A DNA stretch of 40,330 nt from Candidatus Desulfolinea nitratireducens (GTDB lineage: Bacteria > Chloroflexota > Anaerolineae > Anaerolineales > Villigracilaceae). Below are positions 1 to 40,330 of this stretch, one piece after another; the first letter of the stretch is position 1; each line of letters begins with the position of its first letter. Location: the NCBI GenBank assembly GCA_014382535.1, contig JACNJN010000157.1, forward strand, positions 1 through 40,330, in the 5' to 3' direction. The notes below the pieces were generated by a model. The model was not told where the DNA came from. It saw nothing but the letters and a program-made list of their open reading frames with translations, and did not search any database. A program made the translations under genes and the position numbers.

Positions 1-534
1 GTTATGCAGCGCCTGGGCGCAGAAATAATGATCGTAACAAACGCTGCCGGTGGGATTGCAGATGCCCATCAACCTGGCGATATAATGCTGATCACTGACC
101 ATATTAACTTCCCTGGGTTGGTTGGAAATAGTCCGTTGCATGGGCAAAACCTCGATGATTTTGGTCCTCGTTTCCCGGATATGACCCAGGCCTATGATCC
201 AGAATTACTTGATCTTGCTCGGAAAATAGCCAAAGAAGAAAATGTTCCCTATCACGAGGGTGTCTATATCGGATTGAGTGGGCCATCTTTTGAAACCCCC
301 GCAGAACTTCGTTTTCTCAAGATGATTGGCGCTGATAGTGTGGGTATGTCCACGGTCACCGAAGTTTCAGTAGCCCGTCATGGGGGGATGCGTGTTCTTG
401 GGCTTTCTGGCATCAGCAATAAGGCCCATACACAGATTTCGTTTGTTGCCACCCATGAAGATGTTCTCGAAGCGGGAAAGATGATTGTTCCAAAAATGGA
501 AACCATTATTCGCGGTATTCTGCGCGAAATTTAG
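1..534 (+). CDS. punA: Purine nucleoside phosphorylase, 5'-truncated by window edge
   Basis: This is the C-terminal ~177 residues of a trimeric-type purine nucleoside phosphorylase, which splits purine (2'-deoxy)ribonucleosides with phosphate into base and (deoxy)ribose-1-phosphate in the cytoplasm. The reading frame is open from the first base (Val codon, then MQRLGAE), so the true start lies outside the window. Family hallmarks visible are TNAAGG, DHINFPG, GPSFETPAE, GMSTVTEV and SNKAH, which form the purine- and phosphate-binding pocket. Members are usually about 270 residues, so roughly 95 N-terminal residues are missing. The hpt and tdk genes further along make this one of three nucleotide-salvage genes in the window. 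The assignment to the trimeric family is secure; the substrate range cannot be read from this part. Confidence 0.93.
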   Translation, partial: VMQRLGAEIMIVTNAAGGIADAHQPGDIMLITDHINFPGLVGNSPLHGQNLDDFGPRFPDMTQAYDPELLDLARKIAKEENVPYHEGVYIGLSGPSFETPAELRFLKMIGADSVGMSTVTEVSVARHGGMRVLGLSGISNKAHTQISFVATHEDVLEAGKMIVPKMETIIRGILREI

Positions 535-651
535 ATATAGGTGTCATATTAGCTCCTTATCCATGATTGCCAATGCCGAGGCTCCACCTTATCCTGATTT
601 GGGGGTTTCCTCTGAGTTAGGTCCTAATATAGAATCACAAATGAGATCTGC

Positions 652-1332
652 ATGATAGCCGTTTATGATTTTCTCTCAACCTATGAGGGCCTGTTCTATT
701 TTATCCTCTTCCTGGGAGGGATTTTCATTGCGCGCTGGCTATTCCGTTCCCGGAAAACCTGGCGCGGGGCGATTTTTGGTTTGGAACGTGAGATCTCCAA
801 GCGACGCTTTGCCCGCGCCCTCGCTTTCGCATTGACCTGGTTTGCACTCTTTTTAGGCGTGTTTATCATCGTTTCTTTTATTATTCCTTCAATCCCTCCC
901 TCAGCTTTTATCCCCACTCCTACAGTTGATTTGCTGGTTACTCCCACCGGAATTATTTCAGCAGAAATGGCTGCCACGATTGAAGCACGTCCTGCTCCTC
1001 AGGCTGAAAATTTTAGCGAGGGTTGTATCCCTGGTGAATTGATTGTCGATTCACCCATCCCAGGCCAGGAATTGAGCGGAATTGTTGAATTGGTTGGCAC
1101 TGTCGATATTCCGAAATTTGGCTTTTATAAATTCGAAGTGTCTCCCCTTGGAGAAGAAAATTGGGCAACAATTTATGCTGGTCGAGATGTAGTAAATGAC
1201 GATGTCCTGGGGCGAATTGATACAGCTGAGTTAACCCCTGGTGATTATCACCTGCGATTGGTACTGATTGACAATCTGGGAGAAACTCTCCCTCCTTGTC
1301 TGGTTCAGATTCGTGTTATAGGTCAAGAATAA
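652..1332 (+). CDS. Two-TM membrane protein with extracytoplasmic Ig-like domain, unknown function
   Basis: I do not recognise a named family. The 226-residue protein has a hydrophobic segment at about residues 12-31 and another at about 55-78, separated by a basic cytoplasmic-looking stretch (RSRKTWRG, SKRRFARA). A Pro/Thr-rich linker follows (PTPTVDLLVTPTG), and then a beta-rich C-terminal domain of about 100 residues with a Cys near each end (GCIPGEL and PPCLVQ), suggesting a disulphide-stabilised Ig-like fold outside the cell. GRIDTAELTPGDYHLRL resembles the 'property by inheritance of polarity' strand pattern common in Chloroflexota surface proteins. The stop codon overlaps the next start (TAATG), so it is translationally coupled to the acetyltransferase. 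A related layout (TM, Thr/Pro linker, beta domain) occurs at 36641-37465. Confidence 0.75.
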   Translation: MIAVYDFLSTYEGLFYFILFLGGIFIARWLFRSRKTWRGAIFGLEREISKRRFARALAFALTWFALFLGVFIIVSFIIPSIPPSAFIPTPTVDLLVTPTGIISAEMAATIEARPAPQAENFSEGCIPGELIVDSPIPGQELSGIVELVGTVDIPKFGFYKFEVSPLGEENWATIYAGRDVVNDDVLGRIDTAELTPGDYHLRLVLIDNLGETLPPCLVQIRVIGQE

Positions 1333-1886
1333 TGAATATGGAAAAAAGAATAAATCTGAAAATTAGATCAGCAGTTTCGACAGATATTGTCAGACTTGTT
1401 GGTTTGGATCATACTTGCAGCAGTGATTATGTATGGCAATTGGACTTGCAGCAGAAATCAGAAGAAATTATTACCAGCTTGCGAGAGGTTCGTTTGCCTC
1501 GTTCTATGCGAACAAAATACCCACGTGATCATTTTTCTCTGGCAGATGAGTGGAATATAAACTCCCGGACCTTTGTTGCGGTACATGATGGAGTCGCATT
1601 GGGTTATATCCGATTGTTGGAGCAGGTAACTTCACAAGCCGTTTGGATCCTTGACCTTGTTGTCGGAACGGAAGCACGTCGAGAGGGAGTCGCGACCGCA
1701 CTGATTCAATATATTGAATCATGGTCACTCAAGCGTAATAATCGCCAGCTTTTTATTGAGATGTCTTCAAAAAACAATCCAGCAATTAAGCTGGTGAAAA
1801 ACCAGGGCTTTGCTTTCAGCGGGTATAATGACCATTATTATGCCACTCAGGATGTTGCCCTTTTCTTTGGCAAGATCTTGAAATAA
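1332..1886 (+). CDS. GNAT-family N-acetyltransferase
   Basis: This 184-residue protein has the GNAT fold signature. The acetyl-CoA pyrophosphate-binding motif A is the stretch ILDLVVGTEARREGVATALI (R-x-x-G-x-A core), followed by a helix and a final NNPAIKLVKNQGFAFSGYNDHYY motif B region split around residue 160 (last quoted stretch is typical 'N-x-x-A-x-x-x-Y/F-x-x-x-G-F'). It transfers an acetyl group from acetyl-CoA to an amine; the acceptor cannot be inferred. I chose the ATG at 1332 because it overlaps the preceding TAA; a second in-frame ATG at 1338 is equally possible, and the upstream extension of the frame to 1296 lies inside the neighbouring gene. The overlap implies co-transcription with the preceding membrane protein. 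Confidence 0.85.
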   Translation: MNMEKRINLKIRSAVSTDIVRLVGLDHTCSSDYVWQLDLQQKSEEIITSLREVRLPRSMRTKYPRDHFSLADEWNINSRTFVAVHDGVALGYIRLLEQVTSQAVWILDLVVGTEARREGVATALIQYIESWSLKRNNRQLFIEMSSKNNPAIKLVKNQGFAFSGYNDHYYATQDVALFFGKILK

Positions 1887-1925
1887 AATTATTCTTATTG
1901 TGGTTCTCTTTTGTGGAGTCACTGC

Positions 1926-3845
1926 ATGTTTAACGGTTGGATAAACAATTTATTATTGGGGATACGAGTGGTCAACGAGATATTGACGGCCGGGGTTGCG
2001 ATCACAGCCTTTTCGTTATTTCTTTATGCTTTAACATTTAATTTACGCAACCGGGTGGCGCGCTCTTTTGCCGTCATCATGCTCTGCGTTGTTATCGTAT
2101 TTACTGCAGAGTCAATGCAAAATAAATCTGTGCCAGATTGGGGTTATGAATTATTGTTGCAGATTCAATGGTTTGGAATTGTTTTTCTTCCAGCGGCATA
2201 TCTTCAACTCTCCGATGCGTTGCTTGTCACTGCCGGGAGACCCTCACGTGGACGCAGGAGAATAGCGGTTCGTCTGATCTATCTTGTCTCGGGTGGATTT
2301 TTACTCTTGTTGGGATACGGTTTCTTACTCGGCGATTTCATTGCCCAGGGTCAACCGGCTCCCCATTTACAGCGGACGGTTTGGACTGAAATATTTACCC
2401 TTTATTATCTCGCAGTAATGATCTGGGCGGGAATCAACTTTGTACGTGCCTTCAACCGGATGCTGACTCGATCAGGGCGAAGGCGGATGCTCTATCTCAT
2501 GGCTGGGGCAACCGCCCCTGCGCTCGGATCTTATCCTTACCTTTTATATGGTTCCACGTTGGCTGCCAAGCACGCTCTCCTTTTTTGGAGTTCGGCACTG
2601 ATGATCAATCTTCTTGTGGGCGGCCTAGTGGTGGTAATGGCCTATGCGGTTGCATTTTTTGGAGTGTCATGGCCTGATCGCCTTGTCAAGACGCGCCTGT
2701 TTAAATGGATTTTACGTGGTCCTGTTGCTGCTTCCATCACCTTGGGTTTGATGACTGTTGTTCGGCGCGGCGGTGAGCTGGTTGGTGGGAACTCCTACTC
2801 AACTTTTGTCCCGCTGACGATGATCGTCAGTGTATTGCTTATTGAGCATACGATCACCATTCTTGCTCCCTTGTGGGAGAGGAATCTCTTCTTTGGCGGC
2901 GACCGCGACGATTTACTCCTCCTTCAAAATATTGAAGAACGATTGCTTACTCACAGCGATTTACAACAATTTCTCGAAGCGGTCTTAGCAGCAGTGCGCG
3001 ATCATTTACAATCTCCTTCGGCATTTATTGCTGCCCTCGACGGCAATGATCTGGCACTTATCTCCATGGCTGGTAGTAAAAATATGCTTGAAGAGGATCA
3101 TTTCCCTGAGGTTTTGCGCGTACCGGAAATCGAAAATGGTCAGATTGGGCAGGAATTCACCTGGGGCGATTTCTGGATATTACCTTTACGCAAACGAAAG
3201 CGGGAAATGGATCGTGATGAGATTCCGCCTTTATTGGGGATTCTGGGCGTTGCACATCAATCTTATCGAGAAATTGATGAAGATCAAAGAGATTCCCTTT
3301 GGCTATTGGCAGATCGCGCCACCCTTGCTTTAGAGGATCGTCAATTACAACAAACAATTTTTCAATCGCTACAAAGTTTGCAACCTCAAGCTGATCTTTT
3401 ACAACGCTGGCGTGCTTCCGGGCGCTATGATAGCAAAGCCAGTATGCTAGCAGAATCCATGCCACCTGAATCGGATATGGCAAACTGGATAAAAGATGCC
3501 CTTAGTCATTATTGGGGCGGTCCAAAATTGAGTGATAGTCCCCTGATGCGGTTGGAAATTGTTCAAAAAATGATGGCTGATTACGATGGAAATGCGGTCA
3601 ACGCATTGCGGGCGATCCTGCGTAAAGGGGTAGATAATATTCGTCCTGAAGGCGAGCGGCGTTTTACAGCGGAGTGGATCCTCTATAATATTCTTGAAAT
3701 GAAGTTTATTGAAGGACGTAAGGTGCGTGAAGTAGCCGGGAGACTTGCCATGTCGGAGGCAGATTTATACCGTAAACAGCGTGTTGCGGTAGAAGCTGTC
3801 GCTAAAATGGTGTTGGATATGGAGGCTGAGGTCAAGTTACCATAA
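1926..3845 (+). CDS. Orphan 7TM-GAF sensor-like membrane protein with C-terminal helical region
   Basis: The 639-residue protein starts with about 290 residues of alternating hydrophobic segments (seven to eight TM helices), resembling the N-terminal 7TM module of some histidine kinases. A GAF-like domain follows at about 330-470 (HSDLQQFLEAVLAAV to LLADRATLALEDRQL). The last ~110 residues are helical (RFTAEWILYNILEMKFIEGRKVREVAGRLAMSE split pattern: W-I-L-Y-N then a helix-turn-helix-like V-R-E-V-A-x-R-L-A-M-S-x-A-D-L-Y-R). No H-box, HATPase, GGDEF or phosphatase motif is present, so it is not a kinase. The start was set at ATG 1926 because GGAG sits 7 nt before it; the frame is open upstream to a TTG at 1911. 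I infer a membrane signalling or transcription-linked role. The final helices could bind DNA, but that is only a pattern resemblance. Confidence 0.8.
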   Translation: MFNGWINNLLLGIRVVNEILTAGVAITAFSLFLYALTFNLRNRVARSFAVIMLCVVIVFTAESMQNKSVPDWGYELLLQIQWFGIVFLPAAYLQLSDALLVTAGRPSRGRRRIAVRLIYLVSGGFLLLLGYGFLLGDFIAQGQPAPHLQRTVWTEIFTLYYLAVMIWAGINFVRAFNRMLTRSGRRRMLYLMAGATAPALGSYPYLLYGSTLAAKHALLFWSSALMINLLVGGLVVVMAYAVAFFGVSWPDRLVKTRLFKWILRGPVAASITLGLMTVVRRGGELVGGNSYSTFVPLTMIVSVLLIEHTITILAPLWERNLFFGGDRDDLLLLQNIEERLLTHSDLQQFLEAVLAAVRDHLQSPSAFIAALDGNDLALISMAGSKNMLEEDHFPEVLRVPEIENGQIGQEFTWGDFWILPLRKRKREMDRDEIPPLLGILGVAHQSYREIDEDQRDSLWLLADRATLALEDRQLQQTIFQSLQSLQPQADLLQRWRASGRYDSKASMLAESMPPESDMANWIKDALSHYWGGPKLSDSPLMRLEIVQKMMADYDGNAVNALRAILRKGVDNIRPEGERRFTAEWILYNILEMKFIEGRKVREVAGRLAMSEADLYRKQRVAVEAVAKMVLDMEAEVKLP

Positions 3846-3938
3846 CAGGATTTTATCTGTGCCGTATGGCAGCCAGTACACTTCTTGACAGTTACAATAA
3901 TGGAGATTTCCAAGCTATAGGATGGAGGAGAAAATTTA

Positions 3939-4868
3939 ATGGTGATACCTGAGAAAACAAATGAAAGAGATTTAGCCCAAAATGATGATAATTGGTGGGA
4001 ATCAGTTTTGGCTGATGAAAATTACCATGCTCCAGATATTGAAATACCCTTGCCGCAGCATGTAAAAAATGATGATTCTGGGCTCAATTGGGAAAGAGCG
4101 CAAAAACTCTATAATCAGGACGAGGTCATCTCCATGCAAGTGGTCGGGCATAATCGAGGTGGAGTCCTGGTTGAGGATAATGATCTAAAAGGATTTGTCC
4201 CTTATTCTCATTTGGTGAAGTTGAACGATAGCGGCGATTCTGCCAAGCGAGAAAAAACGCTGGAAACATATAAGGGAAAAATATTACAGCTCAAATTGAT
4301 TGAATGCACCCCGGAAGATTCCCGACTGGTTTTTTCTGAGCGGGCAGCCCAGGCTGGTACAGGTCGAAGGCGCGAACTTTTTTCCACTCTTACGAAAGGA
4401 AAAATTGTTTCGGGTGAGATCACCAACATTACCAATTTTGGCGTATTCGTTGACCTTGGGGGAGTTGAAGGGCTGATTCATATATCAGAACTATCCTGGG
4501 GACGAGTTGAACACCCGCGTGAATTTGTTCAATTGAAAGATAAAGTGCAGGTGCAAATTCTCGATATTTCTCTCGAGCGATCTCGGGTTGCTCTCAGCAT
4601 TAAACGGCTTCATGACAATCCTTGGGAAAAAGCACAGGAAAAATATAAAATTGGACAGATTGTCTTTGCAGAAATTAAAGCTTTAGTTCCTTTCGGGGCA
4701 TTTGCGCGTTTGGAGGACGGAATTGAAGGGTTGATCCACAGCTCTGAGATTCCACCCGAAAATGCACCACTTACAATAGGCGCTCAGGTGAATTTACGAA
4801 TTTTACAATTAGATCCAAAAAAACAAAGACTTGCTCTCAGCCTAATAATTAATGATGAAAATGACTAA
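3939..4868 (+). CDS. S1 RNA-binding domain protein (RpsA-like)
   Basis: The protein has 309 residues with three S1-type OB folds. A divergent one lies at about 45-130 (GGVLVEDNDLKGFVPYSHL), a canonical one at about 150-222 (GEITNITNFGVFVDLGGVEG, then LIHISELSW), and a third at about 235-305 (ALVPFGAFARLEDGIEGLIH). S1 repeats bind single-stranded RNA; three-to-four-repeat S1 proteins in non-proteobacteria act as ribosomal-protein-S1 homologues or general translation/RNA-decay factors. A strong Shine-Dalgarno (GGAGGAG) precedes ATG 3939. The 3' end overlaps the ftsK start by 17 nt. The acidic N-terminal ~40 residues have no recognisable domain. Family assignment is firm; whether it is the organism's true bS1 is uncertain. 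Confidence 0.9.
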   Translation: MVIPEKTNERDLAQNDDNWWESVLADENYHAPDIEIPLPQHVKNDDSGLNWERAQKLYNQDEVISMQVVGHNRGGVLVEDNDLKGFVPYSHLVKLNDSGDSAKREKTLETYKGKILQLKLIECTPEDSRLVFSERAAQAGTGRRRELFSTLTKGKIVSGEITNITNFGVFVDLGGVEGLIHISELSWGRVEHPREFVQLKDKVQVQILDISLERSRVALSIKRLHDNPWEKAQEKYKIGQIVFAEIKALVPFGAFARLEDGIEGLIHSSEIPPENAPLTIGAQVNLRILQLDPKKQRLALSLIINDEND

Positions 4869-7005
4869 AAAAAATGCCTCAGAATCGAAAGATTGGCTTG
4901 ATCGTCTTGCCAACATAAATCTTCATTTTGGGCGTTTTGCTAGCGATATTGGCAGCGTAATAATTCTTGCCATTGCCCTGATTTCGCTCCTGGCCTTACT
5001 TGGGCTCACAGACGGTAAGCTCATCACACTCTGGGTCGATGCTCTCAGAGATTGGTTTGGGTGGGGTAGTTATCTTGTGGTTGCCTCGATTGGGATGATT
5101 GGGGGGGGCATGCTTCGTCGTTCTGATGACCCTCTCCCATGGGGACGTATCTTTGCCCTGGAAGTCGGCGCCTTCTTAACCCTGGGATTGCTGACCGTTT
5201 TAGGAGGCCGATCTCTACAGGAAGCAGAACAAGGTCTTGGGGGGGGGCGGATTGGTTGGGGTTTGGACCAAACCCTGAGCAGGCTCATTAGCCCAGGGGG
5301 TAGCCTTCTCACCTTTCTTGTTGGAACAATTCTTGCAGCAATGAGTGGCTTTAATCTTTGGCCTCGACTTGAAGGCTGGTTGCTTCAAGTGGCGGGAGAA
5401 GGAATAACGGAAAAGAGAGAAGTGTTCCAGGAGGAAGAAAAAGGGCAAGATAATGAAAAAATCTCTCGAAAAACTACAAAAACAAAACTCCCTCCTGAAT
5501 TCAGAAAATCTTTTTCCGCGGCGGATAAAGAAGATGAACGCCCGGCCAAGCCACGGCCACGCGATGAACGCCTTCCTCCCCTGACCCTTTTATTAAGCGA
5601 ACGCAGGTCTCGCGTGGATGAACGTACTATTAACCAGACCGCCGGGCTGATTGAAAAAACACTTGATGAGTTCGGTATTCCCGCACAGGTAATTGGTTTC
5701 CGTGTTGGTCCGGCGATCACCCAATTCGCCGTTCAGCCAGGTTTCATTGATAAAAGCACTAATGGGGACGAAGAACAGCGCATGAAGGTTCGCGTTGCCC
5801 AGATCGCTTCATTAAAAAAGGATTTATCCCTCGCTCTTTCTGCGCAACGATTACGTATCGAAGCCCCTGTACCGGGTCGCCCCTATGTCGGGATTGAAGT
5901 CCCGAATTCTCGCGTAGAAGTGGTTCGCCTGCGTTCTATATTAGAAGCGGATGCTTTTGATAAAAGCCACTCACCACTGGCGATTGCGTTGGGGAGAGAT
6001 GTTTCAGGACATCCAATCGTAGCTGATTTATCTAAAATGCCTCACCTTTTAATTGCTGGTTCAACAGGTTCAGGAAAATCGGTTTGTATTACCTCCATCG
6101 CAACCTGCCTGGCAATGAATAACTCGCCCGAAGATTTGCGCATGGTGATGGTAGATTCCAAAATGGTCGAGTTAATCCGCTTCAATGGGTTGCCTCACCT
6201 CTATGGCAAAGTTGAAACAGATATTGATCGTATTCAGGGTGTCCTGAGATGGGTTGTATTGGAGATGGAGCGGCGTTATAAACTCCTTGAGGTGGAAAGC
6301 TCGCGCGATATTGCCGCGTATAATCGCAAGGTTTTGCGCCGAAAAGATGGTGTTGCGATGCCGAGAATAGTAGTTTTGATCGATGAAATGGCTGATCTGA
6401 TGATGAGTGCCCCTGATCAAACCGAGCATAATCTTGTTCGTTTGGCACAGATGGCGCGCGCAACCGGCATCCATTTGGTGATGGCCACCCAGCGTCCCAG
6501 CACAGATGTGGTAACAGGGTTAATTAAGGCAAACTTCCCGGCGAGAATCGCATTTGCAGTCACATCTGGTGTTGATTCGCGCGTAATTCTGGATAGCGTT
6601 GGGGCCGAGAATCTGCTCGGAAACGGAGACATGCTTTTCCTGAGTCCTGAAGCGGGTTCTCCATCCCGGGTGCAAGGAGTAATGATCACAGACGAAGAGA
6701 TAGAAAAAGTGATTACTTATTGGCAGGAGAGCAGACCTGACGAAGAGGGAAGCTCACCTTGGGAGAGATTGCTTGGGGAATCTGACGAGGATGAAGATGA
6801 GGTGTTGATAGAGCAGGCGATCCAGGTGATTCAAAATTCTCAACGCGCTTCGGCCTCACTTTTACAACGTCGTTTGCGGATCGGGTATCCTCGTGCTGCA
6901 CGCCTGTTGGATTCTCTTGAAGATTTGGGACTTGTGGGACCGGCATTGGGCGGAGGGCGGGAGCGAGATGTTTTGATCTTGCCCAATGAGGACGACGAAT
7001 TCTAA
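4852..7005 (+). CDS. ftsK: FtsK/SpoIIIE-type DNA translocase
   Basis: This 717-residue ATP-driven DNA pump moves chromosome ends through the closing division septum. About four TM segments occupy residues ~30-170. A charged linker (~175-250) leads to the alpha/beta motor. Walker A is GSTGSGKS at about 403-410 and Walker B is VVLIDEMADLM at about 507-517, followed by the conserved ATQRPS segment. The C-terminal winged-helix gamma domain (about 645-705; RRLRIGYPRAARLLDSLEDL) is the part that reads polar DNA sequences and contacts XerD in characterised members. Start codons are possible at 4852, 4855 and 4861, all inside the S1 gene; the overlap implies coupling. The linker is short compared with E. 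coli FtsK and similar to SpoIIIE/SftA-size proteins. Confidence 0.95.
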   Translation: MMKMTKKNASESKDWLDRLANINLHFGRFASDIGSVIILAIALISLLALLGLTDGKLITLWVDALRDWFGWGSYLVVASIGMIGGGMLRRSDDPLPWGRIFALEVGAFLTLGLLTVLGGRSLQEAEQGLGGGRIGWGLDQTLSRLISPGGSLLTFLVGTILAAMSGFNLWPRLEGWLLQVAGEGITEKREVFQEEEKGQDNEKISRKTTKTKLPPEFRKSFSAADKEDERPAKPRPRDERLPPLTLLLSERRSRVDERTINQTAGLIEKTLDEFGIPAQVIGFRVGPAITQFAVQPGFIDKSTNGDEEQRMKVRVAQIASLKKDLSLALSAQRLRIEAPVPGRPYVGIEVPNSRVEVVRLRSILEADAFDKSHSPLAIALGRDVSGHPIVADLSKMPHLLIAGSTGSGKSVCITSIATCLAMNNSPEDLRMVMVDSKMVELIRFNGLPHLYGKVETDIDRIQGVLRWVVLEMERRYKLLEVESSRDIAAYNRKVLRRKDGVAMPRIVVLIDEMADLMMSAPDQTEHNLVRLAQMARATGIHLVMATQRPSTDVVTGLIKANFPARIAFAVTSGVDSRVILDSVGAENLLGNGDMLFLSPEAGSPSRVQGVMITDEEIEKVITYWQESRPDEEGSSPWERLLGESDEDEDEVLIEQAIQVIQNSQRASASLLQRRLRIGYPRAARLLDSLEDLGLVGPALGGGRERDVLILPNEDDEF

Positions 7006-7027
7006 CATTACAGTTATTCTGAGTGGT

Positions 7028-7675
7028 ATGATTGGGCAACTAAAATCAATGGAGTCCTTTGTGGAAAATACTGTAAAAGTCGAGAAAGAAACACTAACGG
7101 ATCGTTTGCGATCCTTATTCAAATGGGTGCTTGATCCCATTGGCGCTTTCTTAAATCGACTTGGTCTGACACCAAATACAATCACAATCCTGGGCTTGGT
7201 CGGAAATATGGTGGGCGCTTTTTTTCTGGCTAAAGGAAATATGCTTTGGGGTGGTTTGATGGTTCTGATCATGTGGCCGATTGATGCATTGGATGGGACA
7301 ATGGCGCGGTTACGTGGGGAACCCAGCGATTTTGGTGGTTTTGTTGATTCAGTGACAGATCGATATTCTGAATTGGTAATCTATGGTGCCCTGCTTTTTT
7401 ATTTTCTTGGGCAAGGTGATACCGTGGCTGCCATGCTTGTCTTTGCGGCTGCTTCAGGATCTATACTGGTATCTTATACCCGGGCAAAAGCAGAAGGGCT
7501 TGGTTTTGAAGCCAAGATTGGTGCATTGACCCGTGTCGAGCGCTATTTTGTATTGGCCCCAGGACTGATCTTTAACTTCCCCATAATTGCGATGTGGATA
7601 ATCGCCATCCTGGCAAACTTTACTGCCTTGCAGCGAATCTGGTATGTCCGTCAACAGGCCCATAAACATTTTTAG
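7028..7675 (+). CDS. CDP-alcohol phosphatidyltransferase family protein
   Basis: This membrane enzyme displaces CMP from a CDP-activated lipid with an alcohol in phospholipid-headgroup synthesis. The family signature D-x-x-D-G-x-x-A-R-x8-G-x3-D-x3-D is complete: DALDGTMARL, then FGGFVDSVTDRYSE, at about residues 85-110 of this 215-residue protein. Those Asp residues bind the catalytic metals. Hydrophobic segments cover most of the remainder. The start was placed at ATG 7028 just after the ftsK stop; the frame extends upstream to 6986 inside ftsK, and ATG 7049 is another option. No start has a convincing Shine-Dalgarno. The polar substrate (glycerol-phosphate, inositol-phosphate, serine) cannot be decided from the signature alone. 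Confidence 0.9.
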   Translation: MIGQLKSMESFVENTVKVEKETLTDRLRSLFKWVLDPIGAFLNRLGLTPNTITILGLVGNMVGAFFLAKGNMLWGGLMVLIMWPIDALDGTMARLRGEPSDFGGFVDSVTDRYSELVIYGALLFYFLGQGDTVAAMLVFAAASGSILVSYTRAKAEGLGFEAKIGALTRVERYFVLAPGLIFNFPIIAMWIIAILANFTALQRIWYVRQQAHKHF

Positions 7676-7693
7676 AGCTGCTTAAGGAATAAA

Positions 7694-8497
7694 ATGACAG
7701 AAGGATTTTACATCGGTTCGTTTTTTATTCGTTTTTATGGGATCATTCTAATGTTGGGGGCATTGGCGGGTGCGATCCTCGCGCAAAAAGAAGCCAAGCG
7801 ACATGGACATGATCCGGAGATTCTTTGGGATCTGATGATTTGGCTGATTCTTGCCGGAGTTATCGGAGCGCGTCTTTGGCATGTTTTCACACCATCACCA
7901 TCTTCCATTGCAGAAGGGTTTACAACCGCATATTATCTCAGCCACCCACTGGACTTAATTGATACACGTAATGGTGGCTTGGGGATTCCAGGCGCGATCA
8001 TTGGTGGGTTGATTGCCCTATATTTCTTTGTGCGAAAGCGAAATCTATCCTTTTTCGAATGGACAGATATTGCGGCTCCCGGCCTTGCTTTGGGGCAAGC
8101 AATCGGCCGCTGGGGAAACTTTGTCAATCAGGAGCTTTATGGTGCACCAACCTCATTGCCCTGGAAAATCTTCATTGACCCTGCACATCGCTTAAGCGGA
8201 TTCCGGGACCAGGCTTATTATCACCCTTTGTTTCTTTATGAGGCCCTTTGGAATTTAGGCAATATGTTGATCCTGTTGTGGGTGGGACGACGCTTTGTAA
8301 ATCGGTTAAAAAACGGCGATATCTTTTTGCTCTACTTGATTATTTACCCCTTGGGACGTTTTTTGCTTGATTTTTTGCGGCTTGATGCAGCCATGGTGGG
8401 TGGATTCAATGCCAACCAAACTGTGATGGCAATTGTAGCCCTTCTCTCAGCGCTAAGCTTGATGGTTCGCCATCGGAAAATCTCAACATCACCTTAA
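7694..8497 (+). CDS. lgt: Prolipoprotein diacylglyceryl transferase
   Basis: Lgt moves the diacylglyceryl group of phosphatidylglycerol onto the lipobox cysteine of prolipoproteins in the membrane, the first step of lipoprotein maturation. The protein has 267 residues with about seven TM helices. Signature regions are GVIGARLWHVF, RNGGLGIPGAIIGG and the Lgt motif GRWGNFVNQELYG with its essential Arg/Asn/Glu. AAGGA precedes ATG 7694, 18 bp after the phosphatidyltransferase, so the two lipid-linked genes are probably co-transcribed. Candidate clients in this window are the lipobox proteins at 25441-26220, 31275-32357 and 32398-33504. Confidence 0.96.
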   Translation: MTEGFYIGSFFIRFYGIILMLGALAGAILAQKEAKRHGHDPEILWDLMIWLILAGVIGARLWHVFTPSPSSIAEGFTTAYYLSHPLDLIDTRNGGLGIPGAIIGGLIALYFFVRKRNLSFFEWTDIAAPGLALGQAIGRWGNFVNQELYGAPTSLPWKIFIDPAHRLSGFRDQAYYHPLFLYEALWNLGNMLILLWVGRRFVNRLKNGDIFLLYLIIYPLGRFLLDFLRLDAAMVGGFNANQTVMAIVALLSALSLMVRHRKISTSP

Positions 8498-8512
8498 GGG
8501 ACTCTTGTCTTA

Positions 8513-8541
8513 TTGACACCGCGAATAGCCACCACTATCCT
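8513..8541 (+). promoter_or_regulatory. Sigma70-type promoter for the ABC transporter pair
   Basis: TTGACA at 8513-8518 is followed, after a 17-bp spacer, by TATCCT at 8536-8541. Transcription would start near 8548 and give a ~33-nt leader before ATG 8581. It lies between lgt and the ABC ATPase, separating the two transcription units. Confidence 0.6.
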
Positions 8542-8580
8542 GATTGGGTGCTGGCAGTTTTTAAAACCTTTGGAAATAAA

Positions 8581-9513
8581 ATGATTCACATAGAAAATTT
8601 AAGTAAAAAATTTAATGACTTTTTAGCCGTTGATAATGTCACCCTGGATGTAAAGCCGGGCCAGATATTAGCCTTGCTAGGGCAGAATGGTGCGGGAAAA
8701 ACCACAACTATTCGGATGCTGACAGGACTTTTACGCCCCACCCAGGGTCGGGCGGAAGTTGCCGGATATGACGTTGAAAAAGAATCAACTCAGGTACGCG
8801 CATCCGTTGGGGTGCTGACGGAACACCATGGCCTATATCTGAGAATGACAGCTGTGGAATACCTCGATTTCTTTGGCAAGGTATATCGTCTTAGTGATGA
8901 TGCTCGCATGAAACGCATCAATCACCTTCTTGAGTATTTTGGGTTAGTAGAAGCTTCCCATCGACGGATTGGCGAATATTCAAAGGGGATGAAGCAAAAA
9001 CTTGCTCTGGCACGTTCCCTTATTCACGAGCCACCCGCCCTGCTCCTGGACGAACCCACCTCTGCAATGGATCCTGAGAGTGCCCGGCTTGTCCGTGACG
9101 AGATTGCCAGTTTGCGCTCATCGCAGCGCGCGATTGTAATTTGCACCCACAATCTGGCCGAAGCTGAAGCCCTTGCGGACCAAATTGCGATCATTTACCG
9201 CGGCAGGATTCTTATCAGGGGAAAATTGGCAGAATTGAAAGAGAGAGTCCTTGGGCCGGCAGAATATGAGGTCAGCTTTTCTAAAAAATGGGATAATAAA
9301 AGTCTCAAGCCTCCCGCAGGGGTGGAGATTGTAGCAAGAGGGTCCAGGAGTATTCGCTTTCGCTCTGAACAGCCCCAAAAAAATAATCCCTTATTATTGA
9401 AAATACTTTCCATGAAGGAAGCTCCAGTTCTCACTTTGCAGGAAGTGCCACGGAGCCTTGAGCAGGTGTACCTTAAAACCATGTCTGATGCTGGGGGAGC
9501 CCTCTTGCAATGA
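8581..9513 (+). CDS. ABC-2 type transporter ATP-binding protein
   Basis: This 310-residue nucleotide-binding subunit energises export by the membrane partner encoded next. Walker A GQNGAGKTT is at about 35-43, the signature YSKGMKQKLALARSL at about 135-149, Walker B ALLLDEPTSAMDP at about 155-167, and the switch His in ICTHNLAEAEA. The C-terminal ~90 residues form the accessory domain usual for NatA/CcmA-like ATPases. ATG 8581 was preferred to the upstream GTG at 8548, which would coincide with the predicted transcription start; the N-terminus IHIENLSKKF then begins at the canonical first strand. The stop overlaps the permease start (ATGA at 9510-9513), indicating coupling. The cargo is unknown. 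Confidence 0.93.
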   Translation: MIHIENLSKKFNDFLAVDNVTLDVKPGQILALLGQNGAGKTTTIRMLTGLLRPTQGRAEVAGYDVEKESTQVRASVGVLTEHHGLYLRMTAVEYLDFFGKVYRLSDDARMKRINHLLEYFGLVEASHRRIGEYSKGMKQKLALARSLIHEPPALLLDEPTSAMDPESARLVRDEIASLRSSQRAIVICTHNLAEAEALADQIAIIYRGRILIRGKLAELKERVLGPAEYEVSFSKKWDNKSLKPPAGVEIVARGSRSIRFRSEQPQKNNPLLLKILSMKEAPVLTLQEVPRSLEQVYLKTMSDAGGALLQ

Positions 9514-10940
9514 AAGAAAAACTGACCCCCGTATGGTTGCTTGCTCAACGTGAACTTCGCGACCAGTTTCGAGATTGGCGGATCCTCTTCCCCTTAATCG
9601 TTCTTACGCTTTTATTCCCCCCGCTGATGAATGCAGGAGCAGGTGCCGCAGTTTCGTTCATGAACAATTATGGCGGAGATTTGATCCTTGATCGCCTGGT
9701 CCCATTTTCTATTCTGATCATAGGTTTTTTTCCCGTTACCGTCTCTCTCGTGGTTGCACTCGAATCTTTTGTCGGAGAGAAAGAGCGCGGTACGATCGAG
9801 CCTTTATTGGGAACACCCTTTCTTGATTGGCAGCTTTATCTGGGTAAATTACTGGTAGGTATCTTTTTTCCATTAGCAGCAAGTTATTTGGCGATTGGGC
9901 TTTACCTTTTTATGGTCAGTAAACAGGATCTGGCACTGCCTCCAGTTCATCAATTGGTGCAGTTGCTCACGCTGACAGCCGCACATGCTGTATTGATGGT
10001 TAGCGGGGCTATAGCTATCTCCACCCAGTCAACATCGGTACGGGCGGCAAATTTGCTGGCATCATTTATTGTAATGCCAGTCGCATTTCTAATTCAAGGT
10101 GAAAGTGTATTACTCTTTTGGGGCAACGACCAGGTTCTCTGGCTGGCGGTAATTGCGGTCCTTATATTGGCAGCTTTGCTGATTAGAGTTGGACTGGCCC
10201 ATTTTCAACGCGAATATCTCCTGGGACGAGAAATCGACTCTTTCAAATTTAAATGGATTTGGCAAACATTTAAGGGGGCCTTTATTGGAGAATCGTATTC
10301 GCCATTTAAATGGTATCAAGTTCAGGTTGTCGGGATGCTGCGCAAACTCAAGAGGCCTCTCCTGCTCATTGTTGTGATCACGATATTTGGGAGTATTGCA
10401 TCTTACCAGTGGACAACCTCCATGATCCCGGCTGATTTCAGCGCAGTTACCCAGGAAGATATAGATGAGGCTCTGGATCAATTCCAATTCGCAGCCGGGC
10501 TGCCTTCGGATGATGTAGATATCTCATTTGGCTTTATTTTTTTACATAATATCCAGGCTGTTTTGATGATGTTATTTTTTGGACTTTTCTCCTTTGGCGT
10601 TCTGGGAGAGTTGGCCTTCTCTGTGAATATTGGTGTTTTGGGAGGCTTAATGGCAGTTCTTAATGCTTTGGGTCTGCCAGTTTGGACATTATTTACTGCG
10701 GGCATTCTTCCGCATGGTATTTTTGAAATTCCGGCGATCATTTTTGCGGGAGCAGGCATTCTCTATTTTGGAGCAATCATGGTGACACCTGATCCTACAA
10801 AAACAATGGGGGAGGTTTTTATTCACGCGGTGGCAGATTGGTTCAAAATAGGTGTGGGCGTTATTTTTCCTCTTTTGTTAATTGCCGCGTTAATCGAAAC
10901 TTTTATCACCCCGAAAATTTTATTGAGCATCATGCAATAA
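9510..10940 (+). CDS. ABC-2 permease fused to a SpoIIM (DUF95)-like domain
   Basis: The 476-residue polytopic membrane protein appears to have two parts. Residues 1-~240 form an ABC-2 permease half (QRELRDQFRDWRILFPL, ESFVGEKERGTIEPLLGTP), with the ERGT-E-x-L-L motif typical of NatB-like permeases. From ~270 onward the sequence resembles SpoIIM/COG1300: a first TM helix (KRPLLLIVVITIF), an amphipathic loop, the LHNIQAVLMML helix, the diagnostic PHGIFEIPAI at ~401-410 and the terminal AALIETFITP at ~459-468. SpoIIM is part of the engulfment machinery in Bacillus, but family members are widespread in non-sporulators beside ABC-2 genes. It overlaps the ATPase gene by 4 nt and is 12 bp before the hydrolase gene. 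A single reading frame with no internal stop supports a real fusion. Confidence 0.85.
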   Translation: MKEKLTPVWLLAQRELRDQFRDWRILFPLIVLTLLFPPLMNAGAGAAVSFMNNYGGDLILDRLVPFSILIIGFFPVTVSLVVALESFVGEKERGTIEPLLGTPFLDWQLYLGKLLVGIFFPLAASYLAIGLYLFMVSKQDLALPPVHQLVQLLTLTAAHAVLMVSGAIAISTQSTSVRAANLLASFIVMPVAFLIQGESVLLFWGNDQVLWLAVIAVLILAALLIRVGLAHFQREYLLGREIDSFKFKWIWQTFKGAFIGESYSPFKWYQVQVVGMLRKLKRPLLLIVVITIFGSIASYQWTTSMIPADFSAVTQEDIDEALDQFQFAAGLPSDDVDISFGFIFLHNIQAVLMMLFFGLFSFGVLGELAFSVNIGVLGGLMAVLNALGLPVWTLFTAGILPHGIFEIPAIIFAGAGILYFGAIMVTPDPTKTMGEVFIHAVADWFKIGVGVIFPLLLIAALIETFITPKILLSIMQ

Positions 10941-10952
10941 ACTGGGAGCATT

Positions 10953-11708
10953 ATGGCAAAAATAATTATATTGGGCTCATCCAATGCGATCGCAAATAAA
11001 GATCATGAAAATACGCATATGGTATTGATTGGAAACACGCGCATAGTATTGATCGACAGCCCGTCTAATCCGATTTTGCGCTTGCAGGATATTGGCGTTG
11101 AGTATAACGACATTACAGATTTGATACTGACCCATTTTCATCCGGATCATATTTCAGGTGTCCCAATTTTCCTGATGGATATGTGGCTGCGGGGGCGCAC
11201 AAAGCCACTGGATATTTATGGACTCGATTACACACTGGAGCGGATGGAAAATTTGATGGATGCTTATGGCTGGAAGAATTGGCCAAAATTTTTCCCCGTG
11301 ACCTTCAACAGGCTTCCATCTGAGGAAATGACCCCGGTCCTGAGCAGCGCAGATTTTGATATCTTCTCCTCCGAGGTCCGTCATATGGTCCCCACAATTG
11401 GATTGAGAATGGAATTTAAGGATAGCAATAAAATAGCGGTCTATTCTTGTGATACACAACCTTGCCAGGAGGTTGTGCGTCTTGCCCGGGGAGCTAATAT
11501 TCTCATTCACGAGGCTTCGGGTGATGTGATTGGTCATTCCTCTTCGAAGCAGGCTGCCGAGATAGCCGTAGAAGCCGATGTTGGGCAACTTTATCTCATT
11601 CATTATCCTACCGGTGACTTTTGGCAGGATAATCTTCTCGAAGATGCCCGCAATCATTTCGATGGAAAGGTCACCCTGGCAGAAGATTTAATGGTTTTAG
11701 AGGTCTAA
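10953..11708 (+). CDS. MBL-fold metallo-hydrolase (RNase Z-like)
   Basis: The 251-residue metallo-beta-lactamase-fold protein carries the metal-binding motif HFHPDH at about 61-66. A later Asp is in SCDTQPC, a conserved His is in ILIHEASG, and a C-terminal His is in YLIHYP. The 'SCDT...A...LIHEA' arrangement is that of the RNase Z/ElaC-like branch, yet the protein lacks the exosite arm I would expect of a tRNA 3' processing enzyme, so a small-molecule or ester hydrolase is as likely. GGGAG lies 4 nt upstream of ATG 10953. It follows the permease by 12 bp and so probably belongs to that transcript. A 94-bp palindromic element starts two bases after its stop codon. Confidence 0.85.
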   Translation: MAKIIILGSSNAIANKDHENTHMVLIGNTRIVLIDSPSNPILRLQDIGVEYNDITDLILTHFHPDHISGVPIFLMDMWLRGRTKPLDIYGLDYTLERMENLMDAYGWKNWPKFFPVTFNRLPSEEMTPVLSSADFDIFSSEVRHMVPTIGLRMEFKDSNKIAVYSCDTQPCQEVVRLARGANILIHEASGDVIGHSSSKQAAEIAVEADVGQLYLIHYPTGDFWQDNLLEDARNHFDGKVTLAEDLMVLEV

Positions 11709-11709
11709 C

Positions 11710-11803
11710 TATTGATATTCAGATAAACAGGTTATGAGCGTCCCGCAGGTTTATGTTGCTTTAAAATCCGAATCACGGGAACCTGCGGGACGTTTTACTT
11801 AGG
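11710..11803. repeat. 94-bp palindromic dispersed element, copy 1
   Basis: A 94-bp segment immediately after the hydrolase stop codon contains a perfect 13-bp inverted repeat: CGTCCCGCAGGTT at 11739-11751 and its complement at 11780-11792, with a 28-nt loop and a following TTTT. The same 94 bp occurs in reverse orientation at 27705-27798, with 4 mismatches by my count (three in a 5-nt patch at 11726-11730, one at the G of TCCGAATC). The hairpin plus T-run could act as a terminator. Identical length and internal conservation suggest a mobile palindromic (REP/MITE-like) family rather than chance. Confidence 0.85.
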
Positions 11804-11836
11804 ATTGGGGGAATCTCATCTTTTTTTGTTTTGCTG

Positions 11837-11842
11837 TATAAT
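11837..11842 (+). promoter_or_regulatory. -10 box for a probably leaderless transcript
   Basis: A perfect TATAAT ends 7 nt before the ATG at 11850, so transcription would start at or next to the initiation codon. No Shine-Dalgarno precedes that ATG. No good -35 box is visible. Confidence 0.5.
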
Positions 11843-11849
11843 ATGCGCC

Positions 11850-12353
11850 ATGTTTGAAAACGATCTTCGCCCCGAATTAAATTCCCGCCGCGGTGAGGGG
11901 ACAGCCTGGGTCTTAACCCTTGTTGTTTCATTTGCAATGGGCTTCCTAAACTGGCAGTTGGATAATATTCCCGTTGCAGCCCGGGTCTTTTGGGGATTTT
12001 TGTTGTTTGCAGCGCTGAGCATTTCCCTGGGCAATTGGATGGATCGAAAAACCATCATGCGAGTGGATGTTGACGGGATCGCGTTTGAGAATGGACTCCG
12101 CAAAGTCAGGTTGAGCTGGTCTGAGATTGAGAACGTAAACGTGCTGCCGTTGCGGTGGGGCAGATCTGTTCAGGTGATCGGCAGCGAGTCGCATTTTGAG
12201 TTCCGCACCCTGGGAAAAGTGCAATATCAGGGAGAAGTACGCGGTCGTTTGGGGTTTTCTGAAGGGCAGGCTGTCCTGGATGAAATCTTGAGTGCAACGA
12301 ATCTTGTTTTGCAGAATGAAGAAAAAGGGAGTTATTATTATTCCCGCTCTTGA
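11850..12353 (+). CDS. Small membrane protein with PH-like domain, unknown function
   Basis: This 167-residue protein has two adjacent hydrophobic segments at about residues 17-35 (WVLTLVVSFAMGFLNW) and 43-62 (VFWGFLLFAALSISLG). A cytoplasmic beta-rich domain follows (RVDVDGIAFENGLRKVRLSWSEIENV split: V-D-G-I-x-F-E-N...L-S-W-S-E-I-E-N-V), the pattern of bacterial PH-like domains in YdbT/YvbH-type membrane proteins. The frame is open upstream to a TTG at 11805, but ATG 11850 is preferred: the upstream part overlaps a perfect -10 box and encodes an unlikely leader. No function can be assigned. It lies between the palindromic element and a terminator-like hairpin. Confidence 0.8.
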   Translation: MFENDLRPELNSRRGEGTAWVLTLVVSFAMGFLNWQLDNIPVAARVFWGFLLFAALSISLGNWMDRKTIMRVDVDGIAFENGLRKVRLSWSEIENVNVLPLRWGRSVQVIGSESHFEFRTLGKVQYQGEVRGRLGFSEGQAVLDEILSATNLVLQNEEKGSYYYSRS

Positions 12354-12373
12354 TGATTACGTTTCGTGGATCA

Positions 12374-12411
12374 CGCATCACGCTAACGGATAGTGTGATG
12401 CGATTTTTTTT
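12374..12411 (+). terminator. Intrinsic terminator / possible tyrS attenuator
   Basis: An 8-bp stem (CGCATCAC at 12374-12381 with GTGATGCG at 12395-12402) is followed by A and eight T (12404-12411). It ends only 16 nt before the tyrS start codon, leaving no room for a conventional promoter downstream. Confidence 0.8.
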
Positions 12412-12427
12412 GTTAGGAAGGTGAAGG

Positions 12428-13639
12428 ATGAATATAGACGAACAAATCGAACTGTTAATGCAAGGCACTGAGTATGGCGATGAGGCTTTGAAAGAAGCGA
12501 TGACCAAGGAACTCCGCCAACGCTTGATCGAGGCCGAAAAAGAAGCCCGCCCCTTGCGCGTCTATTGTGGTTATGATCCAACTTCGACCGATCTGCATTT
12601 GGGACACACAATTTCCATGCGAAAGTTGCGCCAATTTCAGGATTTGGGGCATGAAATAACTTTCCTGATCGGGAGTTATACGGCTTTGGTTGGTGATCCC
12701 TCTGATAAAAATAAAGCCCGACCAATTTTAACTGAAGAGCAAGTCATGGAATATGCAAAAACCTACTCGGACCAGGCTTTTCGAGTTTTAGACAAAGAAA
12801 AGACCATTGTTCGTTACAACGGTGAATGGCTTTCGAAGTTAACCCTTGTTGATTTAATTCGTCTTGGGCAGAATTTTACTGTCCAGCAGTTTTTGGCACG
12901 AGAAAATTTTGCGAAGCGGTTGGATTCCGGTGAGCCTATCTACATTCACGAGACCTTTTACCCCCTCATGCAAGGATATGATGCGGTCTCGATGGAAACA
13001 GATGTACAGATTGGCGGCACAGATCAACTATTTAATATTCTGATGGGGGGGCGAAAATTGCAAGAGGCGCATGGACAAAAACCCCTTGTTGGTGTGATCT
13101 GTGGTATTTTGCCAGGAACAGATGGCGTGCAGCGTATGTCGAAATCTATCGGCAATATCGTTCCGATCAATTCAGGGGCTGATGACATGTACGGAAAGGT
13201 GATGTCTATCCCTGATGCGGCGATGGAAAGTTATTACCGTCTGGTTACCCGCTTTGGTGTAGCTGAAATTGATGCGTTTTTGGGAGCTGTTGCCTCCGGC
13301 GAGATGCATCCACGAGATGCCAAGATGAAACTTGCCCGTGAGATTGTAAGCATTTTCTATGGAGAAGATGCAGCTCAACCTGCCGAAGATGCCTTTATAA
13401 AGCTCTTTCAGAAAAAGGATATCCCTGATGACATGCCGGAGTATTCGCTGGCGGAAGGCCAGTCAATATTGGATGTTCTGCTCGCAACAGGTTTGGTAGA
13501 CAGCAAATCCAACGCTCGACGTATGGTGGATCAGAAAGCTGTCCGACTGGATGGGGAGACCCTTGATCGTGCAGGAGATGCCTTTCCACATCCCGGCGTA
13601 TTGCAAGTTGGCAAAAGAAAATTCGTACGCATCAAATAA
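12428..13639 (+). CDS. tyrS: Tyrosyl-tRNA synthetase
   Basis: This class I aminoacyl-tRNA synthetase charges tRNA-Tyr with tyrosine at ATP expense. The HIGH-type motif is HLGHT at about 57-61 and the KMSKS-type motif is RMSKS at about 236-240. YCGYDPTSTDLH and QIGGTDQLFN form the tyrosine pocket. A C-terminal S4 RNA-binding domain covers about 340-403 (VDSKSNARRMVDQKAVRLDG). The 403-residue length and the QIGGTDQ sequence suit the TyrRS subgroup that includes TyrZ-like enzymes. AGGAAGGTGAAGG precedes ATG 12428. A terminator-like hairpin sits immediately upstream, so expression may be controlled by read-through; I saw no T-box specifier or conserved T-box sequence. Confidence 0.96.
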   Translation: MNIDEQIELLMQGTEYGDEALKEAMTKELRQRLIEAEKEARPLRVYCGYDPTSTDLHLGHTISMRKLRQFQDLGHEITFLIGSYTALVGDPSDKNKARPILTEEQVMEYAKTYSDQAFRVLDKEKTIVRYNGEWLSKLTLVDLIRLGQNFTVQQFLARENFAKRLDSGEPIYIHETFYPLMQGYDAVSMETDVQIGGTDQLFNILMGGRKLQEAHGQKPLVGVICGILPGTDGVQRMSKSIGNIVPINSGADDMYGKVMSIPDAAMESYYRLVTRFGVAEIDAFLGAVASGEMHPRDAKMKLAREIVSIFYGEDAAQPAEDAFIKLFQKKDIPDDMPEYSLAEGQSILDVLLATGLVDSKSNARRMVDQKAVRLDGETLDRAGDAFPHPGVLQVGKRKFVRIK

Positions 13640-13673
13640 CCACAGTGAAAAAATTATTCTGATTGGTACAGGT

Positions 13674-13738
13674 GTAAATTCAGAAAACATAATCGAAGTT
13701 CTCATAAAAGGTTTTTTTGTGGGAACTTCGTAATTTAC
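13674..13738. terminator. Long hairpin downstream of tyrS
   Basis: CGAAGTTCTCATAAAA (from 13693) pairs with the segment ending at 13731 over about 16 bp, with two G-T wobbles and a GGTTT loop. Flanking GTAAATT (13674-13680) and AATTTAC (13732-13738) extend the symmetry. It is placed to end the tyrS transcript, although there is no clear T-run after it. Confidence 0.5.
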
Positions 13739-13766
13739 GGCAGACATCTCTCATAATAATAGATCT

Positions 13767-13887
13767 CTTGCATAAGTGCTCTTGCCACCGTCCTTCGCGT
13801 AGCATACTCGCAGGGTACGGCGGAGGTAATAGGAGAGCCTGCGCCGAGGACGGCGTAGGGAGCAAAATGGAAAAAGACTTTTGCAAG
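13767..13887. repeat. Imperfect inverted-repeat element, MITE-like
   Basis: Terminal arms CTTGCATAAGT (13767-13777) and ACTTTTGCAAG (13877-13887) match in 10 of 11 positions. Inner arms continue the symmetry: CCGTCCT (from 13788) pairs with AGGACGG (13847-13853), GCTC with GAGC, and CGCAGG with CCTGCG. The 121-bp unit is GC-richer than its AT-rich flanks and encodes no convincing protein. This is the structure expected of a non-autonomous mobile element; no second copy is in this window. Confidence 0.5.
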
Positions 13888-13940
13888 CAGTCTAATATAT
13901 CAATAACCGGTTTAGCGCGTTCCACACAACGGGTCTACGT

Positions 13941-13946
13941 TATAAT
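13941..13946 (+). promoter_or_regulatory. Putative -10 box of the serine operon
   Basis: TATAAT lies 66 nt before the aminotransferase GTG. A matching -35 is not obvious (CGTTCC at the right distance is poor), so this is a weak call resting on the perfect -10 hexamer and its position. Confidence 0.35.
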
Positions 13947-14012
13947 TGCGCTGGTATTTTCAGAAACATTTGGTCTGCATGTATTAAAATTGAAATTTAT
14001 TTGGAGGAATTT

Positions 14013-15083
14013 GTGTATAAAAAACTGTTTATACCTGGCCCAACCCATGTTGTAGATGAGGTTTTGGAAGCGATGGCGATGCCGATGATCGGACATCGCG
14101 ATTCTTTGTATTCAGACATGCATGGAGAGGTGGTCGAGAAACTCAAGAAAATGCTTTATACAAATAATCGCATTTATCTTTCAACATCCTCTTCAACCGG
14201 CATGATGGAAGGCGCGATTCGCAACTGTGTGATGAAAAAAGCACTGATGACAGATTGTGGTGCATTTTCCAAGCGTTGGGCGCAAATCGCGACAGCGAAT
14301 GGCAAGCAAACCGAAGTCATTAAAGTTGAGATGGGGGAAGCCATCACGCCTGAAATGGTGGACGAAAAACTTGCGCAGGGTGGGATTGATTCGGTCTGTA
14401 TAACCTTTAACGAAACCTCGACAGGGGTCACAAATCCCCTCAAAGAGATCGCCGCGTTGGTCAAAGAAAAATATCCAGATGTTCTCGTTCTTGTGGATGC
14501 GGTCAGTATCATGGCGGGTGCCGAAATTCGTGTGGACGACTGGAACCTTGATGTTGTCCTGGCTGGTACCCAAAAAGCCTTTGCCATGCCCCCGGGACTT
14601 TGTGTAGTCACCGTCAGCGACGCCGCTTTTGCGCGTTCTGAGAATATGGAAAATAAAGGCTATTACTTCGATTTTGTTGCCCTCGAAGGCAAAGCCGTGA
14701 AAAATCAGACTCCCGCAACCCCGGCCATCAGTCTGATCAATGCTCTCAACGTACAAATGGATCGCATCCTTGCTGAAGGTGTGGAAAAGCGTTTTGCCCG
14801 TCATGCAGAAATGGCAAAGTATATTCAGGATTGGGCGAGAAAATATTTTGGGCTTTACGCTGCGGATGAAAAATATCTTTCTCCAACCGTAACAAATATA
14901 ACCAATACACGGAATATCAGTGTTGCCGATCTAAATAAAGAATTGGCAAAACGCGGGGCGATGCTCTCAAACGGTTATGGAGTTCTTAAAGAAAAAGCCT
15001 TCCGTATCGCGCATATGGGTGATATTCAGATGGAAGATCTTCGCTGGCTTACATCTCAGATAGAAGAGATTCTTGATCTCTAA
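14013..15083 (+). CDS. Class V PLP-dependent aminotransferase (serine/alanine-glyoxylate type)
   Basis: This 356-residue fold-type I PLP enzyme has the PGPT start motif (LFIPGPTHV), the Asp of VLVDAVSIMAGAE and the Schiff-base Lys in LAGTQKAFAMPPGL (about residue 188). GHRDSLYSD and SSSTGMMEGA are typical of the serine-pyruvate/alanine-glyoxylate branch rather than classical SerC. Its position 17 bp before serA suggests that it supplies the transamination step between 3-phosphohydroxypyruvate and phosphoserine, as proposed for similar enzymes in other lineages; a glyoxylate-linked role is the alternative. The start is GTG 14013, five nt after GGAGG; the frame is open to a TTG at 14001, which would include the Shine-Dalgarno itself. 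Confidence 0.88.
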   Translation: MYKKLFIPGPTHVVDEVLEAMAMPMIGHRDSLYSDMHGEVVEKLKKMLYTNNRIYLSTSSSTGMMEGAIRNCVMKKALMTDCGAFSKRWAQIATANGKQTEVIKVEMGEAITPEMVDEKLAQGGIDSVCITFNETSTGVTNPLKEIAALVKEKYPDVLVLVDAVSIMAGAEIRVDDWNLDVVLAGTQKAFAMPPGLCVVTVSDAAFARSENMENKGYYFDFVALEGKAVKNQTPATPAISLINALNVQMDRILAEGVEKRFARHAEMAKYIQDWARKYFGLYAADEKYLSPTVTNITNTRNISVADLNKELAKRGAMLSNGYGVLKEKAFRIAHMGDIQMEDLRWLTSQIEEILDL

Positions 15084-15100
15084 ATAATTGGAGGAAATAA

Positions 15101-16000
15101 ATGAAAGTATTAATCTGTGATGCCACAGCAATCACAGCACTCGATATGATTTCTGACGCCGGAATTGAAGTTGTCAATAGACCCGATATTACGCCCGAAG
15201 AATTATTGGAAGTCATCCATGAATACGACGCAATGGTTGTCCGCAGCCGCACCAAAGTCACTGCCTCCCTGATTGACAAGGCAACCAGGCTCAAAGCCAT
15301 TGTTCGTGGAGGGGTTGGTTTGGATAATATCGATGTTGAATATGCTGGCTCAAAAGGAATCCAGGTTCTCAACACCCCCAGCGCGTCCACCGCTGCTGTA
15401 GCCGAATTAACCATTGGTTATATTTTTGCCCTTGCACGCCATATCCCGCAGATGACTGCCTCGATGGAAGGTGGTGAATGGGCCAAAAAATCCTTCTCGG
15501 GAACAGAAATAGCAGGAAAAACCCTGGGACTTGTGGGTATTGGGCGGATTGGGCAAGCCACAGGTCAGAAAGCGAACGCGCTTGGGATGACTGTAGTCGC
15601 CTACGATCCTTATGTCACAGAAGCTGAGGGAATCGAACTCGTATCTCTCGAGGATCTTTTAGCCTGTGCAGACTTTATCAGCCTGCATGTTCCTTACACT
15701 AAAGAAACACATAATATTCTGGACGCTGATGCCTTTGAAAAAATGAAAGCTGGCGTGTATATCATCAATTGCGGGCGGGGAGGCACAATTGATGAAGATG
15801 CCCTCTTTGATGCGCTGAAAAGCGCCAAAGTTGCTGGTGCCGCCCTCGATGTTTATACCGAAGAACCGAGTATGGGGCATAAATTGTATACCCTTGATCG
15901 AGTAATTGGTTCCCCCCATATTGGTGCGGGCACTGTTGAAGCAAAGGCCCGCGTTGGCACAGAGGTCGCAAAGAACGTAATTAACGTTTTGACAAAATAG
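15101..16000 (+). CDS. serA: D-3-phosphoglycerate dehydrogenase, short form
   Basis: This NAD-dependent enzyme oxidises 3-phosphoglycerate to 3-phosphohydroxypyruvate, the first step of serine synthesis. The 299-residue protein has the split substrate/NAD domains of the D-2-hydroxyacid dehydrogenases: the Rossmann motif GLVGIGRIGQATG at about 143-155, the catalytic Arg/Glu/His set with NCGRGGTIDE and SPHIGAGT (His ~273), and RGGVGLDNID of the substrate domain. It lacks the C-terminal ACT or ASB domains, so it should not be feedback-inhibited by serine through an ACT site. GGAGG precedes ATG 15101. The 112-bp gap to the DUF1015 gene has no clear terminator. Confidence 0.93.
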   Translation: MKVLICDATAITALDMISDAGIEVVNRPDITPEELLEVIHEYDAMVVRSRTKVTASLIDKATRLKAIVRGGVGLDNIDVEYAGSKGIQVLNTPSASTAAVAELTIGYIFALARHIPQMTASMEGGEWAKKSFSGTEIAGKTLGLVGIGRIGQATGQKANALGMTVVAYDPYVTEAEGIELVSLEDLLACADFISLHVPYTKETHNILDADAFEKMKAGVYIINCGRGGTIDEDALFDALKSAKVAGAALDVYTEEPSMGHKLYTLDRVIGSPHIGAGTVEAKARVGTEVAKNVINVLTK

Positions 16001-16112
16001 AATTTTCTAATGTGTAGAGCACGTTGAAGCATAGAGCATAACGAATTTTATAAAGTTTTCCCTCGTGTTCCCAGGTGCTCTTTGTTTTGGGCAATATTCT
16101 TCAGGAGAAAAA

Positions 16113-17435
16113 ATGGCAAAGCTAAAACCTTTTAAGGGTATCCGCTACAACCCAGATAAAATTAGCGATATGGCTACCGTAATCAGCCAACCTTACGATC
16201 GCATCCGCCACGGTTTACAAGAGAAATATTACGCCCTCAGCGATTACAACGTGACACGCATGATTAAGGGTAAGGAGTTTGAGACAGATAACTCAGATGA
16301 AAATGTATATACTCGCGCCCAGGCTTTTTTGACCAAATGGCTTGCCGAGGGCATATTGATTCGCGAAGATAAGCCCGCTATCTACGTGTACCATCAGGAA
16401 TTTTCACTCAACGGAGAGCAAGTCACGCGTAAGGCAATAATTTCAGCGCTTGAGTTGGCCCGCTTTGAAGAGGGAATTGTTTTGCCGCACGAGCGCACTC
16501 ACGATGGCCCCAAAATGGATCGGCTCAATCTCACTCGATCTACCGAGGCCTACTTTGGTAATATCTTCACTCTTTATCCAGATGCAGAAAACAAAATCGA
16601 TACCATCCTTGATGCCGCCATCCAGCGCGAACCTGATGTGGATGTGCGCGAACTCTTCGAAAAAGATGTTCGTCAAAAACTGTGGATTGTTACCGACGAT
16701 GCGGTCCTGGCAGTTGTGCAAGCCGAAATGGCATCCAAGACAGGACTTATCATCGCAGATGGACATCATCGCTACGAAACGGCGCTCGCTTATCGTGATG
16801 AGCAACGTGCAAAATTTCCTGACGCCCCCCCAGATGCTGGATTTAATTATCTGATGGTTGCCCTGGTCAGCATGAGCAATCCTGGGCTGACAATTTTGCC
16901 AACCCATCGTCTGATTTTTGATTATAAAAAAATGAGCGCTGGTGATATTCTCGCCAAAGCTGCAGAATTCTTTGAGATTGATGAAGTGGTTAGTCGGGCT
17001 GCGTTGGAATCCAAAATGGAATCTGCGGTTGGCAAAATGGGTTGCTTCGGTCTGGCGACGAAAGACCGTTTCCACTTCCTGACCCTGAAATCTGCTTCCA
17101 TCATGGAGACTCTTGCCCCGTCCCGTGCACAGGTTTGGCAAACCCTGGACGCGAGCATCTTGCATAAACTTCTCCTTGAGCATGTGATGGAAATCAGCGA
17201 GGCGACAATCGACGCGATAGAGGGTATTGAATATTTGCGTGAAACTGATCTTGGATACGATCGTGTTGCTGCTGAAGAGACTACCCTCCTTTTCATCGTC
17301 AATGCGACTCGCATGGAGCAAATCACCGCATGTACCGAGATGGGCGAAAAAATGCCCCAGAAATCGACAGATTTTTACCCTAAAGTCGTCACAGGCTTGG
17401 CGATCCTGGATGTTGGAGTGGACGAACGGCTATAA
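16113..17435 (+). CDS. DUF1015 (COG4198) family protein, likely serine-metabolism enzyme
   Basis: This 440-residue protein matches the DUF1015 pattern: N-terminal FKGIRYN, ATVISQPYDRI, an LPHERT motif, LIIADGHHRYETAL at about 213-226 and LPTHRLI. The DGHHR motif is shared with the ParB/Srx-like fold of free-serine kinases (SerK, SbnI), which phosphorylate serine; this is a motif resemblance, not a demonstrated homology. DUF1015 genes recur beside serA and a serine-type aminotransferase in other bacteria, as here, and no phosphoserine phosphatase is seen in the operon. A serine/phosphoserine conversion role is therefore my inference. ATG 16113 was chosen for the AGGAG 6 nt upstream; the frame is open to 16065. 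Confidence 0.85.
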   Translation: MAKLKPFKGIRYNPDKISDMATVISQPYDRIRHGLQEKYYALSDYNVTRMIKGKEFETDNSDENVYTRAQAFLTKWLAEGILIREDKPAIYVYHQEFSLNGEQVTRKAIISALELARFEEGIVLPHERTHDGPKMDRLNLTRSTEAYFGNIFTLYPDAENKIDTILDAAIQREPDVDVRELFEKDVRQKLWIVTDDAVLAVVQAEMASKTGLIIADGHHRYETALAYRDEQRAKFPDAPPDAGFNYLMVALVSMSNPGLTILPTHRLIFDYKKMSAGDILAKAAEFFEIDEVVSRAALESKMESAVGKMGCFGLATKDRFHFLTLKSASIMETLAPSRAQVWQTLDASILHKLLLEHVMEISEATIDAIEGIEYLRETDLGYDRVAAEETTLLFIVNATRMEQITACTEMGEKMPQKSTDFYPKVVTGLAILDVGVDERL

Positions 17436-17521
17436 GAATTAGGAAATTAATCAGCCTGGATCAACGTCAAAACTCAGATCGGCGCGGTTTTATATCTGCA
17501 ATAATTAGCCTGGAAAAAATG

Positions 17522-17549
17522 TTGACACCAGCCCCGCCTATGCTATAAT
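17522..17549 (+). promoter_or_regulatory. Consensus sigma70 promoter of the L21-L27-L31 operon
   Basis: TTGACA (17522-17527), a 16-bp spacer and TATAAT (17544-17549) give the best promoter in the window. It predicts a leader of about 125 nt before rplU. Within the leader, CTGAG (near 17568) can pair with CTCAG (near 17618), and CGCA/TGCG form a small hairpin just before the Shine-Dalgarno (GGAG). This is compatible with autogenous control by a ribosomal protein, though no known L21 leader motif was recognised with confidence. Confidence 0.8.
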
Positions 17550-17681
17550 ACAACCCGTTAAGCTCCTGCTGAGTTCTTGGCCGGGGCAAATTCTTGTAAA
17601 AACCCAAGCTTTCCCGCACTCAGGCGCTGGGACGAAGACCATCCTCGCAGGGGTTGCGGTGAAGTGAAGATTGGAGAAAAA

Positions 17682-18203
17682 ATGAAGTACGCTATTGTTG
17701 AAAATGGCGGCAAGCAGTATAAGGCCGTCGAGGGTGAGACGATCGAGGTTGATCGCTTGCCTGATGAAGTGGGCGATAAGATTGAACTAGATCGTGTTCT
17801 GATGGTTGTGGATGATGAAAAATTCACAGTTGGAACCCCTGAAGTTGGCGGTGTAAAAGTTAGTGCAACTGTTGCAGCGCATTTCAAGGGGAAAAAAGTG
17901 ATCGTTTTCAAATATCACCCAAAGAAACGTTATCGTCTTAAAAAAGGACATCGTCAACAGTATACTCGCTTGGAGATCAATGCAATTGGCAAAGCTGCGG
18001 TCATAAAGGCAGCAAAAGCTGAAGCGACGCCCGTAAAGGAAGAGAAAGTCGAACCCAAAACGGCTGAGCCAGTTGCAGTTAAGAAACCTGCAGCAAAAGA
18101 ATCTGCTGCCAAGAAACCGGCGGCAAAGAAACCGGCAGCCAAGAAACCCGCTGCGAAGAAGCCTGCGGCGAAAAAACCCGCCAAAACGGCGAAAAAAAAT
18201 TAG
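17682..18203 (+). CDS. rplU: Ribosomal protein bL21 with long Lys/Ala/Pro C-terminal tail
   Basis: Large-subunit protein L21 binds 23S rRNA. The core (residues 1-~103; MKYAIVENGGKQYKAVEGE to KKRYRLKKGHRQQYTRLEI, each a family hallmark) is of normal length. It is followed by about 70 residues rich in Lys, Ala and Pro, ending in five tandem copies of a KKPAA-type unit that resemble histone-H1-like tails. ATG 17682 is set by the GGAG upstream and by the L21 N-terminus; the 35 codons in frame before it belong to the leader. L27 follows after 18 bp, the universal bL21-bL27 pairing. The tail may be an rRNA- or nucleic-acid-binding extension, and its repeats probably vary between strains. Confidence 0.95.
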   Translation: MKYAIVENGGKQYKAVEGETIEVDRLPDEVGDKIELDRVLMVVDDEKFTVGTPEVGGVKVSATVAAHFKGKKVIVFKYHPKKRYRLKKGHRQQYTRLEINAIGKAAVIKAAKAEATPVKEEKVEPKTAEPVAVKKPAAKESAAKKPAAKKPAAKKPAAKKPAAKKPAKTAKKN

Positions 18204-18221
18204 TGAGCTTGTGAGGTAATT

Positions 18222-18479
18222 ATGGCACATAAAACAGGTGGCGGTTCAACCCGCAACGGTCGAGATAGTAAATCAAAACGTCTTGGTGTAAAAAAATACG
18301 CAGGCGAGTCCGTGATTTCCGGAAATATTTTGGTTCGCCAGCGCGGTACGCGCATTAAACCCGGCCTCAATGTTGGCGTTGGGCGTGATCACACTCTCTT
18401 CGCTGTTGCTGAGGGTAAGGTGATGTTCGATATAAACCGTGGACGCAAACGAGTAAATGTTGTTCCGGTTCAAAGCTAA
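18222..18479 (+). CDS. rpmA: Ribosomal protein bL27
   Basis: The 85-residue protein has the L27 signature: [16 protein letters not shown], then [11 protein letters not shown] and the conserved [11 protein letters not shown]27 lies at the peptidyl-transferase centre with its N-terminus near the tRNA CCA ends. The N-terminus starts directly at AHKTGGGS, without the cleavable extension of Firmicutes, so no Prp-type processing is needed. It follows rplU by 18 bp and precedes rpmE by 24 bp in one operon. Confidence 0.97.
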
Positions 18480-18503
18480 GCCTCACTGCAAAAAGGAAAG
18501 AAA

Positions 18504-18971
18504 ATGAAGCCCGAAATTCATCCCACTTATTACCCAGAATCCAAAGTTTCCTGCGTGTGCGGGAAAACATGGATAACTGGTTCTACTCAGCCCGAAATTC
18601 ACACAGAAATTTGCTCGAATTGTCATCCCTTCTACACTGGTGATTTACAACGTCTCGTTGATACCGAGGGTCAGGTTGATCGTTTCTACAAACGCTTGCA
18701 GGCTCGCCGGGAGTATGTTGATGCCAAAGATGCGAAGGAACAGGCGCTTATCTCTCCAACCCGCCCAATCGCGGAATTGGATCTCGGCAAACGCGGAACT
18801 GATGCCTTGTTGAAAGCTGGCATTACCGATGTTGGCGAATTTATGAAAAAATATAATGAAGGCGAGAAAGTTGTACTAGCGATTACTGGCTTTGGTCAAA
18901 AATCGCTAATTGACGCCAAAAAGGCTTTGCGCGCGATGGGCTACGACCTCTCTGAGGTTGCGGAAGCCTAA
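18504..18971 (+). CDS. rpmE: Ribosomal protein bL31 fused to an RpoA-CTD-like domain
   Basis: Residues 1-~70 are a zinc-type bL31: MKPEIHPTYY, then C17-x-C19 and C37-x-x-C40 (CVCGK and CSNCHPFYTG), the four-Cys zinc site. Normal L31 ends near residue 70-75. Here a 10-residue linker leads into a domain at about 84-155 (RPIAELDLGKRGTDALLKAG, then ITGFGQKSLIDAKKALRAMG) that lines up with the C-terminal domain of RNA polymerase alpha: R-P-I-x-x-L-D-L, a conserved Arg, L-x-x-A-G-I, G-E and the helix-hairpin-helix G-x-K-S-L-x-x-x-K. In alpha that fold binds UP-element DNA and activators. Fusion with L31 within one uninterrupted frame is unusual. A terminator follows. Confidence 0.92.
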   Translation: MKPEIHPTYYPESKVSCVCGKTWITGSTQPEIHTEICSNCHPFYTGDLQRLVDTEGQVDRFYKRLQARREYVDAKDAKEQALISPTRPIAELDLGKRGTDALLKAGITDVGEFMKKYNEGEKVVLAITGFGQKSLIDAKKALRAMGYDLSEVAEA

Positions 18972-19003
18972 GGATTGCGCAAAATTAAATCTCAGGTACA
19001 CTT

Positions 19004-19037
19004 AATGGGCAGAAGCATTCGCGACTGCCCATTTTTT
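19004..19037 (+). terminator. Intrinsic terminator of the ribosomal-protein operon
   Basis: AATGGGCAG (19004-19012) pairs with CTGCCCATT (19025-19033), followed by a T-run to 19037. It lies 33 bp after rpmE. Confidence 0.88.
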
Positions 19038-19085
19038 ATAGGGGACTTGAACCTTGATTTATGAAGAAATATGGTGAGGAGAAGC

Positions 19086-19655
19086 ATGAAGCATACAAAT
19101 GGCTCTATCGAAGTCATCACCGGGTCCATGTTCTGTGGAAAGACAGATGAGCTGATCCGTCGATTACGCAGGGCAACCATAGCCCGTCAAAAGGTACAGG
19201 TTTTTAAGCCGGCAATTGATATTCGTTACGCTGTGGAGAAGGTTTCTTCTCATGCGGGCGCAGAATTTGCAGCGATGCCCATTGAAGTAAGTCGTGAAAT
19301 ATTGGCACATCTTCTGGATGGCGTTACGGTTGTCGCCATTGACGAAGCACAATTTTTTGACGCAGATGTGATTGCAGTTACTGAAGAGTTGGCCGAGAAA
19401 GGCATCCGGGTGATCGTTGCCGGACTGGATCAGGATTTTCGCTCCGAACCTTTTGGACCCATGCCCGCACTTTTGGCGCAGGCTGAAGAAGTATCCAAAT
19501 TGCGTGCTATTTGTATGGTCTGTGGAGGGGAGGCAAGCCGCACACAGCGCCTGGTTAATGGAGAGCCCGCTCATTATGATGATCCCATTGTCATCGTGGG
19601 CGCCGATGAGCTCTACGAGGCACGTTGCCGCAAACATCACGTGGTGCCTCGATAG
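19086..19655 (+). CDS. tdk: Thymidine kinase (type II)
   Basis: This enzyme phosphorylates thymidine to dTMP with ATP. The 189-residue protein has the P-loop GSMFCGKT (residues 13-20), Walker-B-like [11 protein letters not shown] with the catalytic Glu, the FRSEPFGPM lasso segment and a structural zinc site (CMVC and CRKH near the C-terminus). ATG 19086 was chosen because GAGGAGA lies just upstream; the frame is open to 19071. hpt follows after 51 bp on the same strand, a nucleotide-salvage pairing. Confidence 0.95.
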
Positions 19656-19706
19656 AAGTCGTACGTAAAAAACATCATAATAAACCATTTGATCAAGAGG
19701 TTAATT

Positions 19707-20264
19707 GTGGAAGACTATAAAAATTTTCTCGAAGAAATCCTTATTTCAAAAGAAGATCTCCAGACACGCATTGCCGAATTAGGCGCAGAGATCAGCAAAG
19801 ATTATTTGGGCAAGGAACTGCTCCTGGTATGTATTTTGCGAGGTGGCGTATTCTTCACGGTTGATTTGATGAAAAAGATCGACATCCCGCATGTAGTGGA
19901 ATTTATGGCAATTTCCTCTTATGGGGCGGGGGCAAGGGAATCGACAGGAGATGTGCGCGTAACCCTTGATTTGCAAATTAACATTCGGGACAAACACGTA
20001 CTGCTTGTTGAAGATATTATTGATAGCGGACTCACCCTCGCATCCGTCATAGAAAGACTCTCAGCCCAACACCCCGCCTCTCTCGAAGTTTGTACCCTGC
20101 TTGATAAAGCTGCCCGCCGTGAAGTTGATGTTCCCCTCAAATATCGAGGGTTTAATATCGAAGATAAATTTGTCTTTGGATATGGCCTTGATATCGATGA
20201 GTTTTTTCGAGGTTTGCCCTTTATCGGTGTTGTTGATTTAGATAAATACGAACCTGCCGATTAA
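19707..20264 (+). CDS. hpt: Hypoxanthine phosphoribosyltransferase
   Basis: The enzyme converts hypoxanthine (and usually guanine) with PRPP to IMP/GMP. The 185-residue type I PRTase shows the LVCILRGGVFF loop, the flexible SSYGAG loop, the PRPP-binding VLLVEDIIDSGLTL (about 97-110), the base-recognition segment DKFVFGYGLDIDE and the C-terminal LPFIGVV. The start is GTG 19707, 6 nt after AAGAGG; an in-frame TTG at 19689 lies upstream of the Shine-Dalgarno and is disfavoured. The stop is 3 nt from the cca ATG, so the two genes are coupled. Confidence 0.95.
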   Translation: MEDYKNFLEEILISKEDLQTRIAELGAEISKDYLGKELLLVCILRGGVFFTVDLMKKIDIPHVVEFMAISSYGAGARESTGDVRVTLDLQINIRDKHVLLVEDIIDSGLTLASVIERLSAQHPASLEVCTLLDKAARREVDVPLKYRGFNIEDKFVFGYGLDIDEFFRGLPFIGVVDLDKYEPAD

Positions 20265-20267
20265 ATA

Positions 20268-21968
20268 ATGGTCAACAAATCCCAGCCTCCTGGAGAAGAA
20301 AACAAGAATACCCATTCTTCTTCTTATGCTGGGCGATGGGTTGCGCGAGTAAATGAAAAAATTATTGCTCATGGTGGTACACCCGAGCAAGCAAGCCATG
20401 CGGCGAAAAAATCCCGCCACAAAGAAATCCCTGAGATCCTCTATATGTCTCCTGCTGAACCCCTGGTAACCTCCCCTTTATTATCTGCAGTTGTGGATGC
20501 GATCCCGGCAGACCAACCTTTGTTTTTGATCGGAGGCGCTGTCCGCGATACTTTGCTTGGACGGGTTAGCCACGACCTTGATTTCAGCTTGCCTGTACTC
20601 GGCGGAGTGCCTGGCGATGTTCTAAAGCTTGCCCGGAAAGTAGCGAATCGAATTGGTGCTGCCTACTATCCGCTCGATGCTGAGCGGGGCGCTGCCCGTC
20701 TTGTTCTACTCCACAATGATGGTACTCGCCATATACTCGATTTTGCTGCCTTCCGCGGTGACGACCTTGAAGGTGACCTGCGTGGGCGAGATTTCACCCT
20801 CAACGCCATTGCCTTGGATGTGCATTCACAAGCTATTTACGACCCTCTTGGCGGGGTTGCTGACTTGCTCGCCAAGAATTTACGTCTTTGCTCTCCTGCC
20901 AGCCTTAACGACGATCCTGTCCGCATTTTGAGGGCTATCCGACAGGCAGCAGATTTTGGCTTTCATATCCTTCCTGAGACGAGGGCGGCAATGAAAGAGG
21001 CAGTTCCTGCTCTTTATCAAACATCTCCCGAACGCCAAAGGGATGAACTATTTCGAATCCTGGATGGGAAACAACCCTCAACTGCATTCCGTGCGCTTGA
21101 AATGCTCGATGTTTTTCCTGCAATCCTTCCAGAATTGTCTGCGCTAAATGGATGCGTACAGTCATCTCCGCATGTGGATGATGTTTGGTCCCATACATTG
21201 ACTGCACTGCGCCATCTCAAGTCGATTCTAAATGCCCTTTCTGTACAATATGATTCGAGCATGGCCTCCGAGTTTCATAATGGACTTCTTGTTTTGCGGT
21301 TGGGGCGTTACCGTGAAGACTTTGCTGCACATTTTGGGGTGAGGCTAACGACCGAACGTTCTTTGCAGGGTTTGCTCTTTTTCGCTACACTCTACCACGA
21401 TGTCGGCAAGCCCTTGACAAGGAAAACCGGTGATGATGGCCGTATTCGCTTTTTGGGACATGAGGGTGAAGGTGCGGCTATAGCAACTGAACGTGCAAGA
21501 GCCCTGCATATGAGCAATGATGAAATCGACAGATTGGATCGGATTATTCGCGGTCATTTGCGCATCCACTCAATGACGAGGCAGCTGCTTGATGAAGGGA
21601 AGCAACCCTCCCGGCGAGCGATCTATCGCTTTTTCCGGGATACACAAGATGCAGGAGCAGATATTATCCTGCTTTCTCTGGCGGATTTGCGCGCGACTTA
21701 TGGACATGGATTGCCGGAGGATGTTTGGAAGGCAGAATTGGATATTTGCCGCTTATTGCTCGAGAATCTTTGGGAGCGGCCCACAGAAGTCGTTAAACCA
21801 CCTGCTTTGCTCAATGGGCATGAAGTGATGAAGGCCTTCGATATGAGCCCTGGTCCGTTAGTAGGAAGATTGCTTGAGGCAATCCGGGAGGGGCAGGCTG
21901 TTGGTGAGATCGAGAAAAAAGACGAGGCCTTGGTTTTTGGCCGAGAATGGTTGGCTGCGAAAAAATAA
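20268..21968 (+). CDS. cca: CCA tRNA nucleotidyltransferase / poly(A) polymerase family with HD domain
   Basis: This class II nucleotidyltransferase adds or repairs the 3'-CCA of tRNA. The catalytic head has GGAVRDTLLG (about 90-99) and the metal-binding DLDFS (about 103-108). RGRDFTLNAIA and NDDPVRILRAIR identify the tRNA-NT/PAP family. An HD phosphohydrolase domain follows (YHDVGKP near 378), which in some members removes 2',3'-cyclic phosphates. At 566 residues it is longer than usual, because of an extra ~60-residue N-terminal module (AGRWVARVNEKIIAHG, TPEQASHAAKKS) that resembles the small DUF5678-type domain. The ATG is 3 nt after hpt. A full CCA-adding rather than A-adding specificity cannot be read from sequence alone. 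Confidence 0.9.
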   Translation: MVNKSQPPGEENKNTHSSSYAGRWVARVNEKIIAHGGTPEQASHAAKKSRHKEIPEILYMSPAEPLVTSPLLSAVVDAIPADQPLFLIGGAVRDTLLGRVSHDLDFSLPVLGGVPGDVLKLARKVANRIGAAYYPLDAERGAARLVLLHNDGTRHILDFAAFRGDDLEGDLRGRDFTLNAIALDVHSQAIYDPLGGVADLLAKNLRLCSPASLNDDPVRILRAIRQAADFGFHILPETRAAMKEAVPALYQTSPERQRDELFRILDGKQPSTAFRALEMLDVFPAILPELSALNGCVQSSPHVDDVWSHTLTALRHLKSILNALSVQYDSSMASEFHNGLLVLRLGRYREDFAAHFGVRLTTERSLQGLLFFATLYHDVGKPLTRKTGDDGRIRFLGHEGEGAAIATERARALHMSNDEIDRLDRIIRGHLRIHSMTRQLLDEGKQPSRRAIYRFFRDTQDAGADIILLSLADLRATYGHGLPEDVWKAELDICRLLLENLWERPTEVVKPPALLNGHEVMKAFDMSPGPLVGRLLEAIREGQAVGEIEKKDEALVFGREWLAAKK

Positions 21969-21970
21969 AA

Positions 21971-22004
21971 GCAAAGAGCGTAACCTATTAGTTGCGCTCT
22001 TTGC
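21971..22004. terminator. Bidirectional terminator between convergent cca and response-regulator genes
   Basis: A 14-bp stem (GCAAAGAGCGTAAC at 21971-21984 with GTTGCGCTCTTTGC at 21991-22004, one G-T wobble, loop CTATTA) lies exactly between the two convergent stops, flanked by A- and T-rich sequence. Confidence 0.85.
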
Positions 22005-22017
22005 TAAAATGATTGTG

Positions 22018-22437
22018 CTAAGAAAAGGTTGGCTTTGAAGTATTTACCAATTGCGAAATGGGTCCAAACTGTCCTGTGGCGCGCCGTGCAAGGTTTTTGA
22101 TATGAGCAACCAGAACCTTGTTTGGAATGGGCTTGACTAAAAAATCATCTGCGCCTGCATCCAGTGCACTGGCAACTATTTCCGGGTTATTGAGTGCAGA
22201 AATTACAATAATGGGAATGTTGCTGAACGAGCGAATTTTTTTACAGGTTTCCCAGCCATCCATGCCGGGCATCATCAGGTCAAGAAGGATAATATCAGGC
22301 TTAATCTCGCGAAGAAGTTCAATTCCATCTGGACCGTTATTTGCCGTTTTGATCTCAAAATTTTGAGACTGTAACAATAATGTTAGTAGCTCAGTCATGG
22401 CAATGTCATCATCAATAGCTAAAACTTTAAAAGGCAT
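22018..22437 (-). CDS. Single-domain response regulator (receiver only)
   Basis: This 139-residue receiver has all the phosphotransfer residues: acidic pair D9-D11, phospho-acceptor D53 (IILLDLMMPGMDGW), switch S80 (VISAL), F99 and K102 (DDFLVKPI). There is no output domain, only a ~20-residue tail, so it acts through protein contacts like CheY or Spo0F. ATG 22437 was chosen because GGAG lies 9 nt upstream and MPFKVLAIDDD is a standard N-terminus; the frame is open to 22458. No histidine kinase is nearby, so the cognate sensor is elsewhere. It is divergent from ppdK across a 195-bp spacer. Confidence 0.92.
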   Translation of the reverse strand: MPFKVLAIDDDIAMTELLTLLLQSQNFEIKTANNGPDGIELLREIKPDIILLDLMMPGMDGWETCKKIRSFSNIPIIVISALNNPEIVASALDAGADDFLVKPIPNKVLVAHIKNLARRATGQFGPISQLVNTSKPTFS

Positions 22438-22582
22438 ATTAATTTTTCTCCGTCCCAATTATCCTTTATAAATCGTAAAATAGACCTATCAACCAGTTAA
22501 CAAATTTGTAAGGTGAGGAATAAGATGGAGGAAAACTGACCAAAATATGGCTTTATGATAAACTATCTTAAGTGAAAATTTC

Positions 22583-22604
22583 AACCATCTTATGGTGGTT
22601 TTTT
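22583..22604 (+). terminator. Terminator-like hairpin in the ppdK leader, possible attenuator
   Basis: AACCATC (22583-22589) pairs with GGTGGTT (22594-22600) around a TTAT loop, ending in a T-run to 22604. The nearest upstream gene on this strand (cca) has its own terminator and the adjacent gene is divergent, so the hairpin more likely sits in the ppdK 5' UTR, 28 nt before its start codon. Confidence 0.55.
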
Positions 22605-22632
22605 GCTGTCAAACTGACAAGGAGTTTCAAAG

Positions 22633-25365
22633 ATGCATAAATGGATATATTTATTTGATGAAGTTGCCGAAGCGGAAAAACACGCTGGTGACTGGGATGC
22701 AGTTCGTAGTTTGCTGGGAGGTAAAGGAGCGAATCTTGGGGACATGACTCGAATCGGCGTTCCGGTTCCTCCCGGATTTACGGCCACAACCGAAGCTTGT
22801 CTGGCGTATCTCGAATCTGGTAATCAATTCCCGAAGGGACTTTGGGAGCAGGAACTGGATGCCATAAAGGCAACTGAATCCGCTACAGGTAAGAAATTTG
22901 GTGATCCCAAAAACCCGCTGTTGGTTTCCAGTCGTTCTGGTGCTAAATTCTCCATGCCTGGGATGATGGATACTGTTCTCAACATTGGCATGAACGACGA
23001 AGTTGCTGATGGTATGGTTAAGATGACTGGTGATGCGCGATTCGTGTATGATGCTTATCGTCGTCTTGTGCAGATGTTTGGCTCGGTTGTATTAAGGATT
23101 GATGATGAAGCTTTTGAGCATCCTTTGAAAGCATATAAAGAAGAGAAGGGCTACAAATCTGACACGGAAATGACAGCCCACGATTGGCAAGCCCTGACTG
23201 AGCTTTTCAAAGCTGTCACCAATAAACATAAGGGGTATGATTTCCCACAGGATCCATACGAACAACTGAAGCTGGCAACTGAAGCCGTCTTCAGTTCCTG
23301 GAATGGCAAACGCGCTGTTGATTACCGCAATGCGGCCAATATTTCCCATGATCTGGGCACCGCAGTTAATATTCAGACGATGGTTTTTGGCAATATGGAA
23401 AACTCAGGAACAGGTGTGGCCTTCACGCGAAATCCATCTACTGGCGAACGCAAGAACTGGGGTGAATATTTGATGAATGCCCAGGGCGAAGATGTGGTCG
23501 CGGGAATTCGCAATGCAAAAGAAGTAGGGATGATGAAAGCCGAACTTCCTGAGGCTTACGCTGACTATATCGCCGTTTGTGATAAATTGGAAGCCCATTA
23601 CCGCGAAATGCAGGATGTCGAATTTACAATTGAGCACGGCAAATTGTGGATGCTCCAAACCCGTAATGGGAAACGAACCGCCAAAGCGGCTGTGACCATT
23701 GCTGTTGATATGGCGAATGAAGGCTTGATTTCCAAAGAAGAGGCAGTTACCCGTGTTCAACCCGAACAGGTAGATACACTCCTGCACCCCCAATTTGTGG
23801 AAGCAGCCAAACGCGCCGCTGATGATGCAGGCAAGATGTTCGGAACAGGTGTGAACGCGTCGCCCGGAGCGGCTGTTGGTCGGGTCTATTTTGATGCAGA
23901 CACAGCTGAAGCTAAGGCAAAGGAAGAGGGCCAGGATGTGATCATGGTACGCCCTTTTACCAAGCCGGATGATGTCCATGGCATGCTCGCGGCAAAAGGT
24001 ATTCTTACCAGCGAAGGTGGCGCAACTTCCCACGCGGCTGTTGTAGCTCGCCAATTTGGTATCCCGTGTGTGGTTGGAGCGTCTGCTGTACGCATAAATA
24101 TGGAAAAACGGCAATTCGTTTCTGGTGGTGTGACAGTAGTCGAAGGTGATTGGATTTCTGTGGATGGAACCACCGGCGAAGTCTTCCTGGGGAAGATTGA
24201 TTCCGTTGCCCCGATTTTGGAGGAGCAGACAGACTTGCTCACATTGCTCAACTGGGCCGATGAAATTTCCGCTACCGAAGGGATCCGCACAGCCCCTGAG
24301 GGTTGGCCGACCAGGGGTCTCCAGGTTTGGGCCAATGCTGATTATCCCGAAGATGCCCGCCGCGCTCGCTCTTATGGAGCCCAAGGGATTGGACTCTGTC
24401 GGACAGAGCATATGTTTTTCGAACCGGAACGCCTGCCCATTGTCCAAAAAATGATTCTCGCAGGTGATGATGTTGAAACGCGTCAGGCTGCCCTCGATAA
24501 GCTGCTGCCGTTCCAACGCTCAGATTTTGATGGTCTATTTGAAGCGATGACCGGGCTGCCCGTCATCATCCGCTTGCTTGATCCGCCGCTGCATGAATTT
24601 ATGCCTGATGAGCGCGAATTGCTCGAGAGTGTGATTGAAGCCCGGGTCAAGGGTGAAGATGCGATTGAAAAAGAAAGGCTTTTGGCGGAAATTGAGGCAC
24701 TTCACGAGAGCAACCCGATGATGGGATTGCGGGGCGTCCGCCTGAGCGTGATGTTGCCAGAGATCGTGTCCATGCAAGTCCGCGCCATCTTCGAAGCCGC
24801 GGCAGATGTCAAATTACGAGGCTTTGATCCACATCCGGAGGTGATGATCCCGTTGACGGGACACGTCAACGAACTGCATTTTATCCAGCCAAAACTGGAG
24901 AAGATCGCGGCCGAGGTGATGGCTGAAAAAGGTGTTGAATTCTCCTATAAATTTGGCACGATGATCGAGATCCCCCGCGCCGGCCTGACCGCAGACCAGA
25001 TCGCTGAAACTGCCGAATTCTTCTCCTTTGGCACCAATGATCTGACCCAGTTTACTTTTGGCTACAGCCGTGATGACGCTGAGCGCAACTTCCTGGTCAA
25101 ATATGTGGAAGACGGCATCCTCGAGGAAAATCCCTTCCAGACAATTGACCGCACAGGTGTAGGTCAATTGATGGATATTACCGTCAAAAAAGGTCGCGCA
25201 ACGCGGATTGATCTGGAATGCGGTATTTGTGGGGAGCATGGTGGCGACCCAAATTCAATTGATTGGTGCTATCAAATTGGTTTGAATTATGTATCCTGTT
25301 CGCCTTTCCGTGTACCAATCGCCCGATTAGCCGCTGCACATTCCGCGCTGGAGCATCGCGCATAG
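22633..25365 (+). CDS. ppdK: Pyruvate, phosphate dikinase
   Basis: PPDK interconverts pyruvate + ATP + Pi with PEP + AMP + PPi. The 910-residue protein is full length. The N-terminal ATP-grasp part starts WIYLFDEV and LLGGKGANLGDM. The phosphohistidine swivel domain contains GGATSHAAVVARQ (catalytic His near 467). The C-terminal PEP/pyruvate TIM barrel ends with LECGICGEHGGDP and the catalytic Cys of VSCSPFRVPIARLA (near 890). GTGVAFTRNPSTGE is the characteristic nucleotide-domain motif. AAGGAG precedes ATG 22633. It could work in PPi-dependent glycolysis or gluconeogenesis; the sequence does not say which direction dominates. A strong terminator follows. Confidence 0.97.
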   Translation: MHKWIYLFDEVAEAEKHAGDWDAVRSLLGGKGANLGDMTRIGVPVPPGFTATTEACLAYLESGNQFPKGLWEQELDAIKATESATGKKFGDPKNPLLVSSRSGAKFSMPGMMDTVLNIGMNDEVADGMVKMTGDARFVYDAYRRLVQMFGSVVLRIDDEAFEHPLKAYKEEKGYKSDTEMTAHDWQALTELFKAVTNKHKGYDFPQDPYEQLKLATEAVFSSWNGKRAVDYRNAANISHDLGTAVNIQTMVFGNMENSGTGVAFTRNPSTGERKNWGEYLMNAQGEDVVAGIRNAKEVGMMKAELPEAYADYIAVCDKLEAHYREMQDVEFTIEHGKLWMLQTRNGKRTAKAAVTIAVDMANEGLISKEEAVTRVQPEQVDTLLHPQFVEAAKRAADDAGKMFGTGVNASPGAAVGRVYFDADTAEAKAKEEGQDVIMVRPFTKPDDVHGMLAAKGILTSEGGATSHAAVVARQFGIPCVVGASAVRINMEKRQFVSGGVTVVEGDWISVDGTTGEVFLGKIDSVAPILEEQTDLLTLLNWADEISATEGIRTAPEGWPTRGLQVWANADYPEDARRARSYGAQGIGLCRTEHMFFEPERLPIVQKMILAGDDVETRQAALDKLLPFQRSDFDGLFEAMTGLPVIIRLLDPPLHEFMPDERELLESVIEARVKGEDAIEKERLLAEIEALHESNPMMGLRGVRLSVMLPEIVSMQVRAIFEAAADVKLRGFDPHPEVMIPLTGHVNELHFIQPKLEKIAAEVMAEKGVEFSYKFGTMIEIPRAGLTADQIAETAEFFSFGTNDLTQFTFGYSRDDAERNFLVKYVEDGILEENPFQTIDRTGVGQLMDITVKKGRATRIDLECGICGEHGGDPNSIDWCYQIGLNYVSCSPFRVPIARLAAAHSALEHRA

Positions 25366-25384
25366 ATTGTTGTTTAGAAAAGAG

Positions 25385-25418
25385 AAGGGCTGTCATTTTC
25401 AAAATGACAGCCCTTTTT
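25385..25418. terminator. Bidirectional terminator after ppdK
   Basis: AAGGGCTGTCATTTT (25385-25399) and its exact complement (25401-25415) form a 15-bp inverted repeat, followed by TTTT. It separates ppdK from the convergent lipoprotein gene. Confidence 0.92.
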
Positions 25419-25440
25419 TGTAAATTGATTTTAGTTTAGG

Positions 25441-26220
25441 CTAGGGGCTTGGCCAGATGATCGTCTTTGGTTCGCTGTATCCGTGTTTTTCAACGGTATA
25501 GATCACGCCCTGGGACGGGATGGGACACCCTGCTTCATCCTTGACCGTATAGCTGGTCGTGAATTGATCGGAGAACGAAATCGGCCACCACAGATAATAT
25601 CCATCCTGACAAACGAACATATCCAGGAAATAACCGCGGTCTTTATCTTTGGTCATCTTAACTTGGTTCCAGGTGATGGTAACCTGACTGCCATTGCGGG
25701 TGGCAGCAACGTTGCCTGGCGGGCCATATTGATTGTATCCAATTTGTTGCAAGTTGAGTTCATCCAATTTGACAACGGTCTGGATATCCCCACTGACTTC
25801 GACTACAGAGGGGGCAACCCAACAAAAATAGTCGAGTTTATCGAACTTCACATACAGCCATTTGCTCAAATTCCAACGGCTGCGGACGGTTCCCTTATCG
25901 CCTTCATATAGATCTGCAGCGTGCAGGTAAGCGACATTCGGTCCGTATCTGCAGTGTGCCTGAGCAGCACTGACCACCACCCCAGGGAAAGCAAAGGTTG
26001 GCGTTGGAGTAATGGTCGGAGTAGGTGTCTGAGTTGGGGTAGCCGTAATCGTAGCCGTAGCCGTGGATGTCAGAGTCGGGGTTAGGGTACTGGTTGGAGT
26101 TGTAGTTTCTGTAAATGTGGCTGTCCAAGCGGCTGCGGTCATAGTCGCTTGCTCTTCTGGCGATGGGCCACAAGCAGTCATTAAAAATACGACGTTCAAA
26201 ATAAATACCAATTTATTCAT
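25441..26220 (-). CDS. Lipoprotein with Thr/Pro linker and SH3-like domain
   Basis: The 259-residue exported protein begins with a signal peptide ending in a lipobox (LMTAC, Cys17), so it should be lipidated by Lgt. A ~55-residue Thr/Pro/Ala linker (TPTPTITPTPTF pattern) follows. Residues ~78-142 look like a bacterial SH3-type domain (AAQAHCRYGPNVAYLHAADL, then WLYVKF, FCWVAPSVVEV), often involved in cell-wall binding. The remainder (GNVAATRNGSQVTITWNQV) resembles a fibronectin-III-like strand pattern with paired Cys. It lies 11 bp after the cupin gene and is probably the last gene of a three-gene minus-strand operon. The function is unknown; a surface or cell-wall-associated role is inferred from architecture. 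Confidence 0.85.
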   Translation of the reverse strand: MNKLVFILNVVFLMTACGPSPEEQATMTAAAWTATFTETTTPTSTLTPTLTSTATATITATPTQTPTPTITPTPTFAFPGVVVSAAQAHCRYGPNVAYLHAADLYEGDKGTVRSRWNLSKWLYVKFDKLDYFCWVAPSVVEVSGDIQTVVKLDELNLQQIGYNQYGPPGNVAATRNGSQVTITWNQVKMTKDKDRGYFLDMFVCQDGYYLWWPISFSDQFTTSYTVKDEAGCPIPSQGVIYTVEKHGYSEPKTIIWPSP

Positions 26221-26231
26221 GAGATGATTTC

Positions 26232-26558
26232 CTAACAGTGCGCTTCAAAGCAGGTCACGCCCTGTGAGCTGACTACAGCACTGTGAACGATCTTGGCTGG
26301 CAATTCCAGGCGGTCACCGGGGTTCAGGGTAATTATTTGATCTTCCTCCGGCAAAATAAAGGTGATAGAGCCGCGCAAAACGTAAATGATCTTGTTGTAT
26401 GTGTGGACATGAGGCGGGTAGAGATCATTTGGGCCATTTGACCAGGGTTGATAGGATAAACTCTCCTCTTTCAGAAATTGGCCAATAGCTACTTCCGTGG
26501 GGACCTCGCCTGCTTCCCAAGGGGTAATTTTTGGCTTCAAAAAGCTGGATGATCTCAA
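26232..26558 (-). CDS. Small cupin-domain protein
   Basis: The 108-residue single-cupin protein shows motif 1 as PPHVHTYNKIIYVLRGSI (two His, H50 and H52, typical metal ligands) and motif 2 as NPGDRLELPAKIVHSA (His of motif 2). Such proteins are metal-binding enzymes or ligand sensors; no substrate can be named. Translation starts at a TTG (26558) preceded by GGAGG at 7-nt spacing, and no ATG fits. It lies 18 bp downstream of the end of the repaired YbaK frame and 11 bp before the lipoprotein gene. Confidence 0.85.
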   Translation of the reverse strand: MRSSSFLKPKITPWEAGEVPTEVAIGQFLKEESLSYQPWSNGPNDLYPPHVHTYNKIIYVLRGSITFILPEEDQIITLNPGDRLELPAKIVHSAVVSSQGVTCFEAHC

Positions 26559-26576
26559 AATAATTCCTCCAAATGA

Positions 26577-27057
26577 TTACTTTCTCAAATCAGCAAAACT
26601 TCCTACTTCAACATTTTCCAAATATTTTTTCAAATCTTTTGTCTTGATGATGATCGCGGTGCCGCGTTGACCGGATCCCCAGAGAGATTTCCTCTGGAGA
26701 AAAGACACTTTTATCAGCAAGCAAGCGTAAGGGCTGTTTCAAGCCAATTGGCGCTACGGTGCCGATTGGATAGCCTGTGACACGCAGCACCTCATCTTTG
26801 GTTGCCATCGTCATGCGTGATTGTCCAAGATGGGCACGCAATGCTGGCCAGGAAAGTTGGGTTGGCCCGGCGATCATAACCAATACAAATTGATCTTTTT
26901 CAATCCGAAAGAGAATGCTGCGGATAATTTGAGAGAGGGCTTGCCCTCGGGCCGCTGCAGCCTCTTCAATTGTTTTAACAGGGGTCTGGTGCGTAAATAC
27001 TTTGTGAGGCACATTTTCCTTATTCAATGCGACAGAAACAGGTGGGATATTATCCAT
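26577..27057 (-). pseudogene. YbaK/ProX-type aminoacyl-tRNA deacylase, frameshifted near the C-terminus
   Basis: Residues 1-127 match the YbaK/EbsC editing domain that hydrolyses mischarged aminoacyl-tRNA (PHKVFTHQTPVKTIEEAAAA, then VMIAGPTQLSW, GYPIGTVAPIGL and SPEEISLG). At 26677-26680 a run of four C on the + strand puts the gene out of frame, and the frame then ends at 26608 with an unrelated 22-residue tail. Removing one base restores the expected continuation S-G-Q-R-G-T-A-I-I-I-K and the C-terminus VEVGSFADLRK, ending at 26577. This may be a real mutation or a homopolymer error. The start is ATG 27057, 6 nt after a TATAAT; the frame is open upstream to 27105. Confidence 0.8.
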
Positions 27058-27063
27058 TTTGTT

Positions 27064-27069
27064 ATTATA
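27064..27069 (-). promoter_or_regulatory. -10 box, leaderless type, for the ybaK-cupin-lipoprotein operon
   Basis: A perfect TATAAT on the minus strand ends 6 nt before ATG 27057. No Shine-Dalgarno precedes that ATG, so the transcript would begin at or beside the start codon. No clear -35 was found. Confidence 0.45.
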
Positions 27070-27178
27070 CATCCATGAGACCATGCTATTCATTGACACC
27101 CGCAAAGCTTCAATTTATATTTGGGGGAGGATGGTCGTTGGACTGTTCAAACCTATATAAATTCAATTTGGAGGAGTA

Positions 27179-27580
27179 ATGTTTGTACTTAATGTATTAT
27201 CCGAAAGCGCAGAAGGACCTGATCTGACCTGGCTTCTTTGGCTCGTGCTTGGTCTTTTTGCGTTGATTGTCATTATTGGATGGATCGCCAGCATAAAAGG
27301 AGATAAATCTGTCCAGTCCGCATCTTCAGCCTCAGACGACCTGAAAAAGCTTGAGGGAATTGGACCTAAAGTTGAAAAGATTTTAAATAACGCTGGTGTT
27401 ACTACGTATGCCGGCCTGGCTGCAATGGGTGCGAAGAAAATAGACGAAATCCTGGATGCAGCCAACCTGCAAATGATGGATTCAGCTGGTTGGATAGAGC
27501 AGGCCGTATTGGCGAACAAGGGCGATTGGGATGCTCTCGATACATTAATAGATGAACTCAAAGGTGGACGCCGCGCCTAA
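27179..27580 (+). CDS. Membrane-anchored helix-hairpin-helix protein
   Basis: The 133-residue protein has one TM helix at about 17-43 (WLLWLVLGLFALIVIIGWI) and a soluble domain at about 53-115. That domain reads DDLKKLEGIGPKVEKILNNA, then GVTTYAGLAAM and AGWIEQAVLANKGDWDAL. The L-x-x-I-x-G-I-G-P-K hairpin is the DNA-binding HhH element seen in the COG3743/DUF4332-like 'predicted 5' nuclease' proteins, although no catalytic residues are present. GGAGGAG precedes ATG 27179. The gene stands alone with its own terminator. The role is unknown; DNA tethering at the membrane is only a possibility. Confidence 0.85.
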   Translation: MFVLNVLSESAEGPDLTWLLWLVLGLFALIVIIGWIASIKGDKSVQSASSASDDLKKLEGIGPKVEKILNNAGVTTYAGLAAMGAKKIDEILDAANLQMMDSAGWIEQAVLANKGDWDALDTLIDELKGGRRA

Positions 27581-27603
27581 TTGCAATGATCTTTATCCGA
27601 CCT

Positions 27604-27631
27604 CGTCAAGGTATTATTTGACGGGATTTTT
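27604..27631 (+). terminator. Intrinsic terminator of the helix-hairpin-helix gene
   Basis: CGTCAA (27604-27609) pairs with TTGACG (27618-27623), followed by GGATTTTT. The stem is short (6-7 bp with a wobble), so efficiency is uncertain. Confidence 0.55.
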
Positions 27632-27704
27632 CTTTGGAAAATAGGTTGGGTATTGGATGGGGTGGGGGAATATTATTGATGTTACCTTAAATTGGTTAAT
27701 TTTC

Positions 27705-27798
27705 CCTAAGTAAAACGTCCCGCAGGTTCCCGTGATTTGGATTTTAAAGCAACATAAACCTGCGGGACGCTCATAACTTTTATATCTGAATATCAATA
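27705..27798. repeat. 94-bp palindromic dispersed element, copy 2 (inverted)
   Basis: This is the reverse complement of 11710-11803 with 4 mismatches over 94 bp and no gaps by eye. It contains the same 13-bp inverted repeat. It overlaps the end of the HEAT-repeat gene: the TGA stop at 27793-27795 lies inside the element's terminal sequence TATTGATATTCAGATA. Confidence 0.85.
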
Positions 27799-28941
27799 AG
27801 AAGCTTCGATCGCTGCGATAGCCTGGCGCGCCAGCCGGGAGATTTCTTTATCTTTTCGATCCGCTGCGATCGCACTTAAGGTCGGCAGAGCCCGGTCATC
27901 CTTGAGCTTTTTCAAGGCCCCGATAGTCTCCTTGCGAACAATCGGAGATTTATCTCCGAGCATCTCCAGCAAATGGATGACAGCTTGATCGCCGCCAATC
28001 TCACCAAGACCATTCACAGCTTTCATCCGCAGCCATTCAGTTGGGCTGCCAATCGCCTCAACAAGGATTGGAAGTGCGATTTCTTCAAACTCGATCAATG
28101 CCTCAAGAGCAGTCTCGGAAACATCGTAGTTATTATCATAAAAAGCCATTTCCAGCCCCTCAAGTATGCGGGGTTCCTTTAGTGGACGGAGTAGTGCAAT
28201 GGCGAAGCGGCGTACACTGGGTTCTTTATCGCCCATCACCTCGATCAAATCGTCAAGGGCATCCTTGCCAAACGATGCAATTACCCCCATCAGGGTTTCA
28301 ATCGCTTCATCTCTTCCCAGCCACCAAAAAGAATCCCGTAACGCTTCCGCCAGATACGGGATCGTGATCGGATCATGAATTTCGCCCAATATTTTTGCGG
28401 CGGCCATGCGAACATTAATTTCTACATCGTCGAGGAGATCAGCGATATTTGGGTAGGTCTGTGGAGCACGAAATTTCCCCAGTGCTGTGGCAGCTGCAAT
28501 GCGCACATCGGGGTCGGCATCGCTCAAAGCGACAAGCAGTTGCGGGATTGCCTGTGGATCACCGATCTCACCCAATGTATTTGCTGCAAGGATTTGCTCC
28601 TTGAAATTATTCCCTTTAAGCGAGGTGATAAGAAGCTCAAAAGAAGTCTGAATTTTGAGCTTCCCCAATATTTTAAAAACTTCTTCTTTAGTGGCAGGGG
28701 GAGCATTTTTCAGGGCTGCACTTAATGCGGGGAGGGCCTGTGCATCCAGTTTGACCAGAATCCGGGCAGACATTTCACGTAATGTCGGATCCTGACTATC
28801 CAGTGCAGAGATTAATGTTTCAGCACCTTCTTCTCCCATCTGCAGGAATTCACTGGCAGCCTGACTGCGCTTATTTATGTCATTGCTGCTGAGAGCCTTT
28901 AATAATACTCTCGTGCTTTTTTTATCAGAAAGCCAGGCCAT
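27793..28941 (-). CDS. HEAT-repeat protein
   Basis: The 382-residue protein is made almost wholly of ~31-residue HEAT/PBS-lyase-like repeats, with recurrent A-x-x-L-G-x-I-x-D-P-x-A-x-P-x-L motifs such as NTLGEIGDPQAIPQLLVAL and TALGKFRAPQTYPNIADLL, AKILGEIHDPITIPYLAEAL and VNGLGEIGGDQAVIHLLEML. Such alpha-solenoids mediate protein-protein contacts; some relatives act in phycobilin lyase or scaffolding roles, but nothing here identifies a partner. There is no signal peptide, so it is cytoplasmic. AAGGAG precedes ATG 28941, and TACAAT about 30 nt upstream may be the -10. The stop codon is contributed by the palindromic element. Confidence 0.9.
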   Translation of the reverse strand: MAWLSDKKSTRVLLKALSSNDINKRSQAASEFLQMGEEGAETLISALDSQDPTLREMSARILVKLDAQALPALSAALKNAPPATKEEVFKILGKLKIQTSFELLITSLKGNNFKEQILAANTLGEIGDPQAIPQLLVALSDADPDVRIAAATALGKFRAPQTYPNIADLLDDVEINVRMAAAKILGEIHDPITIPYLAEALRDSFWWLGRDEAIETLMGVIASFGKDALDDLIEVMGDKEPSVRRFAIALLRPLKEPRILEGLEMAFYDNNYDVSETALEALIEFEEIALPILVEAIGSPTEWLRMKAVNGLGEIGGDQAVIHLLEMLGDKSPIVRKETIGALKKLKDDRALPTLSAIAADRKDKEISRLARQAIAAIEASY

Positions 28942-29033
28942 AAAGCCACTCCTTTTAATAGACTTTTATTGTACATCGAATTTTCATCTGTCATGATATT
29001 ATCAGTGTATTCATTTTGATACAGGATTACTTT

Positions 29034-29771
29034 ATGGCTATCCACTTTCTAAATACCTTTTCTTGCAGTGCACATTTTCCGAAAGAATGGGGCACAGGAT
29101 TGCTCTCTTTGCTGATTGAATCCGAGCAAGGGCTTATTCTGGTTGATGCTGGACTTGGCAGCGAAGAATATAAAAATCCATCTCTTTTTACCAGAATATT
29201 TCGCCGGATCACAAAAATGCCTTTTGATCCACGAGAAACGGCGCTCCATCAAATCCGGCAATTGGGGTATCAACCCGAAGACATTCGGCATATACTGTTG
29301 ACGCATATGCATTTTGACCATTTGAGCGGGATTGCGGATTTTCCTCAGGCGAAAATTCACTTGTTTCGCGATGAGTTTGATGCTTTTTTGGGGAGAAGAA
29401 AGAGCTTTTTCGATTTGGCATATGTCAGAGAGCATATTGCACATCATCCGGTATTTGTGCTGCATGATTTGACTGATGAAAAGTGGTTTGATTTTGATGC
29501 GATTCGGCTCCCCTTTTCGCCAGAGATCTGGCTGATCCCGTTGGTCGGGCACACGCGCGGACATTGCGGGGTAGCTGTCAAAACAGAAAAAGGCTGGCAT
29601 CTGCATTCTGGCGATGCGGCTGCAGATTTCCGGCAGGATATCCCGGCCTGGGCCATTCGCCTTGTCCTGGGACCGCATGAGCCGCGTCTGCGTGCTTTCG
29701 GAGAGGCACACCCCGAAGTGGCATTAACCTCATCGCATATGTTTTTGGATTTCTTTGAAAAAAATGACTGA
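29034..29771 (+). CDS. MBL-fold metallo-hydrolase
   Basis: The 245-residue protein has the metallo-beta-lactamase motif H91-x-H93-x-D95-H96 (LLTHMHFDHLSGI), a later His in LVGHTRGHCGV and the Asp of HSGDAAADF, so two metals can bind. The layout resembles the N-acyl homoserine lactonase/glyoxalase-II-like branch of the family; the substrate is unknown. ATG 29034 (MAIHFLNTF) is preferred over the upstream frame opening at 29016. Its 3' end overlaps the hemW start by 8 nt, so the two genes are coupled, and it is divergent from the HEAT gene. Confidence 0.87.
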   Translation: MAIHFLNTFSCSAHFPKEWGTGLLSLLIESEQGLILVDAGLGSEEYKNPSLFTRIFRRITKMPFDPRETALHQIRQLGYQPEDIRHILLTHMHFDHLSGIADFPQAKIHLFRDEFDAFLGRRKSFFDLAYVREHIAHHPVFVLHDLTDEKWFDFDAIRLPFSPEIWLIPLVGHTRGHCGVAVKTEKGWHLHSGDAAADFRQDIPAWAIRLVLGPHEPRLRAFGEAHPEVALTSSHMFLDFFEKND

Positions 29772-30960
29772 ACACGCCCTGTATTTTCACATCCCCTTTT
29801 GCCGCCATCGCTGCGCCTATTGCGATTTCAACACCTACGCCGGGCAGGATGCCCTCATCCCGGCCTACGTGGAGGCCCTCTGCCGCGAGATAGAGATCGT
29901 TGGGCAGGCTGCGCCGGAAGAAGTTGAGGCCAGCACAATTTTCTTTGGCGGTGGCACGCCCTCCCTCCTGAGCGTCTCGGATTTCTCATCCATTTTTAAA
30001 ACTCTCCGACAAAATTTCAATTTGAGAGAAGATGCAGAAATTTCATTGGAGGCCAATCCCGGCACGCTCACGGAGCGCTATCTGGAAGGCCTCTACGCCC
30101 TTGGATTCAATCGGCTGAGCCTGGGTGTCCAATCAGCGCATCCCGACGAGCTGCGCATGCTGGAGCGCAACCATTCTTATGGGGATGTCATCTCTGCAGC
30201 ACTTGCCGCCCGAAAAGCAGGCTTTGATAACCTGAGTTTTGATTTGATCTTTGGTTTGCCGGAACAAAGCCTGGAGCGTTGGCAGGCTACCGTTAAATTG
30301 ATTTTGGGACTGCACCCGAAGCATCTCTCCCTATATGCCCTGACCATTGAAGAGGGGACCCCCTTTGGACTTTGGGCCGAGCGTGGAATGCTCCCGCTAC
30401 CCGATCCCGATCTGGCCGCGGAGATGTATGAGTGGGCAAGTGATTATCTCTATGCAAAGGATTATCAACAATACGAAATCAGTAATTGGACTAAACCGAA
30501 TCAAGAATGCCAGCATAATCTGCAATACTGGCGCAACCTCCCCTATCTGGGATTTGGTGCCGGTGGACACGGTTATGCCACCGGGATGCGCTATGCGAAC
30601 ATCCTGGGCATTCAGCCCTATATTGATCGGTTATCCCAAGAAAAAAATCAGCTGAGTTTCCCATTATCACCGGCGGTGGTCAGCAAAGAAATTGTTGGCT
30701 CCGAGCAGGAGATGCAGGAACACCTGCTGATGGGTTTGCGCCTGACGAATGAAGGCGTCTCCGCTGAGGCATTTCATACCCGCTTTGGACGCTCGCTGGA
30801 AAATGTATTTTCCAAAGAAATTGACGAATTGATCGGGTTGGGTTTGCTTGAGTGGGCAGATAAAAAGACTTCCGAAGTTTCTAAAACTTCGGAAGTCTTA
30901 CGCCTGACTCCCCGCGGGCGTTTATTGGGGAATCAGGTCTTTCTTCGTTTTGTCAGCTGA
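29764..30960 (+). CDS. hemW: Radical SAM HemW / coproporphyrinogen-III-oxidase-like protein
   Basis: HemW is a heme chaperone of the radical SAM HemN-like family. The 398-residue protein has the cluster motif C13-x3-C17-x2-C20 (PFCRHRCAYCDF), the SAM-binding FFGGGTPSLL, EANPGTL, RLSLGVQS and the HemW C-terminal winged-helix region. The extra Cys four residues after the CxxxCxxC motif in true HemN is absent; the motif continues as F, consistent with HemW. Its last codon context is abnormal: a 305-bp tandem duplication ends the frame at a junction TGA, changing the terminal residues from FVED to FVS. An inverted repeat at 30865-30899 lies inside the coding region. ATG 29764 overlaps the hydrolase gene. 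Confidence 0.9.
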   Translation: MTEHALYFHIPFCRHRCAYCDFNTYAGQDALIPAYVEALCREIEIVGQAAPEEVEASTIFFGGGTPSLLSVSDFSSIFKTLRQNFNLREDAEISLEANPGTLTERYLEGLYALGFNRLSLGVQSAHPDELRMLERNHSYGDVISAALAARKAGFDNLSFDLIFGLPEQSLERWQATVKLILGLHPKHLSLYALTIEEGTPFGLWAERGMLPLPDPDLAAEMYEWASDYLYAKDYQQYEISNWTKPNQECQHNLQYWRNLPYLGFGAGGHGYATGMRYANILGIQPYIDRLSQEKNQLSFPLSPAVVSKEIVGSEQEMQEHLLMGLRLTNEGVSAEAFHTRFGRSLENVFSKEIDELIGLGLLEWADKKTSEVSKTSEVLRLTPRGRLLGNQVFLRFVS

Positions 30961-31258
30961 GTTTCCCATTATCACCGGCGGTGGTCAGCAAAGAAATTGT
31001 TGGCTCCGAGCAGGAGATGCAGGAACACCTGCTGATGGGTTTGCGCCTGACGAATGAAGGCGTCTCCGCTGAGGCATTTCATACCCGCTTTGGACGCTCG
31101 CTGGAAAATGTATTTTCCAAAGAAATTGACGAATTGATCGGGTTGGGTTTGCTTGAGTGGGCAGATAAAAAGACTTCCGAAGTTTCTAAAACTTCGGAAG
31201 TCTTACGCCTGACTCCCCGCGGGCGTTTATTGGGGAATCAGGTATTTCTCCGTTTTGT
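30649..31258. repeat. 305-bp tandem direct duplication of the hemW 3' end
   Basis: Unit 1 (30649-30953) and unit 2 (30954-31258) match at all but two positions (30939 C/A and 30945 T/C relative to 31244 and 31250). Both differences lie within 15 nt of the unit end. After unit 2 the sequence continues into GAAGATTAA, the likely original hemW terminus. The unit length is not a multiple of three, so the second copy is out of frame with the first. Confidence 0.95.
30865..30899. repeat. Perfect 16-bp inverted repeat inside hemW
   Basis: AAGACTTCCGAAGTTT (30865-30880) and its complement (30884-30899) flank a CTA loop and encode KTSEVSKTSEVL in frame. The same palindrome is duplicated at 31170-31204. 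It resembles a palindromic element that has become coding. Confidence 0.8.
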
Positions 31259-31268
31259 TGAAGATTAA
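30954..31268 (+). pseudogene. Duplicated 3' fragment of hemW
   Basis: The second copy of the hemW C-terminal ~100 codons, ending in FVED and a stop at 31266-31268. It has no Shine-Dalgarno or start of its own; the first usable codon is GTG 30981 (VSKEIVGSEQEM). It was left behind by the tandem duplication and should not be functional. Its end is 6 bp from the convergent lipoprotein gene. Confidence 0.85.
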
Positions 31269-31274
31269 GATGTT

Positions 31275-32357
31275 TTAGTATAGCCCTGGTTGACAGTAAC
31301 AATTTGGTTCGCCAAACCAATAATCTGGCGGTTGACAAGAGGGAGGTTGCACGCATGCACCAGGTGTTGATGGAGTGCCTGGTTCCCTCGGCGGGGGTGC
31401 CTCGGTGGGGCAGATCTGCGGTTCAAAGCCGGTTGGGATAAATCCGTAAGGCGAGCGGCAGGCATTATCCACCAGGTAAAGTTCTCCCAGAGGATAATGT
31501 TGTTTGCCACGAATGGGTGATCCTGCGACTTCTTCGGTGAAACGGTCGTTATAGTCCAACATTCCGACATCCCGTAAGCCGGCATCCGCAAGGACACCGA
31601 GCATAAAGGTTCCATCCGTGAGAGATTTCTTGAAGGCAAACTGAACGGTCGCTTTCAACCCGGCGTTGATCCGTACCCAGGCCAGGTCGGGGTCGTCGCC
31701 CAGCCCGCGATCAAAAACAAGGGTTTCATAGCCATCTGTATCAATGGGGGCATCCGATTTTTCAGAAGAGAGGCCGCCGGTATCATGGTTTTTATCATCA
31801 TAGACCTGCACATTTGTGTTGGCCCACTCTTTTGTATAGGGTGGTTCAGCCCAAACGATCGTATCACCAAAGCCATCAATATCATTATCAATTTCAACAC
31901 CGTAATTGATCCCAATGCTGTGATTTGGATCTGCACCGATCAGCTCGATGGAAATATAATACCAATCAGAATCCTGACTGAGATTGTAAGTGACAATATC
32001 CATATGAGAGATATAGGTCATATCTTGATTGAAGGGTCGTTCAAGCCGGTTAATCTTATACGAATCCCCACCCGGAGCGCGTTTTTCCGATGCAGTCCCC
32101 TCAGAGGGAACATCGTAATAGAGGCCCCCGGTAGATGATGATGAGGCGGGTGTTATCAAATGGACTATGTCTGGGATGCTGGTAGAGGGAATGGGCGTAG
32201 GAAAACTCACCGCTGGTGTTGCTGCAACAGGTGGCGGGATTCCGGGAGCCTGGGTTGCGACTGGAGGCGCGTTACTAGCTAAAAATGGAAGACTGCAAGC
32301 CAGCGCAGTTATAGCGATTGTGGAAATAGCCAGAACAGTGATTTTATTTCGCTTCAT
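31275..32357 (-). CDS. Lipoprotein, tandem paralogue A
   Basis: The exported ~360-residue protein has a signal peptide and lipobox (ITALAC), a Pro/Thr-rich linker (~25-60) and a beta-rich domain with repeated acidic loops (DIDGFGDTIVWAEPPYT and DTDGYETLVFDRGLGDDPDL), then a short Cys-rich tail (CVQPPSCQPP, CYCQPGLY). The acidic loops suggest calcium binding, as in DOMON-like or laminin-G-like surface domains, but no family was recognised. It shares nearly all of this with the neighbour at 32398-33504 and differs mainly in the tail, so the pair arose by gene duplication. AAAGGAG is best spaced for the second of two adjacent ATGs (32357; the first is 32360). Confidence 0.85.
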   Translation of the reverse strand: MKRNKITVLAISTIAITALACSLPFLASNAPPVATQAPGIPPPVAATPAVSFPTPIPSTSIPDIVHLITPASSSSTGGLYYDVPSEGTASEKRAPGGDSYKINRLERPFNQDMTYISHMDIVTYNLSQDSDWYYISIELIGADPNHSIGINYGVEIDNDIDGFGDTIVWAEPPYTKEWANTNVQVYDDKNHDTGGLSSEKSDAPIDTDGYETLVFDRGLGDDPDLAWVRINAGLKATVQFAFKKSLTDGTFMLGVLADAGLRDVGMLDYNDRFTEEVAGSPIRGKQHYPLGELYLVDNACRSPYGFIPTGFEPQICPTEAPPPREPGTPSTPGACVQPPSCQPPDYWFGEPNCYCQPGLY

Positions 32358-32397
32358 CATGGTCTCCTTTGGATGTTAATATTTGAATAAATTGTAT

Positions 32398-33504
32398 TTA
32401 AGGGTAAGTGCAATATGGAGGAAAAACAGCAATAGTGTTCAGAGGAAATTCCCATTTGCATCCCGCTGCCACGCAACTCCCTGCATCTCCATACTGGCTG
32501 GGATTATCGCAACCGGTATCTTCCTTGGGCTCCTTTTCCGGGCGTGGACAGAGCTGGGGTTCGTAACCGCTTGGCTTGAAACCAAAGGCTTCACGACAGG
32601 CATTGTCCACAAGATAAAGTTCTCCAAGCGGATAATATTGGTTGCCGCGTATGGGAGAACCGGCGACCTCAGCGGTGAAACGGTCGTTATAATCGAGCAT
32701 TCCGACATCTTTTAAGCCCGCGTCTGAGAGAACCCCGAGCATAAACGCCCCATCTGTCAGAGCTTTTTTGAAGGCAAACTGAACGGTCGCCTTCGGCCCG
32801 GCATTGATCCGTACCCAGGCCAGGTCTGGGTCGTCGCCAAGCCCACGATCAAATACCAGTGTTTCATAGCCATCAGTATCAATCGGGGCATCCGATAATT
32901 CGGCGGAGAGGCCGCCAGTATCATGGTTATTATCTTCAAAGACTTGCACATTTGAATTTCCCCATTCCTGTGTGTAGGGTGGTTCTGCCCAGACAATCGT
33001 GTCTCCAAACCCATCAGCGTCATGATCAATTTCAACGCCGTAATTGATCCCAAGGCTGTTATTGGGATCACTGCCGATCAACTCGATGGAGATATAGTAC
33101 CAATCTGCGTCTTCGACCAGGTTAAAGGTGACAATATCCATATCAGCGACATATAACATATCTTGCTTGAAGGGGCGTTCGAGACGGTTGATCTTATACG
33201 AGTCTCCATACGGGGCACGTTTTTCCGGCGCGGTATCTTTTGAGAAGACATCATAGATATTTCCTCCAGCGGAGGGAGACGTAGAGGGAGTCATAAGGTG
33301 AACGATGGCAGCCTCTGGTGTATTTGTAGGAGGAATGGGTGTTGGTAAACCCACAAATACCGTTGCTTCGACAGGGGGAGGGATAACCGGCGCCTGAGTT
33401 GCAGGGGGAGGTGCGCTATTTTGAGCAAAAAAAGGAAGACTGCAAGCTACCACAGTAATAGTGGTGGTGAAAATAATAAGTACAGCGAATTTATTTCGGC
33501 GCAT
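32398..33504 (-). CDS. Lipoprotein, tandem paralogue B
   Basis: The 368-residue paralogue of the preceding lipoprotein has lipobox TVVAC, a Pro-rich linker, and the same acidic-loop beta domain (DHDADGFGDTIVW, then FEDNNHDTGGLS and DTDGYETLVFDRGLGDDPDL). The tail is different and also Cys-rich (CDNPSQYGDAGSCVAAGCKW). The last ~60 residues diverge between the paralogues while the central ~250 residues are closely similar, suggesting tail replacement or rapid tail evolution. AAAGGAG lies 6 nt before ATG 33504. It is transcribed first and paralogue A follows after ~40 bp, so they probably share an mRNA. Substrate and binding partner are unknown; surface exposure is inferred. Confidence 0.87.
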   Translation of the reverse strand: MRRNKFAVLIIFTTTITVVACSLPFFAQNSAPPPATQAPVIPPPVEATVFVGLPTPIPPTNTPEAAIVHLMTPSTSPSAGGNIYDVFSKDTAPEKRAPYGDSYKINRLERPFKQDMLYVADMDIVTFNLVEDADWYYISIELIGSDPNNSLGINYGVEIDHDADGFGDTIVWAEPPYTQEWGNSNVQVFEDNNHDTGGLSAELSDAPIDTDGYETLVFDRGLGDDPDLAWVRINAGPKATVQFAFKKALTDGAFMLGVLSDAGLKDVGMLDYNDRFTAEVAGSPIRGNQYYPLGELYLVDNACREAFGFKPSGYEPQLCPRPEKEPKEDTGCDNPSQYGDAGSCVAAGCKWEFPLNTIAVFPPYCTYP

Positions 33505-33617
33505 AAAATACTCCTTTGTTTACGCTTGATATCCTATTATGCGGTTTCTTTTATTAAAATTCAAGAGGGTCTTTAAAATGGGAATAAAGTCTCTTCCTAA
33601 TTTTTACCACGAGAATC

Positions 33618-33646
33618 AAAAATGCGCCTCATTTGAGACGCATTTT
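33618..33646. terminator. Terminator downstream of fhs
   Basis: AAAATGCG pairs with CGCATTTT around a C/A mismatch, a 3-bp CTC/GAG extension and an ATTT loop. T-runs lie on both sides, so it can work on either strand; on the minus strand it ends the fhs transcript. A second 8-bp inverted repeat (GCTATCTT/AAGATAGC at 33663-33691) lies between it and fhs. Confidence 0.75.
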
Positions 33647-33704
33647 TGCTATTAAATTTGTTGCTATCTTTATAGACTACAACAAGATAGCATAAAAATT
33701 TGAC

Positions 33705-35633
33705 TTAAAACAGCCCCAGTACCTGTCCGGTTTCGAGGTCGACGTCGACGTCATAGTAAACCGGTCGGGTTGGGAGACCAGGCATGGTGCTCATCTCGCC
33801 CAGGAGCGGATAGATGAAGCCTGCGCCGACGGATGCGCGCAGATCACGGATCGGGACAGTGAAACCAGTCGGGCGACCCTTAAGATTCGCATCATGGCTG
33901 ATGCTCAGGTGAGTCTTTGCCATGCACATTGGCAGTTCATCGAAACCAAGTTTTGTGTAAAGCGCAATCTTCTTTTCGGCTTCTTCGGAGTATTCCACAC
34001 CATCAGCGCCATAGATCTTTTTGCAAATGATCTCGATCTTATCTTTAATGCTGGTGCCCTTGAGCGGGTACAGGAATTTGAAGTCGCTCGGTTTTTCACA
34101 GGCTGCTACCACTGCCTCACCAAGCGCTGTGGATCCTGCGCCACCTTCCATCCAGTGGCGGGAGACGACGGCATCTTCTGCACCGGCTTCGATTGCCATC
34201 TTGCGAACAAGTTCAACCTCGGCGGGTGTATCGTCTTTGAAGCTGTTGACAGCTACAACGACCGGAATGCCGAAGCTCATCGCATTTTCAATATGAGCCT
34301 GGAGATTGGGCATTCCAGCTCTGAGCAACTCGAGGTTTTCTTCAGTATATTCGGGGGCCAATGGGGCGCCAGCTTTTACGGCAGGTCCGCCGCCATGCAT
34401 CTTGAGAGCACGGACGGTGGCAACCAGCACCACACAATTGGGGATCAGTCCGGAATAGCGGCATTTAATGTTGAAGAACTTTTCCATACCGATGTCAGCG
34501 CCAAAACCGGATTCGGTGACCACGTAATCGGCCAGTTTGAGAGCGATCCTGTCGGCAATGATTGAGCTGTTGCCGTGGGCAATATTAGCGAAAGGTCCGG
34601 CGTGCACGAAAGCAGGCGTGCCTTCAAGGGTCTGCATCATCGTAGGCATGATCGCGTCCTTCATCAGGACAGTCATCGCACCAGCAGCACCGATATCTTC
34701 AGCGGTGATTGCGTCGCCAGCTTTGCTAGTTCCAATTACGATATTACCAAAACGTTCGCGCATATCAGCCAGATCGGTGGTCAGGGCCAGGATGGCCATA
34801 ATTTCGCTGGCAACGGTGATGTCGTAACCAGTTTCGCGCGTAAAGCCGGATTCCTTGGGGCCTTGCCCGATGGTAATGCCGCGCAACATACGATCGTTGA
34901 TATCAACAACGCGGCGCCAGGTCATGGTCTCGGGATCGATATCGAGACGAACAAAGCGGGAAATTTCCTCTTCTGTCAGATCGTTGGGATCGGTCTTGTT
35001 GATGCCCAATTTTTTGAGACGTTTGAGCATTGGAAGGGCGAATTTTCGGCTGCCATCTTTGGCGGATGGGCACAGGCGGCGGAAGAGGGCATCGTCGCTT
35101 TGGCGAGATTCATGGTACATGCGGGTGTCAATGGCTGCGGCAAGCAAGTTGTTCGCCGCGGTAATGGCATGAATATCACCGGTCAAATGGAGGTTGAAAT
35201 CTTCCATTGGGACAACCTGGCTGTAGCCACCACCGGCAGCGCCGCCCTTGATCCCAAAGGTTGGGCCTTGTGAAGGTTGGCGAATGGCGGTGAAAACGTT
35301 TTTGCCCAGGTGAGCACCGAGGGCTTCACTTAAACCAACCATGGTGGTTGATTTGCCTTCGCCCAGTGGGGTCGGGGTGATCGCGGTCACGTCAATATAT
35401 TTGCCATCGGGTACATCCTTGAGGCGATCAAGAATGCTAAGGCGGACCTTGGCCTTGAGATCTCCGTGAAGCTCCAATTCTTCCGGCAAAATACCAACTT
35501 CTTCAGCAAGTTTGGCAACGTTTTTAATATTAGGCTGTTGGGCCTGGGCGATCTCAATATCTGATGGAACTGGTATCAGCGTCTTAAGTTCGACGGGGGT
35601 AAATTCTATCTTGCTATTTCTGTATTTAGACAT
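33705..35633 (-). CDS. fhs: Formate-tetrahydrofolate ligase, long form
   Basis: Fhs makes 10-formyl-THF from formate, THF and ATP in one-carbon metabolism. The ATP-site P-loop is [12 protein letters not shown] (about 85-96), followed by [22 protein letters not shown] (quoted across its 22-residue core: R-Q-P-S ... G-Y-S-Q) and [16 protein letters not shown]. The C-terminal motifs [13 protein letters not shown] and [10 protein letters not shown] are also typical. At 642 residues it is ~85 longer than the usual bacterial enzyme (~556) and closer in length to the ligase domain of eukaryotic C1-THF synthase. ATG 35633 follows GGGAG; the frame is open to 35645. A -35/-10 pair lies just upstream. 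No folD or other acetyl-CoA-pathway gene is adjacent, so a general purine/serine one-carbon role is the default. Confidence 0.96.
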
Positions 35634-35656
35634 TTCTGCTCCCATATAATTTAGTC

Positions 35657-35685
35657 ACGATACACTAATTTTCCAGTGTTTTCAA
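35657..35685 (-). promoter_or_regulatory. Promoter of fhs
   Basis: On the minus strand TTGAAA (35685-35680) and TATCGT (35662-35657) are separated by 17 bp, 24 nt before ATG 35633. Confidence 0.5.
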
Positions 35686-35736
35686 TTTTACTGCAAGAGA
35701 CGTATTTCCCCGTTTTCTGTGCAGTGTGTCACAAAT

Positions 35737-36570
35737 TTAGTCAGGCTCAATTAGCGTGCCAAGTTCTTTCCCTAGCAAGGCCTTTTGTACGTTTCCAGAG
35801 TTTAAACCGGAAAAAATCTGGATGGTTAATCCTGACGTGGATTTTACAAGTTCTACCATTTGTTGAACTTTGGATTGCATCCCTCCGGTGACATCTGTTC
35901 CGGCTGAAGAACCAATACTTGCTCGCACCTTCTTGAATGAACCAGGCGTAACTCTCTTGACCTGTTGCTTGCGTACCGGAAAATCAGCATATACGCCATC
36001 TTCGATTCCTGCCAGTAAAATCCGTTGTGGACGCATCTCCCGTGCAAGGTGCATAAAAAGATCCTCGGTCGAGAGGATTGTTCCACCGCGGACCTCGTCA
36101 AAGACCACATCTCCGTAAACGACGGGCACGATCCCCTTTGAGAGCGCGCTCCGTATCGGATCCAAATTCCAGGTAGCGACCTGCCCATCACGCGCCACCA
36201 CACTTGAAGACGGGGGCATCGCCATTGCCGGAATATTTGCCTCGCGCAAGGCGCTCATCACAAATTGGTTGAGCGCATCCGCCTCATGCCAAACTTCGCT
36301 GAAGCCCCGCCAATAGTTCCCCTCTTGCTCCCCTCCTCTTTTCTTGTAGAAGGGAGGGGGTAGTCCCTCCCTCGTCTTGTATTTTTTTGCAACGACATGC
36401 CCAAAGGAACCGGAACCATGCCCGAGTAACAGAAGCAGGTTCGGGTCGGCGATACGAGCCGAAGCGATTTGCGATGCGAGATCTTTTAGCGTTTTCAGTC
36501 GCGGTGTATGAGGTCGCAATTTATCTGTGATCAGTGAACCACCCAGTTTGAGAAAGACCAAATTTTCCAT
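35737..36570 (-). CDS. Isopentenyl-phosphate-kinase-like amino-acid-kinase-fold enzyme
   Basis: The 277-residue amino-acid-kinase-fold protein has the IPK signature: LKLGGSLITDK (8-17), LGHGSGSFGH with H51 and H58 (the catalytic phosphate-binding His of IPKs), VVYGDVVFD and IEDGVYADFP. IPK phosphorylates isopentenyl phosphate to IPP in the alternative mevalonate route, which is known from some Chloroflexota as well as Archaea. Residues ~68-85 (REGLPPPFYKKRGGEQEG) look like an insert relative to archaeal IPKs and carry a palindrome. A fosfomycin-kinase-like function is a weaker alternative. It is divergent from the gene at 36641 with 70 bp between them. Confidence 0.82.
   Translation of the reverse strand: MENLVFLKLGGSLITDKLRPHTPRLKTLKDLASQIASARIADPNLLLLLGHGSGSFGHVVAKKYKTREGLPPPFYKKRGGEQEGNYWRGFSEVWHEADALNQFVMSALREANIPAMAMPPSSSVVARDGQVATWNLDPIRSALSKGIVPVVYGDVVFDEVRGGTILSTEDLFMHLAREMRPQRILLAGIEDGVYADFPVRKQQVKRVTPGSFKKVRASIGSSAGTDVTGGMQSKVQQMVELVKSTSGLTIQIFSGLNSGNVQKALLGKELGTLIEPD
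36351..36372. repeat. Palindrome inside the kinase coding sequence
   Basis: AGGGAGGG (36351-36358) and CCCTCCCT (36365-36372) flank GGTAGT. They fall in the apparent ~15-codon insert of the kinase. Purine/pyrimidine-biased sequence continues on both sides (36316-36350). Confidence 0.55.
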
Positions 36571-36627
36571 GCCATTGTTTTACCACAATCTCAGATGTAA
36601 TGCACTTTCAAATTACGATCCACCTGA

Positions 36628-36633
36628 TATAAT
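36628..36633 (+). promoter_or_regulatory. -10 box, leaderless type
   Basis: TATAAT ends 7 nt before ATG 36641 and there is no Shine-Dalgarno. This is the same arrangement as at 11837 and 27064. Confidence 0.5.
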
Positions 36634-36640
36634 TTTGCTA

Positions 36641-37465
36641 ATGGATATTCAAGCAGGAATTCGTGCAGCCATGCTCTTGTCTGTTTTGGGTGCGGGTATC
36701 AGTACTTGGGTTGGCTTGAATCAGATTCGGGCTGCTCGCAATCTGCCCTTTTATCGCATGAGGCGGCGTAAAATAGGTTCGGGGTGGCGACTTTTGGTTT
36801 CAGGGCTGGTGCTGGGAATAGTAAGTCTGTGGTTGGGGAAATACGGTGAGCCGGTACTATATCGATACATTCCGGTGACGCCAACTGTTCAACCAACGCC
36901 GACAATTGCCTTTACATCGACCATCACCCTGACGCCGACAATTACACTTACCCCGACGATCACTGAAACGCCCTCGGTTTCGGATACCCCGACCATCACT
37001 CCAGAACCTCACATCCCCCTGGCAATAGAAGTGCTGTTTGATTCAGTCATCACACCCGACCCGAGCGCGGTCTTTAGCCCTTTGCAATTTTCCACAAAGA
37101 TGGAAAATTTTCAGGCGGTTAGCCCCTCAACATATTTTGTTAATCCGATCGGACGGTTTTTTGCTGTTTATTCTTATGCCAACATGCTTCCTGGTGTGCA
37201 GGTGACCGAACTTTGGTATCGTGATGGAGAATTGGTGCATTACTTCACCTCCCCGTGGGATGGAGTATCGGGAGGACTTAGTTTTGCCGTATGTAATTTC
37301 ACACTTTGCAATGGATGGCAGCCCGGGGAATATCAACTGCAAATTTTTGTGGGCGAAGAATGGAAGGTGGTCGGTATTTTCATTCTTGAAGGTGAGCCTC
37401 TTACCGCAACCCCGACCCTGACTCCCAGCCTAACACCTCTGCCAACCGAAACACCGGAACCTTAA
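36641..37465 (+). CDS. Two-TM protein with Thr/Pro linker and C-terminal extracellular domain
   Basis: The 274-residue membrane protein has TM segments at about 8-26 (AAMLLSVLGAGISTWVGL) and 49-64 (LLVSGLVLGIVSLWLG), separated by a basic segment (RRRKIGSG). A long Thr/Pro linker (TPTITLTPTITETPS pattern, ~80-125) leads to a beta-rich domain (~130-255), and the protein ends in another Thr/Pro tail. Two Cys (CNFTLC) lie within the domain. The layout matches the protein at 652-1332 and the sequence SGGLSFAVCNFTLCNGW-x-P-G-E-Y-Q-L-Q has the same 'PGEY/PGDY-x-L' strand, so the two may share a domain. I could not name it. ATG 36641 is preferred to the frame opening at 36527, which overlaps the divergent kinase. 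Confidence 0.8.
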   Translation: MDIQAGIRAAMLLSVLGAGISTWVGLNQIRAARNLPFYRMRRRKIGSGWRLLVSGLVLGIVSLWLGKYGEPVLYRYIPVTPTVQPTPTIAFTSTITLTPTITLTPTITETPSVSDTPTITPEPHIPLAIEVLFDSVITPDPSAVFSPLQFSTKMENFQAVSPSTYFVNPIGRFFAVYSYANMLPGVQVTELWYRDGELVHYFTSPWDGVSGGLSFAVCNFTLCNGWQPGEYQLQIFVGEEWKVVGIFILEGEPLTATPTLTPSLTPLPTETPEP

Positions 37466-37502
37466 CTTTTCCCTGAAGCTTTATATTAACACTGAGGCCA
37501 AC

Positions 37503-37994
37503 ATGAAAAAAGGATTTCAAGATCATTATCCAGACCATACTGCACATTGTTTTGGATGCGGACGGCTGAATGAGGCCGGTCATCAGATAAAATCCAATTG
37601 GGATGGGGATGAGAGTGTTGCTCGGATTACACCCGACCCTGAATATACTGCCCTCCCCGGTTATGTTTATGGCGGCCTTTTGGCATCGCTGCTTGACTGT
37701 CATGGCACGGGTACCGCGGCTGCTGCAGCTTATCGCGCTGAAGGGCGCGAAATGGATACAGGGGAACCTTCACTTCGTTTTATGACCGCATCCCTGCAGG
37801 TGGATTATCTAAAACCGACTCCATTGGGGATCGAATTGGAAATTCGTGGCAAGGTCAAAGAAGTTAAAGGGCGTAAAATTATTATTGAAGAATGGATTCT
37901 GGCTAACGGAGAGATCACTGTCCGCGGCGAAGTTATCGCCGTGCAAGTACCGGATAAGGTTATCCTTGATTTGCTTGAAAGGGCAGGTAAATAA
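37503..37994 (+). CDS. PaaI-type hotdog thioesterase
   Basis: The 163-residue hotdog-fold protein has the PaaI/COG2050 pattern: an N-terminal CFGCGRLNEAGHQIK, the active-site loop GYVYGGLLASLLDCHGTGTA (core G-G-L-L-A-S-L-L-D-C-H) and TASLQVDYLKPTPLG. Such enzymes hydrolyse acyl-CoA or aryl-CoA thioesters in the cytoplasm; the acyl chain cannot be predicted. The CxGCG near the N-terminus is common in this subgroup. It starts at ATG 37503, 38 bp after the preceding gene, and may be co-transcribed with it. No beta-oxidation genes are nearby. Confidence 0.88.
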   Translation: MKKGFQDHYPDHTAHCFGCGRLNEAGHQIKSNWDGDESVARITPDPEYTALPGYVYGGLLASLLDCHGTGTAAAAAYRAEGREMDTGEPSLRFMTASLQVDYLKPTPLGIELEIRGKVKEVKGRKIIIEEWILANGEITVRGEVIAVQVPDKVILDLLERAGK

Positions 37995-38090
37995 AAAAGC
38001 TGGTTTTAACGGATTTTGTGGTTATCGAGAAAAGCTGATATTTCAAGCACAGGAAACTTTAAATCCAACAACGTAATTGTGAATTTCTCC

Positions 38091-38213
38091 CGCACGGTGG
38101 TTTACCGACCGCGCTAAAGGGCTAAACCCGACGAAAGTCGGCTCACCGAATGAAAAAGAGTCCGCTTTTAGCGGGCTTGAGCTTTGAGCATGGGCGTTTA
38201 CGCCCATGCGGTG
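38091..38213 (+). ncRNA. Multi-hairpin structured segment, candidate ncRNA or REP-like element
   Basis: In order it has CGGTG (38095-38099), a CCGAC-GAAA-GTCGG hairpin with a GNRA loop (38128-38141), CACCG (38144-38148), a 7-bp AGTCCGC/GCGGGCT hairpin (38159-38177), a perfect 9-bp GCATGGGCG/CGCCCATGC hairpin (38188-38209), and a second CGGTG (38209-38213). CACCG can pair with either CGGTG. The strand is undetermined because hairpins are symmetric; + is given by the GNRA loop and the following GGTTTTT. Confidence 0.4.
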
Positions 38214-38263
38214 ATGGTTTTTCCACGAGAAATTCTTATACCACAAAATCCGGTAGAATTCGA

Positions 38264-38297
38264 GAAAAAGCGGGCCATTTTTGACCCGCTTCTTGGT
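38264..38297. terminator. Terminator of psuG, bidirectional
   Basis: AAGCGGG (38268-38274) pairs with CCCGCTT (38285-38291). On the minus strand a TTTTT follows the stem directly, so it ends psuG; on the + strand GGTTTTT follows. Confidence 0.8.
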
Positions 38298-38303
38298 TTT
38301 TGA

Positions 38304-39230
38304 CTAGACATTTTTTCGCCCCTGCCCGCTTACAACCACCTTCGCAATTTTTGCCGCCAGGACGGCGTTATTTTCCAATAAGATCAAATTTGACCGCAGA
38401 GAGCGCCCCTTGCTCAATTCATTGATCCGTTGTAGCAGGAAAGGGGTTAATGCTTGTCCATGAATATCCCTCGACTGCGCGTCCTCTGATGCTTTTGCAA
38501 TAATCGGGTCAATTTCTTCATTGGGCAGTGAATACGCCTCAGGGATTGGATTCGTAACCAATATTGCGCTTTTCAGCCCCAGGTCCCAATGAGCTTTGGC
38601 AAAGGAAACAATCTCCTCAGGAGTATCAAGCCGCACACTAACATTCAATCCACTTGTACGTGAGAAAAATGCGGGGAACTCGTCAGTTTGATATCCCACG
38701 ACCGGCACAGCCATTGTTTCGAGATATTCCAGCGTTGCAGGCAGATCAAGGATGGATTTTGCGCCCGCACAGACTACGATCATGGGTGTATCGGCGAGGG
38801 CTTGCAGATCAGTGGATATATCCAGATGACCCTCCCGATGGACACCGCCGATCCCACCCGTAGCAAATACGCGTATTCCGGCTTGCTGGGCGGCAAGCAT
38901 TGTCCCCGCAACGGTTGTCCCGCCATCCAATTTTTTAACGATAGCCCTGGCAAAATCCCGCCGACTGACCTTGACAGGGTCTTTGGCCTTTGCCAGTTTA
39001 TCCAATTCCCCTTGGCTAATTCCGATGCGAATTTTGCCATCCAGCAAGGCGATAGTAGCCGGTACCGCGCCCTGCTCATGGATCTTTGCTTCCATATCTT
39101 GAGCCAATTTAATGTTTTGTGGGATAGGTAATCCATGCGTAATGACGGTTGATTCGAGCGCCACAATTGGAAGAGCCAATTCAAGAGCGCGAAGGATTTC
39201 AGGGGAAATGATGAAATGGGAGTTGTTCAT
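38304..39230 (-). CDS. psuG: Pseudouridine-5'-phosphate glycosidase
   Basis: PsuG cleaves pseudouridine 5'-phosphate to uracil and ribose 5-phosphate (reversibly), the second step of pseudouridine breakdown. The 308-residue protein shows the family signatures ALESTVITHGLPIPQN near the N-terminus, GAVPATIALLDGKIRIG, KVSRRDFA, GTTVAGTMLAAQQAGI and FATGGIGGVHREG. The Lys of DPVKVSRRD and the downstream Glu/Asp form the metal-dependent site in characterised members. The kinase PsuK, usually adjacent, is not in this window; it may be encoded elsewhere. ATG 39230 has no clear Shine-Dalgarno. The S24-domain gene lies 56 bp upstream on the same strand. Confidence 0.93.
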   Translation of the reverse strand: MNNSHFIISPEILRALELALPIVALESTVITHGLPIPQNIKLAQDMEAKIHEQGAVPATIALLDGKIRIGISQGELDKLAKAKDPVKVSRRDFARAIVKKLDGGTTVAGTMLAAQQAGIRVFATGGIGGVHREGHLDISTDLQALADTPMIVVCAGAKSILDLPATLEYLETMAVPVVGYQTDEFPAFFSRTSGLNVSVRLDTPEEIVSFAKAHWDLGLKSAILVTNPIPEAYSLPNEEIDPIIAKASEDAQSRDIHGQALTPFLLQRINELSKGRSLRSNLILLENNAVLAAKIAKVVVSGQGRKNV

Positions 39231-39286
39231 AGATTTATAAGTGTTGAAAAAAAGAGAAAACTTTCTTTAACTGTTGCAGCTCATTA

Positions 39287-40330
39287 TTAGCCAAGAGCCT
39301 GGGCAGGCTTTGCAATAGCGATTGCTAAACCTCGAATACTAACTGTAGACAATGGAATGATTGGATAATCTTCTGTGCTAAGTGATTCCAGACCAGCTTT
39401 TGAGTAACGTTTAATAACTCCGGAGCGCTCATTTGGTGCCGGATTTTTTATTGAAGCTATTATGACATCACCAGGTTGAGCGCTCATATTACTGAGTTTA
39501 AGATCGATGGCTAGAGCATAATCATTATTCTGTATGGGAATTGGGGATGTCCGATTCATGCTGTTTCCCTCCACCCGAAACCATCTATAAACTCTTGGTT
39601 TCAGGATGATGGAATTTCCTTCATCGCGTATATTATAGATATAGTGCAATACTTCATTAAAAGCAAGTTCGTCCAGGGTTGCATCAATATCTGGTTGGCT
39701 CTCAAAAATAAAATTACCTTCTGGCCCGGCGGTAATTTGACTTTGCACAGGAAAAATTAATTGACTTCTACGCCAATGCGGGTATCTGGGCTGCCGATGG
39801 CTAAGGAGCCCTTGTTTCTTATCTTTCTGATCTTGGGCTTGTTTTCTCTGTTTTTGGACCTCGAGAGGTTGATCTAGTTGGGTTTTAATTTTCCCAATAA
39901 AGATATTACATTCATCACGCTTCTCATAGTTATGTTCTCTTTGGAATTTTTCCGCCCTGCCCTGAAGTAATTCTATCGTCCGTTCAAGCTCCCTGCGTGC
40001 TGGTAGCATATCACCCAGGATGAGCAAAGTTTTTCCATATATCCAAATAGCAAGGAGCTCATTCCACTTGGATCCGACTTGATGAAAATCTTCAATAGCT
40101 TCCTGGATATGAAATTTCGTTTGATTTAATTCATCCAATTCAAAGTAGATACAAGCGAGAAAGAGAGAGCAGAAGTGGCGACTATCACATTTTGAACAAT
40201 CGCTGTTTTTTTTATCCTCTTTTAACTCGAATAGTAATGCCTCGGCTCTCTCTGGACAATCTTTTATATTAAGAATTTTATTTTTAAGAAATCGTGTTGC
40301 TTCGCTTTTTATTTCTACATTCTTTAGAAC
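39287..40330 (-). CDS. S24 (LexA-like) peptidase-domain protein, 5'-truncated by window edge
   Basis: The frame is open from the last base of the window, so 347 residues are visible and the start lies outside. Residues 1-~150 are helical and TPR-like, with a Cys cluster C45-x-x-C48-x5-C54-x5-C60 after the first helix. A Lys/Gln-rich linker (~155-180) leads to a C-terminal S24 domain (~240-340): WFRVEGNSMNR with catalytic Ser257, YALAIDLKLSN, QPGDVIIA, and GVIKRYS with catalytic Lys307, ending SIRGLAIAI. In LexA, CI and UmuD this Ser/Lys dyad performs RecA-stimulated self-cleavage. An initiation at the TTG 40138 is possible in theory but unnecessary. No HTH is visible in the part available. 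Confidence 0.82.
   Translation of the reverse strand, partial: VLKNVEIKSEATRFLKNKILNIKDCPERAEALLFELKEDKKNSDCSKCDSRHFCSLFLACIYFELDELNQTKFHIQEAIEDFHQVGSKWNELLAIWIYGKTLLILGDMLPARRELERTIELLQGRAEKFQREHNYEKRDECNIFIGKIKTQLDQPLEVQKQRKQAQDQKDKKQGLLSHRQPRYPHWRRSQLIFPVQSQITAGPEGNFIFESQPDIDATLDELAFNEVLHYIYNIRDEGNSIILKPRVYRWFRVEGNSMNRTSPIPIQNNDYALAIDLKLSNMSAQPGDVIIASIKNPAPNERSGVIKRYSKAGLESLSTEDYPIIPLSTVSIRGLAIAIAKPAQALG

Follow-up and report, generated by a model that had tools for sequence, protein, structure and literature searches.

The window, by which we mean the whole analysed stretch of 40,330 nucleotides from Candidatus Desulfolinea nitratireducens (contig JACNJN010000157.1), harbors a ribosomal-protein unit with the gene order rplU-rpmA-rpmE, in which rpmE comes last. 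The product of rpmE is a protein of 155 amino acids encoded by a single unbroken open reading frame at 18504-18971 on the forward strand, from ATG to TAA, as is evident from the list of open reading frames of the window and from the translation. The initial annotation had described an uninterrupted frame in an ordinary ribosomal-protein operon, and both parts of this description hold. The features of the unit are the following:

17522-17549, forward strand: sigma-70 type promoter-like site TTGACA-16-TATAAT upstream of rplU, 12/12 consensus matches
17682-18203, forward strand: rplU, bL21 with a Lys/Ala/Pro-rich C-terminal tail (named by eye)
18222-18479, forward strand: rpmA, bL27 (named by eye)
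18494-18497, forward strand: AGGA, likely ribosome-binding site of rpmE, six bases 5' of the ATG (by eye)
18504-18698, forward strand: bL31 core, residues 1-65, four Cys (PF01197; NF000612, TIGR00105)
18699-18749, forward strand: linker, residues 66-82 (AlphaFold2 model m4aff64d1bc7e)
18750-18953, forward strand: alpha-CTD-like domain, residues 83-150 (PF03118, profile, fold, conservation)
19006-19037, forward strand: terminator-like 7-bp stem TGGGCAG/CTGCCCA followed by six T, 3' of rpmE (by eye)

The open reading frame of rplU spans 17577-18203 and its start was set at MKYAIVENGG. The bL21 of the window ends in a long Lys/Ala/Pro repeat tail, the length of which differs widely among relatives, and no folded extra domain was found in the tail of the window protein. 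The promoter scan returned 3 sites in the region against 2.2 expected from shuffles; only the perfect 12/12 match before rplU is notable as a putative promoter. The terminator-like stem was missed by the automated scan, since its loop is longer than the scan permits. A gene on the opposite strand was considered and rejected: the one frame translated contains three stops, and no minus-strand open reading frame of at least 80 amino acids lies over 18504-18971.

The N-terminal part of the rpmE product is a four-Cys bL31, just as it had been read from the sequence at the outset. The Pfam family PF01197 (Ribosomal_L31) covers residues 1-65 with an E-value of 1.4e-26 and 92.9 bits (cut-off 27), the NCBIfam models NF000612 (86.1 versus 70) and TIGR00105 (81.3 versus 38.35) are above their cut-offs as well, and all 44 rows of alignment A1, that of the window protein among them, have C17, C19, C37 and C40. 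The protein shares with bL31 (rpmE) in general the four-Cys core, the location in a ribosomal-protein unit and the lack of a second L31 in its genome, but it differs by about 85 extra residues, which make up a prolonged helix and another folded domain; the length of the E. coli bL31 is given as 70 amino acids in the abstract of PMC9966373. In the genome of the window there is one L31, and rpoA is a gene apart from it, complete and with a CTD. Of the 36 genomes sampled from the order, 35 have no second L31 (the exception, G337, has two L31 matches), and thus the fused bL31 is expected on the standard ribosome and not on a stress variant. Homology and the lack of a second L31 together suggest that the protein takes the place of bL31 in the ribosome at bridge B1b.

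The second domain had been annotated as alpha-CTD-like, and the profile data agree with this assignment. PF03118 (RNA_pol_A_CTD) matches residues 83-143 with an E-value of 4.6e-6 and 26.7 bits, above the curated cut-off of 23.8. Within residues 61-152 there are also matches to the NCBIfam rpoA models (best E-value 4.9e-8), with scores far under the whole-RpoA cut-offs, as expected for a single domain; the protein as a whole is not an RpoA and has bL31 in place of the alpha N-terminal domains. When residues 83-155 were compared with the PDB by sequence, 27 of the 28 matches were RpoA and the remaining one was a designed protein. PF03118 is found at E ≤ 0.1 in 41 of the 44 aligned relatives, window included, with a best value of 4e-14, well past anything that chance would give. 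A profile of 79 domains (that of the window and those of 78 of the 80 fetched loci) was searched against the whole set of PDB sequences. RpoA accounts for every one of the top 51 among the 58 matches (E-values from 2.2e-11 to 0.0046), and the next match is a helicase at E 0.039.

The predicted structures point in the same direction. The domain-only model has a mean pLDDT of 73.5 (about 80 in the folded core) and a pTM of 0.57, and the 50 matches listed of the 86 that Foldseek found for it all come from RNA polymerase or alpha-CTD entries, with a TM-score by target of up to 0.91 and with E-values that are modest for a short model (best 0.011, none ≤ 0.001). VIA-align, which only re-aligned the Foldseek candidates, gave alpha chains up to Z 9.6 with an rmsd of 1.4 over 62 residues, followed by HhH domains of RAD51 with Z up to 7.5; for helical models, such Z values can stem from an arrangement that is common. 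The search with the full-length AlphaFold2 model m4aff64d1bc7e (mean pLDDT 76.7, pTM 0.43) returned mainly ribosomal L31 chains, and an RNA polymerase alpha chain took rank 46 among the 50 matches listed. As both models are of middling confidence, the relative placement of bL31 and the domain is not fixed by them. A generic HhH domain instead of an alpha-CTD is not favoured by profile or fold, though HHH_5 is also matched by 10 of the 44 aligned relatives: in the comparison of RpoA-CTD with unrelated HhH folds, which the initial annotation had proposed as a check, RpoA scores higher by both approaches. The affiliation of the second domain with the alpha-CTD family is confirmed, and the sequence profile is the main proof, stronger than the fold.

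A scan of 84,980 species genomes with patterns from the window protein yielded 574 relatives, and the best 80 of them were kept. All 80 are Chloroflexota by title and all carry the domain in frame, two with a start cut by a contig end; the named strains with the fusion are Thermanaerothrix daxensis GNS-1, Longilinea arvoryzae KOME-1 and Ornatilinea apprima P3M-1. A separate survey sample of 400 Chloroflexota genomes drawn evenly, 345 of which lie outside the class of the window, was searched with the full-length profile. All 36 genomes sampled from the window's order have the fusion (25 from its own family, with the own genome among them, and 11 from elsewhere in the order), and so do 4 of the 19 remaining class genomes (families f9, f11 and f13). 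The total for the class is 40 of 55 genomes, so that the occurrence of the fusion in relatives, named beforehand as a further check, is established. Among the matches listed from the 400 genomes no other extends uninterrupted past profile position 99. In 8 of the 15 unfused genomes of the class and in 2 genomes outside it the L31 frame was read, and L31 is followed there by a short charged tail and no domain.

Altogether 125 L31 frames were compared. The fusion reads in one frame to profile position 140 at least in 115 loci (111 of them unique), which rules out an artefact or a frameshift chimera, and the other 10 are loci that were picked because they appeared to be unfused. For three genomes (G397, G387 and G337) a stop was reported within the aligned region; it must fall after position 140, since the frames are open to that point. 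The domain is under purifying selection, with dN/dS values of 0.03-0.19 in the 25 pairs listed of 134, and its mean pairwise identity is 0.51 versus 0.69 for the bL31 core. On an RpoC tree of 26 genomes, from which locus L156 was left out as the motif was not found, the presence and absence of the domain needs 2 changes; a possible history is that a 16-genome clade (SH-aLRT 100) gained it at its root and that the branch to families f5 and f12 lost it. The simplest reading of the tree is that the domain was added once in an ancestor within Anaerolineae. The linkage is thereby confirmed as real, and it is conserved throughout the order as sampled and in a part of the class. The L31 proteins of L115 and L116 (f9) and of L125 and L126 (f5) lack the four cysteines and have WSG(T/S)HPFYTG instead; the f9 proteins stand outside alignment A1. 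The extra domain is kept in the two f9 proteins and absent in the two f5 proteins, and since the former retain it without the four cysteines, the domain is not tied to the zinc form of L31.

The residues of the domain were compared, in the numbering of E. coli RpoA (NC_000913), between the 111 unique fused proteins and the RpoA of 12 genomes of the class. R265, N268, G296, K298, S299 and E302, which we take to be the DNA-contact set (265 determinant) of the alpha-CTD, are each found in 12 of 12 RpoA proteins. Among the 111 fused proteins, R265 is kept in 98, G296 in 110, K298 in 86 and S299 in 77, N268 is kept in 16 (D in 35, E in 32) and E302 in 4 (D in 84); the window protein has R, D, G, K, S and D at these positions. 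The L31 domains as a group do not display the DNA-binding 265 determinant. Position 294 is Gly in 106 of the 111 fused proteins versus Asn in all 12 RpoA, which gives the L31 domain a Gly-x-Gly hairpin. Positions 304, 305 and 308 on the hairpin helix are each Lys or Arg in 111/111 fused proteins, and the class RpoA is basic at 304 in 7, at 305 in 0 and at 308 in 6 of 12. In the window protein the hairpin helix comprises residues 132-144 and the basic triad is K139, K140 and R143. The mean net charge of the helix 296-309 is +4.3 in L31, -0.7 in class RpoA and -0.3 in NusA, and E. coli RpoA has +1. Judging from the hydrophobic positions 300, 303 and 307, the side chains at 304, 305 and 308 would point outward. 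Taken together, the substitutions suggest that the nucleic-acid surface of the domain has shifted from minor-groove DNA to the RNA backbone.

The L31 domain is thus similar to RpoA-CTD (PF03118) in scoring above the family cut-off, in its HhH fold and in the mostly kept R265, G296 and K298, and it has the same three-residue longer loop relative to E. coli as the RpoA of Chloroflexota. It differs in that it stands on a ribosomal protein, has mostly lost N268, N294 and E302 and is basic at 305 and 308; the L31 domains also lie apart from RpoA on the domain tree, with weak support. The C-terminal domain of the class NusA is the other close likeness: it is found by the L31 profile and has the same loop length and a G-x-G hairpin, but it is acidic (mean net charge -5.1 over 7) and has no basic triad. 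This alpha-CTD/HhH-like domain was seen in NusA (named by eye) of seven loci of the class, including L140 of the own genome (C91), and can be set beside the acidic repeats AR1/AR2 of E. coli NusA; the NusA of L140 has a long acidic and then basic tail after the domain. The domain tree, built on 68 columns, places the L31 domains and two outliers on one side of a branch (support 75/84) and gives a p-AU of 0.293 for a clade made up of the 51 L31 rows only; it does not tell RpoA, NusA and other copies apart as the parent of the L31 domain.

Domains of the same kind were encountered in several other proteins. In L034 the bL21 upstream of rpmE ends in an alpha-CTD-like domain nested in the L31 group; it groups with the bL31 of L034 and L043 (support 98/97) and is probably a copy from the neighbouring gene. 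A 442-aa membrane protein of L143 (G168) has a bactofilin-like polymer-forming start (by eye) and an L31-type domain at its end, which groups with a bL31 of Leptolinea (support 99/87) and has lost the hairpin glycine. RpoC of L145 (G361), L149 (G088) and L150 (G184) contains an alpha-CTD-like HhH insert of about 60 residues near residue 730-796. This insert was first found with the L31 profile (E-values from 2e-7 to 7e-6) and scores 1e-14 to 1e-16 with a profile that contained these three sequences. It occurs in 3 of 27 RpoC loci, in families f6, f10 and f14 of the class, all without the L31 domain, and is absent in the 24 other loci, two of which (L162 and L173) were judged from split profile matches only; split matches leave no room for the insert in G192, G208 and G128, and in a 28th genome, G152, RpoC is cut by a contig end. 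The idea that the RpoC insert substitutes for the L31 domain was dropped: its origins are few and four families of the class have neither, which gives no evidence of exchange. The alpha-CTD-type fold is employed in this class by several components of the gene-expression apparatus.

Passages of PMC9966373 place the C-domain of E. coli bL31 on the 30S head, in contact with S13 and S19 and extending to S14, with the C-terminus at uS14 and bound to helix 41 of the 16S rRNA; a passage of PMC10931766 agrees with PMC9966373 on the bL31 bridge. In the fused protein the domain begins about 12-15 residues past the normal end of bL31, and in the AlphaFold2 model a helix is predicted for residues 55-82, in which the linker 66-82 prolongs the bL31 helix. 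As in other bacteria, the bL31 part would connect the 50S and 30S subunits and end on the 30S head. The prolonged helix would carry the extra domain past the bL31 end, to a place above the head close to uS14 and helix 41; we infer this location from the position of the E. coli bL31. In the mechanism that we propose, the contacts to promoter DNA would have been abandoned through the change of N268 to an acid, of N294 to Gly and of E302 to Asp, and the domain would serve as a helix-hairpin-helix RNA clamp with the triad 304/305/308 gripping the RNA backbone. The most likely target would be the 16S rRNA of the head, by which bL31 and the B1b bridge may be held more firmly. We give about an even chance to this reading of the sequence data, in which an alpha-CTD fold has become an anchor that grips RNA on the 30S head, and the basic patch could also serve DNA, mRNA, 23S or 5S rRNA or an acidic protein.

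The 16S rRNA was compared between 11 genomes with the domain and 7 without it, as 18 of 33 genomes yielded a 16S sequence and the genome of the window yielded none. No near-fixed 16S site in the head tracks the domain in this sample; four near-fixed sites were found, all outside the head and not common to f9. The stretch of helix 41 is 60-61 nt long in 10 of the 11 genomes with the domain (it is missing from the other), 62 nt in 5 genomes of the class without the domain and 60 nt in 2 genomes of other classes, and the difference of one base is explained by shared ancestry. On balance, the 16S comparison is negative for the RNA anchor, though a protein can bind unchanged RNA. Helix 39 of the 16S rRNA (E. 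coli 1116-1157) has 28 nt versus 42 in all 18 Chloroflexota examined, with or without the domain.

The initial annotation had offered two functions, a tether between ribosome and RNA polymerase or its factors and the binding of rRNA. The loss of most N268 and E302 residues, the change of N294 to Gly and the basic triad specific to L31 make rRNA binding the better fit, and no direct evidence was found for the tether, by which the domain would bind RNA polymerase, NusA or NusG from the 30S head and form a built-in link between transcription and translation. Such a link is in keeping with the membership of the domain in an RNA polymerase domain family and with the finding that NusA of the window's genome and of 6 other sampled genomes has a C-terminal domain found by the L31 profile. 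In E. coli the AR2 of NusA binds the alpha-CTD (PMC12297416), one early-expressome structure has RNAP atop the 30S head and the NusG-CTD at uS10 (PMC12820379), and the review PMC10953045 names NusA and NusG as bridges between ribosome and RNAP. However, no pattern specific for partner binding was found in the domain, and the strongest L31-specific signal is the basic patch on its nucleic-acid face. Additionally, RpoA of the window's genome retains its own CTD, and the RpoC insert of the alpha-CTD type occurs only in three families without the L31 fusion, which leaves no matched pair. We regard the tether as unlikely, and its specific form, in which a permanent alpha-CTD on the Anaerolineae 30S head would engage NusA, NusG or RNAP and couple the two machines without a soluble adaptor, as slightly more unlikely.

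One would argue that a mobile domain simply entered rpmE and was retained as padding or as protein-protein glue on the head, being weakly useful. Related domains have indeed moved repeatedly (the bL21 of L034, the membrane protein of L143 and four bL21 with another HhH), 15 of the 55 class genomes have no domain and the RpoC tree permits a loss; yet the domain is found in 36/36 genomes of the order, its dN/dS is low and three of its positions are basic in 111/111 proteins, which makes this explanation quite improbable in our view. A domain that binds DNA or nascent mRNA without sequence preference, by which ribosomes would be kept near the nucleoid or the mRNA guarded, would make use of the HhH fold with its mostly kept R265, G296 and K298 and of the conserved basic triad. 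This would be difficult to reconcile with N268 and E302 being mostly lost though they are 12/12 in class RpoA, and an acid at 268 would be unfavourable on a DNA backbone; we hold it to be improbable as well.

The fusion joins the ribosomal proteins that carry an extra domain in one lineage, and what sets it apart is the membership of this domain in an RNA polymerase family. In every sampled genome of the order, a core ribosomal protein has a domain of the alpha-CTD family of RNA polymerase at its end, and this domain would lie on that face of the ribosome which RNA polymerase overlies in one coupled complex. Either a DNA-binding module of the polymerase type became a part of the ribosome, as a re-use of a domain between machines, or the domain joins both. 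In the literature searched by titles and abstract starts, with subscription journals largely outside, an L31-alpha-CTD fusion was not found described. The bL21 and uS2 of Alphaproteobacteria carry C-terminal HhH domains. They resemble the fusion as an HhH domain appended to a ribosomal protein, but their HhH is of another type and not an alpha-CTD. Within the class, the bL21 of L035, L049, L105 and L110 (rplU upstream of rpmE) is comparable to them by eye: it carries a different HhH-like domain, of the IEGIGPKVAEAL type by eye, which precedes the Lys/Ala-rich tail.
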